The notes below the pieces were generated by a model, which saw only the letters and a list, made by a program, of their open reading frames with translations, was not told the DNA's origin and did no database searches. A stretch of 64,000 nt of DNA, from the NCBI GenBank assembly GCA_009691725.1, contig SIAP01000004.1, positions 1-64,000 of the forward strand, written 5' to 3'. The position numbers and the translations under genes are program-made. Origin of the DNA: Phycisphaerales bacterium (GTDB lineage Bacteria > Planctomycetota > Phycisphaerae > Phycisphaerales > SM1A02). Positions within the stretch are counted from its first letter, which is position 1. The number at the start of each line of letters is the position of its first letter. Shown here in pieces: positions 1-64,000 of the stretch.

Positions 1-231
1 GTGACTGGATGGGTTGATGAAGATCTTTCGATCGACGCGATTGTTCGCACCACCGGATTCGATCGCGCGCTGATCACGCGCTGGACAACCGCGATCGATC
101 GGGCCCATTACAAACGATTTCAAGCACCCATCATCCCCAAGCTCAGCGCGAGAGCATTCGGACCCGGTCGACGGATGCCTCTCGCCATGCGCTATCGGCT
201 GGTCGACGACTCGCCCGCCGACGGAAATTGA
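1..231 (+). CDS. nadE: NAD+ synthetase, C-terminal fragment (5' end outside window)
   Basis: Only the last 76 residues are present, and the frame is open to the left edge, so the gene starts before the window. NadE amidates nicotinic acid adenine dinucleotide to NAD+ in the cytoplasm. The visible part carries the typical NadE tail: a helical segment with IDRAHYKRFQAP, then the near-invariant SARAFGPGRRMPLA, which in the family closes the synthetase domain. Whether the missing part has the glutaminase (nitrilase) domain cannot be seen. The 3' end overlaps the convergent phosphatase gene by 89 bases. Confidence 0.85.
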   Translation: MTGWVDEDLSIDAIVRTTGFDRALITRWTTAIDRAHYKRFQAPIIPKLSARAFGPGRRMPLAMRYRLVDDSPADGN

Positions 232-919
232 ACTGCCTGCGCTGTCTGCTTGGAATCATGAGCAAGCGATCCGCGCCGATCTTGTAGGCCGTCAAGAATC
301 CGCCGTACACGCAGCCCGTATCAATCGCAGCCACAACCGCCCGCCCGCCGGGGCCGCGAAGGATCAGCGGACGGGCAAGCGGCTTGTGCCCAACGATCAA
401 GAGCCCATCGCGACCATCGTAATTCCACCACCAGTCATACTCATCTGCGGCCGACTTGATGGTCATCCGCATGCGCTGTGGGGTGCGACGAAATCCAAGT
501 TCGGGATCGACACCCGCGTGAACCGCCGTCCACACTGGATTGCGACCGCGAATGAATGGCGTGCGCATCGCTCGGCGCAACAGATCGAGCGCATCATCAA
601 GGAGGTCTGCGTCAGCAAGGATGTCCACCATCTCCGCAAGGCGCGGAGGCAGTCCCTCGGTTCTGCCATCGACGCCAGCGCGACGAATCGCCGCGAGCGC
701 GCGCTCTTCGTGATTCCCACAGACGATGTCAATCTTCACTCCAGCGCGTTGCCGCGCCAGAATCTCTTCGACCACAAGGTCCGGTCGTGGACCCTTTGTG
801 AGCAGATCACCAATGAGAACAATCCTGCAATCCCTGCCCCATTTCTGAAGTCGATCAAACATGCGCTGGAGTTCTTCTCCGCATCCGTGAATGTCTCCGA
901 CGACGACCGTGTCGCGCAT
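143..919 (-). CDS. Calcineurin-like metallophosphatase (PrpE/ApaH type)
   Basis: Predicted 258-residue cytoplasmic metallophosphoesterase. All five metal-site blocks of the family are visible: GDIHGC near residue 8, GDLLTKGP near 37, GNHEE near 68, VHAGVDP near 132 and VGHKP near 178. Enzymes of this kind hydrolyse diadenosine tetraphosphate or act as small protein phosphatases; the sequence alone does not choose between these. The open frame runs further upstream, but homology starts at the ATG at 919 (MRDTVVVGD), which is used here. The start lies only 21 bases from the divergent mutL start, so the two promoters must overlap or sit inside each other's coding sequence. The basic, arginine-rich tail reads into the convergent nadE gene. 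Confidence 0.85.
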   Translation of the reverse strand: MRDTVVVGDIHGCGEELQRMFDRLQKWGRDCRIVLIGDLLTKGPRPDLVVEEILARQRAGVKIDIVCGNHEERALAAIRRAGVDGRTEGLPPRLAEMVDILADADLLDDALDLLRRAMRTPFIRGRNPVWTAVHAGVDPELGFRRTPQRMRMTIKSAADEYDWWWNYDGRDGLLIVGHKPLARPLILRGPGGRAVVAAIDTGCVYGGFLTAYKIGADRLLMIPSRQRRQFNFRRRASRRPADSAWREASVDRVRMLSR

Positions 920-940
920 CCTCGTAGGATACTGGTGACG

Positions 941-2746
941 ATGCCAATTCGAACTCTCCCAACAGCACTGATTCATCAGATCGCTGCGGGCGAAGTGGTC
1001 GAGCGTCCGGCGAGCGTTGCCAAGGAGTTGATCGAGAATGCGCTCGATGCGGGAGCAAGTCGCATCGTGGTTCGGATCGAGGGCGGGGGAAGAGAGCGGC
1101 TTGAAGTCATCGACGATGGTGCCGGCATTCCACCCTTGGAATTGCCGCTTGCCCTCGCTGCGCATGCCACGAGCAAGATCGCCAGCAGTGCAGACCTGAA
1201 CGCAATCAACACGCTGGGGTTTCGTGGAGAAGCGCTTTGCGCGATTGCCTCCGTATCCCATGTCACCATCACATCAGCGCAGCGCGGCGCCAGGGAAGCA
1301 TGGTGCATCGAGTCGCGATTTGGAGAGATCACTCCCGCGCGACCAGCGTCGGGTGGGGTGGGAACCACCATCGAGATGCGTGGGCTCTTTGCCAATGTTC
1401 CGGCGCGGCGAAAGTTTTTGCGCAGTGATCCCGCAGAGGCAGCGCGCGTGACTGAAGTCGTGTGCAACGCCGCACTCGCTCATCCTCATGTCTCCTTTCG
1501 CCTTGAAAGCGGGGGACGATTGGTTCTGGACTTCGCCGCCGCGGCAGATGTGTTTGGGCGCATGGACGAGGTCTTTGGAGTGGTGATCGGAAGCGATCCG
1601 TTGGTGGTGGCAAGCGAAGCGATCACCGAAGAGGGGCACCACGCGCGTGTCACTGGCGTGATCTGCAGACCAGCACATATGCGCATGGCGAGCAGGACAC
1701 AACGCCTCTTCGTGAACTCCCGTCCCATCGTGGATCGTTCATTGATTCACGCAGTCCGGGAGGCATACAGAGGACTCGCTCCACCAGCGCTCCAACCCGT
1801 CTTCGCGATCTTCCTCGACGTCGACCCCGCGATGGTGGATGTGAATGTCCATCCCCAGAAGAGTGAAGTCAGGTGGCGCAGTCCCGCTGCGATGCACCGC
1901 CTGGTCTATCGCGCAGTTCAGGATGCACTGCGCAGTGCGAATCTTGCGACCGACGGCTCGGAGTTGCTGTCTTCACCGACCCACGAATCCAACGAGTCAC
2001 GCGAGCCACGCAACGGAACGAAGCCGATCGCAACACTCGATGTTGCCATGCTGCGGGATCATTCAGCTCAAGATCACTCGATTCCCACAACGCACGCTCG
2101 GCTGTTGCGATCGAGTGTCGCGAGTGACGCGCTCGTGGATTCGCCGGCGCCAGCGCGCGAGTTTCTCCAAGTGGATGACACATGGATCATCTTCGCGGAG
2201 GCTGGTTCGGTCGTCATCGTCGATCAGCATGCACTGCATGAACGGATCATGTTTGAGGAGATTCGAGTTCGCATCACCCAGGGCGACCTGATGTCGCAGC
2301 GGATGCTCGTTCCGGCAACGACCGATGTTGCGCCGGAGTCGCTCGCGCGACTTGAGATTCTTGCGCCGCTCTTTGCCAGATTGGGGATCGAAGCCACTGC
2401 GGCGGGTCCTCGATCGATCGCAGTCCACGCCTTCCCGGGGTTTCTCACCGCGCGTGGAGTGGACGCAGCGAGTTTCGTTGCGCGTGCGCTCGCAGACGAT
2501 GCGCTCGCGAGCCGATGTGAGTCAACCAACGATGGTTCGCTTCGAGAGGCTGCGCTCGCTGATGTCTTGGACATGATGGCGTGCAAGGCCGCCATCAAAG
2601 GGGGCGATCGACTCTCGCACGCCGAGATCTCGAGACTCCTCGATGCGCGCGAGTCGACCGATCGCGCGACGAACTGTCCGCATGGTCGTCCGACGTCGGT
2701 GCGAATTGCTTTGCAAGAGATCGAAAAGAAGTTCGGCCGGCGGTAA
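941..2746 (+). CDS. mutL: DNA mismatch repair protein MutL
   Basis: A 601-residue MutL. The N-terminal GHKL ATPase motifs are intact: ENALDAG (near 36), IDDGAGIP, HATSKI and GFRGEAL. MutL couples mismatch recognition by MutS to strand incision. The C-terminal domain has the metal-dependent nicking endonuclease motif DQHA-x2-E-x4-E (DQHALHERIMFEE, near residue 428) plus the ACKAAIKGG and CPHGRPT motifs (near 579) that complete the site in incision-competent MutL. This is therefore expected to be the self-nicking type found in MutH-less bacteria, unlike E. coli MutL. The ATG at 941 matches the conserved N terminus (IRTLPTALIHQIAAGEVV); the open frame extends upstream to 386 only as a shadow of the divergent phosphatase gene. 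Confidence 0.96.
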   Translation: MPIRTLPTALIHQIAAGEVVERPASVAKELIENALDAGASRIVVRIEGGGRERLEVIDDGAGIPPLELPLALAAHATSKIASSADLNAINTLGFRGEALCAIASVSHVTITSAQRGAREAWCIESRFGEITPARPASGGVGTTIEMRGLFANVPARRKFLRSDPAEAARVTEVVCNAALAHPHVSFRLESGGRLVLDFAAAADVFGRMDEVFGVVIGSDPLVVASEAITEEGHHARVTGVICRPAHMRMASRTQRLFVNSRPIVDRSLIHAVREAYRGLAPPALQPVFAIFLDVDPAMVDVNVHPQKSEVRWRSPAAMHRLVYRAVQDALRSANLATDGSELLSSPTHESNESREPRNGTKPIATLDVAMLRDHSAQDHSIPTTHARLLRSSVASDALVDSPAPAREFLQVDDTWIIFAEAGSVVIVDQHALHERIMFEEIRVRITQGDLMSQRMLVPATTDVAPESLARLEILAPLFARLGIEATAAGPRSIAVHAFPGFLTARGVDAASFVARALADDALASRCESTNDGSLREAALADVLDMMACKAAIKGGDRLSHAEISRLLDARESTDRATNCPHGRPTSVRIALQEIEKKFGRR

Positions 2747-2777
2747 CGCTCGCCTGAGGACCTCTCTAGCGTCGTCC

Positions 2778-3572
2778 TTATCGGGGGTCGTAGGCAGCGT
2801 CGTCGTCGCTGAGGAACCCATTCTTGGGCCAGCCGAGTGGAGATTCCAAGAGCGCCTCCACGCCGGGTTCGTTTGCATGCACGCCCTTGCATGATTGGCA
2901 CTCACCCCGCACATGCCCATCGAGCCATGCGACATTCGTACAACCCGTGTGACGAAACGCTTGCGCTCCGGCGTAGACAACGCCGAGGTCCATCTCGACG
3001 GTCGCACTCGGTGCACGCATGAACTTGTTCGCACCACCACTCCATCCGCCATCGCCAAACAGCGCCGTTTCCGCTGGTTGACGAATCTGCGCGGCGGAGA
3101 GTCCATGGCGCGCACTCTTCCATCCACATTGCCACTGTCCATCGGCGCCAATCGTCGGCCACGAGCCCTCCGCACCGATGTAGGTCGTGTTGTAATTGAA
3201 TCCTGTGTAGGGATCGTTCCCAAATGTGCTCCTCGCCAGAAAAGATGGGCACTGCTGCACTTGAAAGGGGTGATCGGTGAATGACCAGAGCGGACCTGGT
3301 TGAACGCCTCCACCTGCATCTTGGACAAAGTCCCACGCAACTGTTCGCACGCCCGCCGCAGTCAACTCGAAGAGAATTGCTGGCGGGAAGACGCCGCGAT
3401 TGACATTGGAGTAGGACTCTGCGGCAAGGGAGAGTTGCCGAAGACGTGATGCGCACTCTGCGCTTCGACTCGTGTCGCGCACCCCTGTGATCGTGGGGAG
3501 TGCGATTGAAAACAAGATCGTGACGATGCCTAGAGCAACCAGGACTTCCACAAGCGTGAATGCTCGGCGCAT
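2778..3572 (-). CDS. Prepilin-type N-methylation protein (type II secretion pseudopilin-like, DUF1559-like)
   Basis: A 264-residue protein beginning MRRAFTLVEVLVALG, a class III (prepilin) leader with Phe at +1 and Glu at +5 after a short basic n-region, followed by one hydrophobic helix. It should be processed by prepilin peptidase and inserted in the inner membrane or assembled into a pseudopilus. The body is a globular, Trp- and Cys-containing domain. A late NVAWLDGHV segment matches the H-x9-DG-like tail motif common in planctomycete pseudopilins, followed by a CQSCKG pair. The start at 3572 overlaps the stop of the upstream gene as TGATG, so the two are translationally coupled and both lie behind the cobalamin riboswitch. 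Role unknown; a part in surface assembly or B12 capture is inference from context. Confidence 0.85.
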   Translation of the reverse strand: MRRAFTLVEVLVALGIVTILFSIALPTITGVRDTSRSAECASRLRQLSLAAESYSNVNRGVFPPAILFELTAAGVRTVAWDFVQDAGGGVQPGPLWSFTDHPFQVQQCPSFLARSTFGNDPYTGFNYNTTYIGAEGSWPTIGADGQWQCGWKSARHGLSAAQIRQPAETALFGDGGWSGGANKFMRAPSATVEMDLGVVYAGAQAFRHTGCTNVAWLDGHVRGECQSCKGVHANEPGVEALLESPLGWPKNGFLSDDDAAYDPR

Positions 3573-4504
3573 CAGTTGCTCCATCCAGCGAGGACAGCCG
3601 TGAGGTCGGGACCATCCACAGTTCCGCTGCGATCGATGTCCGCCGACGAAGATGCGCTGCCAAACGCAGAGAGCACAGCAGCAAGATCGGCGCCATCGAC
3701 CGCACCATTTCCGTCGATGTCAGCGGGGTGAGTGAGTGGATTCACTCGCGAGACCGCATCAATCTCAACATTCGCAACAACGCCATTTCCAACCACGATG
3801 CGAATGGCGACCGCCTGCGCGATTCCGACAGAGGCAAGGTCGACGCCCGCTCCACCTGCTGCGCCGTCATAGAGTGCGACGAGCTCTTCGTACGACACGC
3901 CAGCAATCGCACTCATGCCAAGCGCGGGATCAACGGGCATGTGCGGATTCGTTGCGGTCAGACCAGCCGTGTTGGAATAGGGTTCGCAATCGACGTACCC
4001 CATGGTCGGGAACAGTCCATCGGCGAGAACCATCGGAATCGTCAACCACGTCGCGCCATCCTGCGTGACCTGAACCGTTCCACCATCGCTCGCGAGTCCG
4101 CTGACGACACCAGAGGGATACGCGCCATCTGTAAAGAACGAATTCCCAAAGATCAAGAAGTCGATGCCAAAGGGATTGCCCGCGTGATCGCGCAGTGGTG
4201 GGTTGAATCCGAGCGTCAACGCGCCACCCGCACCAATCGACACAACTTCGCTCGAGAGAAAGCAAGGCTGGAATGGAGTCGTTGCGCCAGGGTCGATCCC
4301 CTCGCCAGTCATGCGCTCGGGCGGTCCCAGAGCGACGAGCGGATTGGTGAATCCATTCGCAGGGTTGGTCCCCATCGAGTACGAGATCACACGCGATGCG
4401 AAGTCGCCTGCGCACACTGCGTCAGCGAGTGGTCCCAAGAGGGCAATCTGACCGAGCATCGAAGTGAACAACCAGAGCGTGGACAGTCGTGTGTGGGTTC
4501 GCAT
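3572..4504 (-). CDS. Secreted protein with C-terminal dockerin-like repeats, cobalamin-riboswitch controlled
   Basis: A 310-residue exported protein. Residues 1-32 form a signal peptide (basic n-region, long hydrophobic core, Ala-rich end). The body of about 210 residues is beta-rich, with conserved-looking stretches NPLVALGPPER, EVVSIGAGGALTLGF and NPFGIDFLIFGNSFF. From memory these resemble surface proteins encoded in bacterial B12-uptake loci; I cannot confirm the family by search. The last 55 residues hold two calcium-loop repeats, DIDGNGAVDGADL and DIDRSGTVDGPDL, each followed by AAVLSAFG or TAVLAGW, typical of dockerin-like tails in Phycisphaerae. No good Shine-Dalgarno precedes the ATG at 4504. 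It is the first gene after the B12 riboswitch and is coupled to the prepilin-like gene. Confidence 0.85.
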   Translation of the reverse strand: MRTHTRLSTLWLFTSMLGQIALLGPLADAVCAGDFASRVISYSMGTNPANGFTNPLVALGPPERMTGEGIDPGATTPFQPCFLSSEVVSIGAGGALTLGFNPPLRDHAGNPFGIDFLIFGNSFFTDGAYPSGVVSGLASDGGTVQVTQDGATWLTIPMVLADGLFPTMGYVDCEPYSNTAGLTATNPHMPVDPALGMSAIAGVSYEELVALYDGAAGGAGVDLASVGIAQAVAIRIVVGNGVVANVEIDAVSRVNPLTHPADIDGNGAVDGADLAAVLSAFGSASSSADIDRSGTVDGPDLTAVLAGWSN

Positions 4505-4544
4505 GTGAGTTGAGGGAACTTGATGTATGGAGCGTGGCGATCAC

Positions 4545-4578
4545 GCACCGAGCGCCCCAATCGCGTGGGTGGCGGTGC
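4545..4578 (-). promoter_or_regulatory. Hairpin in the riboswitch expression platform
   Basis: GCACCG and CGGTGC flank a GC-rich interior, forming a strong stem-loop just after the aptamer and about 40 bases before the start codon. There is no U run after it, so it is either a non-canonical terminator or an anti-anti-sequestering stem. Whether control acts on transcription or translation cannot be decided from sequence. Confidence 0.4.
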
Positions 4579-4585
4579 AAAGCGA

Positions 4586-4765
4586 AGGCAGGTTTTCCGA
4601 CTTCGGGCACCCGAATCTGTCTTCCCAGATCTTGCAGATGCAACATCCAGTGACATCTCTGATTCGGGCTATGGAGAATTGCTCCTCCACCCGTTACGGC
4701 GGCGCGTCCGTGGCGGAATTTCACCGCTTTCCCTCGCGAAGTCGTTGGAGCCAACCAACCACAGC
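4586..4765 (-). promoter_or_regulatory. Cobalamin (AdoCbl) riboswitch
   Basis: Read on the minus strand, the region contains the diagnostic B12-aptamer blocks in order: AGGGAA, then CGGTGAAATTCCGCCACGG (around 4710-4735), CCGCCGTAACGG, GTCACTGG (4647-4654, the B12-box equivalent of GCCACTGG), GGGAAGAC (4619-4626), and AGTCGGAAAACCTGCC at the 3' end (4587-4602). Spacing and order match the class I cobalamin fold. It lies 82 bases upstream of the secreted dockerin protein, with nothing else in between. The outer P1 limits are approximate. High cobalamin is expected to repress the two downstream genes. Confidence 0.93.
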
Positions 4766-4941
4766 GCGCCTCGGCGCACGAGTGCCGAGGGTCAATCACA
4801 GTGCCACGATACCAATTCCATATTGGCACATCGTTGCAAAGTCCACGAGACTGCGATACTTTTCCCCGTCCCGCCTCACTCGCCTCGCGTCGCATGGTTC
4901 GCACTCGCATGGTCCGATCTGACCACAGGAGCTGAATTCAA
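4766..4941. other. Intergenic region between the riboswitch leader and the divergent repeat-protein gene
   Basis: This should hold the minus-strand promoter of the riboswitch transcript and the plus-strand promoter of the gene at 4942. A perfect inverted repeat (CCTCGGC ... GCCGAGG, 4770-4791) lies just upstream of the aptamer on the minus strand. On the plus strand TTGCAA (4834-4839) and GATACT (4855-4860) form a weak promoter-like pair with only 15 bases between them. No convincing gene. Confidence 0.4.
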
Positions 4942-7215
4942 TTGTTCGATCAACTCTCCCGATCCTCCTTGGTCCTTTCCGCAATCATCATCAGTAGCGT
5001 CTTCAGTTGCATTGGGGGTGCTCCGTGCACTGCCGCCGCATCGAGGCAGGACGATCAAGCCACAGACACTCCCGTCGAAGAACCAGTGGCGGATGATTCC
5101 ACTGTGGACGAATCCGTCGAGCAGCCTGCGACTTCCGAGCAATCCCACCAGCTGGACATGGCACTGCACTACATCCTGATTGCCAAGCCAGAGTTGGTGC
5201 AGTCCACACTCACCGCGCTCTTTGACTCTGGAATCACGGACTCCCAACTCGCGAATCTGATTGATACGCGAGGATTGCGCGAACGGGTCGATCGTGCGTT
5301 GTCGCGCGGTCGAGGGCTCGCTGATGTCGGAGCGCTCGTGGAGGAGTTGGAGTCTCGCTTCCTTGCGGGAACGCGCATCACGAGTCGCAATGCGCACCGC
5401 ATCGAGGAGGCAGTTGCTGAACTCGGCGGAACAATGCGGCAGGAGATGGTGGCACGAACACGTCTCGTTTCATCAGGAGCGTTTGCGACGCCAGCTTTGT
5501 TGGCGACACTCGCGGATGGTCGAAACCCCAAGCTTTCGCGTGCGGCGCGTGGAGTGCTCATCGAGATCAAGCGTCTCGCCATCGCACCACTTTGTGCGGC
5601 ACTTCCACATCTTGATCCCTCGACCCAGCGACGCGTGTGCGAGATCCTTACCGAGATTGGCTATCCATCAAGTCAGGCGGTGCTGTTGGATCTTGCCGCC
5701 AATCCCTCGACCACCTCAGATGTTCGCGCTGCAGCGCAGCGGGCCTATGAAGCACTTGGAGGGACGTCGACTGACGCTTCGAGTCAGTACGCGGCGCTCG
5801 CACGACAATACTTCGACCAGGCGCCAGCCCTGATTCCCTATCCGCGCGATGCGGAAAACCCCGTGTGGCACCTCGATCCACTGCATGGTTTGGTTGGGGT
5901 CGAGATTCCGACATCGCTCTACTGCGAGACGATGGCAATGCAGTGCGCCACACGTGCGCTCACGCTTGATCCCTCATCCGAACTCGCGCTGGCGATCTAT
6001 GTGGCGTCTGATCTCCGCCGCGCCATCACCATGCGAGCGTTGGATTTCGACTCCTCGTCAGAGGGTCCTGCTGCGGATCTCATGGCGACCCAACACAGCG
6101 CCGCGTTCTTGGCAACCGCCAGTGGCTCACACATCGCGCAGTTGGCACTTGGGTACGCAATCGACGCGAGTGATGTCGCGCTCATTCGCGCTTGCATCGA
6201 AGCAGTTGCTGCCAACGCAAGTCCCAGCGCGCTCGTCACTCCCACTGGTGGTCGTGCGCCAATGATCGAGTGCCTGCTCTTCGCAGACAGACGCGTGCGT
6301 TTCGAGGCAGCGGCGGTGCTCGCCAATGCGCGTCCATCTCAGTCATTCCGTCAAGACGTGCTGGTGGTTCCGATCTTGACTGCGATGGTGCATTCCGTTG
6401 GGACACTCGGTGGGGTCATTGCGACCACCGAAGAGGACCGTCAAGCTCTCGCCCAGCGCATTGGCGGGTTGGGGGTGAGTGCGGTCACGACTGGTGCATC
6501 GATGAGTGAATTGGAAGCGACATTGAAACCAGGTCAGACATTGGATCTCGTTGTCTTGCAGGGATCGCATGAATCGGTGAGCGAGGCAATCCGTGCCATT
6601 CGGGTTTCGCGCTCCAGCGCGACCTCGCCCGTGGTGATCATGTCATCGGGTTCAGATGCTGCCGTGTATGCCGTGGAATATGAGAGCGACGCACGAGTTT
6701 CAGCTTTCTTGGCGAGTGCCTCCGATGATCAACTGGCGCGGTCGATCGAATCTGCGGTCGGTGCTGCGGGTGGTTTATCGATTTCCGACGAAGATCAGCA
6801 GCGATTCTCACAAATCGCAATCGATGCGCTGCGGCGAATTGCGGACTCATCGAGTCCAGCCTTCGAGATTCGTCATGCAGAGGCAGGATTGACGGTCGCG
6901 CTGGGAAGCGCATCAGGCGCGACCAAGTCGTCCATCGCAAGTGTGCTCGCCCTCGTACCCACGGCGACTGCGCAGCGAAGTCTGGCAGACGCCGCACTCT
7001 CGGCAAGCGGCGAGGATCAGGGAATGCTGTTCGTCGCGGTCGCCACGAGTGCGCGCTCGTTTGGGAACCTGCTTCAGCAACATCAACTCGATGCAATTCG
7101 GGCGTTCATCATGGATCCAACGGGCGGCGCAACCGATGGCGTGGGCCAAGCTTTCGGCGCACTCGGTCTCTCCAATGCAGATGTTGTCAGGCTCATCATT
7201 CCACTGCAGAAGTAG
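4942..7215 (+). CDS. Secreted HEAT-like repeat protein, planctomycete hypothetical
   Basis: A 757-residue protein. The TTG start at 4942 is preceded by AGGAG (4927-4931) with 10 bases spacing, and gives a plausible signal peptide or lipoprotein-like leader (LVLSAIIISSVFSCIGG). After an acidic, Pro/Glu/Thr-rich linker (about residues 35-70) the protein is almost entirely alpha-helical Ala/Leu-rich repeats resembling HEAT/armadillo scaffolds (for example LSRAARGVLIEIKRLAIAPL and VRFEAAAVLANARPS). A segment near residues 500-580 (VVLQGSHESVSEAIRAIR, SPVVIMSSG) looks like a receiver-type alpha/beta domain lacking clear phosphorylation residues. No enzymatic motif was recognised. Probably a periplasmic scaffold or quality-control protein; function unknown. 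Confidence 0.75.
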   Translation: MFDQLSRSSLVLSAIIISSVFSCIGGAPCTAAASRQDDQATDTPVEEPVADDSTVDESVEQPATSEQSHQLDMALHYILIAKPELVQSTLTALFDSGITDSQLANLIDTRGLRERVDRALSRGRGLADVGALVEELESRFLAGTRITSRNAHRIEEAVAELGGTMRQEMVARTRLVSSGAFATPALLATLADGRNPKLSRAARGVLIEIKRLAIAPLCAALPHLDPSTQRRVCEILTEIGYPSSQAVLLDLAANPSTTSDVRAAAQRAYEALGGTSTDASSQYAALARQYFDQAPALIPYPRDAENPVWHLDPLHGLVGVEIPTSLYCETMAMQCATRALTLDPSSELALAIYVASDLRRAITMRALDFDSSSEGPAADLMATQHSAAFLATASGSHIAQLALGYAIDASDVALIRACIEAVAANASPSALVTPTGGRAPMIECLLFADRRVRFEAAAVLANARPSQSFRQDVLVVPILTAMVHSVGTLGGVIATTEEDRQALAQRIGGLGVSAVTTGASMSELEATLKPGQTLDLVVLQGSHESVSEAIRAIRVSRSSATSPVVIMSSGSDAAVYAVEYESDARVSAFLASASDDQLARSIESAVGAAGGLSISDEDQQRFSQIAIDALRRIADSSSPAFEIRHAEAGLTVALGSASGATKSSIASVLALVPTATAQRSLADAALSASGEDQGMLFVAVATSARSFGNLLQQHQLDAIRAFIMDPTGGATDGVGQAFGALGLSNADVVRLIIPLQK

Positions 7216-7285
7216 GAGTGGGGAAGGGCGAAACGTGTCATCGAGCGTGCTCGTTACACTTCTGCCCCGTCAGTGTGCGCATCAC

Positions 7286-7357
7286 GCCACCCTAGCTCAG
7301 TGGTAGAGCAATGCTTTCGTAAAGCATAGGTCGTGGGTTCGAGTCCCATGGGTGGCT
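7286..7357 (+). tRNA. tRNA-Thr(CGU)
   Basis: 72-base cloverleaf: acceptor stem GCCACCC paired with GGGTGGC, D-loop AGCTCAGTGGTAGAGC, anticodon stem ATGCT/AGCAT around loop TTCGTAA (anticodon CGT, Thr ACG codons), and T-arm GTGGG-TTCGAGT-CCCAT. Discriminator T, as usual for bacterial tRNA-Thr. CCA is not encoded. A -10-like TACACT lies at 7255-7260. Confidence 0.95.
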
Positions 7358-7421
7358 TTCGTCAGTCCTCCCCAATCGCGCTCCCGATGGCACGCCCGAT
7401 CACTGCATGACGAGCGGGAGC

Positions 7422-8594
7422 TCACGAGGCGCGTTCGATTCCCGTGCGGGAGAGAACCACTTCGAGTGCTTGGCAGACGAGAGATACTTCTCGCGTGGTC
7501 ATCGATGTGAACATCGGGAGGGTCACCATTCTGTCACCAATGGATTCTGCAGTTGGGCAGTCACCCACTTTTGTTCCAAAGAGTTTCTGAACGTGCGGCA
7601 ACAAGTGCGCTGGCGGATAGTGATTTGCGGCGCCGACGTCGTGGCGATGCAATCCTGTGATCACCGCATCGCGATCATAGACGCCGAATCGATCGGAGAG
7701 TCGCACCCAGAAGAGCGGCCAGCACACTTGCGAATTCTCAAGGACATTTGGCAGGATGAGATCTGGATGCCCCGCCAGCGCACGGGTGTATGCGGCAGCC
7801 ACTTCCAGTCGTCGCGCCCGAATCTCGTCGAGTCTCCGCAGTTGACTCGATGCGAGAGCGGCGAGGGGCTCGGCAAATCGTGCATCAAACCCCAAGCCAG
7901 AGTGCATCATGATCATGCCCAAATCTGGAGATTGATTTGGGAAACTCTGACGATCGATACGCCCTTGATTCCGAAGCGCACGGCACGATGCTGCGAGTCG
8001 GTCGTCATTGGTGACGATGGCGCCACCTTCACCCGCGGCGATCGGGCGGTTTGGACCAAATCCGAAGACACTCAATCGGCCAAACTTGCCCACATTGTCA
8101 TTCCCAATGGTGGATCCGAGTCCCTCGGAAGCATGCTCCACCATGGCGATTTCTGATCGCGAGCAGAAACTGATGAGTTCTGGCAGCCCGGCAGGATTGC
8201 CAAGTACTGGAACTCCCAACACCGCCTTGGTTTTCGCGGTCACTAATCGCTCGGCATCCGTGACTCGTGCGTTGAGCGTTCGTGAATCGCAGTCCACAAA
8301 GATGGCGGTCGCTCCCACTGCGATGACGGCGTTGACATTCGACGCGAATGAAAGCGACGGAACGAGCACCTCATCACCAGGTCCCACCCCGAGGGCGCGC
8401 AAGCAAATCTCCAGCCCAGCTCCAGCACTTGACACGCCGATTGCAAAGGGGCGCCGAACAACGGTTGCAAGATGCGCTTCGAATTCCAAGAGCGCGCTCC
8501 CCATGGTGAGGGGCGATCCGCGGAGTGTGGCGAGCACCGCGTCTCGGTCTTCGTCTGTCAAATCCGGTTTGCTCAGTGGGATTTCGTATTTCAC
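7422..8594 (-). CDS. DegT/DnrJ/EryC1/StrS-family protein with substituted PLP residues
   Basis: A 390-residue fold-type I PLP-enzyme homologue of the sugar aminotransferase family (nucleotide-sugar or cell-envelope glycan pathways). Family landmarks are clear: IPLSKPDLTDED at the N terminus, a GVSSAGAGLEICL cofactor-loop equivalent, and GDEVLVPSLSFASNVNAV. Two key residues are replaced: the Asp that binds the PLP pyridine nitrogen (usually in EDAA) is His154 in VEHASEGLG, and the Schiff-base Lys (usually NK before TTGEGG) is Arg183 in PNRPIAAGEGG. Ordinary transamination is therefore unlikely; it may be a non-catalytic or regulatory paralogue, or a dehydratase-like variant. The GTG at 8594 overlaps the upstream stop as GTGA and fits the family N terminus better than the earlier ATG at 8654. 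Confidence 0.88.
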   Translation of the reverse strand: MKYEIPLSKPDLTDEDRDAVLATLRGSPLTMGSALLEFEAHLATVVRRPFAIGVSSAGAGLEICLRALGVGPGDEVLVPSLSFASNVNAVIAVGATAIFVDCDSRTLNARVTDAERLVTAKTKAVLGVPVLGNPAGLPELISFCSRSEIAMVEHASEGLGSTIGNDNVGKFGRLSVFGFGPNRPIAAGEGGAIVTNDDRLAASCRALRNQGRIDRQSFPNQSPDLGMIMMHSGLGFDARFAEPLAALASSQLRRLDEIRARRLEVAAAYTRALAGHPDLILPNVLENSQVCWPLFWVRLSDRFGVYDRDAVITGLHRHDVGAANHYPPAHLLPHVQKLFGTKVGDCPTAESIGDRMVTLPMFTSMTTREVSLVCQALEVVLSRTGIERAS

Positions 8595-10138
8595 TTGGGG
8601 TGCATCTGTGAGAGTGCCTGCTGGGACTTCCCGCTGTGTCTGGCAAAGAGCCACGCAGCCTGAACAAGGAGGGTGGGATCGAGATCGCCTCCGCCTGCCG
8701 CCACCACACCCAGCGCGGCCAGCCCTTCTGCAGAGAGTTTCTGATTCCCGCGTGCGATAGCCAGCACGGCGAGCGCATCGCCTCTGCGCGTCAGTGAACC
8801 TCGCACGCGTTCCGCAACTCCCGCAGCTTCGGGAGTGGCAGCGCTGCAGAGTGCGAGGATGAGCATCTCCTGAAGTTGTGTTTCAGAAGCTGATGCGACA
8901 ACGAGAGCCTCAATTGATGGCGGATCGACCACTGCCAGACGGCTCGCACAGTCCAGCACCGCACTTGACAGTGCCGGGGCGTTGACAGGCGCGGTCAGAA
9001 ATCGAACGAGCAGATGCTTCCACACTTCTGCGGCAAATGGCGCAGGAAGTGCTGCGGCACGTCGCACAGCCCACTCTGCACTCTGTCGATTCGCTCGATC
9101 AATGACAACTTCGAGCGACGACGCCAATGCCTTGGGATCGTTGGATGCATTCGCTTCGATTGCATCGGCGATGGCTTCCACCAGCGGTTCGCCATTTCGG
9201 ATGGATGATCCAAGACCCGCCTCGAGTCCCTTCTCCTGAGCCATCGCTTGAAGCCCTGCCCGAACGAGTGCAGACTGCCCACGCTCTTGCTGTGTGAATC
9301 GCTTCCATGCAGCCTGCCCCACTGCGGGATCGAGCACAAGCGCAGAGCCATTCACGATCATGCGGGTCTGCGCACTGAACGCCGGATCCGCAACAATCGC
9401 GACCATCGACCGAATTGGAGCGGACAGTCCATAGAGGAGTACTGCGCGGGCGAGTTCTGCCATCGCGAGGTTGCGGATCTCTGGAGTTCGCAACGAGAGT
9501 CGCATCGCAAATGCCTCCCAGGCTCCTTCATTTCCAGCTTCAAAGAGCAACGCTGCCGCGAGCCCGGCAATCTCATCCGATGGATCCGCTGCGGCTTCGC
9601 GCAACTGCGAGGGATCAAACGATTCGCCGTGGCGATGCAATTCGGCGTTGAGCACAACGCGATCGAGCACCGGCAATCCACTCGATTTCAGCAGCGTCCG
9701 AATGGTATTCGGGCTCATCAGTCGCAGTCCAACTCCATTTCGAATGGCAGTCGAGCGATCCTCGACGGCAGGGAGTTCGGCGACGAATGTCGGATTGATT
9801 TCACGATCCGCCGAAAGTTCCGCGAGTCCCAGGATGCCGTCAATGCGCGAACTCCAATGTGTTGACTTTCGAAGTGACTCGAAAAAGGGTTGCAACGCTG
9901 GATCCTTCAACGCGCGCAACGACACGATCAGGGCATGATGCTCGCCGTCGGTCGACCCTGATGCGCAGCGACGCAGCGTTGTGATGGCACCGTCAAAGTG
10001 ATCGGTTCGTGTGTGCTGCGCGATCGCACTGGTGGACCACGAAAGGAATGCGATCGAAACAACCACGCAAATCAATTCCCGTCCGATGCGGTGTCCTGCG
10101 CAGGGGAACCGTTGGTCGTGTTGGAAGGCGCACTGCAC
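8591..10138 (-). CDS. Secreted alpha-helical repeat protein, hypothetical
   Basis: A protein of up to 515 residues with an N-terminal hydrophobic export segment (ICVVVSIAFLSWSTSAIA) and then continuous Ala/Leu-rich helices resembling HEAT-type repeats, without catalytic motifs. It resembles in style the product of the gene at 4942 (helical repeats tracking VRNGVGLRL, EIAGLAAALLFEAG, LRTPEIRNLAMAELARAVL). The start is uncertain: the open frame begins at a GTG at 10138, while a TTG near 10075 would put a charged n-region directly before the hydrophobic core. It is translationally coupled (GTGA) to the downstream DegT-family gene. Function unknown. Confidence 0.7.
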   Translation of the reverse strand: MQCAFQHDQRFPCAGHRIGRELICVVVSIAFLSWSTSAIAQHTRTDHFDGAITTLRRCASGSTDGEHHALIVSLRALKDPALQPFFESLRKSTHWSSRIDGILGLAELSADREINPTFVAELPAVEDRSTAIRNGVGLRLMSPNTIRTLLKSSGLPVLDRVVLNAELHRHGESFDPSQLREAAADPSDEIAGLAAALLFEAGNEGAWEAFAMRLSLRTPEIRNLAMAELARAVLLYGLSAPIRSMVAIVADPAFSAQTRMIVNGSALVLDPAVGQAAWKRFTQQERGQSALVRAGLQAMAQEKGLEAGLGSSIRNGEPLVEAIADAIEANASNDPKALASSLEVVIDRANRQSAEWAVRRAAALPAPFAAEVWKHLLVRFLTAPVNAPALSSAVLDCASRLAVVDPPSIEALVVASASETQLQEMLILALCSAATPEAAGVAERVRGSLTRRGDALAVLAIARGNQKLSAEGLAALGVVAAGGGDLDPTLLVQAAWLFARHSGKSQQALSQMHPK

Positions 10139-10173
10139 AGACGAAGTGTAACGAAATCACTCCTCGAAATGAA

Positions 10174-11655
10174 TCACGGTTGCGCACGAAGCACCGCACG
10201 TCGTGTGCGTTCGACGAGTTCGGCCGCGCTCAATTGGTCGTCGCGCACCGCGAGCATGGCCGATTCGCAGACCAATGTCCGAAAGCGGGCGGCAGCGGCG
10301 TGAATGGTCGAGTGACTCGACCTGCCGAGTGCCTGCGCAATCTCAGGGTAGGAGTGCGTGGTCATTTCACGAGCGAGGTGTGTCGCCAGTCCCCGTGCAG
10401 TCACCACGCGACGATGGCGTCCGGTGCTCATCAGATCTTCGCGCTCAACTCCAGTCGTTGCGCAGACCGCATGAACGATTTCAGCCATTCGCACGGGTCG
10501 GCCGGACTGCGACGAGGTGCTCTTTCCAAGGGCTCTCTCCACGAGAATCTGTCCATGGCTCAGCGATGTGCCATCGAGCGCCGCCACTGCCGCAACCGTC
10601 ATCACTGCTCCCTCGAGTTCACGGATGCTCGTCCCAGTTCGATCGATCAGTGTCTCGATCGCAGCAGGGGGCATCGAGAGTCCGCGGCGCAGTGCGAAGC
10701 GCGTTGCGAGCGCGAAGCGCGTCGCACGGTCTGGGTCGTCGACTCGCACCACCATCCCAGAGAGGAAACGACTCACGAGTGGTGCACTGAACTTCGCAAC
10801 CTGCCGAGGGTGGGCATCGGATGCCATCACCACTCTCGCGCCGTGGAATCCAATCGCGTCAATGGTGTGCATGCATTCGGTCTGCGTCGCCGACTTGTTC
10901 GAGAGGAAGTGCACATCGTCGATGGCGAGCAGGTCGAGCCGTCGGGTCTTGCGCCGAAACTGTTCGATCGTTCCCTCGCGGATCGCAGCGATGTAATCGT
11001 TGGTGAATTGCTCTGCCGTTGCATATCGGATCTTTGCGCAGGGCTGAAGTTCCTGGAGTCGTCTGCAAAGCGCCTGCAACAGGTGAGTCTTTCCAACCCC
11101 ACATGATCCATGCAGGAAGAGCAATCGAAGGTGGCTCGGATCTCCTTCCGCGATCTGGCGCGCACTCTCGTAGGCAAGTCGATTGGGTGCGGCGACAAGG
11201 AAGTCGTCGAATCTCCGCCAGCCTGCGCCACCATCGTCCCTGAAGATGGACTTCGCAGTGGTGCGAGAGGTGCGGGTTGGGAACTGCGCGGCGCGCGACT
11301 CGTGGGAATCGAACTCAACCTCCCTGCGTGGCGTCTGCGGCGAGGCGTTCCGCAAAGCATCCGCGGGGGAGATCACCGGTTGGACGCGAATGGTGACCTT
11401 TGAGAGTCCACAATCGCATGAATCTGCGCACTCTGTGATTGCCACTCGAAAATGTCGATCAATCCAGTCGGCTGCAAACTGGGTTTGTGCAGTCAAGCGC
11501 AACTCCCCAGACAAGATTTCAAATCGCACGGAGTTCTGGAACCAGAGTTCATACTTGCGATCACCAATCCGGCAGCGCAATGCGCTCTGCATCAGTTCGA
11601 TGGTCTTTGGGTGGTCTGATTCGCGAGGATCGCAGGCGCGTAGTTGAGGAATCAT
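10174..11655 (-). CDS. dnaA: Chromosomal replication initiator protein DnaA
   Basis: A 493-residue DnaA. Domain I (about residues 15-90) has the KYELWF segment and the DnaB/DiaA-type fold. Domain II is a short linker. The AAA+ domain III has Walker A HGSCGVGKTH, Walker B LDLLAIDDVHFL, the initiator-specific motif region and the sensor segments. Domain IV ends with the box-binding helix-turn-helix signature SYPEIAQALGRSSHSTIHAA. The ATG at 11655 has GGAG five bases upstream and is used here; in-frame ATGs at 11670, 11679 and 11703 are alternatives. dnaN, recF and gyrB are not adjacent. The neighbours are a secreted repeat protein downstream and a GNAT gene upstream, so this is not the classical dnaA-dnaN-recF layout. 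Confidence 0.95.
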   Translation of the reverse strand: MIPQLRACDPRESDHPKTIELMQSALRCRIGDRKYELWFQNSVRFEILSGELRLTAQTQFAADWIDRHFRVAITECADSCDCGLSKVTIRVQPVISPADALRNASPQTPRREVEFDSHESRAAQFPTRTSRTTAKSIFRDDGGAGWRRFDDFLVAAPNRLAYESARQIAEGDPSHLRLLFLHGSCGVGKTHLLQALCRRLQELQPCAKIRYATAEQFTNDYIAAIREGTIEQFRRKTRRLDLLAIDDVHFLSNKSATQTECMHTIDAIGFHGARVVMASDAHPRQVAKFSAPLVSRFLSGMVVRVDDPDRATRFALATRFALRRGLSMPPAAIETLIDRTGTSIRELEGAVMTVAAVAALDGTSLSHGQILVERALGKSTSSQSGRPVRMAEIVHAVCATTGVEREDLMSTGRHRRVVTARGLATHLAREMTTHSYPEIAQALGRSSHSTIHAAAARFRTLVCESAMLAVRDDQLSAAELVERTRRAVLRAQP

Positions 11656-11844
11656 GCAGGCTCCAGACATTCGTGTCATTTCTCCAGCCAACGAGACCAC
11701 CATGCCGAGGGATCACCTCGATCAGCGCCTCGAGAACCACTTCAATTGAGTCGGATCCTTCCACGACTGCATCTGACTCGCGAGGCTCTCCAGAGAGATC
11801 AACTCGTCGGTCACATGACTCGCCCGCTCGTCCGTGAGTGGCGG

Positions 11845-12005
11845 AATGAAAAAGTTATCCCATCTTCACGCGCTCATCTGGCATCCGCGAAGGATCTTTC
11901 CTCTGACGCGCTCTAAACCCGCCTGTGCGAAAACACTAGGAGCGCACACCAATCATCGCATCAAGGTCTGGCGTACTTGTCCACCGCAGGTGGATAAGTG
12001 GTGGG
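11845..12005. promoter_or_regulatory. DnaA-box-like sites upstream of dnaA (possible oriC or autoregulatory region)
   Basis: The 365 bases between dnaA and the GNAT gene contain no supported gene. They hold three sequences near the DnaA box TTATNCACA: TTATCCCAT (11855-11863), TTGTCCACC (11977-11985) and, reversed, TTATCCACC (11989-11997). The last two form an inverted pair around GCA. A short A-rich patch precedes the first. This fits DnaA autoregulation or a small origin, but box number and AT richness are low for a full oriC. Confidence 0.4.
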
Positions 12006-12020
12006 TTGCACTCCACCCGG

Positions 12021-12938
12021 TCACATCGGGACGGCGGCGACGAGTGCCGCTCGACGCAATCGTGCGGAAAACCCGCGCGATTTGTAGAGTTTCATCGCCG
12101 GATGATTCGACTCGTCGCATGCCAACGCGACAGTGCGCCCGCTGCAACGCGCAATTCCATTCAGTGCGCGATCGAGGAGCAGTCCGGCAAGTCCCCGTCC
12201 GCGCGCCTGTGGCGCAATTCCGAAGTACACCAACTCCACGCAGTTCGATGTGGGAATCTCACTCATCATGGAGACGCCTGCGGGGACGCCATTCATGCGC
12301 AAGATCAGCCAGTTTTCTGGATCGACGACCCCTGTATGGAGGTGGCCATCCAAGATGTCTGCCGTGCGACGCAGTGTGGAAAGTCCAGGGCAATCAAGAG
12401 AATCAACATAGGTCGCCTCCAGCAACATCTCCAGACCGTGGCGATCATGTGGATCCCACGGATGAATCGTGATGTTCGCTGGAAACTCTGCTACCGCACA
12501 ATCCGGCTGCGCCCGATGGACCAGTTCCAGATAGGCAAGGGTGCCAATCGACCTCATTCCGCCCCGTGAGAACATTTGGAGGTCATCGGCTCGCAGCGGT
12601 TCGACAAGCGTCTGCACCAGTGCCGCCTGCAGTTGGTTTCCGCAGTTGATCGCTCTCTGGACGAGCATCGCTCCCAATCGTCGATCGTTCTCGCACGTCG
12701 CCGGGGTCACGGTCAACATTGCAGTTCGTCCCGGGGAGCGGCTCAAGAGAGCGGCATGAGTGCACTGTGCGCGATTGTTCACAACAGCGAGAATCAGTTC
12801 TTCATGGGGATCTATCTGTCGGTTGATGGCGCGTGCTGCGCGCAGTTGCGACCCTCCAAAGGCGGCCGTGATCGCCTGCGTTCGCAGGTCATCGGCGACG
12901 ATGACGATCTCAACGGAGCCACTCGATGATCGAGTCAT
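12021..12938 (-). CDS. GNAT-family N-acetyltransferase
   Basis: A 305-residue protein with a recognisable GNAT domain in its C-terminal half. ELVYFGIAPQARGRGLAGLLLDRAL contains the acetyl-CoA pyrophosphate-binding R/QxxGxG/A loop (motif A), and ALACDESNHPAMKLYKSRGF is the usual motif B ending. The N-terminal 140 residues look like a diverged second GNAT-like domain (LRADDLQMFSRGGMRSIGTLAYL), as in tandem-GNAT enzymes such as mycothiol synthase. Substrate unknown. It lies upstream of dnaA on the same strand and diverges from the secreted protein at 12980 with a gap of about 40 bases. The exact start is uncertain. Confidence 0.8.
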   Translation of the reverse strand: MTRSSSGSVEIVIVADDLRTQAITAAFGGSQLRAARAINRQIDPHEELILAVVNNRAQCTHAALLSRSPGRTAMLTVTPATCENDRRLGAMLVQRAINCGNQLQAALVQTLVEPLRADDLQMFSRGGMRSIGTLAYLELVHRAQPDCAVAEFPANITIHPWDPHDRHGLEMLLEATYVDSLDCPGLSTLRRTADILDGHLHTGVVDPENWLILRMNGVPAGVSMMSEIPTSNCVELVYFGIAPQARGRGLAGLLLDRALNGIARCSGRTVALACDESNHPAMKLYKSRGFSARLRRAALVAAVPM

Positions 12939-12979
12939 TCGATGAGCCTAGCACTCGTGAGGGGCGCTACACTCTCTCG

Positions 12980-13675
12980 ATGATGTGTTCGCCACGAAAT
13001 GCCCTCGGGATCATGCTCGTTCTTGTGGCAACGGTTGCGTTCACCCATGCGCAAGATTCTGGCGCGCAAGCGCCCAAGATTGTGCCACCGGTCGCGCCTC
13101 CACAACCAGCCGTTCCAGAGCCAATTCAACCAGCGCTGACCCTGCCCCCAGAACCTGCAACGGGGAAGTGGCAACTCGATTTTTATCCAGGCGAATTGCG
13201 CCTCTACATCGATCCACAAACTGGCAAGGGCTTCTGGTATTTCACCTACAAGGTTGTGAATCGAACTGGGCTTGATCGATGGTGGGGACCGCGGTTTGAG
13301 ATGATGGATGACCAGGGTCGGTTGCGTCGATCTGGGAAAGACATTTCGATGGTGACGCTCAACCGCATTGAGGCTCTGATCGGAAACAAACTCGTCGAAG
13401 ATCAATACGAAGTCCAAGGCGAGATCCATCAAGGGGAGGAGCATGCCAAGGAGAGCTTTGTCGTGTGGAACGCGGAGCCGCTCGATGCGACTCAGCTCCA
13501 TCTGTTCGTTCGTGGAATGTCCAGTGAACTCAAGCGAGTGCCAAATCCCAGCGGCGGTGGAGAACCCATCTTGATGTACAAGTCGATGAAACTGGACTTT
13601 CGCGTCGTTGGTGATCCAGTGGCATTTGGATCGAAACCAGTTCCATGTGAACAGACGCAGTGGGTTCTTCGATAG
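12980..13675 (+). CDS. Secreted planctomycete hypothetical protein
   Basis: A 231-residue protein with a signal peptide (MMCSPRNALGIMLVLVATVAF then THAQ). A Pro/Ala-rich linker (residues about 30-65) leads to a compact domain beginning WQLDFYPGELRLYIDPQTGKGFWYFTYKVVNRTG, which looks like an immunoglobulin-like beta-sandwich. It continues with GPRFEMMDDQGRLRRSGKDI and IHQGEEHAKESFVVWN and ends with LKLDFRV-type strands. No catalytic motif was recognised. GAGGGG lies about 17 bases upstream of two tandem ATGs (12980 and 12983), and the earlier start is given. Likely periplasmic; function unknown. Confidence 0.75.
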   Translation: MMCSPRNALGIMLVLVATVAFTHAQDSGAQAPKIVPPVAPPQPAVPEPIQPALTLPPEPATGKWQLDFYPGELRLYIDPQTGKGFWYFTYKVVNRTGLDRWWGPRFEMMDDQGRLRRSGKDISMVTLNRIEALIGNKLVEDQYEVQGEIHQGEEHAKESFVVWNAEPLDATQLHLFVRGMSSELKRVPNPSGGGEPILMYKSMKLDFRVVGDPVAFGSKPVPCEQTQWVLR

Positions 13676-13715
13676 CCATCGATGGGGGAGGGGCGAGCGT
13701 TGACTTGCGAGGGGG

Positions 13716-13744
13716 TTGCCGAAGAGCGATGGAATCCCTATGCT
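13716..13744 (+). promoter_or_regulatory. Sigma-70-type promoter for rpmA-obg
   Basis: TTGCCG (13716-13721), 17-base spacer, TATGCT (13739-13744), about 37 bases upstream of the rpmA ATG. It is the best -35/-10 pair in this gap and shows the operon begins at rpmA. Confidence 0.6.
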
Positions 13745-13780
13745 ATTGGGCTCGATCTGATCACCCTCGGAGCATCCACT

Positions 13781-14053
13781 ATGGCGCACAAAAAAGGTCA
13801 AGGTTCAACTCAAAACGGTCGCGACTCAAACGCGCAGTACCGCGGAATCAAACTGTTCGGCGGTCAAATCGCCCAAGCTGGCGCTGTGTTGGTCAGCCAG
13901 TGCGGAACCAAGTGGAAGGCCGGTTACCTCGTGCATCAGGGTCGTGACTACACGCTTACTGCACTCGTTGAAGGAAGCGTCCGTTTTCGTGGTCGGTCAG
14001 TCGACATTATCCCAAGCGATCCGAGCATTCCCAGACTTGCGATCGATCGCTGA
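13781..14053 (+). CDS. rpmA: 50S ribosomal protein bL27
   Basis: A 90-residue bL27, beginning [17 protein letters not shown]. The N-terminal tail reaches the peptidyl-transferase centre in the assembled ribosome. The [13 protein letters not shown] and GSVRF segments are diagnostic. It starts directly at the mature MAHKKG form, with no cleavable N-terminal extension of the Firmicutes type. The start has GGAG eight bases upstream. It is followed by obg as in most bacteria, but the usual upstream partner rplU (bL21) is absent here. Confidence 0.96.
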
Positions 14054-14120
14054 CGGCGGCACGTGTTACGTTCGTGCACGGCTCGGCGGCTCGTCGTAGC
14101 CCAACGGAAAGTCCCAATCC

Positions 14121-15182
14121 ATGTTTGTTGATACCGCAATCATCTCGATTCGCTCGGGAAAGGGTGGCGATGGCTGCATGCACCTCTTGCGTCTGAAAGG
14201 GAATGCCAAGGGCGGTCCAGATGGCGGCGACGGCGGAAAAGGGGGGGACATCATCGTCGTTGGTGATGCTCACGTTGACACGCTCATGGAGTTTGGCTTT
14301 CGCCCACACTGGTTTGCCAAGGATGGGGAAGGTGGCACGAAGAAGAACTGCGCGGGGAAGGCGGGCGCCGATTGCATTCTTCCGGTTCCGCTGGGCGCAC
14401 AGATTTTCGATGCGGACACCGATGCATTGCTGGCAGATGTCACGGAGGCTGGACAAACGGTGATCATTGCGCGCGGTGGCTTTGGTGGATTTGGGAACGA
14501 TCGGTTCAAGAGTCCTGTGCACCAGACACCAACGGAGTTCACTCCCGGAGGTGCTGCAATCGAACTTCGTCTGCGGCTCGAACTCCGACTGATCGCAGAT
14601 GTCGGACTCGTTGGACTCCCAAACGCTGGCAAGAGCACTTTTCTTCGGGCGACCACGCGAGCCAACCCAAAGGTCGCCGACTATCCCTTCACAACGCTCG
14701 CTCCGCAGTTAGGTATCGCTGAACTTTCGGATGACCGCCGACTCGTTCTTGCTGACCTTCCTGGATTGATCGAGGGGGCATCACAAGGCGTCGGCTTGGG
14801 GCATGAGTTTCTCCGTCACATCGAACGAACGCGTGTGATCTTGCATGTGCTCGACGTTGCGCCGACCGATGGCAGTGACCCAGCAGAGAACCACAGGGTC
14901 ATCCGCCGCGAACTTGCCGAGTTCTCTGAACACCTCGCACGGACACCAGAAATCGTCGTGTTGAACAAGATTGATCTCATTCCCCAAGCGGATCGAGATG
15001 ACTTCTTGCGCGAGCTGGTGGAGCGACTTGTTCAGACTCGAGGGGTTCACCCGCTCTTGGCAAGTGGTGCCAGTGGAGTGGGAGTGCGCGCAGTCCTCGA
15101 AGCAACATGGGACCTCGCTCGGCGCATGCGAGACCAGGCTGGTGCGACTGGGGCTACTCCTCGTCAAACTTGCGATGGATGA
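14121..15182 (+). CDS. obg: GTPase Obg/CgtA
   Basis: A 353-residue ribosome-associated GTPase involved in 50S assembly and stress control. The glycine-rich Obg fold spans residues 1-158 (FVDTAIISIRSGKGGDG, PDGGDGGKGGD). The G domain follows, with G1 GLPNAGKST, switch I and G2 DYPFTTLAP, G3 DLPGLIEGA, and G4 NKIDL near residue 290. G5 is SGASGVG, the SAxxxxG type. The protein ends about 15 residues after the G domain and lacks the OCT domain of some Obg proteins. It is encoded 67 bases after rpmA. Its 3' end overlaps the convergent ptsH gene by 29 bases. Confidence 0.96.
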   Translation: MFVDTAIISIRSGKGGDGCMHLLRLKGNAKGGPDGGDGGKGGDIIVVGDAHVDTLMEFGFRPHWFAKDGEGGTKKNCAGKAGADCILPVPLGAQIFDADTDALLADVTEAGQTVIIARGGFGGFGNDRFKSPVHQTPTEFTPGGAAIELRLRLELRLIADVGLVGLPNAGKSTFLRATTRANPKVADYPFTTLAPQLGIAELSDDRRLVLADLPGLIEGASQGVGLGHEFLRHIERTRVILHVLDVAPTDGSDPAENHRVIRRELAEFSEHLARTPEIVVLNKIDLIPQADRDDFLRELVERLVQTRGVHPLLASGASGVGVRAVLEATWDLARRMRDQAGATGATPRQTCDG

Positions 15183-15426
15183 GATCGCAGAGCGCTGCCA
15201 GTGCGTGAACATCGTCAGTGCCTTCGCAGCGAATCTCGATGGACGTTCCAGAAGTCGCCGCTAACAGGAGCATCTGCATGATGCTCTTGCCATCGACCCA
15301 TTCGTCCGAATCGGTGCGTCGAACTCCGACAGTCGACTCGAAGCCATTTGCCATCTGAACAAAGGCCATCGCCGGGCGCGCGTGCAGCCCGAGCTGATTA
15401 CAGATGATCGCCAGGTCGCTCGCCAC
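15154..15426 (-). CDS. ptsH: HPr-family phosphocarrier protein
   Basis: A 90-residue HPr. The phosphorylatable His lies in GLHARPAMAF (near residue 15), and the second conserved block is VDGKSIMQMLLLA, with Ser at the position modified by HPr kinase in some phyla. HPr relays phosphate from enzyme I to EIIA proteins. The gene sits 9 bases after ptsN and in the same direction as hpf-ptsN, so it is most likely the NPr-like carrier of a nitrogen-type regulatory PTS rather than part of sugar transport. No EI, EIIB or EIIC gene is present in the window. Confidence 0.92.
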   Translation of the reverse strand: MASDLAIICNQLGLHARPAMAFVQMANGFESTVGVRRTDSDEWVDGKSIMQMLLLAATSGTSIEIRCEGTDDVHALAALCDLIHRKFDEE

Positions 15427-15435
15427 GAAAGCAAC

Positions 15436-15912
15436 TCAACGCCGAAACGGCGCGGCATCCGTTTCATCCAAGAGTGTCGTGACATCGTCGACATTTCGTG
15501 CCTGCCGAAGGAAGCGGCGGAAGGACTCTTGACTCAACGCGCCAAAAATCGTCTCCATTGCATTGAGATGAGCTTCTGGGTCGGAGAGGGGGCTCAGCAT
15601 GAAGACGATCGAGTTCACTGGCAGTCGGTCGAGTGAGTTGAAGTCGATTCCGGTCGAAGAGAGTCCGATTGCTGCGAAGGGCTTTTTGACAAGCGCGGTC
15701 TTGGCATGGGGAACTGCGACACCGTGCCCAAATCCTGTTGTGCCCTTGCGTTCCCGTGCGATCGTTTCCTTGAGCAGGAGCGCCCGCGAATCCTGATCCA
15801 CGACTCCTCCAACGATCAAGCTGTCGATGAGCTCTCCGATGGCGAGATCTCGCTTGCTCGTTTGCAATGCTGGAAGAATCGCTGTTGTGACAATGATGTC
15901 GCGAAGTTTCAT
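15436..15912 (-). CDS. ptsN: PTS EIIA-Ntr (PtsN) domain protein
   Basis: A 158-residue EIIA of the fructose/nitrogen type. The phosphorylation site is in GFGHGVAVPHAKT, with the second His of the motif as phospho-acceptor. IGELIDSLIVGG and SIVFMLSPLSDPEAHLNAM are standard family blocks. The open frame reads further upstream, but conserved sequence begins at the ATG at 15912 (MKLRDIIVTTAI). Phosphorylated via HPr; in other bacteria it adjusts potassium transport and stress sigma-factor signalling. It lies between hpf and ptsH in the order also seen in the rpoN-hpf-ptsN-rapZ-npr loci of Proteobacteria, though rpoN is missing here. Confidence 0.93.
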   Translation of the reverse strand: MKLRDIIVTTAILPALQTSKRDLAIGELIDSLIVGGVVDQDSRALLLKETIARERKGTTGFGHGVAVPHAKTALVKKPFAAIGLSSTGIDFNSLDRLPVNSIVFMLSPLSDPEAHLNAMETIFGALSQESFRRFLRQARNVDDVTTLLDETDAAPFRR

Positions 15913-15946
15913 TTGCAGCGAAGCATACCGATGCGCGGACGAGAGG

Positions 15947-16246
15947 TCACGAACGGTGGTGATGCCGAATTCTGTCCTTGTAGTCAGCGAGTTGGCGCGC
16001 TCCGCGATCAACTGCGAGATCAACGCAGGCATAGAGGTTGTTGTGCTGGTAGTTGCAAACGAAATCTTGGTGGCGCTCAACATCCGACCGAATCTCGACG
16101 TGGTATCCGTGTGGGGCACGTTCGATCGTCACCGCAAGTTGCTGCAGTCCATTGAAGAATTTCGGCAACTTGCCGACCTTCGTCATGACATACTTGGTGA
16201 TCGCTTCGGTCAGTTCCATGTGTTTTGCGCTGATAGTGATGAGCAC
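15947..16246 (-). CDS. hpf: Ribosome hibernation promoting factor (short form)
   Basis: A 99-residue HPF/YfiA-type protein that binds the decoding region of idle ribosomes. Diagnostic segments are ISAKHMELTEAITKYV, VTIERAPHGYHVEI and NNLYACVDLAVD near the end, followed by a basic tail. It lacks the C-terminal dimerisation domain of long HPF, so it is the short type. I place the start at the GTG at 16246: GGAGG lies eight bases upstream, and the product then begins like other HPFs (MLITISAKHMELTEAI). The in-frame GTG five codons earlier would consume that Shine-Dalgarno. ptsN follows after 34 bases. Confidence 0.9.
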   Translation of the reverse strand: MLITISAKHMELTEAITKYVMTKVGKLPKFFNGLQQLAVTIERAPHGYHVEIRSDVERHQDFVCNYQHNNLYACVDLAVDRGARQLADYKDRIRHHHRS

Positions 16247-16309
16247 GTTGAGATCCTCCACGGCTGGCGGACAATCGGTCTCGCGTAGGCAACCGCTGCC
16301 ACAAGGGAT

Positions 16310-16444
16310 TCACCGCTCTTCGCCAAGTCTCCGGCGCTGCAAGCGACGAAACCACGCACGACCTTCCAAACGAATGCTATCCCTGATCGGCTGCCGAAAG
16401 CGATTCTCGCCAGCAATTTCTCGCTGGACATTGCTCGATGGCAT
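16310..16444 (-). CDS. Possible small basic protein upstream of hpf
   Basis: A 44-codon frame encoding a basic peptide (SIRLEGRAWFRRLQRRRLGEER at its C-terminal half, split here from the preceding QREIAGENRFRQP). It occupies most of the 238-base gap before hpf and is in the same direction. The ATG has no good Shine-Dalgarno and I recognise no family, so it may be leader sequence instead of a gene. Confidence 0.25.
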   Translation of the reverse strand: MPSSNVQREIAGENRFRQPIRDSIRLEGRAWFRRLQRRRLGEER

Positions 16445-16484
16445 GGTCTGCGAGAGTTGTTGAGGAGGAGTCTTGCAACAGTCA

Positions 16485-17975
16485 TCATTGGGGAACCGCA
16501 TTCCCTGGTGCCAGGGTCACCTCAAAGATTGAATACGTTTTCCCTCGGCGCAATCGAACTTTGACATTTTCTCCCGCCCGACGATCCGCCATCGCCAACA
16601 AGTAGTCGCCGATCGATCGGATTTCGGTGGAGTCAATGTCGGTGATGATGTCGCCAGAACGAATCCCAGCCCGTTGCGCTGGGGATCCCATAGTCACATT
16701 GTCGATCCTGACCCCGTCGGTTGCGTTGGAAAAAGTCGCCCCCATGACCCCATCGCCGGCATCGATGGTGGAGTCCTGCCGTCCCTTCGCAACCACCCAC
16801 TCTTTCCAGGACTCCTCGATCCGAGCCAGCGGAGCCCCAAAGACCTGCTCGAGCGCTCTGCGTCCAGTGGGATCGTCTCCCCATCCAGCCACAAATGCGC
16901 GATACCAACCGGTGAGCTTTCCATGCGCTGACAGGAACATGAGAATGGAGCGCGCCTGCGCATAATTCCACCGCGGCTGGGACATGAATGACCCCCCATC
17001 AAGCGCGAAGAAGTCCACCCAAGGCAGCGCTTGATGGCGCCGCACTCGGTCAAAGGCATCATTCGTTCGCAGGTTCGGCAGGATCACCAGCGCTCCATCG
17101 TCTGCGAGTTTCCAATCTTCAAAGAGCGTCGCGAGTCCCTCTTGAATCCACATCGGGTGGTGTTGATGGAGCCGCTGCATCTGTCCGTAGTGCACGACAT
17201 GCGTGTACTCGTGGCGCAGCGAGCCTCCCGTCTCTCGCGCCACCAATCTTCGATCCTCATGGTCGTAAAGCCCGCCAATGTTTTCGTCGACGAGGAAAGT
17301 TGCGCCGTCCTTTCGCGTCGCAACCACGAGCAGCACGAGGTCCTCTTGAATGCCACCAAAGAGGTGACGGGTCAGCGCTGCGGAGAGTTTCTCAATCGTC
17401 AACATCGTTCGACGGAAACCCTCTGGTTCAACCGCAGAGGCGGTCACGAGATGGAGTGCGGGGAATGCTTCAACTCGGTAGCGGCCGCCACCGAATCTCT
17501 CAAGCCATTGGTGAAGAGATCGCGTCGCGATGCCCTCGTCGGCCACTCCCGCTGGCGCGGTGTGATTCGCCGGGTGTTCCTTCGACGCCGTCGCAACGCG
17601 AGCGATCTCATCGAATTGTTGCACCATTGCACGCACCTGCTCCCACGCCTCGTGCGATCGCAATCGTGCGAGGTCTGGGTGAGCATCCAATGCTTGGCGA
17701 TCCGCAAACCCGGCGCGAAGCGCACGAATGACGTATCCCGCAGACCCACGCGCATCCCCGAGTCGCGATGCGATGCGTGCGCAATCGAACAGCACCTGCG
17801 CGTCGTCGGGGATTGCGGCGAGGTACGACTCCAAGAGAAGGAGTGCGGCTGAATCTTGGTTCGCTTCGAGCAAGCGCGGCAGTTCAAGTTCCAGCTGTCC
17901 ACGTGTCGGCGGCGTAGTGATCGCACTGGATGCACCGAGTACGCCGATGGCCAGGGGGACGAGCCATCGGATCAT
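16485..17975 (-). CDS. Secreted HExxH metallopeptidase-like protein with C-terminal PDZ domain
   Basis: A 496-residue exported protein. Residues 1-25 are a signal peptide (MIRWLVPLAIGVLGASSA). TPR-like helices follow (LLESYLAAIPDDAQVLFDCARIA). The central domain has LRHEYTHVVH near residue 255, a zinc-peptidase HExxH motif, followed about 20 residues later by IQEGLATLFED with the third-ligand-type Glu, as in planctomycete DUF1570-like peptidases. Residues about 420-490 are a PDZ domain (MGSPAQRAGIRSGDIITDIDSTEI), probably for substrate or partner docking. The ATG at 17975 begins at the signal peptide; the upstream in-frame extension is an artefact. Ten bases separate it from purN, so the two are probably co-transcribed. 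Confidence 0.85.
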   Translation of the reverse strand: MIRWLVPLAIGVLGASSAITTPPTRGQLELELPRLLEANQDSAALLLLESYLAAIPDDAQVLFDCARIASRLGDARGSAGYVIRALRAGFADRQALDAHPDLARLRSHEAWEQVRAMVQQFDEIARVATASKEHPANHTAPAGVADEGIATRSLHQWLERFGGGRYRVEAFPALHLVTASAVEPEGFRRTMLTIEKLSAALTRHLFGGIQEDLVLLVVATRKDGATFLVDENIGGLYDHEDRRLVARETGGSLRHEYTHVVHYGQMQRLHQHHPMWIQEGLATLFEDWKLADDGALVILPNLRTNDAFDRVRRHQALPWVDFFALDGGSFMSQPRWNYAQARSILMFLSAHGKLTGWYRAFVAGWGDDPTGRRALEQVFGAPLARIEESWKEWVVAKGRQDSTIDAGDGVMGATFSNATDGVRIDNVTMGSPAQRAGIRSGDIITDIDSTEIRSIGDYLLAMADRRAGENVKVRLRRGKTYSIFEVTLAPGNAVPQ

Positions 17976-17985
17976 GGGATGAATC

Positions 17986-18573
17986 CTAGGAGTGGGTGCT
18001 CGCCCATTTTCGGATGGCCTCTGGATACGCGATGCACTCTTGGTCGAAGACCCGCTCGGCGAGCGTCTGTGCCGAATCATCGGGTTGGATATTCACTCGT
18101 CGTTGAATGAGCGTTGCGCCGTGGTCGTACTGGTCATCCACCATGTGCACTGTGCAACCAGATTCCTCTGCGCCGGATGCAATCACTGCATCGTGCACCC
18201 GCCGACCGTACATCCCTTGCCCCCCGAACGCAGGAAGGAGCGCAGGATGAATGTTGAGCACGCGACCGACCCATGCTCCGACGCGAAATGCACGCAGATA
18301 TCCAGCGAGAAGCACCAGTTCCACACCGCGCACTCGGAGCGCTTCGTCGATGTGATCGCTCAACGCCAAAGAGGGTGGACCAGATAGCACCAGGACCGGT
18401 CGACCAGCAGCCTCGCATCGTGCCACCGCCGGAATGTCCAAACGATGCGCGATGATCACTGCGATCTCCGTTGGGATCTCGCCGCGCTCTTCGCACCCGA
18501 TGAGGTTGAGCGCAGTTGTGCCTCCACCCGATACGAGCAACGCAGTCTTGAACCGATGGCTCGACGCCATCAC
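17986..18573 (-). CDS. purN: Phosphoribosylglycinamide formyltransferase
   Basis: A 195-residue PurN that transfers formyl from 10-formyl-THF to GAR in purine synthesis. LLVSGGGTTALNLI is the phosphate-binding N terminus. NIHPALLPAFGG carries the catalytic Asn-His pair, and SGCTVHMVDDQYDHGATLIQRRV contains the conserved Asp that completes the active site. The AFGGQGMYGRRVHDAVI variant replaces the more common SFPGLHxHxxA motif and is shared by actinobacterial- and planctomycete-type PurN enzymes (family knowledge). Start at 18573: ATG overlaps the thioesterase stop as ATGA; a second ATG follows at 18570. Confidence 0.9.
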   Translation of the reverse strand: MMASSHRFKTALLVSGGGTTALNLIGCEERGEIPTEIAVIIAHRLDIPAVARCEAAGRPVLVLSGPPSLALSDHIDEALRVRGVELVLLAGYLRAFRVGAWVGRVLNIHPALLPAFGGQGMYGRRVHDAVIASGAEESGCTVHMVDDQYDHGATLIQRRVNIQPDDSAQTLAERVFDQECIAYPEAIRKWASTHS

Positions 18574-18983
18574 AATCGCGCATCTCCATCATCACCCGAA
18601 AGCGTCTGTGCGCTGGTGAATGGGATCGGTATGCGGTTGGCATCGACCGACACCATCTTGACGATCGAATCGGTCACGCGGACCTGTTGGCCGGTGGAGT
18701 ATCGCTCTGCCTCCACACGAATGCGAAGGGTGACTGATGTGCGGCCCTTCGAAACAGTGGTGGCGCGGAATGTGACCAATTCTCCGACGAACACGGGCGC
18801 GACGAACTCGATGCGCTCCACCATGACCGTGACCCAGCGATGCAGTCCGATCGATCGCGCATGCACATAGGCCGCCTGATCGATGTAACTCATGATCACC
18901 CCGCCGAAGACCGTGCCAGTGTGATTGGTATCGCGCGGCATCGTCATCACACGCAGAACAAGTTCACCATCTGGATGTGTCAT
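18570..18983 (-). CDS. Acyl-CoA thioesterase (YciA/hot-dog fold)
   Basis: A 137-residue single hot-dog-fold thioesterase of the YciA/BACH type. DTNHTGTVFGGVIMSYIDQAAYVHA contains the catalytic Asn/Asp-x-N region and the hot-dog helix. ERIEFVAPVFVGELVTFRATTVSKGRTS is the conserved second half. Such enzymes hydrolyse short- to medium-chain acyl-CoAs in the cytoplasm. Start at the ATG at 18983 (MTHPDGELVLRVM): it overlaps the uvrA stop as ATGA. The longer open frame upstream is antisense-type arginine-rich noise. It sits between uvrA and purN in a tightly coupled run, which says more about operon packing than about shared function. Confidence 0.85.
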   Translation of the reverse strand: MTHPDGELVLRVMTMPRDTNHTGTVFGGVIMSYIDQAAYVHARSIGLHRWVTVMVERIEFVAPVFVGELVTFRATTVSKGRTSVTLRIRVEAERYSTGQQVRVTDSIVKMVSVDANRIPIPFTSAQTLSGDDGDARL

Positions 18984-21910
18984 GCGGGCGATCGTAGTCG
19001 GCGTGTGGTTGGCTTTGAGAGAACCCGTCGCAGGTAGCGCCCTGTGCTGCTCGTGGGGTGCGCCGAGACTGCTTCGGGAGTGCCAACGGTGATGATCGAT
19101 CCTCCCAGGTCTCCTCCCTCTGGACCGAGGTCGATGATCCAATCGGCGCACTTGATGACATCCAAATTGTGTTCGATGACCACGAGTGTGTGACCTGCAT
19201 CTCGCAAGCGCTGGAGCACGAGCAGAAGCCGATCCACATCTGCGAAGTGCAACCCAGTGGTCGGTTCGTCCAGGACATACAGTGCGTGCCCGTTTGAGCG
19301 GCTGCCGAGTTCAGTCGCCAACTTGATGCGCTGCGCTTCCCCCCCCGACAGGGTCGTCGACGCTTGCCCGAGCTGCATGTATCCCAATCCAACATCGCGC
19401 AAACACCCGAGCATCGATGCGATCTTTGTGTTTGCTTCAAAGAATGTGCACGCATCTTCGACCGTGAGATCCAAGACTTCGGCGATGGTCTTCCCCTTGA
19501 AGCGGACCTCGAGTGTCTCGCGATTGAAGCGGGTGCCGAGACAGGATTCGCACTGCACGAAAATGTCTGGAAGGAAGTGCATCTCGATCCGACGCACACC
19601 TTGACCTTGACAGACCTCGCATCGTCCGCCCTTCACATTGAATGAAAAGCGCCCAATCGGATAACCGCGAATCTTTGCCTCTGGGACTTTCGCAAAGACC
19701 TGTCGGATATGGTCAAAGATGCCCGTGTAGGTTGCGGGGTTTGATCGCGGTGTTCGCCCGATTGGTGTTTGATCGACCTCAACGACACGGTCGATCTGCT
19801 TGAGCCCGACGACCCGATCGCATGCCCCAACGACAACGCGTGCGCCAGTGACATCGCGTTGCGCAGCGCGGAGCAGGATGTCGCCAACGAGCGTGCTCTT
19901 GCCGCTTCCCGAAACACCAGTCACGCAGATGAAGCCGCCAAGTGGAAACGTGACATCGAGACCTTTGAGATTGTTTGCCCGTGCGCCTCGAATGGTGATC
20001 GCACGCTTGGTGTTGAGCGCAGTGCGTGTGGCGGGGACTGGAATGCGCAGCGCACCCGTGAGGTACTGCCCAGTCAGACTCGCTGTGGTCTTGCACACAT
20101 CGCTGAGCGATCCCTGTGCGACGATCATTCCTCCGTGGCGTCCAGGACCTGGTCCGACATCAATCACATGATCCGCTGCGCGAATGGTGTCCTCATCATG
20201 TTCCACCACCAACACGCTGTTGCCGATCGTTGTAAGTGTTCGGAGTGTGGCGATCAAGCGATCGTTGTCACGCTGATGCAAGCCAATTGTGGGCTCGTCC
20301 AGGACATAGCAGACGCCCACCAATCCCGAGCCCACTTGGGTTGCCAAGCGGATCCTCTGCGCCTCGCCACCGGAGAGCGTCGCGGAGTGTCGGTCGAGTG
20401 TGAGGTAATCCAAACCCACTGAAGAGAGAAAGCCCAGCCGAGCTCGGATTTCCTTGAGTACCGGTTCGGCGATCGTGATCTCTGACTTCGACAAAGTCAA
20501 ATCGGTCATGAACGCAATGCAGCGTGCGATCGAAAGGGCGGCGATCTGCGAGATATTCAGGGTGGCACCCGCGCCGTGGACCACGACTGCACGAGCCTCC
20601 GGCCGCAGTCGTGCTCCGCCACATGCAGGACAATCCGCGCGGCTGGTGTAACTCTGCAGCCGTTCACGAACGAATGCACTCTCCGTTTCTCGATACCGAC
20701 GGCGAAGCGTTGGCAGGATTCCTTCGAACTTGAATCCGATGGATGTCTCATCGCACTCCGGTACTCCGTGCAAGAGCACTGTGCGTGTCTCAACTGAAAG
20801 ATCCTCCCACGCCGTCAGCGGATCCGTTGCGCTCTCATTGCAGAACCGCTTGAGCAATCGTGCGTACCACGCGTTCATTCGACGTCCGTTTTTGTGCCAT
20901 GGACTGATGGCTCCTTTGGTGATCGGGAGCGATGTATCGGGCACCACAAGCCTTTCGTCAAACTCATTGACGCTTCCTATCCCAGCGCAGGTCTGACATG
21001 CGCCGTGTGGCGAGTTGAACGAGAAGAGCCGAGGCTCCATCGATTCCAACGAACACTCCGGGTGATCGGGGCAGGAAAACCGCTCGCTGTAGCGAATGGT
21101 GCGCCACTGGTCGACCTGCTCCTCGACGAGGACTTCAACCAATCCCAAACTCGTGCGAAGCGCGGTCTCAATACTCTCTGAGAGTCGCTGTCGTTGATCT
21201 GCTGCTGGGACAAGCCGATCGATGACAGCTGCAATGTCATGCGCCTCATAGCGCGACAGGTTCATCGGATTCTCACCCGGAGTCTTGAGCGCATCTCGCA
21301 GGTCGATCAACTCTCCGTTGACGCGAGCGCGCACAAAACCAGCGCGTTGGAGATCCTGTGCCACCTCCTTGTGATGGCCCTTCTTTCCGAGGATGACCGG
21401 AGCACAAATCATGATGCGTTCGCCGCAGAGAGAGTCCATCACGCTCTGCACGATTTGTGTGGCGCTCGTTGCAGCGATGGGTTTGCCGCAGGGCGTGCCT
21501 TTTTCATCGAGATGCCAACAGCGAGCATCGCCGCACCGCGCAAAGAGAAGTCGGAGATAGTCGTAGATCTCTGTCGTCGTGGCCACGGTCGAACGGGGGG
21601 AATGCCCACCCGACCGCTGCTCAATTGCGATCGTGGGCGGAAGTCCCTCCACCGACTCAACCTTGGGTTTCTTCATCTGGTCGAGGAACTGGCGGGCGTA
21701 CGAGGAGAGACTCTCCATGTACTTCCGTTGACCCTCTGCGAAAATGGTGTCGAAGGCCAGCGAACTCTTCCCACTGCCAGAAACGCCCGTGATCACCACG
21801 AGTTGGTCGCGAGGAATTCGCACATCGATTCCCCGAAGGTTGTGCTCCGCAGCGCCCTTGACAAAGATGTTGCGACCCGCTCCGGGAATGGGGTTGGAAT
21901 GTGAAGTCAT
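18980..21910 (-). CDS. uvrA: UvrABC excinuclease subunit A
   Basis: A 976-residue UvrA, full length for the family. Two ABC ATPase halves each have Walker A (GVSGSGKSSLAF near residue 42 and [12 protein letters not shown] near 660) and the LSGGEAQRI signature. The first zinc module around residue 290 is atypical: CPDHPECSLE, followed by CQTCAG. The other zinc modules are visible as CPACGGARL near 430 and CEVCQGQG with CESCLG near 760. UvrA scans DNA for bulky lesions and loads UvrB. It is the first gene of a coupled uvrA-thioesterase-purN run, with uvrB 391 bases upstream on the same strand. Confidence 0.97.
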   Translation of the reverse strand: MTSHSNPIPGAGRNIFVKGAAEHNLRGIDVRIPRDQLVVITGVSGSGKSSLAFDTIFAEGQRKYMESLSSYARQFLDQMKKPKVESVEGLPPTIAIEQRSGGHSPRSTVATTTEIYDYLRLLFARCGDARCWHLDEKGTPCGKPIAATSATQIVQSVMDSLCGERIMICAPVILGKKGHHKEVAQDLQRAGFVRARVNGELIDLRDALKTPGENPMNLSRYEAHDIAAVIDRLVPAADQRQRLSESIETALRTSLGLVEVLVEEQVDQWRTIRYSERFSCPDHPECSLESMEPRLFSFNSPHGACQTCAGIGSVNEFDERLVVPDTSLPITKGAISPWHKNGRRMNAWYARLLKRFCNESATDPLTAWEDLSVETRTVLLHGVPECDETSIGFKFEGILPTLRRRYRETESAFVRERLQSYTSRADCPACGGARLRPEARAVVVHGAGATLNISQIAALSIARCIAFMTDLTLSKSEITIAEPVLKEIRARLGFLSSVGLDYLTLDRHSATLSGGEAQRIRLATQVGSGLVGVCYVLDEPTIGLHQRDNDRLIATLRTLTTIGNSVLVVEHDEDTIRAADHVIDVGPGPGRHGGMIVAQGSLSDVCKTTASLTGQYLTGALRIPVPATRTALNTKRAITIRGARANNLKGLDVTFPLGGFICVTGVSGSGKSTLVGDILLRAAQRDVTGARVVVGACDRVVGLKQIDRVVEVDQTPIGRTPRSNPATYTGIFDHIRQVFAKVPEAKIRGYPIGRFSFNVKGGRCEVCQGQGVRRIEMHFLPDIFVQCESCLGTRFNRETLEVRFKGKTIAEVLDLTVEDACTFFEANTKIASMLGCLRDVGLGYMQLGQASTTLSGGEAQRIKLATELGSRSNGHALYVLDEPTTGLHFADVDRLLLVLQRLRDAGHTLVVIEHNLDVIKCADWIIDLGPEGGDLGGSIITVGTPEAVSAHPTSSTGRYLRRVLSKPTTRRLRSPA

Positions 21911-22301
21911 CTTGAATTGTGCGAGCGTGATTAAAATTCGCCGTTATCGGGACAAAAGTGGAAATCGGGAGGAGTCGAACTATAGTAGTTGAGCGAATTG
22001 TGCATCCCTGACGCACTTTCAACCGAATTGGATAGACGAAAACACCTCACGTGACGAGCCAGTTAACTTCATTCTCACCGCCGAATGACACGCCACGCAG
22101 CGTGGCGTGCACAACACCATCGACTGTCGCGCAGAACAAGAGATTTCGCAGTCCCTCCGTGCAGCCGGCGCCACGAGTGTGCGATCTGGTTCGCGATCTC
22201 GATCAGGAACTGCGCGAACGCGCCTCTCGAATTCGCCTGCGCAGCACCCGCCTTTCTCCGGCGGTGTGAACCTCAGTATTCGCTGGGTCTGCATCTGTGC
22301 G
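21911..22301. other. uvrB-uvrA intergenic region with two inverted repeats
   Basis: No convincing gene. Near uvrA there is a 13-base inverted repeat AACTA-CTA-TAGTT (21978-21990) that includes a TATAGT -10-like hexamer on the minus strand; it could be the uvrA promoter with an operator, such as an SOS-type site, though it does not match the known LexA boxes. Further up, CACGCCACG-CAG-CGTGGCGTG (22089-22109) is a perfect 9-base-pair hairpin without a U run. A 72-codon plus-strand frame (22051-22269) has no Shine-Dalgarno and no recognised family. Confidence 0.45.
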
Positions 22302-24404
22302 CTAACGCTTTGAACGCCGTTTCGCCTTTGACCCCGCTGAACCGGGCGGTTTCGTGCGCCCCTCGTTCTGGTGCTTCGCTGGGGACTTCGCAGGATCAAT
22401 CCGCGTTTGTACTTCGTCGGTTGACGCACGGACTCGGTTGAGTTCATCACGCAGTTTCGCGGCACGCTCAAACTCGAGCGCCTCTGCAGCTTCGAGCATT
22501 TCCGCTTCGAGTTCATCGACGAGTGCCTGTCGCGGGATCGCGCGCGGCGGGGTTCCCTTCCCGCGACTCGCTCGGTCTGCGACAACTTCACCTTCGAGCG
22601 CGCGTCGATTCTCTTTGATGATCGTCCGAGGGGTGATGCCAAACGCTTCGTTATGAGCAAGTTGGACGGCGCGACGCCGATTCACCTCATCGATGGCACT
22701 CTGCATTTGCGCGGTGACGCGGTCGGCGTACAGGATGCAGCGAGCGTCTGCATTTCGAGCCGCTCGCCCCATCGTTTGAATCAAACTTGATTCGCTTCTC
22801 AAGAATCCCTGCTGATCTGCATCCAGAATCGCCACGAGAGCCACTTCTGGCAGATCGAGTCCCTCTCTCAAGAGGTTGACGCCAACCAGCACATCAAAGA
22901 CGCCATCTCGCAAGTCACTCAAGATCTCGAGTCGCTCGAGTGTTTCGATGTCGCTGTGCAGGTATCGCACCCGCACCCCCTTGTTGTGGAGGTAGTCGGT
23001 GAGCTCTTCGCAGAGTCGTTTGGTCAGCGCAGTCACCAGAACTCGCTGATGGCGGCTCGCCACTGCTCTGATTTCGTCGAGGAGATTTGGGATCTGATCG
23101 CGCGCTCCGCGCACTTCAACGGGGGGATCAACCAGCCCCGTTGGACGGATGACCTGTTCTACCCGTTCTCCCATGGACTTCTCGATCTCGTACTGCGCGG
23201 GGGTCGCACTCACAAAGATGCACTGCGGAATGATCGCCTCCCACTCCGAAAACATGAGTGGTCGATTGTCCAGTGCGCTGGGCAATCGAAAGCCGTGTTC
23301 GATCAGCGTCTCCTTGCGCCGACGGTCTCCGAAGTACATCCCGCGAATCTGCGGGATCGACACATGACTCTCGTCGATGAAGATCAACCAGTCAGCTGGC
23401 TCTCGTGAGGGAATGTGGCGGTAGTAGTCGAGCAGGCAGAAACTGCGCGATCCCGGACCTCGTCCCTCCATGTGACGGGCGTAATTCTCAATGCCGGGAC
23501 AGACGCCAGTTTCCTTGAGCAACTCAAGATCCCAGCGCGAGCGTCCAAGGAGCCGTTGCGCTTCGAGGAGTTTCCCCTGCGACTGCAGCAGCGCAACATG
23601 CTGGTTCATTTCCACTCGGATCGACTCGATGGCGCGGTCCAATTGCTCCCTCGGCATCATGTAATGCACCGCGGGGAAAACGAAAGCCCGCTCCTCTTCA
23701 GAGAGGACCTCTCCACTCACTGAGTCAAAGCGTTCGATGCGAACCACGACATCATCGATGATCTCAAAGCGGATGGCGCATTGCTCATGGGCGGGCCACA
23801 CCTCGATGCATTCGCCGCGCACGCGATAGCAACCCCGCTGCGGCGCCACATCATTGCGGCGGTACTGCATCGCATGAATTGCCAGCAGGAATCCCCTGCG
23901 ATCAATCGGAGCGCCGCGTGTGACAAGTGTGGTCTTGTTGGCGTACTCGTCGGGCGAGCCAAGTCCATAGATGCAGGAGACACTTGCGACGACGATTGTG
24001 TCGGCTCGTTGCATCAGATTGCTCGTTGCAGCGAGTCTCAATCGATCGAGGTCTGCGTTGCGCGACGCGTCCTTCTCGATGTACATGTCCCGTTGCGGGA
24101 TGTACGCCTCGGGTTGGTAGTAGTCGTAGTACGAGACGAAGTAAGAGACTGCGTTCTTCGGAAAGAGCGCCTTCATTTCCTCGTACAACTGCGCCGCCAG
24201 AGTCTTGTTGTGACTCATGATCAACGCGGGTCGTTGAGTCTCTTGGATCACGTTCGCCATGGTGAACGTCTTGCCAGTTCCAGTCGCACCCAAGAGCGTC
24301 TGAAAGGGCTTCCCTGCGCGCACGCCAGCCGACAGTTGTGCGATCGCCCGTGGCTGATCGCCTGCAGGTTGAAAGGGAGATGTCAGTTGGAATGGAATCG
24401 ACAT
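22302..24404 (-). CDS. uvrB: UvrABC excinuclease subunit B
   Basis: A 700-residue UvrB. Walker A LLGATGTGKTFTMAN (near residue 38), the damage-probing beta-hairpin region YFVSYYDYYQPEAYIP, the helicase motif FIDESH, and motif VI region QTMGRAARN are all present. The C-terminal UVR coiled-coil that binds UvrC or UvrA (DELEAEMLEAAEALEFERAAKLRDEL, split by one break after EALEF) lies near 630-660 and is followed by a basic Lys/Arg-rich tail of about 45 residues. It follows the ABC-transporter permease gene by 27 bases and so may share its transcript. Confidence 0.97.
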   Translation of the reverse strand: MSIPFQLTSPFQPAGDQPRAIAQLSAGVRAGKPFQTLLGATGTGKTFTMANVIQETQRPALIMSHNKTLAAQLYEEMKALFPKNAVSYFVSYYDYYQPEAYIPQRDMYIEKDASRNADLDRLRLAATSNLMQRADTIVVASVSCIYGLGSPDEYANKTTLVTRGAPIDRRGFLLAIHAMQYRRNDVAPQRGCYRVRGECIEVWPAHEQCAIRFEIIDDVVVRIERFDSVSGEVLSEEERAFVFPAVHYMMPREQLDRAIESIRVEMNQHVALLQSQGKLLEAQRLLGRSRWDLELLKETGVCPGIENYARHMEGRGPGSRSFCLLDYYRHIPSREPADWLIFIDESHVSIPQIRGMYFGDRRRKETLIEHGFRLPSALDNRPLMFSEWEAIIPQCIFVSATPAQYEIEKSMGERVEQVIRPTGLVDPPVEVRGARDQIPNLLDEIRAVASRHQRVLVTALTKRLCEELTDYLHNKGVRVRYLHSDIETLERLEILSDLRDGVFDVLVGVNLLREGLDLPEVALVAILDADQQGFLRSESSLIQTMGRAARNADARCILYADRVTAQMQSAIDEVNRRRAVQLAHNEAFGITPRTIIKENRRALEGEVVADRASRGKGTPPRAIPRQALVDELEAEMLEAAEALEFERAAKLRDELNRVRASTDEVQTRIDPAKSPAKHQNEGRTKPPGSAGSKAKRRSKR

Positions 24405-24431
24405 GGACCGTGAGCGGGAGGAACCACAAGC

Positions 24432-27032
24432 CTAGCCCGTGGCGCCCCTGAGCAGTTCGGTGGGTGATTGCCGCGCCAACTTCCGCACCGCCGGGATCGC
24501 TGAACAGAGTGCAGCGACACACACTGCGCATGATCCGATCAGGATCGCAACGAGTGGAACTCTCAATGGGATATCGAGCCCCGCAATATCTCTGGAGAGC
24601 TGCGTGCTGACCCATGCCAATTGAGTCCCGAACACATTTCCGATGATCGCCGCTGTCACCCCGATCACGATCGCCTCTGCTGCAATCACCCGACACACCA
24701 GTCCGCTGCTCGCACCAACCGCTTCGAGGACTCCCAACTCAAACGATCGCGATGCGACTCCGGCTGCGATCACGCTTGCCGTTGCCAGCGAGGAAAGGAC
24801 AAGTGCACCGAGTGCAACGGTCGTGGAAATGGTGAGGAGTACCCGTCCGATCCGCAGTATCTCGCCGCGAATGGCTCGACCGCTCGCGAACACCGCGCCA
24901 GGAGCTGCCTCCTCCACTAACACCGCCAATCGATCCGCATCCGCGTCGGACGCCTCTGCCGGAATTCCCATTTGCACGAGGAATGCCTCGCGCGTACCGA
25001 AGTGCTTGGAAACAGCATCAAAGTCCATGAATACACAACTCACCGCATGCTCCATGTACTGCGTGCGGATGCCAAAGAATTGCGATGCCACATCGAGTCC
25101 AGCCGCACCGACCACCCCAACGACTTCAAAGGAATGGTGGTCACGGTCGTTGCCCAACTCGATCCGCGATCCAGGACCAATTCCGCGAGATGTCCGAAAC
25201 TCTTCAGCAACCAAGATGGCGTCGCCCTCTCGAAGCCTCTGTGCGGCATGTTCTTGATCACCCTCGATCCATTCCAATCTGTTCATCGCAAGAAAGGGTG
25301 TCGAGTCGAATCCGATGCAGACGACATTGGGCGTTGAGAGCCCCTCAATTCCAAGCAGCTGTTCGCCAACGATGGTGAGAGGCAGGTATCCCACTGCCGC
25401 TGCCGACGTGACTCCCTCCAGCGAGCGAAGTCGCTGGGTCTCTGCAGCAGAGAAACCTCCCGACTTGAACGCGAATGCATCGCCAAATCGAACACGCTCG
25501 CTGATGTCATCGAGGAGAGCGTGTCCGTCGGCCCATGTGCTGACGAAGACCGACACACCGAGCATCAATGCGCCTGCGATCAGACCGAATCTCCACGGGC
25601 GGGTTGCGAGCGATCCACTCAGAATGCCTCTGGGAATGGAGAGCAGTCGCTCGAGTACCGGCGCGGCGATCCATGAGACCACAACAAGTGTTGGCACCGA
25701 GAGCACGAACCACGCCACATGGAGCACGGGCAGACCCATGAGTGCGTAGGTCCAGAAGCGGGCGTCTCCATCAAGCATCGCAAACAACGCCAGTGCAGCG
25801 GCGATGGATGCGATGCCGCACCCTGCGGCGATCCATATGCCGCGTGCCGAGGGGGCAATTGCCTGTGGTCGCAGCGCGTTGAGCACCGAGACTCGTGATG
25901 CAGACCATGCTGGCCAGAGCGCACCGATGATCCCCGCGCCAGTTGAGCCGACGAGTGCAAGTGCGATTCCAAGCCACGAGAGATCAACGCCTGCTGGAAG
26001 GAGATGTGCGTACCACCATGCCACGCTCGCTGCGATCGCAATTCCCACTGGCACCCCAACGATGCCAGCGCCAAGGCAGAGTGTCGCGCCTGCAAGCAGC
26101 TGGCCGCAGAAAAGTTGTCCCCGAGATGCGCCGATGCACCGCGCGATCGCAAATGCGCGCTGTTGTTCGCTCAACGCCGTCGTCATCGCTGTCGCAACGA
26201 GCAGAGAACAGCAGAGGAATGCGAGCATGGTGGCGATGGCGAGCGCGACGCGCGTGAGTCGCGTGGAGCGATCAAGTCCGCTGGTCGCAAGTTCCATACT
26301 CTCCAATCGCAGCGGTGGAGCGATGTCGTTGGCGTGCTCTCGCACCCACGCGTCGATGTCGATCCCGGTCGCGAGCACGATCGATATTCCCGTGACATCG
26401 CTTTCGCGGTCCGCCGCATCCGCGAGCACGATTCGTGAGATGTGCCCGCAGGGACGCTGAAGCGCTCCGAGTGCCGCACGTTCGTAGACACCACTGACGG
26501 TCAGCGCGATGGGTTCACCGAAGCGAACCACCTGCAACTGGATCCCCGGACTGGCGCGGAGCATTCGAGCTGCGATTGGATCGAGCCCAATTTCACCATC
26601 GACACGCGGAGCCCGTCCGATCTTGTATTCCATCTGTTGGAAAGCGGGATCTTCGTTGAACTCGGTCCCGCGACACTGCAGTGTTGCGCGCAACTCTTCG
26701 CCATGTTCGTTTCGAGCACCATCCGCGCGTCGGACGGCGATGGAACCATGGAGGCGCCCAGCGGCTGCGACGACATCTGGCATCGCTCGTACTTGCTGCA
26801 CGGTGTCTCCATCGAACGAGGAGCCATGCTGATGGACGACTCGCGCATCCGCTTCGCCGATCAGCGCTCGCAGCTGAGCGTCAATGTTGGATGTTGCAGT
26901 CGACAAGGCACAACTCACCGTCACCACAAGGGTGGAGGCGAGCGCAACAGCAATCCCGATGAGGATCGTGCGGCTAGGTCGTCCGAGCAAACTCAGACGC
27001 GCGATGTGCCAGCTCGGTTGGATTGAGTCCAT
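24432..27032 (-). CDS. MacB/FtsX-type ABC transporter permease
   Basis: An 866-residue inner-membrane permease. A first TM helix near residue 20 (RTILIGIAVALASTLVV) is followed by a large extracytoplasmic domain (about 40-240). A block of TM segments follows (MLAFLCCSLLVATAMT, LVGSTGAGIIGALWPAWSASRV), then a second periplasmic domain and a last FtsX-like set of three helices ending in ALCSAIPAVRKLARQSPTELLRG. This is the duplicated-FtsX arrangement of the LolCE/MacB-related exporters with two FtsX cores. It probably extracts or exports lipoproteins, peptides or lipids together with the ATPase encoded just upstream, whose gene it overlaps by 59 bases. Start at the ATG at 27032 ([17 protein letters not shown]). 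Confidence 0.85.
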   Translation of the reverse strand: MDSIQPSWHIARLSLLGRPSRTILIGIAVALASTLVVTVSCALSTATSNIDAQLRALIGEADARVVHQHGSSFDGDTVQQVRAMPDVVAAAGRLHGSIAVRRADGARNEHGEELRATLQCRGTEFNEDPAFQQMEYKIGRAPRVDGEIGLDPIAARMLRASPGIQLQVVRFGEPIALTVSGVYERAALGALQRPCGHISRIVLADAADRESDVTGISIVLATGIDIDAWVREHANDIAPPLRLESMELATSGLDRSTRLTRVALAIATMLAFLCCSLLVATAMTTALSEQQRAFAIARCIGASRGQLFCGQLLAGATLCLGAGIVGVPVGIAIAASVAWWYAHLLPAGVDLSWLGIALALVGSTGAGIIGALWPAWSASRVSVLNALRPQAIAPSARGIWIAAGCGIASIAAALALFAMLDGDARFWTYALMGLPVLHVAWFVLSVPTLVVVSWIAAPVLERLLSIPRGILSGSLATRPWRFGLIAGALMLGVSVFVSTWADGHALLDDISERVRFGDAFAFKSGGFSAAETQRLRSLEGVTSAAAVGYLPLTIVGEQLLGIEGLSTPNVVCIGFDSTPFLAMNRLEWIEGDQEHAAQRLREGDAILVAEEFRTSRGIGPGSRIELGNDRDHHSFEVVGVVGAAGLDVASQFFGIRTQYMEHAVSCVFMDFDAVSKHFGTREAFLVQMGIPAEASDADADRLAVLVEEAAPGAVFASGRAIRGEILRIGRVLLTISTTVALGALVLSSLATASVIAAGVASRSFELGVLEAVGASSGLVCRVIAAEAIVIGVTAAIIGNVFGTQLAWVSTQLSRDIAGLDIPLRVPLVAILIGSCAVCVAALCSAIPAVRKLARQSPTELLRGATG

Positions 27033-27765
27033 GACTTTCGAAATCTCCAGCGACTCGACCATCTTCCAGAACGAATGTTCGACGACAATGTGCAGCGGCG
27101 GTGGCTTCATGCGTCACCATCAACACAATCACACGATGACGCGCGGCAGTCTCTTCGAGCAGTTTCCAGAGTGCGCCTGCGCTCGTCGAGTCCAGATTGC
27201 CCGTTGGTTCATCAGCGAGGATCACCGTTGGCGATAGGAGCAGCGCGCGGGCGATCGCAACCCGTTGCTGCTCGCCTCCCGACAGCGCTTCTGGTCTGTG
27301 GTGAGCGCGATTGCTCAGACCGAGTTCATCGAGCAGTGCGTGCCCGCGCGCCTCGAGTTGCTGTCGTGGTTGACCATCAAGGACACCGGGGAGGATTGTG
27401 TTGGCGAGTGCGTCAAGCGTTGGCAAGAGGTTGAACTGTTGAAAGATGATCCCGACCGTCCGTCGGCGATAGAGCACGAGTTCTGCGTCAGTCATTTCGT
27501 GGATCGGCTCTCGGCAGACCAGCAATTCGCCGCCATCGGGGCGGTCGAGTCCGGCCAACAGATGCAGCAGCGTGCTCTTCCCACTTCCAGAGCGACCCAT
27601 GACTCCGTAGAACCCCGGATCGGTGATCTCCAACGACGCACCCCGCAACGCATCGACTCCAGATGCGCCAGCGGCTCTCGACGCAGGCGAGTACCGCTTC
27701 CAGACAGCCCGCACTGAAATCGTCGGTTCAGCCCACAGGGTGTTTCGCGTCATACGAGGCGGCAT
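26974..27765 (-). CDS. ABC transporter ATP-binding protein (LolD/MacB type)
   Basis: A 263-residue ATPase. Walker [12 protein letters not shown] (near residue 57), Q-loop [10 protein letters not shown], signature [15 protein letters not shown], Walker [14 protein letters not shown] and switch His in MVTHE are complete. The GNLDS ending and [19 protein letters not shown] are typical of LolD/MacB-class exporters. It pairs with the FtsX-type permease at 24432-27032. GGTGG lies about eight bases before the ATG at 27765; an ATG at 27753 is an alternative. Its 5' end overlaps the gcvH 3' end by 38 bases. Confidence 0.92.
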
Positions 27766-28111
27766 CCATCAATCCACCCAGTCTTGAAGTGTCCGCAGAT
27801 CGCAGTTTCACCAGCCATCCCAACCCGAATGGATCGCTATTGACCAGCGACGGATCTTTGACGACCGCCGCGTTGACCTCAACGATTGCGCCTGCGAGGA
27901 CGCTGTAAACGTCACTGGTGGTCTTCACGCTCTCGACTTCGCCAACGGATGCGCCGGATGCGATCTCAGTGCCCTGAGGTTTCATCTGAACGAATGTGAC
28001 ATCCGTGAGTTCGTTGGCTGCGAACTGGGTGATTCCAATGACGACACCGTCGGCGTCGACTCGAAACCACTCATGCGAATCTGTGAACTTGCAATTGACG
28101 GGACTGAGCAT
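27728..28111 (-). CDS. gcvH: Glycine cleavage system H protein
   Basis: A 127-residue GcvH, the lipoyl carrier that shuttles the aminomethyl group between the P, T and L proteins. The lipoylated Lys is Lys63 in GEVESVKTTSDVYS. Other family blocks are HEWFRVDADGVVIGITQFAA at the start and NSDPFGLGWLVKLR near the end. Length is normal for the family. GGAG lies about eight bases upstream of the ATG. gcvT, gcvP and a lipoyl ligase are not nearby; the next gene on the strand is the ABC ATPase, which overlaps it. It diverges from the TIM-barrel gene at 28186. Confidence 0.95.
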   Translation of the reverse strand: MLSPVNCKFTDSHEWFRVDADGVVIGITQFAANELTDVTFVQMKPQGTEIASGASVGEVESVKTTSDVYSVLAGAIVEVNAAVVKDPSLVNSDPFGLGWLVKLRSADTSRLGGLMDAASYDAKHPVG

Positions 28112-28185
28112 CGATTTCTCCTTGAGGCGGAGAATGATAGTGACCTGTTATCCTCCGTGGTGCGGATTGAACTCTGCGAATTCCC

Positions 28186-28977
28186 ATGAGCAACCAGATC
28201 ATCCTTTCTCTCTCAGGATCCTGCTTGTTGCAACCGATTCCACGCAAGGGCAAACCGCTCGATCTCCTCGATATGCCGCGATTTGTAGCGGAAGAATTGG
28301 AGCTCCGCGGACTCAATGTCCCGGTCGAGATGATTCGAGGTCAGTCCGCCACGACACTCGAGAAACTGCGCGATCAAGGCGACCGAGTCCAATGTCCCTG
28401 CCTCGTTCTGTACCAAGACGAACCGCTGGACTTCTGCACGAATGAAGAGAGTGCGACTCATACCTTGCGATCACTTGGAAGGGCAGCGCGATACTTGGGT
28501 TGTAGCGAGTTGGCGATCCGCAGTAGTTGCCCTGCTGGAAAAGTGGTCTCGGTTGCGGCGACGATGAAGTCCGCGCTGCAGGTTGTGCAGCAGTTTGAAA
28601 CCAATGTGCTCATCCGACCGATGATGTCGCCCATCGATTCTCCCGAACAGGTCATGGAACTCGTCAAACGAATCGGCGGATTCCATATCGGTGCGATGCC
28701 GAGCTTTGCCTACGCCCACGCAAGTGGAGAGGGGCTTGAAGCTCTTCGCAAACTCGCGCCATACTCCGCGGCCATCGAGGTCTCATCTGCTGGCTTCAAC
28801 AAGCAATCGGAGTCGCTCTGCTGGGATTTCGATGGCTTGATCGAGGGGCTTCTCTCCTTTGGATACCTCAACAAGTTCTCGATTGACTGGGTTGGATCGA
28901 CAAACTGGGTGACCGGAGTTCAGAAGACTCGCGAGCGACTCATGAGTTTGATGGGTCGGGAGGATCCCGCCGCATGA
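28186..28977 (+). CDS. Xylose-isomerase-like TIM-barrel protein
   Basis: A 263-residue cytoplasmic protein of the sugar-phosphate isomerase/epimerase superfamily. Regions such as LGCSELAIRSSCP, VMELVKRIGGFHIGAMPSFAYAHAS and ALRKLAPYSAAIEVSSAGF follow the strand-helix pattern and the His/Asp metal-binding region of planctomycete AP-endonuclease-2-like TIM barrels. The exact metal ligands are not clear and the substrate is unknown. Its stop overlaps the cmk start as ATGA, so it is the first gene of the 28186-31670 run. Confidence 0.7.
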   Translation: MSNQIILSLSGSCLLQPIPRKGKPLDLLDMPRFVAEELELRGLNVPVEMIRGQSATTLEKLRDQGDRVQCPCLVLYQDEPLDFCTNEESATHTLRSLGRAARYLGCSELAIRSSCPAGKVVSVAATMKSALQVVQQFETNVLIRPMMSPIDSPEQVMELVKRIGGFHIGAMPSFAYAHASGEGLEALRKLAPYSAAIEVSSAGFNKQSESLCWDFDGLIEGLLSFGYLNKFSIDWVGSTNWVTGVQKTRERLMSLMGREDPAA

Positions 28978-29687
28978 GTCTTCCCATCATTGTGACGATC
29001 GACGGCCCTGCGGGGACAGGCAAGTCCTCTGCTGCAGCGCAATTGGCGGACCGGCTTGGATTCGACATGCTCGACACTGGTGCGATGTATCGAGCGGTTG
29101 CACTGTTGGCGATCGAGAATTCAATCGATCCCTCTGACGAAGCACGCCTCGCACGAGCGATGGATCAGGTGTCGCTTCAGGTGGACTTTTCTTCGCGCCC
29201 TCCCACGATTCGGCTGGGAACGCGCGATGTGCACGAGCGGATTCGCGATGGCGATGTCACAGGAATCGTGTCACTCGTTGCATCGCATCATGAAGTTCGC
29301 GTGCGAATGGTTGAAGCGCAGCGGCAGGTTGCCACGCAGCATGACCGCCTCGTGACCGAGGGTCGAGATCAAGGCAGCGTCGTGTTTCCAAACGCAACCG
29401 TGCGCGTGTGGCTAGATGCGCGACCCGAAGTGCGGGCGCATCGGAGAGCCGAGGAGTTGCGAATGCGTGGAGAGAGCATCGACGAGCGCAGGGTGCTCGC
29501 CGAAATCGTGCAGCGAGATGCCTCGGATCGCTCTCGGAGCGAGGGTCCACTTCGACAGCCCGACGGATCCCATGCGATCGATACCAGTGACATCGCATTC
29601 GCAGATGTGGTCGACGCACTCGAGCGGTTGGTTCGTCTGGAGTTGAGCGCAACGAGCATGCGCTGCGGATGCGGGGGCGATGCGTGA
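28974..29687 (+). CDS. cmk: Cytidylate kinase
   Basis: A 237-residue CMP kinase that makes CDP for nucleic acids and phospholipid head groups. P-loop IDGPAGTGKSSAA near residue 9, DTGAMYRAVAL, VTEGRDQGSVVFPNATVRVWLDA (NMP-binding and GRD/QGT-like region) and RDASDRSRSEGPL (LID) are all family-typical. Slightly long at the C terminus, with a Cys/Gly-rich tail. Coupled by ATGA to the gene before and by GTGA to plsC after it. The usual downstream partner rpsA is absent. Confidence 0.95.
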   Translation: MSLPIIVTIDGPAGTGKSSAAAQLADRLGFDMLDTGAMYRAVALLAIENSIDPSDEARLARAMDQVSLQVDFSSRPPTIRLGTRDVHERIRDGDVTGIVSLVASHHEVRVRMVEAQRQVATQHDRLVTEGRDQGSVVFPNATVRVWLDARPEVRAHRRAEELRMRGESIDERRVLAEIVQRDASDRSRSEGPLRQPDGSHAIDTSDIAFADVVDALERLVRLELSATSMRCGCGGDA

Positions 29688-30433
29688 GAAACTCCTTCGC
29701 TCACCGACGCCGCGCGCCGGGAGCGGGGTTCGCAAAGACTGCGCTGTGGGATCTTTGTTCGCAGCTCTGCCAGAGCACCATGTCGTGGAACTATCGCTTC
29801 CGAGTTGAAGGGGCGCATCACATTCCTTTGCATGGTCCCGCGATTTTCATCGCCAACCATCAGTCCTATCTGGATCCAGTCATTCATGGACTCGCCGCGG
29901 GCGATCGCGCACCTCGACCGATGGCCAAGGAAAGTCTCTTTCGAAATCCCATCTTCGGAGGATTGCTCCGTGCGCTCAACTGTATTTCGGTGCGCACAGC
30001 CGGAGGCAATCGCGATGCCTTTCGCGCTGCACTCGAAGAACTTGATGCGGGGAGGACAGTCATGATCTACCCAGAGGGCACACGCTCACACGATGGCAGC
30101 GTGCAGGAGTTTCGCCGAGGCGTGGAATTGCTCGCGCGTCGCGCCTCTGCGCCGATTGTGCCGATGGGAATCGACGGCGCATTCGATGTGTGGCCGATGG
30201 GTCAGAAACTTCCTCGGTGGCATGGTCGCATTTGGGCGACTGTCGGTCGACCGATTCCGCCAGACGCTCAAGCGCTGCTCTTCCAAGATGCCCAGACCGG
30301 GCTAGATGAACTTCGTCGACAGGTCGAAGAACTCATGCAGAATTGTCGGATGCGATTGCGAGCGAACTCGGGCGGCCGATTCCCCGCATGGGGTCTTGCA
30401 GACGCACAGGGAGTTTCGCATGCGTTGCCCTGA
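29684..30433 (+). CDS. plsC: 1-acyl-sn-glycerol-3-phosphate acyltransferase
   Basis: A 249-residue membrane-associated acyltransferase. The catalytic NHxxxxD motif is NHQSYLD, about 60 residues in. The phosphate-binding FP/YPEGTRS block is MIYPEGTRSHDG near residue 130, followed by ELLARRASAPIVPMGIDGAF. It should acylate lysophosphatidate to phosphatidate in membrane lipid synthesis. I use the GTG at 29684 because it overlaps the cmk stop as GTGA, the coupling seen repeatedly here; an in-frame ATG at 29669 is the alternative. The C-terminal tail (after PIPPDAQALL) is longer than usual and reaches 14 bases into the next gene. Confidence 0.9.
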   Translation: MRNSFAHRRRAPGAGFAKTALWDLCSQLCQSTMSWNYRFRVEGAHHIPLHGPAIFIANHQSYLDPVIHGLAAGDRAPRPMAKESLFRNPIFGGLLRALNCISVRTAGGNRDAFRAALEELDAGRTVMIYPEGTRSHDGSVQEFRRGVELLARRASAPIVPMGIDGAFDVWPMGQKLPRWHGRIWATVGRPIPPDAQALLFQDAQTGLDELRRQVEELMQNCRMRLRANSGGRFPAWGLADAQGVSHALP

Positions 30434-31670
30434 TCCTGCATCCACTGATGGATTCTCAGGGGACCAGCGCATTGGCGCACGCGATGCGGCGGTCCAAGTC
30501 AGCCTGCGCCTCATCGAACATGGATTCGTCGCATACTTCGCGGGCGGCTGTGTGCGCGATGAATTGATGGGGCTGACTCCCATCGACTTCGACATCGCAA
30601 CGAACGCACCGCCGCAGGAGATCGCAAAGATCTTTCGAGGGGCGCATGGTGTCGGCGAAGCGTTTGGTGTGATGTTGGTCCATTGGAAGGGGAGAATCCT
30701 AGAAGTTGCCACATTTCGCTGCGACGGCGAGTATCTCGATGGACGGCGTCCCGCGGAAGTCCGATTCGCAACAGCCCAGGAAGATGCGCAGCGGCGCGAC
30801 TTCACCATCAATGGTCTCTTCCGACATCCCACCACGGGAGAGGTCATCGATTTTGTGAGCGGTCAACGAGATTTGCAATTGCGAATTCTTCGAGCGATCG
30901 GCAACCCGGCGGCACGGCTCGCGGAGGATCGGCTCCGCGCCCTCCGCGCTGTCCGCTTTGCTGCTCGATTCAACCTGACGATCGATCCGTCGACGGAGGA
31001 AGCGATTTGTGATTCGGCGCGCGATTTGGGACCCGTCAGCCGTGAGAGGATCGGCGGGGAGTTTCGGCGAATGTTCACGCATGTCAACCGTGCCACCGCG
31101 GTGCAATTGATCGAGCGTTGGGGGCTTGATGCGCCATCACTTGGCGAGCCCTCATCGCGCGGTGCCACGCTGCGCGTTGCCGCGCTTCCCGAAAAGGCTG
31201 AGTTCGCAACTGTGCTCGCTGCATGGAGGCTCGATCGGATCGAGCGAACGACGGCGCCCAGTGGATCCCAGTGGCGCGATCAACTAAATCTGTCTGGTCA
31301 TGAGTGGCGGGACTATCGCGAGATCCTTGAAACAGTCGAAGTCCTGCGAACATCGTGGATCGCACTCTCAACGGCTGGAAAGCGGCGACTTGCAGCGCGG
31401 GGCACGTTCGCGTCGTCGCTCGATGTCTTCCGTGGCGAGGATTCCACTCGCTGCGATGCCATCGCACAAACGGTCGCCGTGTTCGCGCAGGAGTGCGGCG
31501 GGATCGCGCCGCCGCCGTTGGTGAATGGGGCGGATCTCATCGCGCTTGGGTTTGCACCGGGTCCACAGTTCAGGCAAATCCTCGACCGGATTTACGACGC
31601 CCAACTCGAAGGGGTGTTGATCACCAAGGATCAGGCGATGCTGTTGGCTCGAACGGAAATGAACGGGTAG
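30420..31670 (+). CDS. CCA tRNA nucleotidyltransferase / poly(A) polymerase family
   Basis: A 416-residue class II nucleotidyltransferase. The head domain has the GGxVRDxxMG motif (YFAGGCVRDELMGLTPIDFDIATNA) with the metal-binding DxD as DFD, and the RRDFTINGL block. The neck contains LAEDRLRALRAVRFAARF and ERIGGEF, typical of CCA-adding or A-adding enzymes. It adds or repairs 3' CCA on tRNAs; all three tRNAs in this window lack encoded CCA, which fits. Start at the ATG at 30420, 14 bases inside plsC. Whether it adds CCA, only CC or only A cannot be decided by eye. Confidence 0.88.
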   Translation: MRCPDPASTDGFSGDQRIGARDAAVQVSLRLIEHGFVAYFAGGCVRDELMGLTPIDFDIATNAPPQEIAKIFRGAHGVGEAFGVMLVHWKGRILEVATFRCDGEYLDGRRPAEVRFATAQEDAQRRDFTINGLFRHPTTGEVIDFVSGQRDLQLRILRAIGNPAARLAEDRLRALRAVRFAARFNLTIDPSTEEAICDSARDLGPVSRERIGGEFRRMFTHVNRATAVQLIERWGLDAPSLGEPSSRGATLRVAALPEKAEFATVLAAWRLDRIERTTAPSGSQWRDQLNLSGHEWRDYREILETVEVLRTSWIALSTAGKRRLAARGTFASSLDVFRGEDSTRCDAIAQTVAVFAQECGGIAPPPLVNGADLIALGFAPGPQFRQILDRIYDAQLEGVLITKDQAMLLARTEMNG

Positions 31671-31759
31671 GCGGTCAGTCGGAAGCTTTCGCTGGACGCC
31701 ACGAGGAACCACCAAAGCGCTCGAAATCCGCTACCAATCATGGCTATGATCGCTTGCCT

Positions 31760-33217
31760 ATGGTTGATTCTCGAAAGACGTGGACTATCGCGCTTGCCGC
31801 TCTCTTGATGTGCGCTGGGAGTGCCCTCGCACAATCGAAGCCTGTCACTCCAAGGCCGAGTGGGTCCAAGAGCGCAAAGCCCGCCAAAGGTGCGAGTACG
31901 GTTGCTCCCGCGGCCTCCGCAACCCCTGCTGCAGCGGTGACTCCTGCCACTGCGTCGTCTGCGGAGAAACCAAAGACGGTGTATGTCGTCCCGATGGGAT
32001 TCAAGGGCACTGGACAGTTTGGTTTGGATATCCATCCAATGGTGTACGAAGAGGTCGCCAAGGACATTGCGCTCAAGCATCCAGACCTCGTCGTCTTTGT
32101 CCTCAATTCAGCGGATGTGGATGATGTGAAGTACATGCGAGACGATCCGAGCCAATTTGGAATCTTTGACGATGACTCCTCTCGAAAAATGACGCGGGAT
32201 TTGAAGGAAGTGATTGCAAAGTCCGGTGCGCAGTCGGTGATGGTGATTCGCGATGCCGTGGGGTATGGCGCTCTCTTGGGATTGAGCTGGCCAGATATGT
32301 ACATGACCGAGTCCGCGCGATTGATGGGATTGAGTCGTATTCAAGAGCGAACGCAAGTCGAGGACACAGAAGTTCGTCGCAAGTTCCGCGAGGCGTTCGT
32401 CGGGATTTGCAACGGGTTCCTCGTCTCTGGTGGCTACGACCCAGTGATCGGGCTGGCGATGATGCGACCAGAAAAAATGCTGAGCGCGAGTTTTCAGGGT
32501 CGCGAGATCGTCTGGCGCGAAGATGACAAAGGAACATGGGTTATCGATAACAGCGAAAAGGAGATCCGGGCGAATTTCTCCGCACAATCCGCTGAGGAGT
32601 TGGGGCTCTCAGATGGAACCCTTTCGGATGATGAGTCGCTCATGCTTGAAGACCTGATGTATCAACGGGGTTTTCGAGAATTTGAGCGCATTCCCGAGGA
32701 TGGCGAAGTCATCGTTCGCAAGTATGTCGACGGTTGGCGCAAGGCGTTCGAGGACGTGGCCAAGTCGTATCCGCTCTACGAGCAGGCGCTCCAAGATGCG
32801 ACCGGAAAAGACGAGAAGAAGAATGTCGTGAAAGCAAAGGGGATCCTGGAAAGAGTGCTCTCAACGATGAAGAAGTATCCGGCCGTCGCCCTCCGATTGC
32901 GTCAGCAGGTTGGAATCACCAAGCTCGAGATCGAAACTGAGATCCTGCGCCTTCAGGAACGGATTCGCGGCCTCAACAAGTCCACGCCTGCTGCACCTCC
33001 AGGTGGCGGAAGCAAGAAGGGCGGCGGTCCCGGGCTGGGATCAGACTTGGGCTCAGATTTGGGCTCAGACTTGGGCTCAGACTTGGGCTCAGACTTGGGC
33101 TCAGACTTGGGATCAGATTTGGGCTCAGATTTGGGCGGGGGCGTTGCTGCGAATGCCGCGGCAAGATCAGTTGGAACAACAGTTGTGAATTCTGGTTATT
33201 CAGTCGAAATCATCTAG
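31760..33217 (+). CDS. Secreted SppA/ClpP-crotonase-like protein with GSDL repeats
   Basis: A 485-residue exported protein: signal peptide (TWTIALAALLMCAGSALAQ), a Pro/Ala/Ser/Lys-rich linker (about 25-75), then a domain with the outline of an SppA/NfeD-type serine protease fold (KTVYVVPMGFKGTGQFGLDI, HPDLVVFVLNSADVDDV, SGAQSVMVIRDAVGYGALLGLSWPDMYM). The usual catalytic A-S-A/G-G motif and the glycine-rich GG strand are not visible, so it is probably inactive. A coiled-coil helical region (residues about 370-430) precedes a low-complexity tail of eight GSDL units. It is encoded 10 bases upstream of the related but better-conserved gene at 33228; the two look like diverged paralogues. Confidence 0.75.
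   Translation: MVDSRKTWTIALAALLMCAGSALAQSKPVTPRPSGSKSAKPAKGASTVAPAASATPAAAVTPATASSAEKPKTVYVVPMGFKGTGQFGLDIHPMVYEEVAKDIALKHPDLVVFVLNSADVDDVKYMRDDPSQFGIFDDDSSRKMTRDLKEVIAKSGAQSVMVIRDAVGYGALLGLSWPDMYMTESARLMGLSRIQERTQVEDTEVRRKFREAFVGICNGFLVSGGYDPVIGLAMMRPEKMLSASFQGREIVWREDDKGTWVIDNSEKEIRANFSAQSAEELGLSDGTLSDDESLMLEDLMYQRGFREFERIPEDGEVIVRKYVDGWRKAFEDVAKSYPLYEQALQDATGKDEKKNVVKAKGILERVLSTMKKYPAVALRLRQQVGITKLEIETEILRLQERIRGLNKSTPAAPPGGGSKKGGGPGLGSDLGSDLGSDLGSDLGSDLGSDLGSDLGSDLGGGVAANAAARSVGTTVVNSGYSVEII
33035..33130 (+). repeat. 12-base tandem repeat encoding eight LGSD units
   Basis: Eight tandem 12-base units (consensus TTGGGCTCAGAC, last base C or T, third position of the second codon A in two units, first unit begins CTG). 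They stay in frame and add a flexible acidic tail to the protein at 31760-33217. Near-identical units suggest recent slippage expansion. Confidence 0.95.
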
Positions 33218-33227
33218 GGAGTCGATC

Positions 33228-34322
33228 GTGAAGCATCCTTCAAATTGGCGGTCCACGGCGTGCGCAATTGTCGCACTCGCGGTGGTTTCATCGTTCGCAA
33301 CCGCGCAAGCTACGAAACCTGCAGCAACGAAACCTGCGGCAACGAAGCCTGCGGCAACTGGTTCAGCAACGGCTGGTGCCACTGGCGACGCAGCGCCATC
33401 CAAGAAGCAGGTGTTCGTGTTACCGCTCGATGGCATGGTGGGTGTTGGGCTTCGCCACGAGGAGATGGAGGAAGTCGAAAAGGTCGCAGACAAGTTCGGT
33501 CCTGGTCAAGTGATCGTGCTGCGCATCAATTCAAATGGCGGACTCGTGATCGAGGGAGACAAGATCAGCGACTCGCTGATGCGTATCAAGAACAAGCATC
33601 GATTGGTGGCATGGATCGAAAAGGCCATCTCGGGTGGTGCATTTGCCGCACTTCATGCGGACGAGATGTACTTCATGCCCGAAGCGGCTCTTGGATCCAT
33701 CACCATGCTGTCGGGCAGAACCGAAGTGACGGAAGTGCGTGAGGACTGGAAGGAACGCGTCGCGCAAGTGTGCGCAATGGGCGGGCGCGATCCGCTCATC
33801 GGACCTGCGATGGTGCACTCCGAAGTCGAACTCTCGTATGACAAGGTCGGTGACAAGGTCACCTTCTATCCCGATGTCAAGCATGAATTCATTCTGAGTC
33901 GCGCCGATGAGAACCTTGACTTCAGCGCGAAGTCGGCCGAGCACTGCGGGTTTTCCGAGGGAACCGCGTCAACCGAAGCCGAGTTGTTCGCTGCGTTGGG
34001 TGTCGACAATAAGGAGCGATTTCAGGAGAACGACGCGGGCAAGAAGATCGCTGCAAAGTGGCAGAAACTCATAAAGGGCGCGCACGACGAAGTCCCACTG
34101 CTGCTGCAGAAGCGCGGCATTGAAGGATCGAGCGAAGGGGGGATTCCGTTCCTGCAGGCGCGCATCCGCAATACACAGAAGATCATTGATTGGTTCAAGA
34201 AGGCCCGACCGGTCATGCTCTACGAACTCAATGTCCCAGAGCAAGCGATCGAACAACTCGAAGCTGAGATCGTCGACATGCGCAAGAGGATCAAGGAACT
34301 TCAGGCTGCGCCGACCCCGTAA
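33228..34322 (+). CDS. Secreted SppA/NfeD-like serine protease-family protein
   Basis: A 364-residue exported protein with signal peptide (ACAIVALAVVSSFATAQ) and a linker containing three ATKPA repeats. The domain of residues about 60-230 follows the NfeD/SppA fold: QVFVLPLDGMVGVGL, QVIVLRINSNGGLVIEGDKI (the GG oxyanion strand), then AISGGAFAALHADEMYFMPEAALGSI, where the nucleophile motif A-x-S-A/G-G is present as AISGG. NfeD-type proteases often act with SPFH proteins, and three SPFH genes follow on the same strand. The membrane and OB-fold parts of full NfeD are missing, and a helical C-terminal region replaces them. GTG start with AGGGAG upstream, which overlaps the stop of the preceding gene. 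Confidence 0.8.
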   Translation: MKHPSNWRSTACAIVALAVVSSFATAQATKPAATKPAATKPAATGSATAGATGDAAPSKKQVFVLPLDGMVGVGLRHEEMEEVEKVADKFGPGQVIVLRINSNGGLVIEGDKISDSLMRIKNKHRLVAWIEKAISGGAFAALHADEMYFMPEAALGSITMLSGRTEVTEVREDWKERVAQVCAMGGRDPLIGPAMVHSEVELSYDKVGDKVTFYPDVKHEFILSRADENLDFSAKSAEHCGFSEGTASTEAELFAALGVDNKERFQENDAGKKIAAKWQKLIKGAHDEVPLLLQKRGIEGSSEGGIPFLQARIRNTQKIIDWFKKARPVMLYELNVPEQAIEQLEAEIVDMRKRIKELQAAPTP

Positions 34323-34358
34323 GTTCGACGATAGACATCTTTGGGGTGAGGGAGTCGG

Positions 34359-35396
34359 TCAACCGACTTCGCGGCGTTGGAAGAGCGCCGTTGCAACAGC
34401 CAGAGCCGCGGCCGTCATGACAATTGCGTATGGCACAACAAGTGTCAGATACTGCAAGGGGACTGGGGTCTCTTGATTCACTGCATCCACCACCCAAAAG
34501 ACTTGGAAGTTTGGAAGGATCGCGTACCCCGCCTTGTATCCCAACAGCACGAGCGAATCGCCATCGAGCCACGAGACATCTCCGACGCCACGCGCCGCGA
34601 TCAACTGCTCAAGCGCGACAATGCGACGCGCAAAAATCCAGTCGGACAGAAGTCCCAACACCAGGATGACCAGCGTGAGTCCAATCGTCAGCACCTGACC
34701 GAGGCGCGTGCTGATGGCGACTGCGATTGCTCCAATCACCCCCAGCGAGAGAAACATGAGTAACAGCGCGACGAGCAATTCCGGGCGGAACTCTGTGGCA
34801 GGCGCAATCGTCGACCAGTCCGAATCAAAGAAGAGGCTGAGTCCGTACGCCACCAGCAAGAGGGGTCCTCCAAGCAATGCCGTGCAGGCCGCGAAGGATT
34901 TTCCGTAAAAATAGTTGCACCAGGTCGCGATTCCCACAGTCGTGCACACGGCCAGCACGCCGAAAGTGACCGATGGCCAGCGGACGGTAGTCCGTGCGGT
35001 CTGCATCACGCCATGCACCTCGACAATCAGAAATGCAATCGATGGCACGGCAATGGTGGCGAACAGCGCGGCCGTCACACCCAGATACTTTCCGAGGATG
35101 AAAGTGACCCTGGCAACTGGTTTGGACACCACCATCAAGACGGTGCGATTAGAGATCTCGCGATCCACCACTGCAGTCGCCAGAAATGCAGCCAAAATTG
35201 CGCCGGACATGAAGACCGTGGAAAGTCCGATGTCCACAAACATCCGTTGATCGTCGGACATCGTGAATGCTGAGAGGGGATTGCTCAGCAGCACCAACAG
35301 CACCGACGCCACCAGGATCACCAACGAGATTGGTTGGCGAACGCACTCAAAGAAGGTGTTGCGGGTGATTGCGAAGAGTTGCTCAAGAAAGGCCAT
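34359..35396 (-). CDS. ABC-2 type transporter permease
   Basis: A 345-residue integral membrane protein with about seven hydrophobic segments (ISLVILVASVLLVLLSNPL near the N terminus, ILAAFLATAVVDREISNRTVLMVVSKPVARVTF, LLLVAYGLSLFF, LGVIGAIAVAI, LTIGLTLVILVLGLL). The VVDREISNRTVLMVVSKPVAR segment is the cytosolic coupling region typical of ABC-2 permeases of the NosY/gliding type. A similar coupling segment (KPVSRFQYLAGKLLGL) occurs in the permease at 41283, so both may serve the ATPase at 40039. It is oriented opposite to the SPFH/ABC cluster and converges on the SppA-like gene. Confidence 0.88.
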   Translation of the reverse strand: MAFLEQLFAITRNTFFECVRQPISLVILVASVLLVLLSNPLSAFTMSDDQRMFVDIGLSTVFMSGAILAAFLATAVVDREISNRTVLMVVSKPVARVTFILGKYLGVTAALFATIAVPSIAFLIVEVHGVMQTARTTVRWPSVTFGVLAVCTTVGIATWCNYFYGKSFAACTALLGGPLLLVAYGLSLFFDSDWSTIAPATEFRPELLVALLLMFLSLGVIGAIAVAISTRLGQVLTIGLTLVILVLGLLSDWIFARRIVALEQLIAARGVGDVSWLDGDSLVLLGYKAGYAILPNFQVFWVVDAVNQETPVPLQYLTLVVPYAIVMTAAALAVATALFQRREVG

Positions 35397-35487
35397 GCGG
35401 AGTCAAAGAAGTATAGGTTGGTTGCGCGGTTGAATCGCAGCCGCCAAAGAACCAGATTGGCTGAATGACCGTAGAGTATCTCGAGAC

Positions 35488-37584
35488 ATGACGCGAGACC
35501 AATTTGTCTATCAACAGGCGACGCGAGTTTCAGGATTCGGTCTCGCCATCCAAGTCATCCTCGGCTTGTTTTTGTTGATCTTCGGTCGGATTATCGAAGA
35601 CTCTGCATTCATTTTGGCTTCGGCGTATGTCTTGAGCGGAACGCTCATTTGGGTCGCGCTGATGGTCCTCTTTCATCAGCATCGACTCGAGCGAATCGAG
35701 GCATTGGAAAACGAAGAAGTGGTGCTCCAGCGAAGTGGCGCAAAGAGCGTCTTCGAAGGAGAACGAGAGGAGAGTCAAGCCGCGGCACGTCGACTCCGCA
35801 TCATGCACCAGTGGCTGATGCCGATTGTCAGTCTGACCATGGTGGCGCTCTTGTCTGCAATCAGTTACTTCACGCTCGGGTGGCTCTCGAGGATGGACGA
35901 TGCGACAGGCGCGGCAACGACATTCCGCGTCGGAGCACACTTCGGATGGCAACTCGCCATCTGCGCAGGTCTCTCGCTGATCACCTTCATTTTCTCGAGA
36001 TTTGTCGCAGGGATGGCACAGCAACCCGCGTGGCAGAACCTGCGCGGCGGCGCAGGGGCGATGGTTGGCAATGCGCTGGTCTTGCTCGCTGTCGCGGTGG
36101 GAATCGTCTTCCAAGTGTTTCATGAACCAGATGTCCTCAAGGGAATCACCTACGGCATTGCAGTCTTTGTGGCGGTGATTGGCTGCGAGATCCTCCTCAA
36201 CCTCATCCTCAATGTCTATCGCCCGCGCAAACGACTCGAATTGTCGCGCCCGGCTTTCGATTCAAAACTCCTTGGATTGGCTGCTGCACCCGATTCGATC
36301 GTGCGAAGCATCAACGAAGCGGTCAACTATCAGTTCGGCTTCGATATCACCAGTTCGTGGGGCTACCAATTGCTGTTGCGCAGTTGTCTTCGACTGGCCG
36401 TGCTAGGAATTGTGATTCTCTTGCTGATGTCAACCATCGTGGTGGTTCAGCCAGGCGAACAAGCAGTTCGATTGCGCTCGGGGCGCGTGATTGGGGATGT
36501 CGCACAAGGGTCGCTCGTGTGGAAGTGGCCATGGCCATTTGAGTCCGTCGAGCGATTCGATGTCGCGCAGATTCGGTCGCTCGTGTTGGGATCAAAACTC
36601 TTGCCAACATCGAAGGTCAATCTATGGCCCATCGAGGGCGAGCCAGATCTGACGAGGAACTCCTACATCGTTCTGGCAAACGCCACAGCAACGACGACGG
36701 ACCCGTCGGTTGGGGGCATCGAGGTCGCGCAAGTCGCGGCGCAGTTCGCACTCGTCGACGCAGATGTCGTGTTGGAGTACCGAGTGAAGCCCGATGGACT
36801 TCTCGACTATCTGACTTTCTCAAGTGATGCGCGCTCGCGAAGAACTCTCCTCAATATGCGCGAACGGGCACTCAAGGCGATTGCCCTGCGCGAGCTCAGT
36901 CAACTTCTCTCGACACGATCCATCGATCAGATATTGTCCCCGTCGGGCGACTCGCTTGTCCGCCAGTTGAAGGAACGCATTCAAACTGCATTCGACACAC
37001 AGCGCACTGGAGTCGAAGTGGTTGGGATTCTCATCCCAGTCCTGCGTCCGCCATCGGGCGAGCCAGCGGCCATGTTCGAGGAGCTTTCGATCGATGTTCA
37101 GAACGCACGCAAGGTTTTGGATGAGGCGCAGCGCATGGTCAACCACACCATGTCCACCCTCGTAGGGAGCCCCGAGGTGGCATATCGTGTTGCAGCAGAC
37201 ATCGCGGCACTTCGCGAGACCCAACGGGTGAAGGGTGAAGACTCGCCAGAAGCAGCAGTCCAGCGTGCGGCCATCGAAAAGACGATCGTGGTTGCGCATG
37301 CGCAAACTGCCAGCGTGATCGGCGCGGCGCGTGCCCATCGGTGGTCGATGCTGATGCGTGCGCGCACTGCGACCAGCGAGGTGCTCGGGCAGAGCCCGTC
37401 TTATCGCGCAGCACCCGAACTCTATCGTGAACGTGCCATCATGGCGGTGTTGTCGCGGGCCATCGCAGATGCACGCATCAAGTATGTCTTGGCGATTGAT
37501 CCATCACGGGTCGATTTCGATGTTCAGATGGAACAACCCGAACCAGGACTCAACCTCGGGGATTACCTCGAGAAAAAGGAATAA
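35488..37584 (+). CDS. Polytopic SPFH/Band 7 (HflK-like) protein
   Basis: A 698-residue membrane protein. The first 320 residues contain about six or seven TM helices (AIQVILGLFLLIFG, SAYVLSGTLIWVALMVLF, IVSLTMVALLSAISYFTLG, LAVLGIVILLLMSTIVV), which is unusual because HflK and stomatins have one. The SPFH domain then begins VVVQPGEQAVRLRSGRVIG, continues through LVWKWPWPFE, and ends with the long helical stalk (DEAQRMVNHTMSTLVGSPE, ADARIKYVLAIDPSRVDF). It is the first of three adjacent SPFH genes; the next starts two bases after its stop. SPFH proteins form large cage-like oligomers that organise membrane domains or regulate FtsH-type proteases; the local role is unknown. Confidence 0.85.
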   Translation: MTRDQFVYQQATRVSGFGLAIQVILGLFLLIFGRIIEDSAFILASAYVLSGTLIWVALMVLFHQHRLERIEALENEEVVLQRSGAKSVFEGEREESQAAARRLRIMHQWLMPIVSLTMVALLSAISYFTLGWLSRMDDATGAATTFRVGAHFGWQLAICAGLSLITFIFSRFVAGMAQQPAWQNLRGGAGAMVGNALVLLAVAVGIVFQVFHEPDVLKGITYGIAVFVAVIGCEILLNLILNVYRPRKRLELSRPAFDSKLLGLAAAPDSIVRSINEAVNYQFGFDITSSWGYQLLLRSCLRLAVLGIVILLLMSTIVVVQPGEQAVRLRSGRVIGDVAQGSLVWKWPWPFESVERFDVAQIRSLVLGSKLLPTSKVNLWPIEGEPDLTRNSYIVLANATATTTDPSVGGIEVAQVAAQFALVDADVVLEYRVKPDGLLDYLTFSSDARSRRTLLNMRERALKAIALRELSQLLSTRSIDQILSPSGDSLVRQLKERIQTAFDTQRTGVEVVGILIPVLRPPSGEPAAMFEELSIDVQNARKVLDEAQRMVNHTMSTLVGSPEVAYRVAADIAALRETQRVKGEDSPEAAVQRAAIEKTIVVAHAQTASVIGAARAHRWSMLMRARTATSEVLGQSPSYRAAPELYRERAIMAVLSRAIADARIKYVLAIDPSRVDFDVQMEQPEPGLNLGDYLEKKE

Positions 37585-37586
37585 AC

Positions 37587-38594
37587 ATGATTCGCAAGAT
37601 TCCAATTGCCGTCGCATCGATCATCGTGCTCGTCCTCGTGCTCTTCAACACGACGTACACCGTCGGCTTCCACGAGATCGCCGTTCTGACGCGATTCGGA
37701 AAGCCTGCCGGAATCCAACGCGATGCTGGACTTCACCTCAAGGCGCCGTTATTTATTGATCAGGTCGCGAAGTTGGATTCGCGTCTGCAGTACATCGAGA
37801 GTCCGCTCGAAACTGTGCTGACAAAAGATGGCCAGCAAGTGCTTGTGCAAGCGTTTTTGCTGTGGCGCGTCGATGGAGCAGGAGATGGTCCGCTTCAATT
37901 CTTCATCAGCTACGGCACACTCGAAGGAGCGACGCGAGAACTCGAGACGCAACTGCAGGGAGCAGTTCGGGCGGTCGGCGGGTACAAGTTCAGCGATCTC
38001 ATCGGACAGGGAAGCAAGATCGCCGAAGCGGAGAGCGCCATTCTCGGCGACCTGCGCGCCACGAAATTGGCCGGTGTCGAGCCTGTCACGGTTGGCATCT
38101 CGCAGATCGTGCTCCCTCCAAAGACCAGCGTCGCCGTCCTTCGCCGAATGGCGGCGGTTCAAGAGACGCTCGCCAACCTTGAGGAGTCCAAGGGCAACTC
38201 CGAAGCGGAAGCGATCAAGAGTCAGGCGTCGAGTAGCGCCGACATAATCCGCACATTCGCAGAGGGCTGCGCCACGGATATCGAAGCGCTTGGAAACGAG
38301 GAGGCGACCCGCTACTACCAACTCATGAAGGGCGAAGCAGACCTCGCCATTTTCCTCACCTGGCTCGACACGCTCAAGGCATCGCTCTCTGGGAGCACGA
38401 CATTCGTGACTGACATCAACCGCGCTCCATTCCATCTGCTGGACCTCTCGCCCGCCGCATCTGGTCAGGGCATCCCACAGCCGAAGAAACCATACATCGT
38501 GAGTGGCGAACCTTTGGCCGTCCAACCGACTGCCCAATCAACTGCCGATCGAGCTGCCACCGCAACTGCGAATCCCGTGGGCGGAGTTCCGTGA
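37587..38594 (+). CDS. SPFH/Band 7 protein, HflC-like
   Basis: A 335-residue HflC-like protein of normal length. One N-terminal TM helix (IAVASIIVLVLVLFNTTYTV) is followed by the SPFH domain: GFHEIAVLTRFGKPAG, LHLKAPLFIDQVAKLDSRLQYIE, the DGQQVLVQAFLLWRVD strand typical of prohibitin domains, then the helical stalk with LEESKGNSEAEAIKSQASSSAD and EATRYYQLMKGEADL. In E. coli, HflK and HflC form a cage around FtsH; no ftsH is present in the window. The C-terminal tail is Pro/Ala-rich, longer than in E. coli HflC. Confidence 0.92.
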   Translation: MIRKIPIAVASIIVLVLVLFNTTYTVGFHEIAVLTRFGKPAGIQRDAGLHLKAPLFIDQVAKLDSRLQYIESPLETVLTKDGQQVLVQAFLLWRVDGAGDGPLQFFISYGTLEGATRELETQLQGAVRAVGGYKFSDLIGQGSKIAEAESAILGDLRATKLAGVEPVTVGISQIVLPPKTSVAVLRRMAAVQETLANLEESKGNSEAEAIKSQASSSADIIRTFAEGCATDIEALGNEEATRYYQLMKGEADLAIFLTWLDTLKASLSGSTTFVTDINRAPFHLLDLSPAASGQGIPQPKKPYIVSGEPLAVQPTAQSTADRAATATANPVGGVP

Positions 38595-38595
38595 G

Positions 38596-40029
38596 ATGTC
38601 GATGAGTGACCCAGATCCTGACGCGACAGTTCCTGCGCATCCAAAGCGTGCTGGAAAGAGTGCGCAGCTTGATGTCGGCTCTCGACAGAGCGCCGGCGGC
38701 AGCGATCGTGCTGAAATGCGCGAGGCGATGGACCCCGCGAATCAGAGTCTTGGAGAAGCGCTTCGGCTCTCCTACCGATTGCTGCAGATCGCCATCGCCG
38801 GATTGGTCATCACCTTTCTGCTCTCGGGGTTTCAATCGATTCCCGAAGGCGTGACAGGAATCCGCACAATATTCGGTCGAATTGCAGGTGATTCCGCGAG
38901 TGAGATCATCACGCCGGGACTGCACCCGTTCTGGCCCTATCCCATCGGCGAGTTCACCACGCTTCAGCAGCGTCAGAATCTGGACATCCGCGATGCGTTT
39001 TGGCCTGCGCCGCTTCAGAAGGATGTCACGATCGAGATGGCAACCGACTCTGCCGACACGAGCAACCCCATTCAACCGATGCGAGATGGATCGGTCATCA
39101 CCGCAGATGGCGACCTTGCCCATCTCCAACTCGCGGTGGACTACACGATCGCGGATCCAGTCGCCATGCTCAGTCAGATTAGCCCAGACAAGAGTGATGC
39201 GCTGGTCAGATCGCTGCTCGAGCGCGCCGTGGTCCAAACCGTCGCGAGGTATTCGCTCGCAGACTTGCTGGAACAACGCGATGCTCCAGCGCAGGAGATT
39301 CGTCAGCACATGCAGGCGTCACTGGATCGCCTGCGGTGTGGGATTTCGGTGACGGGCGTGGTATTGCTCGAGCGCACGGCGCCATTCGCAGTGCGTGGAG
39401 CGCTTCGCAGAGTGCAGACCGCACGAGAGGAAATGAAAACTGCACTCGAGCGCGCACGACAAGAAGCGAATGCCAAGCTCGTGGGCGCAGCTGGTCCGAA
39501 GTACGGTGAAGTCCTGGCTTTGATTCAGCAGTATGAACAGTTGCTCACGTCTGGCGACCATGCAGGATCTGACGAGATGCTTGCGCAGATCGGTCGCCGA
39601 TTGGAGCAGCCTGATATCGGAGGCGAGGCATCATTCATCATCAGCCGCGCAAAGTCCTACCAATCCAGCCTGAAAGCTGCCCTTGCCAAAGAGGCTCGTC
39701 GCTTGACCAGTCTTGCGGCGAGTTATCACGAGAACCCACGACAGTTGGTGCAACAGCTCTGGCTCGAAGCTGTTCGGCAGGCGATGACCCAAGGAGAAGT
39801 TGAAGTGTTTGCGGTTCCCAATGAACTGGCGCGATACGCAATTCATGTGAAGAGTTCGCCGTCGGTCATGCAGGCGCGACGCGATGCCGAAATCGCACGC
39901 AAGAAACTGGAGGCGCAGATGATTGGCGCTGGTCTGCCATCGTTTCAATTGGGCGGTCGCCACATCCTGATTGGTCGCCCCGGTCGACGGCTCGAAAAGA
40001 GCGGTGACAAGGGTTTCGGGCAGCCGTAA
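38596..40029 (+). CDS. SPFH/Band 7 protein, HflK-like (third of cluster)
   Basis: A 477-residue protein with a 60-residue acidic cytoplasmic N terminus, one TM helix (LLQIAIAGLVITFLLSGF near residue 60) and an SPFH domain beginning IPEGVTGIRTIFGRI, with LHPFWPYPIGEF and AHLQLAVDYTIADPVAML. The stalk contains ALERARQEANAKLVGAAGPKYGE, and the C-terminal extension (residues about 330-477) is long. Start at the ATG at 38596, one base after the HflC-like stop. HflK family members are usually the larger partner with such an N-terminal cytoplasmic extension, so this and the gene at 37587 may be the direct HflK-HflC pair. Confidence 0.85.
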   Translation: MSMSDPDPDATVPAHPKRAGKSAQLDVGSRQSAGGSDRAEMREAMDPANQSLGEALRLSYRLLQIAIAGLVITFLLSGFQSIPEGVTGIRTIFGRIAGDSASEIITPGLHPFWPYPIGEFTTLQQRQNLDIRDAFWPAPLQKDVTIEMATDSADTSNPIQPMRDGSVITADGDLAHLQLAVDYTIADPVAMLSQISPDKSDALVRSLLERAVVQTVARYSLADLLEQRDAPAQEIRQHMQASLDRLRCGISVTGVVLLERTAPFAVRGALRRVQTAREEMKTALERARQEANAKLVGAAGPKYGEVLALIQQYEQLLTSGDHAGSDEMLAQIGRRLEQPDIGGEASFIISRAKSYQSSLKAALAKEARRLTSLAASYHENPRQLVQQLWLEAVRQAMTQGEVEVFAVPNELARYAIHVKSSPSVMQARRDAEIARKKLEAQMIGAGLPSFQLGGRHILIGRPGRRLEKSGDKGFGQP

Positions 40030-40038
40030 GGAATTCCT

Positions 40039-41286
40039 ATGAGCCACCCGAGTGTTTCCGATTCCAATCGTCCGATTGTCGCCGCTTCAGGACTCGTCAA
40101 AGTCTTCAGCGATTTCTGGATGCGCGCCAAGGCGCGTGCTGTGGACGGCATCGAATTCGAAGTTCGCCCGCACGAGATATTTGGACTGCTTGGTCCCAAC
40201 GGTTCTGGCAAGAGCACGACGATCAAGTTGATGCTGGGACTGCTGCGGAAGAGTCACGGTCGACTCACTGTCTTTGACCGAGATCCCGGTGATGTTGCGG
40301 TGAAGTCACGCATTGGATACCTCCCCGAAGAGTCCTACATGTATCGATTCTTGAACTCGAAGGAGACACTGGACTACTTCGGCAAGCTCTTTGGAATTCC
40401 ACGGCGCACCCGCCGTCGGCGAACAGATGAATTGCTTGAGATGGTTGGACTCGAAGGTGCAGCACACCGTGCCGTCGGCGAGTTTTCAAAAGGGATGACC
40501 CGACGCCTTGGGCTCGCGCAGGCACTCATCAACGACCCCGAGTTTTTGATTCTTGACGAGCCAACCTCTGGACTTGACCCCATCGGCACTCGGCAGGTGA
40601 AGGACCTGTTGCTCGACCTTCGACGGCGTGGCAAGACCATCTTGCTCTCGTCACACTTGCTTGCGGATGTCGAAGATGTATGCGATCGAATGTCTGTGCT
40701 CTATGGCGGAAAGATTCGCGCCTGTGGCACTGCCAGTGAGTTGCTGTGCGACACACAGCGCACCACCATTAGCGTTCCGAGGCTCAAGGAGTCAACGATC
40801 GCCAAGATCGACGAACTCTTGCAGCGCGAAGAGGGTGTCGCGATCGAACGGGTCGACTCTCCTCGGCAGAAACTTGAGGATCTCTTCCTCCACATCGTCG
40901 AACAGGCACGCGTTGAGCACGCAACAACGAGTGGAGCTCGGCACGGCGGGCAGACGGCGTCGTTCCTGCTGGGGGAAGAGGAGCAGGGAGATGTCATCGC
41001 AGAATTGGAACGCGACAAGCCGATTTCGAGGACTCTGGCTGCGACTCTGGCTGCGACTCCAGTTCCGACTTCGCACCCGACTCCAGGTGGGGTGACGCCG
41101 CAAGTCGATGGCGTGCTCGCAGAATTGTTGACCCCAGCGCAACCGCCATCGAAGCCTCTGCCAGAGAGTCCACGGTCGCCATCGATTGCGCAGCCATCTG
41201 TTGACCGTGGAGTGATCGACGATCTCCTCGCTCCAAGAGACCCGCGGGGTGGTGAGGTGGGTGGCGACGGGGAGAAGCCGAAGTGA
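40039..41286 (+). CDS. ABC transporter ATP-binding protein with C-terminal extension
   Basis: A 415-residue ATPase of the ABC-2 (CcmA/NatA-like) class. Walker A GPNGSGKSTT (near residue 53), Q-loop YLPEESYMYRFLNSKETLDYFG, signature EFSKGMTRRLGLAQAL, Walker B FLILDEPTSGLDP and H-loop SSHLLADVEDVCDRM are complete. After residue 300 there is an extra ~115 residues, Pro/Thr/Ser-rich and probably disordered, ending GDGEKPK. The GTG start of the permease that follows overlaps its stop (GTGA). It presumably energises the permease at 41283 and perhaps the one at 34359. Confidence 0.93.
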   Translation: MSHPSVSDSNRPIVAASGLVKVFSDFWMRAKARAVDGIEFEVRPHEIFGLLGPNGSGKSTTIKLMLGLLRKSHGRLTVFDRDPGDVAVKSRIGYLPEESYMYRFLNSKETLDYFGKLFGIPRRTRRRRTDELLEMVGLEGAAHRAVGEFSKGMTRRLGLAQALINDPEFLILDEPTSGLDPIGTRQVKDLLLDLRRRGKTILLSSHLLADVEDVCDRMSVLYGGKIRACGTASELLCDTQRTTISVPRLKESTIAKIDELLQREEGVAIERVDSPRQKLEDLFLHIVEQARVEHATTSGARHGGQTASFLLGEEEQGDVIAELERDKPISRTLAATLAATPVPTSHPTPGGVTPQVDGVLAELLTPAQPPSKPLPESPRSPSIAQPSVDRGVIDDLLAPRDPRGGEVGGDGEKPK

Positions 41287-43319
41287 GTCGCCTGCGCCAA
41301 TGGCGCGAGCAACTGTCGACCTGGCAGGATCGCACGAAGAGCCGTTGGATATTGACTGCGTGTTTTTGTCTGATCGGCGTCGGGGCACTCGGTCCGTTGT
41401 GGTGGTCTTCCTACAACCATGCAACCCTTCGAGCGCGTATCGCAGTCATCCTCGGCGAAGCCAACATTGCAGAGCGCAATCCCATCGCAATGCAATTGGT
41501 CGACCGAGGAAGTGTGACTGTCGATGGCGTCGAGATCGGCAGCGCGCGAATTCAGTCCGTGGCAACCCAGATGTTCGATCGCGCCGGGAAGATTTCCGAG
41601 ATCGAGTACGCATCATCGTTCATTGCTGCCGCCGCAGCGCCGAGCTGGGCACCGGTGCATCTCTTGGAGCAACCGTTGGTGGTGGGGGGTGTGAGTCTTG
41701 GTCTGATCGGATTCAGTGTGCTGGCGATTTGGGTTGGCATGGGGATTCCATTTGTCTTGGTGTGTGTTGTGACCTGTGGAGTGATGGTGCCATTCTGGTT
41801 GGAATCACAGTTAGATTGGATGGCTGCGATTGGCGGAGTTGGCTTCCTCATATTCGCCTTCCTTCTCTTGACACGCCTTGCTCTGGTGTTGCTGACCCCG
41901 GCGTTTCAGATATTTGGACTCGCCCACACGGTCTTGCTCGAGGCACTGCGGCTTCGGATTTCGATCGCGTTCATTACAACGCTGCTCGTCGTGCTGCCAA
42001 TGATCCCGTTGTGGATTGATCGACGCGAACCCCTGCGCTACCAGGTCCAAACATTCATTTCGCGTGGAACGAGTCTGGTCTTTGTGGTCGCCGCGTGTCT
42101 GACGCTCTTTCTCGCCTGCGCCACCGTCGCTTTCGAGATCCGTGATCGACAGATCTGGAATGTGCTGACCAAGCCAGTGTCTCGCTTCCAGTATCTGGCG
42201 GGGAAACTGTTGGGACTCTCATTGCTCAATGGGATCGTGCTCCTCGTTGGAGGCTTCGCCGTCTTCGGGTATGTCGAACTGATGAGCATGCGTCCCGCTG
42301 CAGACTTCCAAGACGCCGCCGCAGTCCAGGATCAGGTGCTCGTCGCGCGCGAAGTCGCGCGCCCACAATACAAATCGATCGACCCTGCGCGTCTGCACGA
42401 GATCGTCCAGGAGACGATCGATCGCGATTCAGTCTTGCGAAAGGACATCGCTGATGGTGTTCGATCAGAGACCGACGTCGCGACTGAGATTCGCAGAACC
42501 AAGACCGCGGAATTCATGACTGCCCAGCGCACCATTGAGGCGGGTCAGATGAAGACATTTGTGTTTGAAGGATTGCAGGCAGCGCGACAGAATCCAGCTC
42601 AACCCACACTTCGATACGCCTTTCACATCGGACGAGATAGTTCCCACGACATCTTTCCTGTGTTGTTGTCGTTCGGTGACTACCAACCGCGTTTGGTGAA
42701 TTACGTGCCTGTGCAGCGCAATGTCCTGGCTTTCCCAGCGGATGCGATTGACGAGGATGGAACGCTCACGCTGCAGATTTTCAATGGCGGTGTCACCAAT
42801 GATGGTCAGACCTATCCCTCGGAGTGGTCGATGAACTTTGATGCCGATGGAATCGAAGTCCTCCACCGCGTCGGAGGATTCGAGACGAACTATCTCAAGG
42901 CAATGCTGATCGATTGGGCGCGGCTCATCTTTATCGCGGCGCTAGGAGTTTCGGCCGCCAGTGTGCTTTCGTTCCCCGTTGCCGTGTTGCTCTCCTGCAC
43001 CATTTTCATCGCTGGTGCAATGTCACCCTTCCTCGCCCTGGCGATGGAGCACTACTACATCGATCAAGAGGCTCCTGGATTGGTGCAGATCTTTCAGTAC
43101 ATCATCCGCGCTGTCGTCGGATTTGTCCGCATTGGTCTCGCACCATTTGCGCAGTCTGGAAGTGCCACGGACCTCGTCGACGGTCGAGCGATTTCGTGGT
43201 GGGAAGTGTTTGTCGCGATTGCGCAGGTTGGAATTCTCTGGAGTGTTGTGGTCTTCTCCCTCGGCCTCGCTTCGTTCAGTCGAAAAGAGATTGCGATCTA
43301 CAGCGGTGGGGATGGCTGA
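41283..43319 (+). CDS. Large ABC-2-type transporter permease
   Basis: A 678-residue membrane protein. A TM helix near residue 25 (ILTACFCLIGVGALGPLWW) is followed by a short extracytoplasmic part. A group of TM segments lies between about 140 and 340, including the coupling region EIRDRQIWNVLTKPVSRFQYLAGKLLGLSL. A soluble domain of about 250 residues follows (HEIVQETIDRDSVLRKDIADG, IFPVLLSFGDYQPRLVNYV), and final TM helices (ARLIFIAALGVSAASVLSF, WEVFVAIAQVGILWSVVV). The large soluble insertion is unusual for ABC-2 permeases and may contact an extracytoplasmic substrate or SPFH partner. Coupled to the ATPase by GTGA. Confidence 0.8.
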   Translation: MSRLRQWREQLSTWQDRTKSRWILTACFCLIGVGALGPLWWSSYNHATLRARIAVILGEANIAERNPIAMQLVDRGSVTVDGVEIGSARIQSVATQMFDRAGKISEIEYASSFIAAAAAPSWAPVHLLEQPLVVGGVSLGLIGFSVLAIWVGMGIPFVLVCVVTCGVMVPFWLESQLDWMAAIGGVGFLIFAFLLLTRLALVLLTPAFQIFGLAHTVLLEALRLRISIAFITTLLVVLPMIPLWIDRREPLRYQVQTFISRGTSLVFVVAACLTLFLACATVAFEIRDRQIWNVLTKPVSRFQYLAGKLLGLSLLNGIVLLVGGFAVFGYVELMSMRPAADFQDAAAVQDQVLVAREVARPQYKSIDPARLHEIVQETIDRDSVLRKDIADGVRSETDVATEIRRTKTAEFMTAQRTIEAGQMKTFVFEGLQAARQNPAQPTLRYAFHIGRDSSHDIFPVLLSFGDYQPRLVNYVPVQRNVLAFPADAIDEDGTLTLQIFNGGVTNDGQTYPSEWSMNFDADGIEVLHRVGGFETNYLKAMLIDWARLIFIAALGVSAASVLSFPVAVLLSCTIFIAGAMSPFLALAMEHYYIDQEAPGLVQIFQYIIRAVVGFVRIGLAPFAQSGSATDLVDGRAISWWEVFVAIAQVGILWSVVVFSLGLASFSRKEIAIYSGGDG

Positions 43320-43322
43320 ACC

Positions 43323-45278
43323 ATGCGTGATCGTGTGATTCAACTTCTGTCGGTCATCGTTGCGGTGATCGCACTTTCGGTCGGTGGAACATTGCTCCCC
43401 AAGATTCTTGAAGTCAGCGATCAGCACACACTTCGCTACACCGATGTGTCCATCGAAGGAGCCCCTCCCATCGTGGCGATCGGCACTGCGATCGGCGCAC
43501 TCCGCGGGATCATCGTGGACTACCTCTGGATCAAGACGAACCTGCAAAAAGAGCGCGGTCTCTTTTATGAGGCGATGGCAGATGCCTCGCTGATCGCAAA
43601 GCTGCAGCCACGCTTTGGCGAGGTGTGGGCTTTCCAGGGTCACAACATGGCATACAACATTTCTGTCATGACCGACACCGAACGCGAGCGGTGGGAGTGG
43701 GTCCGTGCTGGGCTTGATCTCGTTCGTGATGATGGACTTCGATACAACCCCAACGACCTAACTCTTCACAAGGAACTTGCATTCTGGCTCGCGCACAAGG
43801 TCGATGGAGTCTCCGATGACGCTCATTTGTATTACAAGCGCGAGTTCGCCAAGCAGTGGCAGTTCCTGCTGGGCGTTCCACCTGCGTCCTCCACAGACCG
43901 CCTCGCTTGGATCGCAGCGATCAAGGACTCCCCCGATTCGCTGGAGGAACTGGAATCGAAGAATCCTGCCGTGCGCACGATGATCGATCAGTTGCGAAGC
44001 AACCTCTCCGGATTCGACCAAAAATTCCAATTTCAACTCGATGAGGACTTCCTGACCAACCTCGGCCGCTGGCAATCGGTGCAGACGAGTCGGTACGCAA
44101 AGTTGCTCGGTCTCGAAGACACCTTTCGACGAAATGATCCCATTTACTCGGCCTTTGACGCCGCGTTCAAGACCCCCGAGTCCAAGATTGCCTTGGCAGA
44201 GTTCTTGCCGTTTCTGCGCAAGAGGGTGCTCATCGACGACTTCAACATGAATCCAGAGTTGATGTGGGAGTACACGCGTGACTTTGGTCCATTCGATTGG
44301 CGCCATCCGCAGTCGCACGCCTTCTACTGGGCTCGCAAGGGATCCACGAGCGCTGCAAAGCGGTACCAAAACGAAGACGACATTTACATCGTGCTCAACA
44401 ATGACCGCATCAACATTCAATCAATGCAGGCACTCTCTCGGACGGGCTTGATGCACTATGACCCGTTCAGCAATGACAATCCTGCGCGGCTCAATGATCC
44501 ACGGTGGATCAAGTCGATTGACACCTACTTCGGCGAGTTGTATCGAAAGCATTTCGGGACGCGCGGCGGCGGCGGTGATTCCTTCTGCGATTTTTATCAG
44601 AACTTCATGTCCCAGTCCGTGAGAGAACTCTATCGACTTGGCGATATCGAGGGGGCTCAAGCCATCCTGTCGAAGTTGGATCGCCTCTTTGGCCGCGGAG
44701 GATTGATTCCCAACAACAAGTACGAGGCTCCGCTGGAGACCTTTGTTCAGAATGTCACGTTTGGTGAGTACGAAGGTTCGCCGGATGTTGCGCGCAGCGA
44801 TGTGTACGCAACCCTCGCCAACGGATTTCGAGAAGGGCTCCTCTTCGACAGACCAGATGTTCTGAAAAGGGCCATCACATTTGCTCGCCAGTTGATTGAG
44901 TATTTTCAGGGGTCGCAGTATGCGGACTTTGTCAACAAGTTTGGTGAACGGCGCATGGCCGATCTCATTGGCAATCTCCGCACGAGCGTGCAGGATGTCT
45001 TCGCAAGCGTGTTGATGGATCCATCGCAACCGCTGGTGGATCGACTGACGATTTACAACCGCGCCGGCGAGGCGGAACGGCGGATGGTCTATGACCTCGT
45101 GAAAGCTCCGCTGGAGGGGGAGTTTGCAGCAGATCCGCTGGCAAAGCTCGCTCCCTTCGCGCAGTTGTTGCCGGAGCCACCAGACATGGAAGCATTTCGG
45201 CAGGCGCGCGCTGCAGAAGCGGCACAACGCGCAGCGGAACTCGAAGCCTCAAAGCGATCAATTGGGGAGTCCAAGTGA
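43323..45278 (+). CDS. Membrane-anchored protein of unknown family, last gene of SPFH/ABC cluster
   Basis: A 651-residue protein with one N-terminal TM helix (LLSVIVAVIALSVGGTLL) and a large hydrophilic, mainly helical body. Distinctive sequences are GALRGIIVDYLWIKTNLQKERGLFYEAM, PRFGEVWAFQGHNMAYNISV, NDLTLHKELAFWLAHKVDG and RNDPIYSAFDAAFKTPESK. The first part has TPR-like features. The WAFQGHNMAYNISVM style recalls TPR/IMP-like proteins of planctomycetes but I cannot name the family. It starts three bases after the permease stop and ends in a GTGA overlap with the FAH gene, so it belongs to the same transcript. Likely works with the transporter. Confidence 0.7.
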   Translation: MRDRVIQLLSVIVAVIALSVGGTLLPKILEVSDQHTLRYTDVSIEGAPPIVAIGTAIGALRGIIVDYLWIKTNLQKERGLFYEAMADASLIAKLQPRFGEVWAFQGHNMAYNISVMTDTERERWEWVRAGLDLVRDDGLRYNPNDLTLHKELAFWLAHKVDGVSDDAHLYYKREFAKQWQFLLGVPPASSTDRLAWIAAIKDSPDSLEELESKNPAVRTMIDQLRSNLSGFDQKFQFQLDEDFLTNLGRWQSVQTSRYAKLLGLEDTFRRNDPIYSAFDAAFKTPESKIALAEFLPFLRKRVLIDDFNMNPELMWEYTRDFGPFDWRHPQSHAFYWARKGSTSAAKRYQNEDDIYIVLNNDRINIQSMQALSRTGLMHYDPFSNDNPARLNDPRWIKSIDTYFGELYRKHFGTRGGGGDSFCDFYQNFMSQSVRELYRLGDIEGAQAILSKLDRLFGRGGLIPNNKYEAPLETFVQNVTFGEYEGSPDVARSDVYATLANGFREGLLFDRPDVLKRAITFARQLIEYFQGSQYADFVNKFGERRMADLIGNLRTSVQDVFASVLMDPSQPLVDRLTIYNRAGEAERRMVYDLVKAPLEGEFAADPLAKLAPFAQLLPEPPDMEAFRQARAAEAAQRAAELEASKRSIGESK

Positions 45279-45943
45279 TGCCGCACATCCGTCCACCGGC
45301 GATCATCGGAATCGGTCGAAACTACAGCGATCACGCAAGAGAAATGGGTGGATCACCACCGAGCCATCCAGTGATCTTCTTCAAGAATCCTGGGTCGCTG
45401 CTCTGCACAGGTGACGCCATTGTGATCCCGTCGATCTGCCGCGAAGGCGGGGCGCAAGTGGACTTCGAGGGAGAACTCGCCGTCATTCTCGCAGGCGACT
45501 GCCGCAATGTTCGCGAAGCGGACGCACTCAGCATGGTTGCTGGCTACGCCGTCGCCAATGATGTGAGTGCGAGGTGGTGGCAGAATCATGGGGCAGGTGG
45601 GCAGTTCTGCCGAGGCAAGAGCTTTGACACATTTTGTCCCATGAGCGAGATGACACCAGCGTCCGCGGTGATCGACCCACAGAATCTCCGCTTGCAAACG
45701 CGCGTTAATGGTGAACTCATGCAGGATGCATCGACCGCCCACATGATCTTCTCGATTGCGCACCTGATTGGCGATCTCTCGCGTGGGATGACGCTGCTCA
45801 AGGGGACGATCATTCTCACGGGAACTCCTGGAGGCGTGGGGCATGCGCGCACTCCGCCGCGATACCTCCGGTCTGGGGACCGTGTCGAGATTGCCATCGA
45901 GGGGGTCGGCACTCTGTGCAACTCTGTCACGGAAGAGCAGTGA
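45275..45943 (+). CDS. Fumarylacetoacetate hydrolase family protein
   Basis: A 222-residue enzyme of the FAH fold. IGIGRNYSDHAREMGG, PVIFFKNPGSLLCTGDAI, VDFEGELAVILAG (metal-binding Glu pair), VAGYAVANDVSARWWQ, GKSFDTFCP and ILTGTPGGVGHARTPPRYLRSGDRVEI are family hallmarks. Members act as acylpyruvate, oxaloacetate-decarboxylase-type or 5-oxopent-3-ene-tricarboxylate enzymes; specificity is not readable here. GTG at 45275 overlaps the previous stop as GTGA; ATG at 45278 is the alternative. Downstream it is coupled to yidD by another GTGA. Confidence 0.92.
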   Translation: MMPHIRPPAIIGIGRNYSDHAREMGGSPPSHPVIFFKNPGSLLCTGDAIVIPSICREGGAQVDFEGELAVILAGDCRNVREADALSMVAGYAVANDVSARWWQNHGAGGQFCRGKSFDTFCPMSEMTPASAVIDPQNLRLQTRVNGELMQDASTAHMIFSIAHLIGDLSRGMTLLKGTIILTGTPGGVGHARTPPRYLRSGDRVEIAIEGVGTLCNSVTEEQ

Positions 45944-46191
45944 CTGCGCCAAACGAACCGCGCGATGGGTGTCACTCGTTGACAGCTCGGTTCTGCATTT
46001 GGCTCATTCGTCTTTACCAACTTCTGCTCTCGCCACTACTCGGTGGGCGTTGCCGATTCACTCCGACATGTTCGGTGTATGGAGTCGATGCGTTCACTCG
46101 TCACGGCACGGTGCGAGGGATGTGGCTGACCATCCAGAGACTCGCACGGTGCCATCCATGGGGAGGCAACGGAGACGATCCCGTTCCATGA
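45940..46191 (+). CDS. yidD: Membrane protein insertion efficiency factor YidD
   Basis: An 83-residue YidD. LIRLYQLLLSPLLGGRCRFTPTCSVYGVDAFTRHG contains the invariant two-Cys core (CRFxPTCSxYA), and RLARCHPWGGNGDDPVP is the conserved tail with the third Cys and DPVP. It is a peripheral membrane protein that aids YidC-dependent insertion. The GTG at 45940 overlaps the FAH stop as GTGA. It is normally between rnpA and yidC on one strand; here rnpA is convergent, ending 13 bases away, and rpmH and yidC are absent. Confidence 0.93.
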   Translation: MTAPNEPRDGCHSLTARFCIWLIRLYQLLLSPLLGGRCRFTPTCSVYGVDAFTRHGTVRGMWLTIQRLARCHPWGGNGDDPVP

Positions 46192-46204
46192 TTCGTCTGT
46201 GATG

Positions 46205-46573
46205 TCACGTGGTGGACTGTGCGGCGAGGCGAGTCACTTCCACGCGGATCACACTCGTGTAGTCCGCAAGCGGTCTCGGCGGATGGCTTCGCGCAGCGAC
46301 GACCACATCGAATCCCGACGGCAACTCGCTGCGGACCAATCGAAAGGCCTCTCGGATCATTCGCTTGACACGCACGCGCCTGACCGCGATGCCGACTCGG
46401 CTCCCGATCGACAGGCCGAGGCGCGTTCGAGCGAGTGTGTTTGGCGCGATGTGGATCACAATCCATCCGAGATCACTCCGCAGGCGATTCGCAAAGACCC
46501 GCTGGAATTGAGCGGCTCCAGCGAGTCGAAACGACGCTCCCGCTCGAAGTGGTCGTGCGCGCGACGCACTCAT
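46205..46573 (-). CDS. rnpA: Ribonuclease P protein component
   Basis: A 122-residue RnpA that supports the RNA subunit in 5' tRNA maturation. Although the N-terminal half is diverged, RLGLSIGSRVGIAVRRVRVKRMIREAFRL keeps the RNR-type basic motif (normally GNAVxRNRxKRxxRE; here VRRVRVKRMIRE) and SGFDVVVAARS follows as usual. The basic signature is altered: the Asn-Arg of RNR is replaced by Arg-Val. It overlaps the stop of its upstream neighbour, the ClC gene, as ATGA, an unusual partner because rpmH normally precedes rnpA. Confidence 0.88.
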   Translation of the reverse strand: MSASRARPLRAGASFRLAGAAQFQRVFANRLRSDLGWIVIHIAPNTLARTRLGLSIGSRVGIAVRRVRVKRMIREAFRLVRSELPSGFDVVVAARSHPPRPLADYTSVIRVEVTRLAAQSTT

Positions 46574-48375
46574 CGTGTCGCCGCCTGCCGGTTGTAGATC
46601 GTCATGATCTGACTGCGGCTCAACAGTCCAATGGGATGGCGTGTCAGCGGGTCAACGACCGGAAGTGTCTGGGTCTCGTGACGGCTGAATCGTTCGAGCG
46701 CCGTGTCCAGTGTGTCATTGGATTCCAGTGGCGCAAAGTCCGTCCGCTCCAACTCCGCAACTGTCAACAGTCGGAGTGCCTCACGGTAAATCAACGCGGA
46801 ACGAACATCGCTCCCGCAGACAAACGCTCGGTATCGACCAACGGCGTCGACCACCGTGAAGTCGTGTGCTGCGGTCCGCTCTCCGAGATCCACAAGATCT
46901 TCAGCGCACATTTCCGCTTGGATTGAGTGCGCTGGAAGCAGAGGAACATCCCGAATCAATGTGTTTCGGAGTACGGCGTGATCGCCAATCGTCGTGAGGC
47001 GAATGTTGAGTGCGGAGAGTTCAGCGGAGTAGATGCTCTCTCTCCAAACCAAGCGTGCCGCGACGGTGGCAACCACGGCAGCGAGCAACAGTGGCATGAG
47101 AATCGCATAGGAGTGTGTGAACTCGTAGACCAGAAACGCTCCCGCAAGTGGAGCATGCGCGCCAGCTGCAACAAATGATCCCATTCCAACGATCACGGCG
47201 TGCAGCGGGGAAATGTCTGGAATCCACTCAATCGCATGAGTGACTGCGCTCAATGTCGCGCCCAGAGTCGCGCCAATGACGAGCCCAGGCGCGAACAGCC
47301 CGCCCGCTCCGCCCGAACCAAGTGTGAGTGCGGTCGCGAGTGCCTTCATCATTGCCAGGATGGCGAGCGAACCCATCAGCATCAACGCGCCTTGCTCGGT
47401 TGCAGATGGTTGATGGATGAGGCGTTCGATCAATCCGTAGCCACTCCCATAGAAGGGCGGGAGCGCGTTGGTGCCATCGGCACTCGCCCACTGCCAGATG
47501 AACCCGCAGACGACAAGCAGTGCCGCACCGATCAACGGTTTCACAATCCGTGGCGCGTGCATCGACTGAAAAAACTGGTGCGCAGACTTCATCAAGAATG
47601 CGAATCCAGCCGCTGCAATACCGATGATGACGCCGAGCAGTGCGTACTGCGGTGCGTGGATCAGTGACAGCGGCGTCTGGTCGAATTGGGCAGCGGAAAT
47701 CCCAAAGATTGGCGTCTGCGATTGCAATATCGTCTGCGCAGTTGCGGTTGCAGCCACGGCTGCGACGATGATTGGCGTGAGCGTGCGTGCCGTGAAATCC
47801 CGCAAGATGACTTCCAATACAAAGAACGCCCCAGCCAGCGGTGCGTTGAACACCGCTGCCAGTCCAGCGGCAGCGCCGCACCCCAACAGCGTCGTTCGTC
47901 GTCCTGCATCGAGTCGCAACCATCCTGCGAAGTGCGAGCCGACGGTCGCACCAATTGCCACGATCGGTCCCTCTGGTCCTGCGGATCCACCCGAAGCAAT
48001 CGTTGCGGTTGAACCCATCCACTGCCGAGGGGCGACGCTCAAGGGAAGGATTGACTTCTCTCGGTGCACAGCCAGCATGATGCGTGATACGCCATGACCA
48101 CGAAATGAACTAGGGAATGCTTCAAAGACCGCAATGGTCGCCAGTGCACCTGCGATCGGCAGGCAGATTCCAATCCAGTGCTGCATCTCACCAAGGGCGG
48201 AGAACTCGGCTACTTGCTTGGTGATCCAGTCCACCAATCCAATGAAGCCCAGCGCAAGACTCCCCATCAGGACTCCACATACTGCGGCAAGAACCAGCAC
48301 ATGCCAGTCTTGACTCAACCTGAGTCGCTTCCCAATTCGGCGCAGCGCAGGTCGGGTTGGTGGATGGAAATTCAT
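46570..48375 (-). CDS. ClC-family chloride channel/transporter with CBS domains
   Basis: A 601-residue ClC protein with the N-terminal channel core (about 440 residues, ten or more hydrophobic helices) and a C-terminal pair of CBS domains (residues about 460-600) ending DPLTRHPIGLLSRSQIMTIY. The Cl-selectivity blocks are GGSAGPEGPI (with the gating-Glu position), GCGAAAGLAAVFNAPLAGAFF and GGAGGLFAPGLVIGATLG. Whether it is a channel or a Cl-/H+ antiporter cannot be decided by eye. It is transcribed towards rnpA with ATGA overlap. Confidence 0.93.
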   Translation of the reverse strand: MNFHPPTRPALRRIGKRLRLSQDWHVLVLAAVCGVLMGSLALGFIGLVDWITKQVAEFSALGEMQHWIGICLPIAGALATIAVFEAFPSSFRGHGVSRIMLAVHREKSILPLSVAPRQWMGSTATIASGGSAGPEGPIVAIGATVGSHFAGWLRLDAGRRTTLLGCGAAAGLAAVFNAPLAGAFFVLEVILRDFTARTLTPIIVAAVAATATAQTILQSQTPIFGISAAQFDQTPLSLIHAPQYALLGVIIGIAAAGFAFLMKSAHQFFQSMHAPRIVKPLIGAALLVVCGFIWQWASADGTNALPPFYGSGYGLIERLIHQPSATEQGALMLMGSLAILAMMKALATALTLGSGGAGGLFAPGLVIGATLGATLSAVTHAIEWIPDISPLHAVIVGMGSFVAAGAHAPLAGAFLVYEFTHSYAILMPLLLAAVVATVAARLVWRESIYSAELSALNIRLTTIGDHAVLRNTLIRDVPLLPAHSIQAEMCAEDLVDLGERTAAHDFTVVDAVGRYRAFVCGSDVRSALIYREALRLLTVAELERTDFAPLESNDTLDTALERFSRHETQTLPVVDPLTRHPIGLLSRSQIMTIYNRQAATR

Positions 48376-48386
48376 TGAACAATGCC

Positions 48387-48415
48387 TTGCTGGAAACGCC
48401 TCTGCGCCCTATAGT
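48387..48415 (+). promoter_or_regulatory. Sigma-70-type promoter of rpoZ
   Basis: TTGCTG (48387-48392), 17-base spacer, TATAGT (48410-48415), about 30 bases before the rpoZ ATG at 48445. AGGGAG (48430-48435) is a good Shine-Dalgarno between them. Confidence 0.7.
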
Positions 48416-48444
48416 AATGGGCTACCCACAGGGAGCCCCACACG

Positions 48445-48669
48445 ATGAATGAAGCACTCAAGAGCGATGACATTGTTGCAAAGGTCGGCGGTCGATTTAA
48501 GTTGACTGCCCTGATTCAACGGCGCGTGGTTGAGTTGCTCAACGGCGCACGCCCGCTCGTCGAGCGCGATGGTCGCAGTGACTTCGAAGTTGTGATCGAA
48601 GAGATCGCCACGGACAAGATCACCATTGATCGATCCGTCGTTTCGAGTTCCAAGTCAGCCTCCAAATAA
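48445..48669 (+). CDS. rpoZ: DNA-directed RNA polymerase omega subunit
   Basis: A 74-residue omega subunit, which chaperones beta-prime and, in many bacteria, takes part in ppGpp binding. VGGRFKLTALIQRRVVELLNGA matches the conserved N-terminal core of omega (VxNRFxLxxxAxxRARQL), and FEVVIEEIATDKI is the following helix. A Ser-rich tail ends the protein. It stands alone, with its own promoter and no gmk or spoT neighbour. Confidence 0.85.
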   Translation: MNEALKSDDIVAKVGGRFKLTALIQRRVVELLNGARPLVERDGRSDFEVVIEEIATDKITIDRSVVSSSKSASK

Positions 48670-48670
48670 A

Positions 48671-48698
48671 CCGGTCTGGACATACCGGTCTGGGCATA
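48671..48698. repeat. Two tandem 14-base direct repeats after rpoZ
   Basis: CCGGTCTGGACATA and CCGGTCTGGGCATA stand head to tail (13 of 14 identical) directly after the rpoZ stop. They are not a coding repeat of a gene I recognise and may be a protein-binding or processing site. Confidence 0.6.
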
Positions 48699-48911
48699 CA
48701 GTCTTTGGTATCGCCTGCGTGGGGGTAGACGGTGGCATCCCCAGAGGGCTCCTGTTGGGACGACGAACCGGCTCCGACTCCTCCAATGTGGAGTGAAAGC
48801 ATCACTAAATCGCCTGATTCAGACCTTTTTCGAGAGTCTTCATTTGCCTTGATGTGCAGGCGTGGTACTTTCGTGGAGTCTCGCACCCTTTTCTCCAACA
48901 AAAGGAAATCA

Positions 48912-50453
48912 ATGTCTGCGCAACAAACGAACATCCGGATCGCCCTCGCATCCCTTGGATGCGCCTTCGCACTTTCTGGGTCGGTGGCGTATGCGATCAC
49001 GGATCGAGCCACGATGCTCGATGAAATGGCTATCTCTGCGGGAAGACAGTTTCCAATTTGGTCCGCATACCGCGATCTTCCTGTGATGCGAGTCGTCGTT
49101 GGCGGTGCCAATGGTTCTGATGGTGGCATTGCGGGATCCTGTCCGACCTCAGTCATCGCCCATACGGATGCAAATTTCGGTGGCGGTTCGTTCATCGTGC
49201 AGGCTGGATTTGCTGAAATGGAATCTGCTGCGTGCTCGTATCTGTTGCCCGCAGCCGCTTTTCCGCTGCGCCTCGACATGACCGAGATGATCTTCGCCAC
49301 GAGTGCTGCGACTGTGCAAACGACAACAAAGTGGTCGGTGATGGTGTGGGAGGGGACGCCTGCAACTGGAACCTTGAAGTACACGTTCTCATCAGACGCA
49401 AAGATCATTCCCCACATCGTGCTTCCGCCGGGGACTTCGGGAGTCAATGTCCAGTTCCTCATTGATCCAAATGATCCAGATCAGATGTACTTGAATGACA
49501 ACGGGAGTCACACATTTTCCATTGGATATCGGATCGACGACCACAACAATCAAACGCAGAATCCATGCTTCGTTGCTCCGCCGAGTGCGAGTAACGCATT
49601 TCCAACAACCGACACGAGTGGGCTCGCTCAACCGAGTCAGAATTGGATCAATGCGGTGAACTGCGGAACGCTGGGGTGTCCACCAGGATGGAAGACCTTT
49701 GCACAGTGGCCGACGGCATGCCGTCCGACTGGTGACTGGGTGATGCGTGCCACCTACACGCCGATCAACTGTGCAGCGCTTCAGGGAGCATGCTGCATTG
49801 GCACTGGTTGTGCAATCTCAACGATGGCTAATTGCGCCGCTGCGGGTGGTCTCTATCGTGGCGATGGTTCCGTGTGCTCTGCGTCCATCTGTCTACCGCA
49901 AGGGAACAACGCCTGTTGCTTCGCTGCAACGGGTGGATGCGTCAATCTTTCGTATCAGTCCTGTCTGGGAGCGGGTGGAACCCCGGGCCCCGAGGGCAGC
50001 CTCTGCGCGAGTTATGTGTGCTTCCCAACTGGTGCTTGCTGTTTGAGTAACGGGACATGCGCCGGCGGAGTGAGCCCTTCGGCATGTGCGTCGCAGGGTG
50101 GCAACTATCAGGGCAATGGCACGACCTGCGCGGGGGTGAATTGCCCGGCACCAGTTGGAGCGTCGTGCTTCCCAAGCGGGTTCTGCCTCATTCTTACCCA
50201 AGCGGAGGCGATCAACGCCGGTGCCTCCTGGGCTGGTGCTGGCACGCTCTGCACCGATGCCAATGGAAATGGAACTGCCGATCTCTGCGAAGGAAATCCA
50301 GCAGACGTCAACAATGACGGCTTTGTGAACGGGATCGATCTTGCTTCTGTTCTCTCCGCATGGGGTACGTCAGGTGGAGCAGCTGACATCAACAACGACG
50401 GGATCGTGAACGGCGTTGACCTTGCGTCAATCTTGAGCAATTGGACAGGTTGA
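48912..50453 (+). CDS. Secreted cysteine-repeat protein with C-terminal dockerin-like domain
   Basis: A 513-residue exported protein. Signal peptide about residues 1-28 (IALASLGCAFALSGSVAYA). A beta-rich N-terminal domain (residues about 30-260) includes IWSAYRDLPVMRVVVGGANG and IGYRIDDHNNQT. A Cys-rich region follows with three related units of about 45 residues (GACCIGTGCAIS, NACCFAATGGCVN, GACCLSNGTCAGG, each with five to seven Cys spaced as CC...C...C...C..C), probably disulfide-knotted. A last tail holds two calcium-loop repeats, DVNNDGFVNGIDLASVLSAWG and DINNDGIVNGVDL (the first written up to SAWG is one unit). AAGGAA lies seven bases before the ATG. Likely cell-surface; function unknown. 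Confidence 0.85.
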   Translation: MSAQQTNIRIALASLGCAFALSGSVAYAITDRATMLDEMAISAGRQFPIWSAYRDLPVMRVVVGGANGSDGGIAGSCPTSVIAHTDANFGGGSFIVQAGFAEMESAACSYLLPAAAFPLRLDMTEMIFATSAATVQTTTKWSVMVWEGTPATGTLKYTFSSDAKIIPHIVLPPGTSGVNVQFLIDPNDPDQMYLNDNGSHTFSIGYRIDDHNNQTQNPCFVAPPSASNAFPTTDTSGLAQPSQNWINAVNCGTLGCPPGWKTFAQWPTACRPTGDWVMRATYTPINCAALQGACCIGTGCAISTMANCAAAGGLYRGDGSVCSASICLPQGNNACCFAATGGCVNLSYQSCLGAGGTPGPEGSLCASYVCFPTGACCLSNGTCAGGVSPSACASQGGNYQGNGTTCAGVNCPAPVGASCFPSGFCLILTQAEAINAGASWAGAGTLCTDANGNGTADLCEGNPADVNNDGFVNGIDLASVLSAWGTSGGAADINNDGIVNGVDLASILSNWTG

Positions 50454-50512
50454 CGATTCGCAGCGAGGTCCGAGATCAACTTCGCGAACGTTTCCTATAC
50501 TGACGAATCCCT

Positions 50513-50600
50513 GGAGAGGTGTCCGAGCGGTTGAAGGAGCCAGTCTCGAAAACTGGTGTGGGCCTCGTGCTCACCGTGAGTTCGAATCTCACCCTCTCCG
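50513..50600 (+). tRNA. tRNA-Ser(CGA)
   Basis: 88-base type II tRNA: acceptor GGAGAGG/CCTCTCC, anticodon stem CCAGT/ACTGG around loop CTCGAAA (anticodon CGA, UCG codons), long variable arm, and T-arm GTGAG-TTCGAAT-CTCAC. Discriminator G as in bacterial tRNA-Ser; CCA is not encoded. A -10-like TATACT lies at 50496-50501. A TTTTT run follows directly. Confidence 0.95.
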
Positions 50601-50645
50601 TTTTTCGATCGTTCGTGTTGTGTGGTTGCGCTTTGCGCCGCTTGG

Positions 50646-51527
50646 CTAGGTCTGCGGTGCGTTTGGAACTCCGACCACCATGGCATCCGTTGCTTTGACC
50701 CATCCTGATTGACCATCTGCGAGGCGGATGCGATACCAACCCGGGCGCGCTTCCAACATTGTGAATTCCATTCCTTGGGGGAAGGAGTCGGTGAATGCTG
50801 GGGCAAAGCCGTCGCCATTGCCTTTGCGCAACACAACGGAATCATGGATGAGTACTCCTGGCGGATCCATGGATCGTTGCAGGGAATCGACCACCACCGT
50901 GGAGCTGACGAGCACGCAGCTCACACCGACCGCTGCGATCACGAATCGCCAGAGAGATCGACGACGGAATCGGTCGAGGATCGCACCTGTCACAATTCCA
51001 CACAGCGCAACCCACAGGGCGAAGCTGAGCACGCGGCGCGAACTGAATGACACATCACTCCATGTGGCCGCGATGCGGTCGATCGTCGGTGAAACGCGGG
51101 CGCCATCAGCAGCGCCCGTCACCAACCCTCGGGCGTGCGAATGATTCGACAGCACTCGCGGGTCTGCTGGGAGCAGCCGATCCGCTTCGAGCAGCGCACC
51201 AATGCCTTGTCCGATCTCGCCTGACTGAATGAGCGCGTTGCCAAGGTTGAAGTACATCTCGCCGCTTTGCGCGCCAGCGTCGACGACTCGGCGAAATCCA
51301 GCGGCAGAATCGGCGAAGAGAGCGCGCGCGCGTGATGGGTCATCCGAAAGAACACTCATCGCCTCATCGAACTGTGATTGCGCGCGCGTTGCCACTTCAA
51401 GGCGCTGCTGCGGTGTGTTCGTGCTGGGCTGTTCAGAATCTGCGGAGGCATTGGTCGCGATCGCAGCAGCGAAGAGCGTGATTGTCATCAGCGTTCGCAG
51501 CGCCTTGCAATTGTTGATGATCTTCAA
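50646..51527 (-). CDS. BatE-like TPR/SH3 protein
   Basis: A 293-residue protein, last gene of the Bat operon. A signal segment (LRTLMTITLFAAAIATNASA) is followed by one or two TPR units (AGAQSGEMYFNLGNALIQSGEIGQGIGALLEADRLLPADPRV). Two TM helices lie near 165-215 (LSFALWVALCGIVTGAIL, FVIAAVGVSCVLVSSTVVV), and a C-terminal bacterial SH3 domain (EFTMLEARPGWYRIRLADGQSGWVKATDAMVV) ends it. The TTG at 51527 overlaps the BatD stop as TTGA and is preceded by a GAGGG sequence; ATG at 51488 is an alternative start. Confidence 0.8.
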   Translation of the reverse strand: MKIINNCKALRTLMTITLFAAAIATNASADSEQPSTNTPQQRLEVATRAQSQFDEAMSVLSDDPSRARALFADSAAGFRRVVDAGAQSGEMYFNLGNALIQSGEIGQGIGALLEADRLLPADPRVLSNHSHARGLVTGAADGARVSPTIDRIAATWSDVSFSSRRVLSFALWVALCGIVTGAILDRFRRRSLWRFVIAAVGVSCVLVSSTVVVDSLQRSMDPPGVLIHDSVVLRKGNGDGFAPAFTDSFPQGMEFTMLEARPGWYRIRLADGQSGWVKATDAMVVGVPNAPQT

Positions 51528-53374
51528 GGTGCCCTCACTTCCCGCGCAGTTGTCCAGGAAAGTCCCTCCATCTCGGTCACGCACGAACGCGCTTCGGCGA
51601 GCGCATTCGCGTGCTCGTCTTTCACATCATCCTGCGGTGTTGCGCTCCCAAATTGCGCTCGCTCAGCACTCCGAAGCAACGCGTCCACCCGCTCTTGCAG
51701 ATAGATCGGTGCGTCAGCATCAACAAGTGCGCGGCGTGCTTCCCCACGCGTGAGTGTGCCGCTGGTTCGATTCAGGCGATCGGCGAGGTATCCCGTCAGA
51801 GCGCCGGCGATATCTCCAGAGGCAATTCTTCGCATGGCAGTCCTGCTCGCACCGATGCACCGAGAGAGTGCGATGTCACCACGACGGCGTTCCCTTCGTC
51901 GTTGCAGCAGAACGATTCCACCACAGACCAACGGGGGCAGAGACAGTGCGCCAACCGTCAGCGCCATTCCAATCGAGCGACTCTGGTCATCCATCATCGC
52001 CAGAGTGGGAACAGCATTCGCAACGAGACCCTCCGATGTTGCGGTGAACCCGCTCGGCGCAGGCGTTGTGCCAGCAGACTTTGCGATGATCGCATCAGTT
52101 GCGATGTGTTCGGATGCCACCACGGTGAGGTCGATCGGTTTGGTACTCGCTGTTCGATAGCCACCAAGAGTCGGGTCAAACCAAGCGAACTCGATCGCCG
52201 GGATCTGCTTGACTCCCGTGTGGGTTGGTCGAATCGTCTGCGTGAAGGACTTCTGGTGACCATCGATGATTCCCGCAAGGGGCGCACTTGGCATCCGAAA
52301 ATCGGCTGCGATCGCCGGTGTATCGAGGGCTGGTGGAGCAAGTGAGCCCAGCGAATCTGCCTTTGCGAGGTCCGTTACGATCAGCGTGAGTGTGATCGGG
52401 TCTCCAACTGCGGCGGTCAACGGTTTCGCTGAACTGGCGACTGCGAACGATCCAACTGCTCCCCGAAAGGACGAGGGCTGCCCCTCGGTTGGCAGCGGGC
52501 GCACATCAATGCCGATGCTGGTCGCACTCGTCGCGATCGGTTTGGTGGCCGCGACCTCCAACTCGTTTCGACCAAAGAACCCACGCGACGCAGCGAGGCG
52601 GACTGGATAGTTCCATGCGATGCGAATCTCACTGAAGTCTGGCGTCCCAGTCGATGCGGGCGAAATGGTTGCGGAGATGTCATACGCAAGAAATGCATGA
52701 CCGTCGATGAGTTCCTCGCGGCCGAGTGGATGTTGACCGCGCTGAGCCATCTCTTTGAGAGATGTAGAAAATGGGCCAAACTCGGATCGGTCGCCATCGA
52801 TGAACCTCCACATGTCGCCCTCCTTGAGCGTGACTTGATACTCATCGCTGCGAAATGGTTTCACGAGGATGCGGAGGGTCACTGGGATCGGCTGACCGAT
52901 CCACACTCGTGTCGTCGTGCCGATGACATGTGCACTCAGGAGATCGCCAGTGGTCGAAACGACTGATGAAATCGATGTGGGGCTGCTCGCGTGCTTGACG
53001 CCATCCACAACGATCGTGACTGGGGGAATCTGAAAAATGCCCACCGCCGATGGAGTGAGCATGACTGTGATTGCGGTCGTGTTGGTGCTTGATGATTTCC
53101 CGTTGATGAACTGCATCGAGCTCATCGTCTGCCGACCAGGCTGAGTCTCGAAGTCGACGCCCGTGACCGTAGGGAATGATGGCTCGCCGATCTTGTCGGC
53201 ATCACGCACAACAATTGTTAGGATCGACGGGCTCCCAGCAAATGTCTCTCGCTGGGTAAATGTGAAGGTGACATCGCCTGCAACAGCCGACACCGTCGAT
53301 GCAAGCACACAAAGTGCGCAGACCATCGAAAGGCGGAGACTCGCTTGAATGTCAGGCGGTTGATGCATGCGCAT
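51524..53374 (-). CDS. batD: BatD-like oxygen-tolerance protein
   Basis: A 616-residue membrane-bound exported protein. Signal peptide (SMVCALCVLASTVSAVAG), then several beta-sandwich domains: TFTQRETFAGSPSILTIVV with FPTVTGVDFETQPGRQTMSSMQFINGK, and IPPVTIVVDGVK, typical of the BatD family. A TM helix lies near 470 (GMALTVGALSLPPLVCGGIVLLQ, 23 residues in all), followed by a cytoplasmic helical tail (ALSRCIGASRTAMRRIASGDIAGALTGYLADRL). BatD was named from Bacteroides aerotolerance operons and is thought to form part of a periplasmic or membrane assembly with the VWA proteins BatA and BatB. Confidence 0.88.
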   Translation of the reverse strand: MRMHQPPDIQASLRLSMVCALCVLASTVSAVAGDVTFTFTQRETFAGSPSILTIVVRDADKIGEPSFPTVTGVDFETQPGRQTMSSMQFINGKSSSTNTTAITVMLTPSAVGIFQIPPVTIVVDGVKHASSPTSISSVVSTTGDLLSAHVIGTTTRVWIGQPIPVTLRILVKPFRSDEYQVTLKEGDMWRFIDGDRSEFGPFSTSLKEMAQRGQHPLGREELIDGHAFLAYDISATISPASTGTPDFSEIRIAWNYPVRLAASRGFFGRNELEVAATKPIATSATSIGIDVRPLPTEGQPSSFRGAVGSFAVASSAKPLTAAVGDPITLTLIVTDLAKADSLGSLAPPALDTPAIAADFRMPSAPLAGIIDGHQKSFTQTIRPTHTGVKQIPAIEFAWFDPTLGGYRTASTKPIDLTVVASEHIATDAIIAKSAGTTPAPSGFTATSEGLVANAVPTLAMMDDQSRSIGMALTVGALSLPPLVCGGIVLLQRRRERRRGDIALSRCIGASRTAMRRIASGDIAGALTGYLADRLNRTSGTLTRGEARRALVDADAPIYLQERVDALLRSAERAQFGSATPQDDVKDEHANALAEARSCVTEMEGLSWTTAREVRAP

Positions 53375-53381
53375 TCCTCTT

Positions 53382-54482
53382 CTACCAGTCTTTCGCCGTG
53401 GGTGTTCGTCGAAGCACTTGCGCTCGTTCCTGTGACTCTCGGCGCATCTTTTCCCGGTCTCGCACTGCCTGAAGGAGGCGTTGTGCCTGCTCCTTGGTCA
53501 ACGGTGCGGTCTCGACCGGTTCGCCGGCACTTCCAGTCGCGTCTTCCTTCGCGTTTTCCTTCGTGTCTTCCTCTGCAGATTGTGCGGGATCTGTCTTGGT
53601 CTCTTCTGGTTTCGATTCGGATGGCTTTGGCGACTCCTGATCCTGTGCGTTGGACTCGTCCTTGGATTCGTCGCCGTTGCCGCCTTGAGGTTCTTGTTCT
53701 TGCTGTTGCTCTGGCTCTTGTTTGTTCTGTTGTGGATCATCCTTCTGGTTCTGCTCTCCACCAGATTGGTTCTGCGGCTTCTGTTGCTGTTCGTCCTGTT
53801 GTTCGTCCTTTGGATCCTCCTGCTTCTGCTCTTCCTGCTTCTGCTCTTCCTGCTTCTGCTCTTCCTGCTTCTGCTCTTCCTGCTTCTGCTCTTGTTGCTT
53901 CTGCAACTCCTTCAACTGCTTGAGCAATCGCGTGGCAGTCTCTGCATTGACTCGAGCATCAAGGTCTGTCGCATCCGCCTTCGCCGCGTCGGTGTAGTGC
54001 GTCAGCGCGGTGGTGACTGCGTCGATTGCACCCTTGAGATCGGGCGCAGCCTGCGGTGTGGTTGTCTGCGCATCGGAAGGTGGTGCTTCGAGTTGTGTAA
54101 GTGCCTCGCTGTAGACGGCATCTCCTTGATTGAACATGGATCGCGCCGAAAGAGCAGCGTCGGTCGACTCTGCTGCAACGGCAAACGATTCAGCCGCTCC
54201 CCTTCGATTCCCTGCGCGGTACTGCGCAACTCCTTGGTTGAATCTCGCTTCTGCACTTGATGGATCGTGCGCGAGCGCAGTGGCGTAGGCCTTCTCGCAG
54301 GCAGCGAAGTCGCCCGCATCCATCGCACGCCGAGCCTCTCGCACTGCGGCGCGGAATGCTGCTTGATCGACAGGTGGCGTTGACTGCGGAGCAGCGGCGT
54401 GCGCACCCAACCCAGCACCCAACCCAGCACCCAGCGCCAGTACGCATGCCCCACAGAAGAGTTGGTGACTGCAGGACTTCAT
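53382..54482 (-). CDS. BatC-like TPR protein with Glu/Gln-rich repeats
   Basis: A 366-residue exported protein. Signal peptide (LFCGACVLALGAGLGAGLGAHA), then two to three TPR units (ARRAMDAGDFAACEKAYATALAHDPSSAEARFNQGVAQYRAGNRRGAAESFAVA, here described as consecutive TPR helices). The second half is extremely polar: five EEQKQ units, then E/Q/D/K-rich sequence to about residue 310, and a short basic C-terminal helix (QRLLQAVRDREKMRRESQERAQVL). In the Bat family this position is held by the TPR protein BatC, and the charged tail is often Q/E/K-rich. Start overlaps the batB stop as ATGA. Confidence 0.82.
   Translation of the reverse strand: MKSCSHQLFCGACVLALGAGLGAGLGAHAAAPQSTPPVDQAAFRAAVREARRAMDAGDFAACEKAYATALAHDPSSAEARFNQGVAQYRAGNRRGAAESFAVAAESTDAALSARSMFNQGDAVYSEALTQLEAPPSDAQTTTPQAAPDLKGAIDAVTTALTHYTDAAKADATDLDARVNAETATRLLKQLKELQKQQEQKQEEQKQEEQKQEEQKQEEQKQEDPKDEQQDEQQQKPQNQSGGEQNQKDDPQQNKQEPEQQQEQEPQGGNGDESKDESNAQDQESPKPSESKPEETKTDPAQSAEEDTKENAKEDATGSAGEPVETAPLTKEQAQRLLQAVRDREKMRRESQERAQVLRRTPTAKDW
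53821..53905 (-). repeat. 15-base tandem repeat encoding EEQKQ units
   Basis: On the plus strand TGCTTCTGCTCTTCC is repeated four times exactly, with a fifth unit ending TTGT and a partial sixth. On the coding (minus) strand it encodes EEQKQ repeats in the BatC-like gene. Length variation in frame is likely. Confidence 0.93.
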
Positions 54483-55543
54483 GCGATACCTTGTGAGAGT
54501 GTGGATCCACCGGCAATTGCCGCTGGCGTTGGTCGACGCACTCGCTTTCGATCACTGATCAGAGTCTCGCTGACCAAGAGCAGCAATGCGAGACCAACTG
54601 GCCACTGATAGCGGGGGATTCCTCGCTGGATCGTTGAGGTTTCAAACTCGCCGCGCTGCAGATCTGCGAAAGAGCGTTGCAGGATCTCACCGAGGTCGAT
54701 GTGCGCAGTTCCCGCCTCCACAAACAATCCTCCAGCGCTCTGGGCTATGTCACGCAATGTCTGGGGATCCATCTTCGACCAGACTTCTTGACCATCATGC
54801 AACAGCCATGTTCGCGCGCCCTCATCCGCAACTGGAATACGCCCACCATCTCGAGAGTCTCCCAATCCAATCGTCATGATTCGAATGCCTTGCTTCTCAA
54901 AGATTTCCTTGGCAACTGAGATGGGATCGCTGCCCATGTCCTCCCCATCCGACAGCAGCACAATCGCGCGACCTGCAATGGCATCGCTGGAAAAACTCTG
55001 GGCGGCGAGGCGCAGCGCATCGCCGAGCATCGAACCGCCGCGCAACAAAGACTTCGGTTGCAAGTCAGCGACGCTCGTCATGAAAGCGCCATAATTCAGG
55101 GTGAGCGGAGTGCGCATTGCAGCCACCCCTGCAAAGTCCACCAGTCCAATGCGGTCGCCCGCCATTGTCTGGACGGCATCATCGATGAATAGTTTTGCGC
55201 GGTCCAGACGACTTGGAGTCGCGTCTTCTGCGAGCATCGATCGGCTGACATCAACCACGAACATCACATCTGCGCCCCGGCGGGTCACTTCCTCGGTCTC
55301 TGTTCCCATGCGGGGATCGGTCAGTGCCAGCACGACCGCCATCATCGCCACAATCACGAGCATCGCTCGGATCCCGTGGCGCAGCGGTGAGAATGCCGGG
55401 GCAATCCGAGCGATCAGTTGTGCGTCGATCATCGATCGCATCGCACGCCTTCGCCACGCGACCGCCATCGCGCTGGCGATGGCAAGAAGTGCCACCAACC
55501 ACAGCCAGTGGAGCGCAGCGAGATTGTTGAAGTCAAGTTCCAT
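54479..55543 (-). CDS. batB: BatB-like von Willebrand factor A protein
   Basis: A 354-residue membrane protein. Two N-terminal TM helices (WLWLVALLAIASAMAVAW, GIRAMLVIVAMMAVVLAL) precede a VWA domain (residues about 85-290) with an intact MIDAS: DVSRSML (DxSxS), the conserved Thr in RTPLTLNYG, and SDGEDMG. A last TM helix (YQWPVGLALLLLVSETLIS) closes it. The VWA domain faces outside the membrane and should bind protein partners with a divalent metal. It follows batA by four bases and overlaps batC by ATGA. Confidence 0.92.
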   Translation of the reverse strand: MELDFNNLAALHWLWLVALLAIASAMAVAWRRRAMRSMIDAQLIARIAPAFSPLRHGIRAMLVIVAMMAVVLALTDPRMGTETEEVTRRGADVMFVVDVSRSMLAEDATPSRLDRAKLFIDDAVQTMAGDRIGLVDFAGVAAMRTPLTLNYGAFMTSVADLQPKSLLRGGSMLGDALRLAAQSFSSDAIAGRAIVLLSDGEDMGSDPISVAKEIFEKQGIRIMTIGLGDSRDGGRIPVADEGARTWLLHDGQEVWSKMDPQTLRDIAQSAGGLFVEAGTAHIDLGEILQRSFADLQRGEFETSTIQRGIPRYQWPVGLALLLLVSETLISDRKRVRRPTPAAIAGGSTLSQGIA

Positions 55544-55547
55544 GACT

Positions 55548-56645
55548 TCAGTTCACACTCCGAAAGCGCGTGACAGACAGCGCGAGTTCAGCAGAGAGCA
55601 CGAGGACCACCAGCAGAAGCAGCGGCGGCACTTCCACACCACGAAAGCGAAACGCAGTCACCGCGAGGTCGGTGTAATGCATGGACTGGCGCTGCTCGGT
55701 CTTCGTCTTCTCGAGTTGATCGATCTCTTGGTAAATCGCTTTGAGGCTTTCACCATCGGTCGCCCGAAAGTAGGCGCCACCCGTTCGCTGCGCCATGTCC
55801 TTGAGTAATGCCTCGTCGATGGACACAGGCATGTTTCGCAGGACTTGTCTGCCGAGTGAGTCCGTCCCAACTGGAAATGGTGCCGTCCCTCGCGTGCCGA
55901 TGCCAATTGCGTAGATCTTGATGCCGTAGGTGGCAGCAAGATCGGCAGCCACTCGAGGATCTATCTCCCCTGCGTTGTTTTCGCCGTCGGTCATCAAGAT
56001 GATCGCAGCACTCTTGATTGGCTGCCGCCCTGTGAGCGTTGCAGAGTGCTTCATGGCATCACGCAACCGTTCCACTCCCAGCGCGACACCCTCACCGATT
56101 GCCGTACCGTCCTCGGATGGCTCCGATGCAGGTCGCACCTTCTTCAAGACATCAATGAGATAGCCATGGTCAAGTGTGAGGGGCGAGAGACTGTCTGCAA
56201 ATCTTGCGAAGGTAATGAGCCCCACGAGGTCATCAGGACGCCCCGCGAGTCCCTTTCCGCCTCGAACGAACGCTGTTCCGACATCCTTCACGGCGGCCAA
56301 ACGATCTGCGCGAACTCCGTCGATCTCAAAGTCAAGCGCTCGCATCGATCCGGAACGATCGACGACAAACTGCAGCGCTGCACCCTCGACAAAGACTTTC
56401 GTCTGTTGATTCGCGATGACTGGTCGTGCAAGGCAGAGTGCCAAGAGCGCGATGGCGACCCCGCGAAGGAGAGGCACAATCCAGCGGAGTCGTTGGATGT
56501 GCGAGACACCAGCCGCAGCAAGGATTCCCGTTGAGGAATAGCCGATGCGAACACGCCGATTGGGTGAGAGGAATCGCCATGCCGCGAGTGGAGCGAGCAG
56601 CATCAAAGGCAAGAACCACGATGCAAGCAATTGGAAGGAGATCAT
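55548..56645 (-). CDS. batA: BatA-like von Willebrand factor A protein
   Basis: A 365-residue membrane protein. TM helices at the N terminus (LASWFLPLMLLAPLAAW, WIVPLLRGVAIALLALCLA) precede a VWA domain with MIDAS DRSGSM, TFARFADSLSPLT and LMTDGENNAGEID. A closing TM helix (PPLLLLVVLVLSAELAL) follows. Conserved region VLRNMPVSIDEALLKDMAQRTGGAYFRATDGESL is BatA-typical. The ATG at 56645 overlaps the stop of the DUF4381-like gene as ATGA. Paralogue of the next gene, batB. Confidence 0.92.
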   Translation of the reverse strand: MISFQLLASWFLPLMLLAPLAAWRFLSPNRRVRIGYSSTGILAAAGVSHIQRLRWIVPLLRGVAIALLALCLARPVIANQQTKVFVEGAALQFVVDRSGSMRALDFEIDGVRADRLAAVKDVGTAFVRGGKGLAGRPDDLVGLITFARFADSLSPLTLDHGYLIDVLKKVRPASEPSEDGTAIGEGVALGVERLRDAMKHSATLTGRQPIKSAAIILMTDGENNAGEIDPRVAADLAATYGIKIYAIGIGTRGTAPFPVGTDSLGRQVLRNMPVSIDEALLKDMAQRTGGAYFRATDGESLKAIYQEIDQLEKTKTEQRQSMHYTDLAVTAFRFRGVEVPPLLLLVVLVLSAELALSVTRFRSVN

Positions 56646-57757
56646 GATGGCACCGTCGCCTCTGCGTGTGCATGCGAAGAAACCTGCTCTGGATCTGGCG
56701 TCGTCTCTTCGACAAATGCTCGAGCAGCATGCAGCGCCCTCGCGCATTCATCTTTGGCCGGTCGGTGCGCCGCAAACTTCACCATGTCGGCAGCACCCAA
56801 GAATCGTGCGAGCAATCGCTGATGCTGTTCCTCGAGACCAGCGGTCGACCGCGCGTGCAGCAAGAACTCCTGTGTCGTCTGGTCTGGAGCGGCGATGAAA
56901 AATCGTTGCTCAACATATTCGCGCAGTATTCCAGAGAGCCGAACCCAGAATCCATGAATGTCGCCTCGCTGCACCAGCGCGTCGCGCTCCAGCCGATCCA
57001 ATTCCAATCGCGCCCACTCATCAGGGAGGAGTTCACGTGCCTGTCGGGCGGTGCGGCGGCGCAGGAGCATCCACAAGACAAGTGCGAGCAGGGCTGCTGC
57101 GCAAGACCCAACAAGCCACCACCATGACCAGCCCGTATCAATCTCGACTGCGCCCTTGATGTCACGAAAGTGTGTCGGATCGAACTCTGCACCGATCAGG
57201 CTCACCACTTCAATGGAAGTCGGACCGACTGCGAGAGTGTGGTCGACGCCAGATGCATCCCTCCATTGGATGTCGATCGCTGCCAATTCCACGACGCCGC
57301 TCTCAAACGTCAGAGCATCGAAGTTGATGACATGCGACTTGCCCGATGGTGCAGTCTCATGTTTCGATGGAACTGTCGGGGAGCCGCCAACATCCGCAAT
57401 CGAAAACGCGCCGAGTGTTGATGGCAATGCCTGTGCCGAAACGCTGATCCCCGTCTTCGCGTTGACGGTCAGTGTGAACCGCACCGACTTCCCAACTTCC
57501 ATGATGTCAACGGGAGCGCGAAGCGTTGCGGTGATTCCCTCATCGCTCGTTTCCACCAGAAGCGGGCGGACTGGTCGCGATGGAACGAGCGCGGGCGGCA
57601 CAGTGTCAGGCTCGTCAGAGGGCGGGGGCGATACACCGTTTGGTGCGGTGACAGGCGACAGAGGATTGACTGGCGGCGCGAGCACCTGTCCACGGCTTGC
57701 AGCAGCGATTGTCAGCGCAAGGAGCGAAACGACGATGTTTCCTCGGTGGCACATCAT
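56642..57757 (-). CDS. DUF4381/BatD-like membrane protein of the MoxR/Bat operon
   Basis: A 371-residue protein: signal peptide (IVVSLLALTIAAASRGQ), Pro-rich linker, an immunoglobulin-like beta domain (residues about 75-205; DIMEVGKSVRFTLTVNAKTGISV, VVELAAIDIQWRD), one TM helix (WWWLVGSCAAALLALVLWMLL) and a cytoplasmic C-terminal helical domain (FWVRLSGILREYVEQRF, TTQEFLLHARS) typical of DUF4381-type proteins in MoxR-DUF58 operons. ATGA overlaps link it to DUF58 upstream and batA downstream. Confidence 0.82.
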   Translation of the reverse strand: MMCHRGNIVVSLLALTIAAASRGQVLAPPVNPLSPVTAPNGVSPPPSDEPDTVPPALVPSRPVRPLLVETSDEGITATLRAPVDIMEVGKSVRFTLTVNAKTGISVSAQALPSTLGAFSIADVGGSPTVPSKHETAPSGKSHVINFDALTFESGVVELAAIDIQWRDASGVDHTLAVGPTSIEVVSLIGAEFDPTHFRDIKGAVEIDTGWSWWWLVGSCAAALLALVLWMLLRRRTARQARELLPDEWARLELDRLERDALVQRGDIHGFWVRLSGILREYVEQRFFIAAPDQTTQEFLLHARSTAGLEEQHQRLLARFLGAADMVKFAAHRPAKDECARALHAARAFVEETTPDPEQVSSHAHAEATVPS

Positions 57758-58635
57758 CGCACGCTCCGCGCCTCGCGCTTGCGAAAGTACGCAGTGATCG
57801 GTTCCACATAATCAACGCCAGTTTGAATCACGAGCGGTTCAAGCTTGATGCGCCGAAGCGCAGTCTCGAATTGCAGAGCGCGCAGTTCTCCCGCGCGACG
57901 AAAGGCATCTCGAACCGATCGGCTCGCGGTGTCAACCACTCGACGGGATCCATTCTCCGCGTCTTCCAGTTCGATCAGTCCGACTGAGGGAAGCTCCTGT
58001 TCCCGTCTATCGAAGATGCGCACAGGAATGACATCGTGGCGTCGGCGCGCGATCGCCATTGGCTGCTCCCATCCGCCATCAAGGAAGTCGCTCACCACGA
58101 AGACCACGGCTCGCCGCTTCTGCATCCGATTCACTTCATCGATGGCTGCTGCGAGATTCGCTCCGTGACCGACTGGCTGATGCGCGAGCAGATCGCGCAC
58201 GATGCGAAGGACATGGCGCCGCCCCTTCCGCGGCGGGACAAACCGCTCGATGTGATCTGTGAAGAGGAGCAAGCCAACTTTGTCGTTGTTCCGTGTGGCA
58301 CTGAACGCCAGCGTCGCGGCAACTTCAGCAACGAGTTCGCGCTTGGTCTGCGCGTGCGATCCAAAGGAGAGCGAACCCGACAGATCGATCGCCAAGAGGA
58401 CGGTGAGTTCGCGCTCCTCCTTGAAGAGTTTGACATGGGGGCTCCCCGCGCGCGCCGACACATTCCAGTCAATCGTTCGAACATCGTCGCCATCGGCGTA
58501 GGGCCGCACCTCCTCGAATTCCATCCCGCGCCCCTTGAACGCAGAGAGATATCGCCCTGCAACGGCCTCTTGGACAATGTGCGATGTGCGAATCTCAATT
58601 CGCCGGATCTTTTTGATGGCATCGCTCGTCAGCAT
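57754..58635 (-). CDS. DUF58 domain protein of the MoxR operon
   Basis: A 293-residue cytoplasmic DUF58 protein. The family-diagnostic AVAGRYLSAFKGRGMEFEEVRPYADGDDVRTIDWNVSAR stretch (read in two parts) begins near residue 25. A VWA-like core follows with LAIDLSGSLSFG (DxSxS-type metal site) and VFVVSDFLDGG. DUF58 proteins are nearly always encoded right after a MoxR ATPase and act as its putative partner or client. Last gene before moxR, 57 bases away. Confidence 0.93.
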   Translation of the reverse strand: MLTSDAIKKIRRIEIRTSHIVQEAVAGRYLSAFKGRGMEFEEVRPYADGDDVRTIDWNVSARAGSPHVKLFKEERELTVLLAIDLSGSLSFGSHAQTKRELVAEVAATLAFSATRNNDKVGLLLFTDHIERFVPPRKGRRHVLRIVRDLLAHQPVGHGANLAAAIDEVNRMQKRRAVVFVVSDFLDGGWEQPMAIARRRHDVIPVRIFDRREQELPSVGLIELEDAENGSRRVVDTASRSVRDAFRRAGELRALQFETALRRIKLEPLVIQTGVDYVEPITAYFRKREARSVR

Positions 58636-58692
58636 CAGTCCCGTTCCTTCATTTCACGTGGGTCCCATGTCATCCGCTGTACTCCGCGTTGT

Positions 58693-59712
58693 TCACGGCA
58701 CTGGAACATGATCCAAGAGCGCGCGAACGATGTCGTCTGCAGTCTTCTCTTCGGCTTCGGCTTCGTAGGAGAGCCCAAGTCGGTGTCGCAACACGCTCGG
58801 GGCGATGTCTTTCACGTCCTGTGGAACGGTGTAGCCCCGACCATCGAGAAATGCCTTGGCTTTCGCTGCGAGTGCCAGCGCAATTGTCGCCCGAGGCGAG
58901 CAGCCATACTGAACGAGTCCTTCGATCGGAACCTTGTGCTTTTTCGGATCGCGTGTCGAGGTCACCAGCTCGACGATGTAATCCTTCATTCGATCATCCA
59001 TGAAGATCTGATCCACGAGCAGTCGCGCCGCGGAAATGTCGGCTGGTTGCATCACTGCATCAACCGTCAGCGAGTGTTGGGTGTTCGCCATGCGATCGAG
59101 AATGTGGCGTTCCTCTTTCGCCGTTGGATAGGTCACCACCAGTTTCATTGCGAAGCGATCGATCTGCGCCTCGGGCAGGGGATAGGTTCCCTCCTGCTCG
59201 ATGGGATTCTGAGTCGCCAGCACGATGAACGGATCCGGAAGTCGATAGGTCGTGTCCCCAATGGTCACCTGTCGCTCTTGCATCGCTTCGAGCAGCGCCG
59301 ATTGCACCTTCGCAGGCGCACGGTTGATCTCATCCGCCAGGATGATGTTGGAAAAAATGGGGCCGTGCTTCACGGTGAACTCGCCAGTGTGTGGACGATA
59401 GATCAGCGTGCCGATGAGATCCGCAGGGAGCAGATCTGGAGTGAACTGGACTCGGCGGAATCCAGTATTGATTCCTTTCGCAAGGCAGCTGACGGCGGTT
59501 GTCTTGGCCAGACCGGGCACGCCTTCGATCAGCACGTGGCCATTCATCAGCAAACTGCAGAGCAATCCCTCGATCAACGCGTCTTGTCCGACAATGACGC
59601 GGTGAATCTGATCAACGAGATGTCGAAATGGTCGGCTTGCGGAATCGACTTGTCGTTCGAGCTCGACGATGTCGCGTTGTGATGTGGACGGGGTCGTCAT
59701 CGTTCGGTTCAT
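58693..59712 (-). CDS. MoxR-family AAA+ ATPase
   Basis: A 339-residue MoxR. Walker A EGVPGLAKT (near residue 65; the GxPGxxKT variant usual for MoxR), Walker B IILADEINRAPAKVQSALLEAMQER, sensor 1 LATQNPIEQEGTYPLPEAQIDRF and the sensor 2/lid GCSPRATIAL are all present. MoxR ATPases act as chaperones that prepare metal-binding VWA partners. It is the first gene of an eight-gene run leading to BatE. The divergent start of the gene at 59787 gives a 74-base promoter gap. Confidence 0.95.
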   Translation of the reverse strand: MNRTMTTPSTSQRDIVELERQVDSASRPFRHLVDQIHRVIVGQDALIEGLLCSLLMNGHVLIEGVPGLAKTTAVSCLAKGINTGFRRVQFTPDLLPADLIGTLIYRPHTGEFTVKHGPIFSNIILADEINRAPAKVQSALLEAMQERQVTIGDTTYRLPDPFIVLATQNPIEQEGTYPLPEAQIDRFAMKLVVTYPTAKEERHILDRMANTQHSLTVDAVMQPADISAARLLVDQIFMDDRMKDYIVELVTSTRDPKKHKVPIEGLVQYGCSPRATIALALAAKAKAFLDGRGYTVPQDVKDIAPSVLRHRLGLSYEAEAEEKTADDIVRALLDHVPVP

Positions 59713-59786
59713 CCTGTCGTTACGCCACCGCTTGTGGCTAGGTTCGGAGTGCCTCCGCAGGATAATCCAAGCGTAATCTTGCCGTC

Positions 59787-60680
59787 ATGGCAGAATCAAT
59801 ACGAATCGGCTGGATCGGTTGTGGCGTGATGGGGAAATCGATGGCGGGCCATCTGATGGACGCGGGAAACGCGCTGACGATCCATTCCAGAACCAAATCT
59901 CGGGCGGATGCCCTCATCGCACGAGGTGCTCTCTGGGCATCGACGCCTGCCGAGGTCGCCGCACAGTGCGAGGTCTTGTTCTCGATGGTCAGCATGCCAA
60001 GCGATGTCGAGTCAGTGCATCTTGGGCCAAACGGCACATTGAGCGCGCAAACACTGCCGAGTGTCATTGTCGACATGACGAGTAGTCGTCCCTCGCTCGC
60101 CCGTCAGATTTACGACGCTGGCGCAGAAAGGGGGGTTGCTTCGCTGGATGCGCCCGTCACGGGCGGTGACATCGGCGCACGCAATGCCACGCTGTCGATT
60201 CTTGTGGGTGGCGATCCTGCCGCATTCGACCGAGTGCGCTCACTTCTGAACTTGATGGGAAAGACCGTGATTCTTCAGGGAGCAGCGGGATCTGGGCAAC
60301 AGGCGAAAGTCGTGAACCAGATTCTCATTGCCGCCACGATGATGGGTGTGTGCGAAGCACTCTCCTACGCCAAGTCGAGCGGTCTCGATCCGCAGCGGGT
60401 ACTCGAATCCGTTTCAGCAGGCGCGGCGGGAAGTTGGTCTCTCGCCAATCTCGCTCCGCGCATTCTTCGTGGTGACTTTGAGCCAGGCTTTTTCATTGAC
60501 CACTTCCTCAAGGACCTCGCCATTGCAATCGAGGAATGCCGCAGCGCTGGCATCGAAACCCCCGCCCTCGCCCTTGCGCATTCGCTCTACCGCAAGGCGA
60601 GCGCCGCAAGTCTCGGACAGCGGGGGACGCAGGCGCTCTATCTGCTGTATGAGCAAGCCCAGGCGACCCTGCCGCGTTGA
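59787..60680 (+). CDS. Beta-hydroxyacid dehydrogenase (3-hydroxyisobutyrate dehydrogenase family)
   Basis: A 297-residue NAD(P)-dependent enzyme. The Rossmann nucleotide loop is IGWIGCGVMGKSMAGHLM; the substrate-binding loop DAPVTGGDIGARNATLSILVGG and the catalytic Lys in GSGQQAKVVNQIL are intact. Members include tartronate semialdehyde reductase, 3-hydroxyisobutyrate dehydrogenase and GLYR-type succinic semialdehyde reductases; this one is not resolvable by eye. Dimer helix and C terminus are of full length. Confidence 0.93.
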   Translation: MAESIRIGWIGCGVMGKSMAGHLMDAGNALTIHSRTKSRADALIARGALWASTPAEVAAQCEVLFSMVSMPSDVESVHLGPNGTLSAQTLPSVIVDMTSSRPSLARQIYDAGAERGVASLDAPVTGGDIGARNATLSILVGGDPAAFDRVRSLLNLMGKTVILQGAAGSGQQAKVVNQILIAATMMGVCEALSYAKSSGLDPQRVLESVSAGAAGSWSLANLAPRILRGDFEPGFFIDHFLKDLAIAIEECRSAGIETPALALAHSLYRKASAASLGQRGTQALYLLYEQAQATLPR

Positions 60681-60788
60681 GGCGCGGTTCCCGTCGGCCG
60701 CTGGGCTCGTCGGTCACCGCGAACACACTCAACGGTTGCATCGATACGACATCCTGTGTAGCCTCTCCCTTCACTTTTGGAGCACCAT

Positions 60789-61097
60789 ATGACCGCCTTG
60801 ATCGCTGGTAAGACCGTCACAATTTCAGTCACGTCAGTTCCCAAGGAGCCTCGACATCGCAAGACGATCGAGCGGTTGATGCGTCTGCAACCAGCAGTGC
60901 AACGAACACTCACACGCGTCGCCCGCAAGCGGGGCCGTGACAATCCGCTCAATCAGCGAGGTGGTCGAATGTGGGTTTCCCGCATTCCAGCGACCCGCTG
61001 TGTTGGCGCGGAACTTGGCGCAAAGTTCACGCTCCGAGTGACTCCACAGATCATGCCGGATGTGATGGCGGTGTCGCGTTTCCTTGAGATCGCGTAA
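60789..61097 (+). CDS. Small basic planctomycete hypothetical protein
   Basis: A 102-residue basic protein. GGAG lies about eight bases before the ATG at 60789. The sequence has an Arg/Lys-rich middle (RHRKTIERLMRLQ, LTRVARKRGRDNP), a RGGRMWVSRIPATR motif and a beta-like end (GAKFTLRVTPQIMPDVMAV). From memory, similar small proteins with an RGGRxWV core and TPQIxPD end occur across Planctomycetota; the function is unknown but the charge suggests RNA or ribosome association. A weak promoter (TTGCAT, 17-base spacer, TAGCCT) precedes it. Confidence 0.75.
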   Translation: MTALIAGKTVTISVTSVPKEPRHRKTIERLMRLQPAVQRTLTRVARKRGRDNPLNQRGGRMWVSRIPATRCVGAELGAKFTLRVTPQIMPDVMAVSRFLEIA

Positions 61098-61123
61098 CTA
61101 GCCCAATCTGATCGCTTCGCTCT

Positions 61124-61825
61124 TTAACTTCGTTTTTCGCTTCGCTCTTCGATCCAAAGGGCGAGTGCTTGCCAGTCATCAAGCCCATCCACCAACAATT
61201 CTGGGTTGTGTGAAGCAAGTTCTGACATGGGGTGTGCGCCAGTCGCAACTGCGATCGCTTGACAGCCATTGAAGTGAGCGCAGTCGATGTCCAGCGGAGT
61301 GTCACCGACGATGATCACGTGTGAGGGGTCGATTGACCGACCAGTTGCTGCGTGGTGCCTCTGCATCGCCACCGGAGGAAGATCGCGTCGATGGTGCCCA
61401 TCATCGGCCCACGCGTTGTAGACAAACGGTTCGAGAGGAATGGCGGCGTGTGCAACCTTGATTCGCCCAGTGTGTTCGTAATTTCCGGTCAGCAATCCCA
61501 GCACGCATGCCTCGCTTCTGGAAAGGGCGACGACGAGTTCGCGCGCGCCGGCGAGCGCATGCGATCGCGCATCGTCCGCGAATCCGCGTTGGAGATGGAT
61601 TCCGTACGCGGTGCGAAAACTCTCGTGGCGCTCCGCCGTGGGCTCGATGCCAGCGTGCGCCATCAGGTCCTTCCAGATCAGTCGATCGAGCCGTCCTGAA
61701 ATGGAAATGCCATCGAAGGAAAAGCGATGCTGTGGAAAGAGTTCATGGGCGGCTGCGAGCATGCCGCGCATCCCTGCGCCCTCCGTGCGGAGCAGCGTGC
61801 CATCGATATCAAAGAGCACGAGCAT
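61124..61825 (-). CDS. HAD-superfamily phosphatase (Gph-like)
   Basis: A 233-residue HAD hydrolase. Motif I LFDIDGTLL (nucleophile Asp), motif II region LGLLTGNYEHTGRIK and motif IV VGDTPLDIDCAHFNG are present, and the cap domain is of the phosphoglycolate-phosphatase type (residues about 15-90). Start at the ATG at 61825; the arginine-rich upstream extension is spurious. It follows sucC by 14 bases in the same direction. Substrate unknown. Confidence 0.88.
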   Translation of the reverse strand: MLVLFDIDGTLLRTEGAGMRGMLAAAHELFPQHRFSFDGISISGRLDRLIWKDLMAHAGIEPTAERHESFRTAYGIHLQRGFADDARSHALAGARELVVALSRSEACVLGLLTGNYEHTGRIKVAHAAIPLEPFVYNAWADDGHHRRDLPPVAMQRHHAATGRSIDPSHVIIVGDTPLDIDCAHFNGCQAIAVATGAHPMSELASHNPELLVDGLDDWQALALWIEERSEKRS

Positions 61826-61839
61826 GGTGGCGCACTCAC

Positions 61840-63057
61840 TCAGACGGACGCGGGTGCATGTGCAGCGACCGCAGCGACGATCTTTGCGGCGGCGTCGCGC
61901 AGGTCGGTCGCCGATTGCATCGAGGGGATCTGGCTCCGCGCGGCGTCGAGCACTTCGCGCGCCTGATCGACATTCGTTCCCTCGAGTCGGACCACGAGCG
62001 GCACGCTGAATCCGATGGTCTGCGCTGCGGAGACGATCGCGCGCGCAATCCGATCGCACTGCATGATGCCGCCGAAAATGTTGACCAGCACACCTTGCAC
62101 CCGTCCATCACTCAAGATGATGCGAAACGCTTCAGTCACTGCCTCTTCAGTCGCGCTTCCGCCGACATCGAGGAAATTCGCTGGCTCGCCACCATGCAGT
62201 TTGATGATGTCCATCGTGCTCATCGCCAGTCCAGCGCCATTGACAAGGCATCCGATGTTGCCGTCGAGCGCCACATACGAAAGCCCAAACTCCTGCGCTC
62301 GAATCTCCGCTGGATTCTCCTCAGCGGGATCGTGCATCGCAGCGATTTCAGAATGCCGAAAGAGTGCGTTGTCATCAAACGAAAACTTGGCGTCGATTGC
62401 CATGACTTGTCCGTCAGGGTGGTCGGGGCGTGGCGGCGTGAGCACGAGCGGGTTCACTTCAACGAGGCTCGCGTCTGTCGTTCGTTGCAGGGCGCACAGT
62501 TTCGTCAGGACGCTCACGGCCTGCCCAAGCGCCTTGCCCTTGAATCCAAGCGCAAGCGCCACGCCGCGCGCCTGAAATGGTTGTAGCCCAACGAGTGGAT
62601 CGATTGCAAGTTTGATGATCGCCTCTGGATTCGTCTCTGCGACCCGCTCAATTTCAACACCGCCCTCCGCGCTGGCGATGAGTGTGTTTGTTCGGCGCGC
62701 ACGATCAACCAGGACGGCCGCGTAGAACTCACGCGCGATGTCAACGGCATCTGCCACGAGCAACCGGCTCACAGCAAGCCCTTCGGGTGGCGTTTGAGGA
62801 CTCACCATGCGATTCGACAACATGAATGTTGCCGCAGCAACGACCTCTTCGACACTCTTAACGACACGCACAAATCCGGCCTTGCCGCGCCCACCAGCGT
62901 GGACCTGCGCCTTCACAACAATGAGTTGCGACCCGCCTTCGATCAATGCGGCAGCTGCAGCGCGGGCATCCTCGACGCTCTCGACCATCGTGCTCTTGGG
63001 GACGGGAATACCAGCCTGAACCAACAAGTGACGCGCCTGAAACTCATGGATTTTCAT
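61840..63057 (-). CDS. sucC: Succinyl-CoA synthetase beta subunit (ADP-forming)
   Basis: A 405-residue SucC, the nucleotide-binding half of succinyl-CoA ligase in the TCA cycle. ATP-grasp features: [19 protein letters not shown] at the start, [28 protein letters not shown] (metal-binding Glu and Asn), and the CoA-ligase half with [35 protein letters not shown] and [14 protein letters not shown]. sucD, which normally follows, is not downstream here; the HAD phosphatase gene is. Confidence 0.96.
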
Positions 63058-63069
63058 GGGTCAAGAATC

Positions 63070-63720
63070 CTACCGCTTCGCCGTGGCTCGGCGCGCCTTC
63101 CACCACTCGAACGCGACAGGGAGTACCGAGATGACCACGATGGCGATCACAACCACCTCAAAGTTGCGTTTCACGATGGGAATATCACCGAAGACGAACC
63201 CAGCGCCCACCAGCGAGACCACCCAGAGCAATCCCCCTCCAATGCAGTACGCGATGAAAGTTGAAAAACGCATCAGCCCGACTCCTGCGAAGAATGGCGC
63301 GAAAGTACGGACAATCGGCACGAACCGAGCGAGGACCACGGCTTTGGGTCCGTGGCGAGCGAAAAACTCGCGTGTGCGCTCGAGGTGCGCGACGCGCAGC
63401 AGTGGAATTCGCCCCGAAAAAGCGCGCGGTCCAATCCACTTCCCGATGTGATAGTTCACCGTGTCGCCACAGACCGCGGCAACAACAATCGTCGCGGAGC
63501 AGATCCACGGATCGAGCCCAATCTTGCGCGCACACACCGCACCGACTGCGAAGAGCAGACTGTCGCCTGGCAGAAATGGAGTCACCACCAATCCCGTCTC
63601 GCAGAAGATGATGATGAAGAGAATCGCGTAGGACCAGACTCCAGCCGCCTGCACGATGTCAGTGAGAAATCCATCGAGTTCTGTAAAGAGTCGAGGAAGC
63701 TGTTCGATGATGCCGTCCAT
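63070..63720 (-). CDS. DedA-family membrane protein
   Basis: A 216-residue DedA/VTT-domain protein with about four to five TM helices. FCETGLVVTPFLPGDSLLFAVGAV, CGDTVNYHIGKWIG, and FFARHGPKAVVLARFVPIVRTFAPFFAGV are family landmarks, including the conserved E/D-R-F-x-P-x-x-R motif. DedA proteins are linked to lipid-carrier (undecaprenyl phosphate) and phospholipid translocation and to proton-dependent membrane homeostasis. A basic C-terminal tail follows. It lies 12 bases before sucC, so the two are likely co-transcribed. Confidence 0.93.
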   Translation of the reverse strand: MDGIIEQLPRLFTELDGFLTDIVQAAGVWSYAILFIIIFCETGLVVTPFLPGDSLLFAVGAVCARKIGLDPWICSATIVVAAVCGDTVNYHIGKWIGPRAFSGRIPLLRVAHLERTREFFARHGPKAVVLARFVPIVRTFAPFFAGVGLMRFSTFIAYCIGGGLLWVVSLVGAGFVFGDIPIVKRNFEVVVIAIVVISVLPVAFEWWKARRATAKR

Positions 63721-63797
63721 GGAAATCCAATCCAGCGAATCAAATCAGTTGAACACTGCACCGACGAGAGCCCAATTGCAGCACTACCAAACAGCAA

Positions 63798-63888
63798 CGG
63801 ACAGGGCGGGATTCGAACCCACGGTAGGGGTATAAGCCCCTACATCGGTTTAGCAAACCGACGCCTTCAACCGCTCGGCCACCTGTCC
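63798..63888 (-). tRNA. tRNA-Ser(GCU)
   Basis: 91-base type II tRNA on the minus strand: acceptor GGACAGG/CCTGTCC, D-arm GTGGCCGAGCGGTTGAAGGC, anticodon stem TCGGT/ACCGA around loop TTGCTAA (anticodon GCT, AGC/AGU codons), variable arm about 20 bases, and T-arm GTGGG-TTCGAAT-CCCGC. Discriminator G; no encoded CCA. A TACACT -10-like box lies 11 bases upstream on the minus strand (63900-63905). Confidence 0.95.
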
Positions 63889-64000
63889 AGAGGATTGCGA
63901 GTGTAGCAATCGGCCACGCACGGTCTCGCCTTTGTGTGTGCGTCGCTGGTGTCAGCGTGGAACCGCGATCCCAGCGAGCATCCTGACTGTGTTCTGTGGC

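Follow-up and report, generated by a model that had tools for sequence, protein, structure and literature searches.

A Cobalamin Riboswitch, a BtuH-Like Exported Protein and a Pilin-Like Protein in a Phycisphaerales Bacterium: A Probable Corrinoid Acquisition Operon

The 64,000-nucleotide stretch of DNA analyzed here (the window; contig SIAP01000004.1 of Phycisphaerales assembly GCA_009691725.1) carries a cobalamin riboswitch followed by two coupled genes, ORF1 and ORF2, and comparative genomics gives good support to a role of the unit in B12 acquisition. The locus is probably a B12-repressed corrinoid acquisition operon, in which a surface-located binder of the BtuH type and a dedicated pilin take the place of BtuB. 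To our knowledge, the Gram-negative outer-membrane importers of B12 that have been characterized are TonB-dependent BtuB proteins, and B12 exceeds the size limit of ordinary porins. The evidence comes from the conservation of the unit, the relationship of ORF1 to BtuH, the distribution of the pilin family to which ORF2 belongs, and the genes found with that pilin under other B12 riboswitches.

The Riboswitch and Its Two Genes

A cobalamin aptamer had originally been predicted from the sequence upstream of the two genes, and a covariance search recovered it as a match to the full Rfam model (positions 1-189), with a score more than sufficient against the gathering score of 31.5 (Table 1). No second cobalamin riboswitch was found in the organism's own genome (G000; 2.07 Mb, 92.6% complete). 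The remaining Rfam matches in the window are three tRNA genes, at 7286-7357, 50513-50600, and 63798-63888. The 161 nt running from the end of the aptamer to just past the start of ORF1 were folded as the expression platform; the z-score was 0.23, and neither a clear terminator nor a hairpin masking the start codon was seen in this stretch. The expected coupling of the genes by TGATG is present, with the ORF2 ATG (3572-3570) and the ORF1 stop codon having one base in common.

Table 1. Features of the riboswitch-controlled unit, in window coordinates
Feature	Position	Strand	Remarks
Cobalamin riboswitch aptamer RF00174, B12 box (GUCACUGG)	4570..4778	-	cmscan 65.1 bits, E 8.2e-14
ORF1, exported protein; BtuH-like body, dockerin-like tail	3572..4504	-	310 aa; hydrophobic leader
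BtuH-like body domain (putative), ORF1 residues 34-255	3740..4405	-	conserved in 28 aligned relatives
FGN motif, ORF1 residues 119-121	4142..4150	-	N121 aligns with BtuH2 Asn399
C-terminal dockerin-like/EF-hand pair, ORF1 residues 261-309	3578..3724	-	sub-threshold Dockerin_1, EF-hand, NF041540
ORF2, prepilin-like, class III leader, DUF1559/H-X9-DG type	2778..3572	-	264 aa

The arrangement proved to be nearly invariant when 151 genomes from its GTDB family were surveyed by intersecting ORF1 matches with RF00174 matches. Long ORF1 matches occur in 134 of these genomes, usually one per genome (136 copies), and in 123 of the 136 cases a same-strand riboswitch immediately precedes the gene, at a median gap of 159 bases, so that homologs do sit beside B12 riboswitches in related genomes, as anticipated. 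Some of the 13 copies lacking a riboswitch may be explained by contig ends or stricter filters. Seen from the other side, ORF1 adjoins 123 of the 150 riboswitches listed in the family, and most of the others that were inspected precede a family of small secreted proteins (c6). In 87 loci the gene after ORF1 is an ortholog of ORF2 (34-74% identity inside the planctomycete family), and in 70 of these loci the stop and start codons overlap or abut. The same order of riboswitch, ORF1, and pilin was also found on two Verrucomicrobiales contigs, where the ORF1 tails, as far as they are visible, are PEP-CTERM-like in place of dockerin-like.

ORF1 and Its Relationship to BtuH

The first gene had been predicted to encode an exported product with calcium repeats, and this agrees with its hydrophobic leader and with a C-terminal EF-hand/dockerin-like pair that does not reach the cut-offs of these families (EF-hand, 17.1; Dockerin_1, 17.1; GC-type dockerin, 23.0 versus 29). 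Judged from its sequence, the tail is a probable surface anchor; the tails of other relatives are PEP-CTERM-like or of the T9SS type instead. When ORF1 alone was compared with Pfam, NCBIfam, and the PDB by sequence, only dockerin/EF-hand matches were returned, and the body matched nothing in Pfam or NCBIfam. Neither the Pfam model PF14717 nor hhalign linked it to DUF4465 (BtuJ). At the level of direct family searches, then, the original prediction that the unit holds no recognizable corrinoid gene stands, but a profile of ORF1 relatives is distantly similar to BtuH.

This similarity was found with a profile of eight ORF1 relatives, which matched PDB chain 8blw_B (B. theta BtuG1) with an E-value of 3.6e-5, the matched region being exactly the BtuH domain. 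The match depends on the presence of a Bacteroidales relative, L039, in the profile, and a sequence search of the PDB with a planctomycete/verrucomicrobial profile lacking it returned no BtuH. L039 is itself a clear BtuH homolog (8blw_B, E 7e-39; BtuH2 7biz, E 3e-37), encoded in a locus consisting of a riboswitch, the BtuH-like gene, a TonB receptor, and DUF5074. A planctomycete protein under a riboswitch, L140, has PKD domains as BtuH2 does and matches both BtuH2 (7biz, E 3e-11) and, in an hhalign comparison, the ORF1 profile (98.7%, E 4e-16, 172 columns), with shuffled sequences and unrelated operon proteins giving hhalign probabilities below 1%. Fold comparison with foldseek against 350,542 PDB chains ranked 8blw_B first for both AlphaFold models of ORF1, with CBM32/F5-8 folds close behind and scoring nearly as well; these models are of low confidence (built from 8 and 7 sequences, one without L039 in its alignment; pLDDT 53 and 59) and serve as support only.

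One candidate contact residue could also be followed. The asparagine of the FGN motif, N121, was invariant in the first alignment and shows at least 90% conservation across 28 relatives. When positions were counted off along the printed alignment with 7biz, N121 fell on BtuH2 Asn399, the residue that touches the phosphate of B12 in the 7BIZ structure (PMC8941943). Among the BtuH2 contacts Gln333, Asn399, His476, Tyr510, Trp511, and Trp577, only Asn399 maps to a conserved ORF1 position, Gln333 not being conserved and the other four being impossible to align.

These comparisons suggest that the ORF1 body is distantly homologous to BtuH by way of Bacteroidales and planctomycete intermediates, and that it is best regarded as a divergent BtuH-type domain, predicted to bind B12, instead of a wholly new binder. 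This refines the picture of the surface protein that had first been envisaged, and the overall reading as corrinoid acquisition gained support; as expected, no enzymatic family was found in the body. Like BtuH2 (BT_1956; 7BIZ; PMC8941943) and like the domain of that name in BtuG1/BtuGH (8BLW; PMC10404256), ORF1 is an exported protein with a putative domain of the binding type under a B12 riboswitch, and the likeness may extend to distant sequence homology, the fold (best match), and the conserved asparagine at the phosphate contact. Unlike these proteins, it lacks PKD domains and a lipoprotein signal, possesses a dockerin-like tail, shows very low overall similarity, and is partnered by a pilin in place of BtuB/BtuG.

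A Distinct Family of Pilins

The class III prepilin leader originally read at the start of ORF2 was confirmed by two models scoring above their cut-offs (PF07963, 24.9 bits; TIGR02532, 24.0 bits), and Glu5 and the hydrophobic helix are both present. The DUF1559 model (PF07596) scored below its cut-off (21.7 versus 23.3 bits), although relatives from two other loci (L196 and L155) pass it, and the H-X9-DG signal is weak. ORF2 is of the same type as the DUF1559/H-X9-DG prepilins of Planctomycetota, from which it differs by its membership in a family linked to B12 riboswitches, many of whose members have the C-terminal motif G-[FW]-x-x-x-D/N-x-x-[YF]-D in common.

A profile built from 20 riboswitch-linked pilins was run on 197 genomes of the phylum, 20 of which proved to contain a single full-length member each, scoring 189-325 bits. 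A few intermediates reached up to 158 bits, and most other pilins scored about 100 bits, often over the N-terminus only. Sixteen of the 20 full-length members were seen downstream of a riboswitch, and riboswitch-linked members from five genomes (G342, G277, G172, G159, and G224) were outside the set used to build the profile. In another genome, G252, the contig ends just upstream of ORF1, and in three genomes of one genus (G195, G214, and G316) the pilin is present but the 15 kb read contained no above-threshold riboswitch. The loci L261, L262, and L263, from three complete genomes of one genus that have no TonB-dependent receptor, hold the B12-type pilin and a small lipoprotein-like gene, again with no riboswitch reaching the threshold. 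Overall, the family occurs under B12 riboswitches across Planctomycetota and, in a divergent form, in Verrucomicrobiota; in the f2 family the pilin is more divergent and lies two genes after ORF1. ORF2 is a type IV pilin-like protein of a distinct family.

Partner Genes at Other B12 Riboswitches

The link between riboswitch and pilin spans at least eight families, in which the partner genes and their order differ. The fullest set was found within the same class, at L141, where the riboswitch is followed by DUF4465, BtuH-like, pilin, BtuF (PF01497), BtuD (ABC_tran), and BtuC (FecCD) genes, an order seen once. Other loci have, after the riboswitch, BtuH-like, DUF4465, and pilin genes (L153); c6-like, BtuH-like, and pilin genes (L145); c6-like and pilin genes (L188 and L194); or BtuF, BtuC, BtuD, and pilin genes (L196). 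In the f28 family (L155, L156, and L159), the pilin comes first, followed by a small protein, a diphthamide-synthase-like ATPase (PF01902), a DUF6580 membrane protein, and a BtuF-like protein. In these B12 loci the binder varies and the pilin is constant.

The scavenging locus had been described as distinct from BtuB/BtuFCD, and half of this description survives: since the same pilin shares one operon with BtuF, BtuD, and BtuC in related genomes, the system appears to be an alternative to BtuB and not to BtuFCD. The BtuH and DUF4465 binders and BtuFCD are already known. DUF4465/BtuJ proteins are surface binders of B12 in riboswitch loci, one of them from the planctomycete Mucisphaera, and their published contexts include TonB receptors and ABC transporters, not pilins (PMC12751083, PMC13398666). 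ORF1 is not a DUF4465 protein, but DUF4465 genes share operons with the pilin family at L141 and L153. A B12-riboswitch-controlled pilin was not found described as a conserved component of a B12 locus in the open-access (PMC) literature searched.

Several further genes were observed in such loci. The c6 family (L090-L108; L144, L145, L188, and L194) consists of small exported proteins of ~190 aa with a PEP-CTERM-like end and no Pfam match, encoded directly under B12 riboswitches, either alone or ahead of BtuH-like and pilin genes, and it is a candidate for a further surface binder of B12. In two loci (L036, 6888-8492; L146, 9351-10781), a gene for a PQQ-type beta-propeller separates the ORF1-like gene from the pilin, and because BtuG is also a beta-propeller, it may be a further B12-locus protein. 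In other planctomycetes, a riboswitch, an ORF1-like gene, and a probable beta-propeller gene were seen at L143 (G238), and a riboswitch with a PKD-BtuH-like gene at L140 (G160); no pilin was found at either locus.

Pilins as Possible Substitutes for TonB-Dependent Receptors

The surroundings of 92 riboswitches from across the phylum (a maximum of three from each family, together with earlier picks) were compared by means of a prepilin motif scan, a simple pattern that missed at least one pilin known by homology (L144). The motif was found downstream on the same strand at 14 riboswitches, upstream on the same strand at one, and on the opposite strand at two; one of the 14 downstream loci (f19) may be unrelated. 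A TonB-dependent receptor lies downstream of 26 of the 92, and pilin and receptor were found together at none. The P values for this exclusion (hypergeometric, 0.006) and for the downstream versus upstream position of the pilin (Fisher, 0.0006) ignore shared ancestry and are a guide only.

At the level of whole genomes, the receptor's Plug domain (PF07715) was not found in G000, in any of the four f2 or the three f15 genomes, in G219, G252, or G282, or in any of the eight f28 genomes tested, several of them complete or in a single contig. Of 20 genomes tested within the window's own family, 11 encode a single Plug protein, in most cases ~1000 aa long. It is unlikely that this protein is a hidden BtuB, since the example that was examined contains a carboxypeptidase-regulatory domain and lies amid TPR genes, with no sign of a link to B12, and since the receptor is absent from G000 and others; in one genome it is beside a probable ExbB gene. 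Four genomes with the pilin (G203, G221, G296, and G342) have several TonB receptors, and G203 also contains another riboswitch locus, in which a receptor is present. The unit resembles the BtuB-TonB/BtuFCD system in its regulatory logic and in the BtuFCD inner-membrane partners of its sister operons, but its operon lacks a TonB-dependent receptor, none was found in G000 and many relatives, and the pilin occupies the receptor's place.

A need for B12 and a possible machinery for the pilin were both found. G000 encodes a B12-dependent MetH (PF02965), three secretin matches, and T2SSF proteins, and secretin and T2SSF were present in 25 of 25 genomes tested. No strong FecCD/BtuC was found in G000, possibly because of the genome's incompleteness, and a congener possesses a BtuFCD-like cluster without a riboswitch.

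Proposed Mechanism and Alternatives

The following sequence of events is envisaged. When B12 is scarce, the riboswitch would permit expression of the transcript, and ORF1, exported and surface-anchored, would capture corrinoid outside the cell through its BtuH-type domain. ORF2 would be assembled as a pilin or pseudopilin by type II secretion or type IV pilus machinery and, acting at the outer membrane in place of BtuB, would either carry the corrinoid across or present it there. The corrinoid would then be passed to the periplasmic BtuF-BtuCD transporter to complete its import, and MetH would be one of its users. A bolder version, which we put forward only tentatively, holds that a pilin-like filament is itself the outer-membrane importer of B12, working through a secretin to BtuF and replacing TonB-BtuB in planctomycetes that lack the receptor. 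Equally tentative is the part of this version in which the riboswitch-controlled pilin captures the corrinoid, either by itself or together with a surface binder of the BtuH-like, DUF4465, or small c6 type.

Pseudopilins drive type II secretion, and as the main alternative it is conceivable, though rather unlikely, that ORF2 is a secretion pseudopilin that exports or anchors ORF1, with the corrinoid entering otherwise, for example through a porin. The export of ORF1, its translational coupling to ORF2, and the presence of several secretins are all as this explanation would have them, but the pilin is retained in the L196 and f28 loci, where no ORF1-like secreted protein was recognized. An improbable explanation is that the riboswitch controls a function other than uptake, such as adhesion or attachment to B12 producers or particles during B12 shortage, with ORF1 as a CBM32-like polysaccharide binder and ORF2 forming an adhesive pilus. 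Many adhesive surface proteins do have pilins or dockerin-like tails, and the CBM32/F5-8 runners-up of the fold search would fit, but the operons with BtuF, BtuD, BtuC, and DUF4465 and the chain of homology to BtuH point to corrinoid uptake. Finally, with 68 DUF1559 paralogs in P. limnophila alone (PMC10632474) and members of one family sharing their ancestry, and so not being independent, the pilin might stand beside the riboswitch by chance or by vertical inheritance of one old gene order, but this is highly improbable given the motif's downstream bias at the 92 riboswitches, the differing partner genes and gene orders among the families, and the separation by score of one specific pilin family from most other pilins.

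Significance for Planctomycetes

Under the preferred reading, that of a B12-repressed acquisition operon, BtuH-type binders would be extended beyond the gut Bacteroidetes and the few Firmicutes reported so far. Many of the planctomycetes studied need B12 for MetH yet show no TonB-dependent receptor, and if the constant, B12-regulated element of their uptake loci is indeed a pilin, this would represent a different way across the outer membrane. Pili-like fibers on the crateriform structures of planctomycetes bind dextran, and it has been proposed that these bacteria take up large molecules by a fiber-linked route, with an uptake system "still to be characterized" (PMC5394234); if the pilin is connected with these fibers, corrinoid would give such uptake a defined substrate. 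It would also give a function to one family within the very large set of DUF1559-type pilins, and pilin-driven import of B12, if it occurs, would be categorically new.
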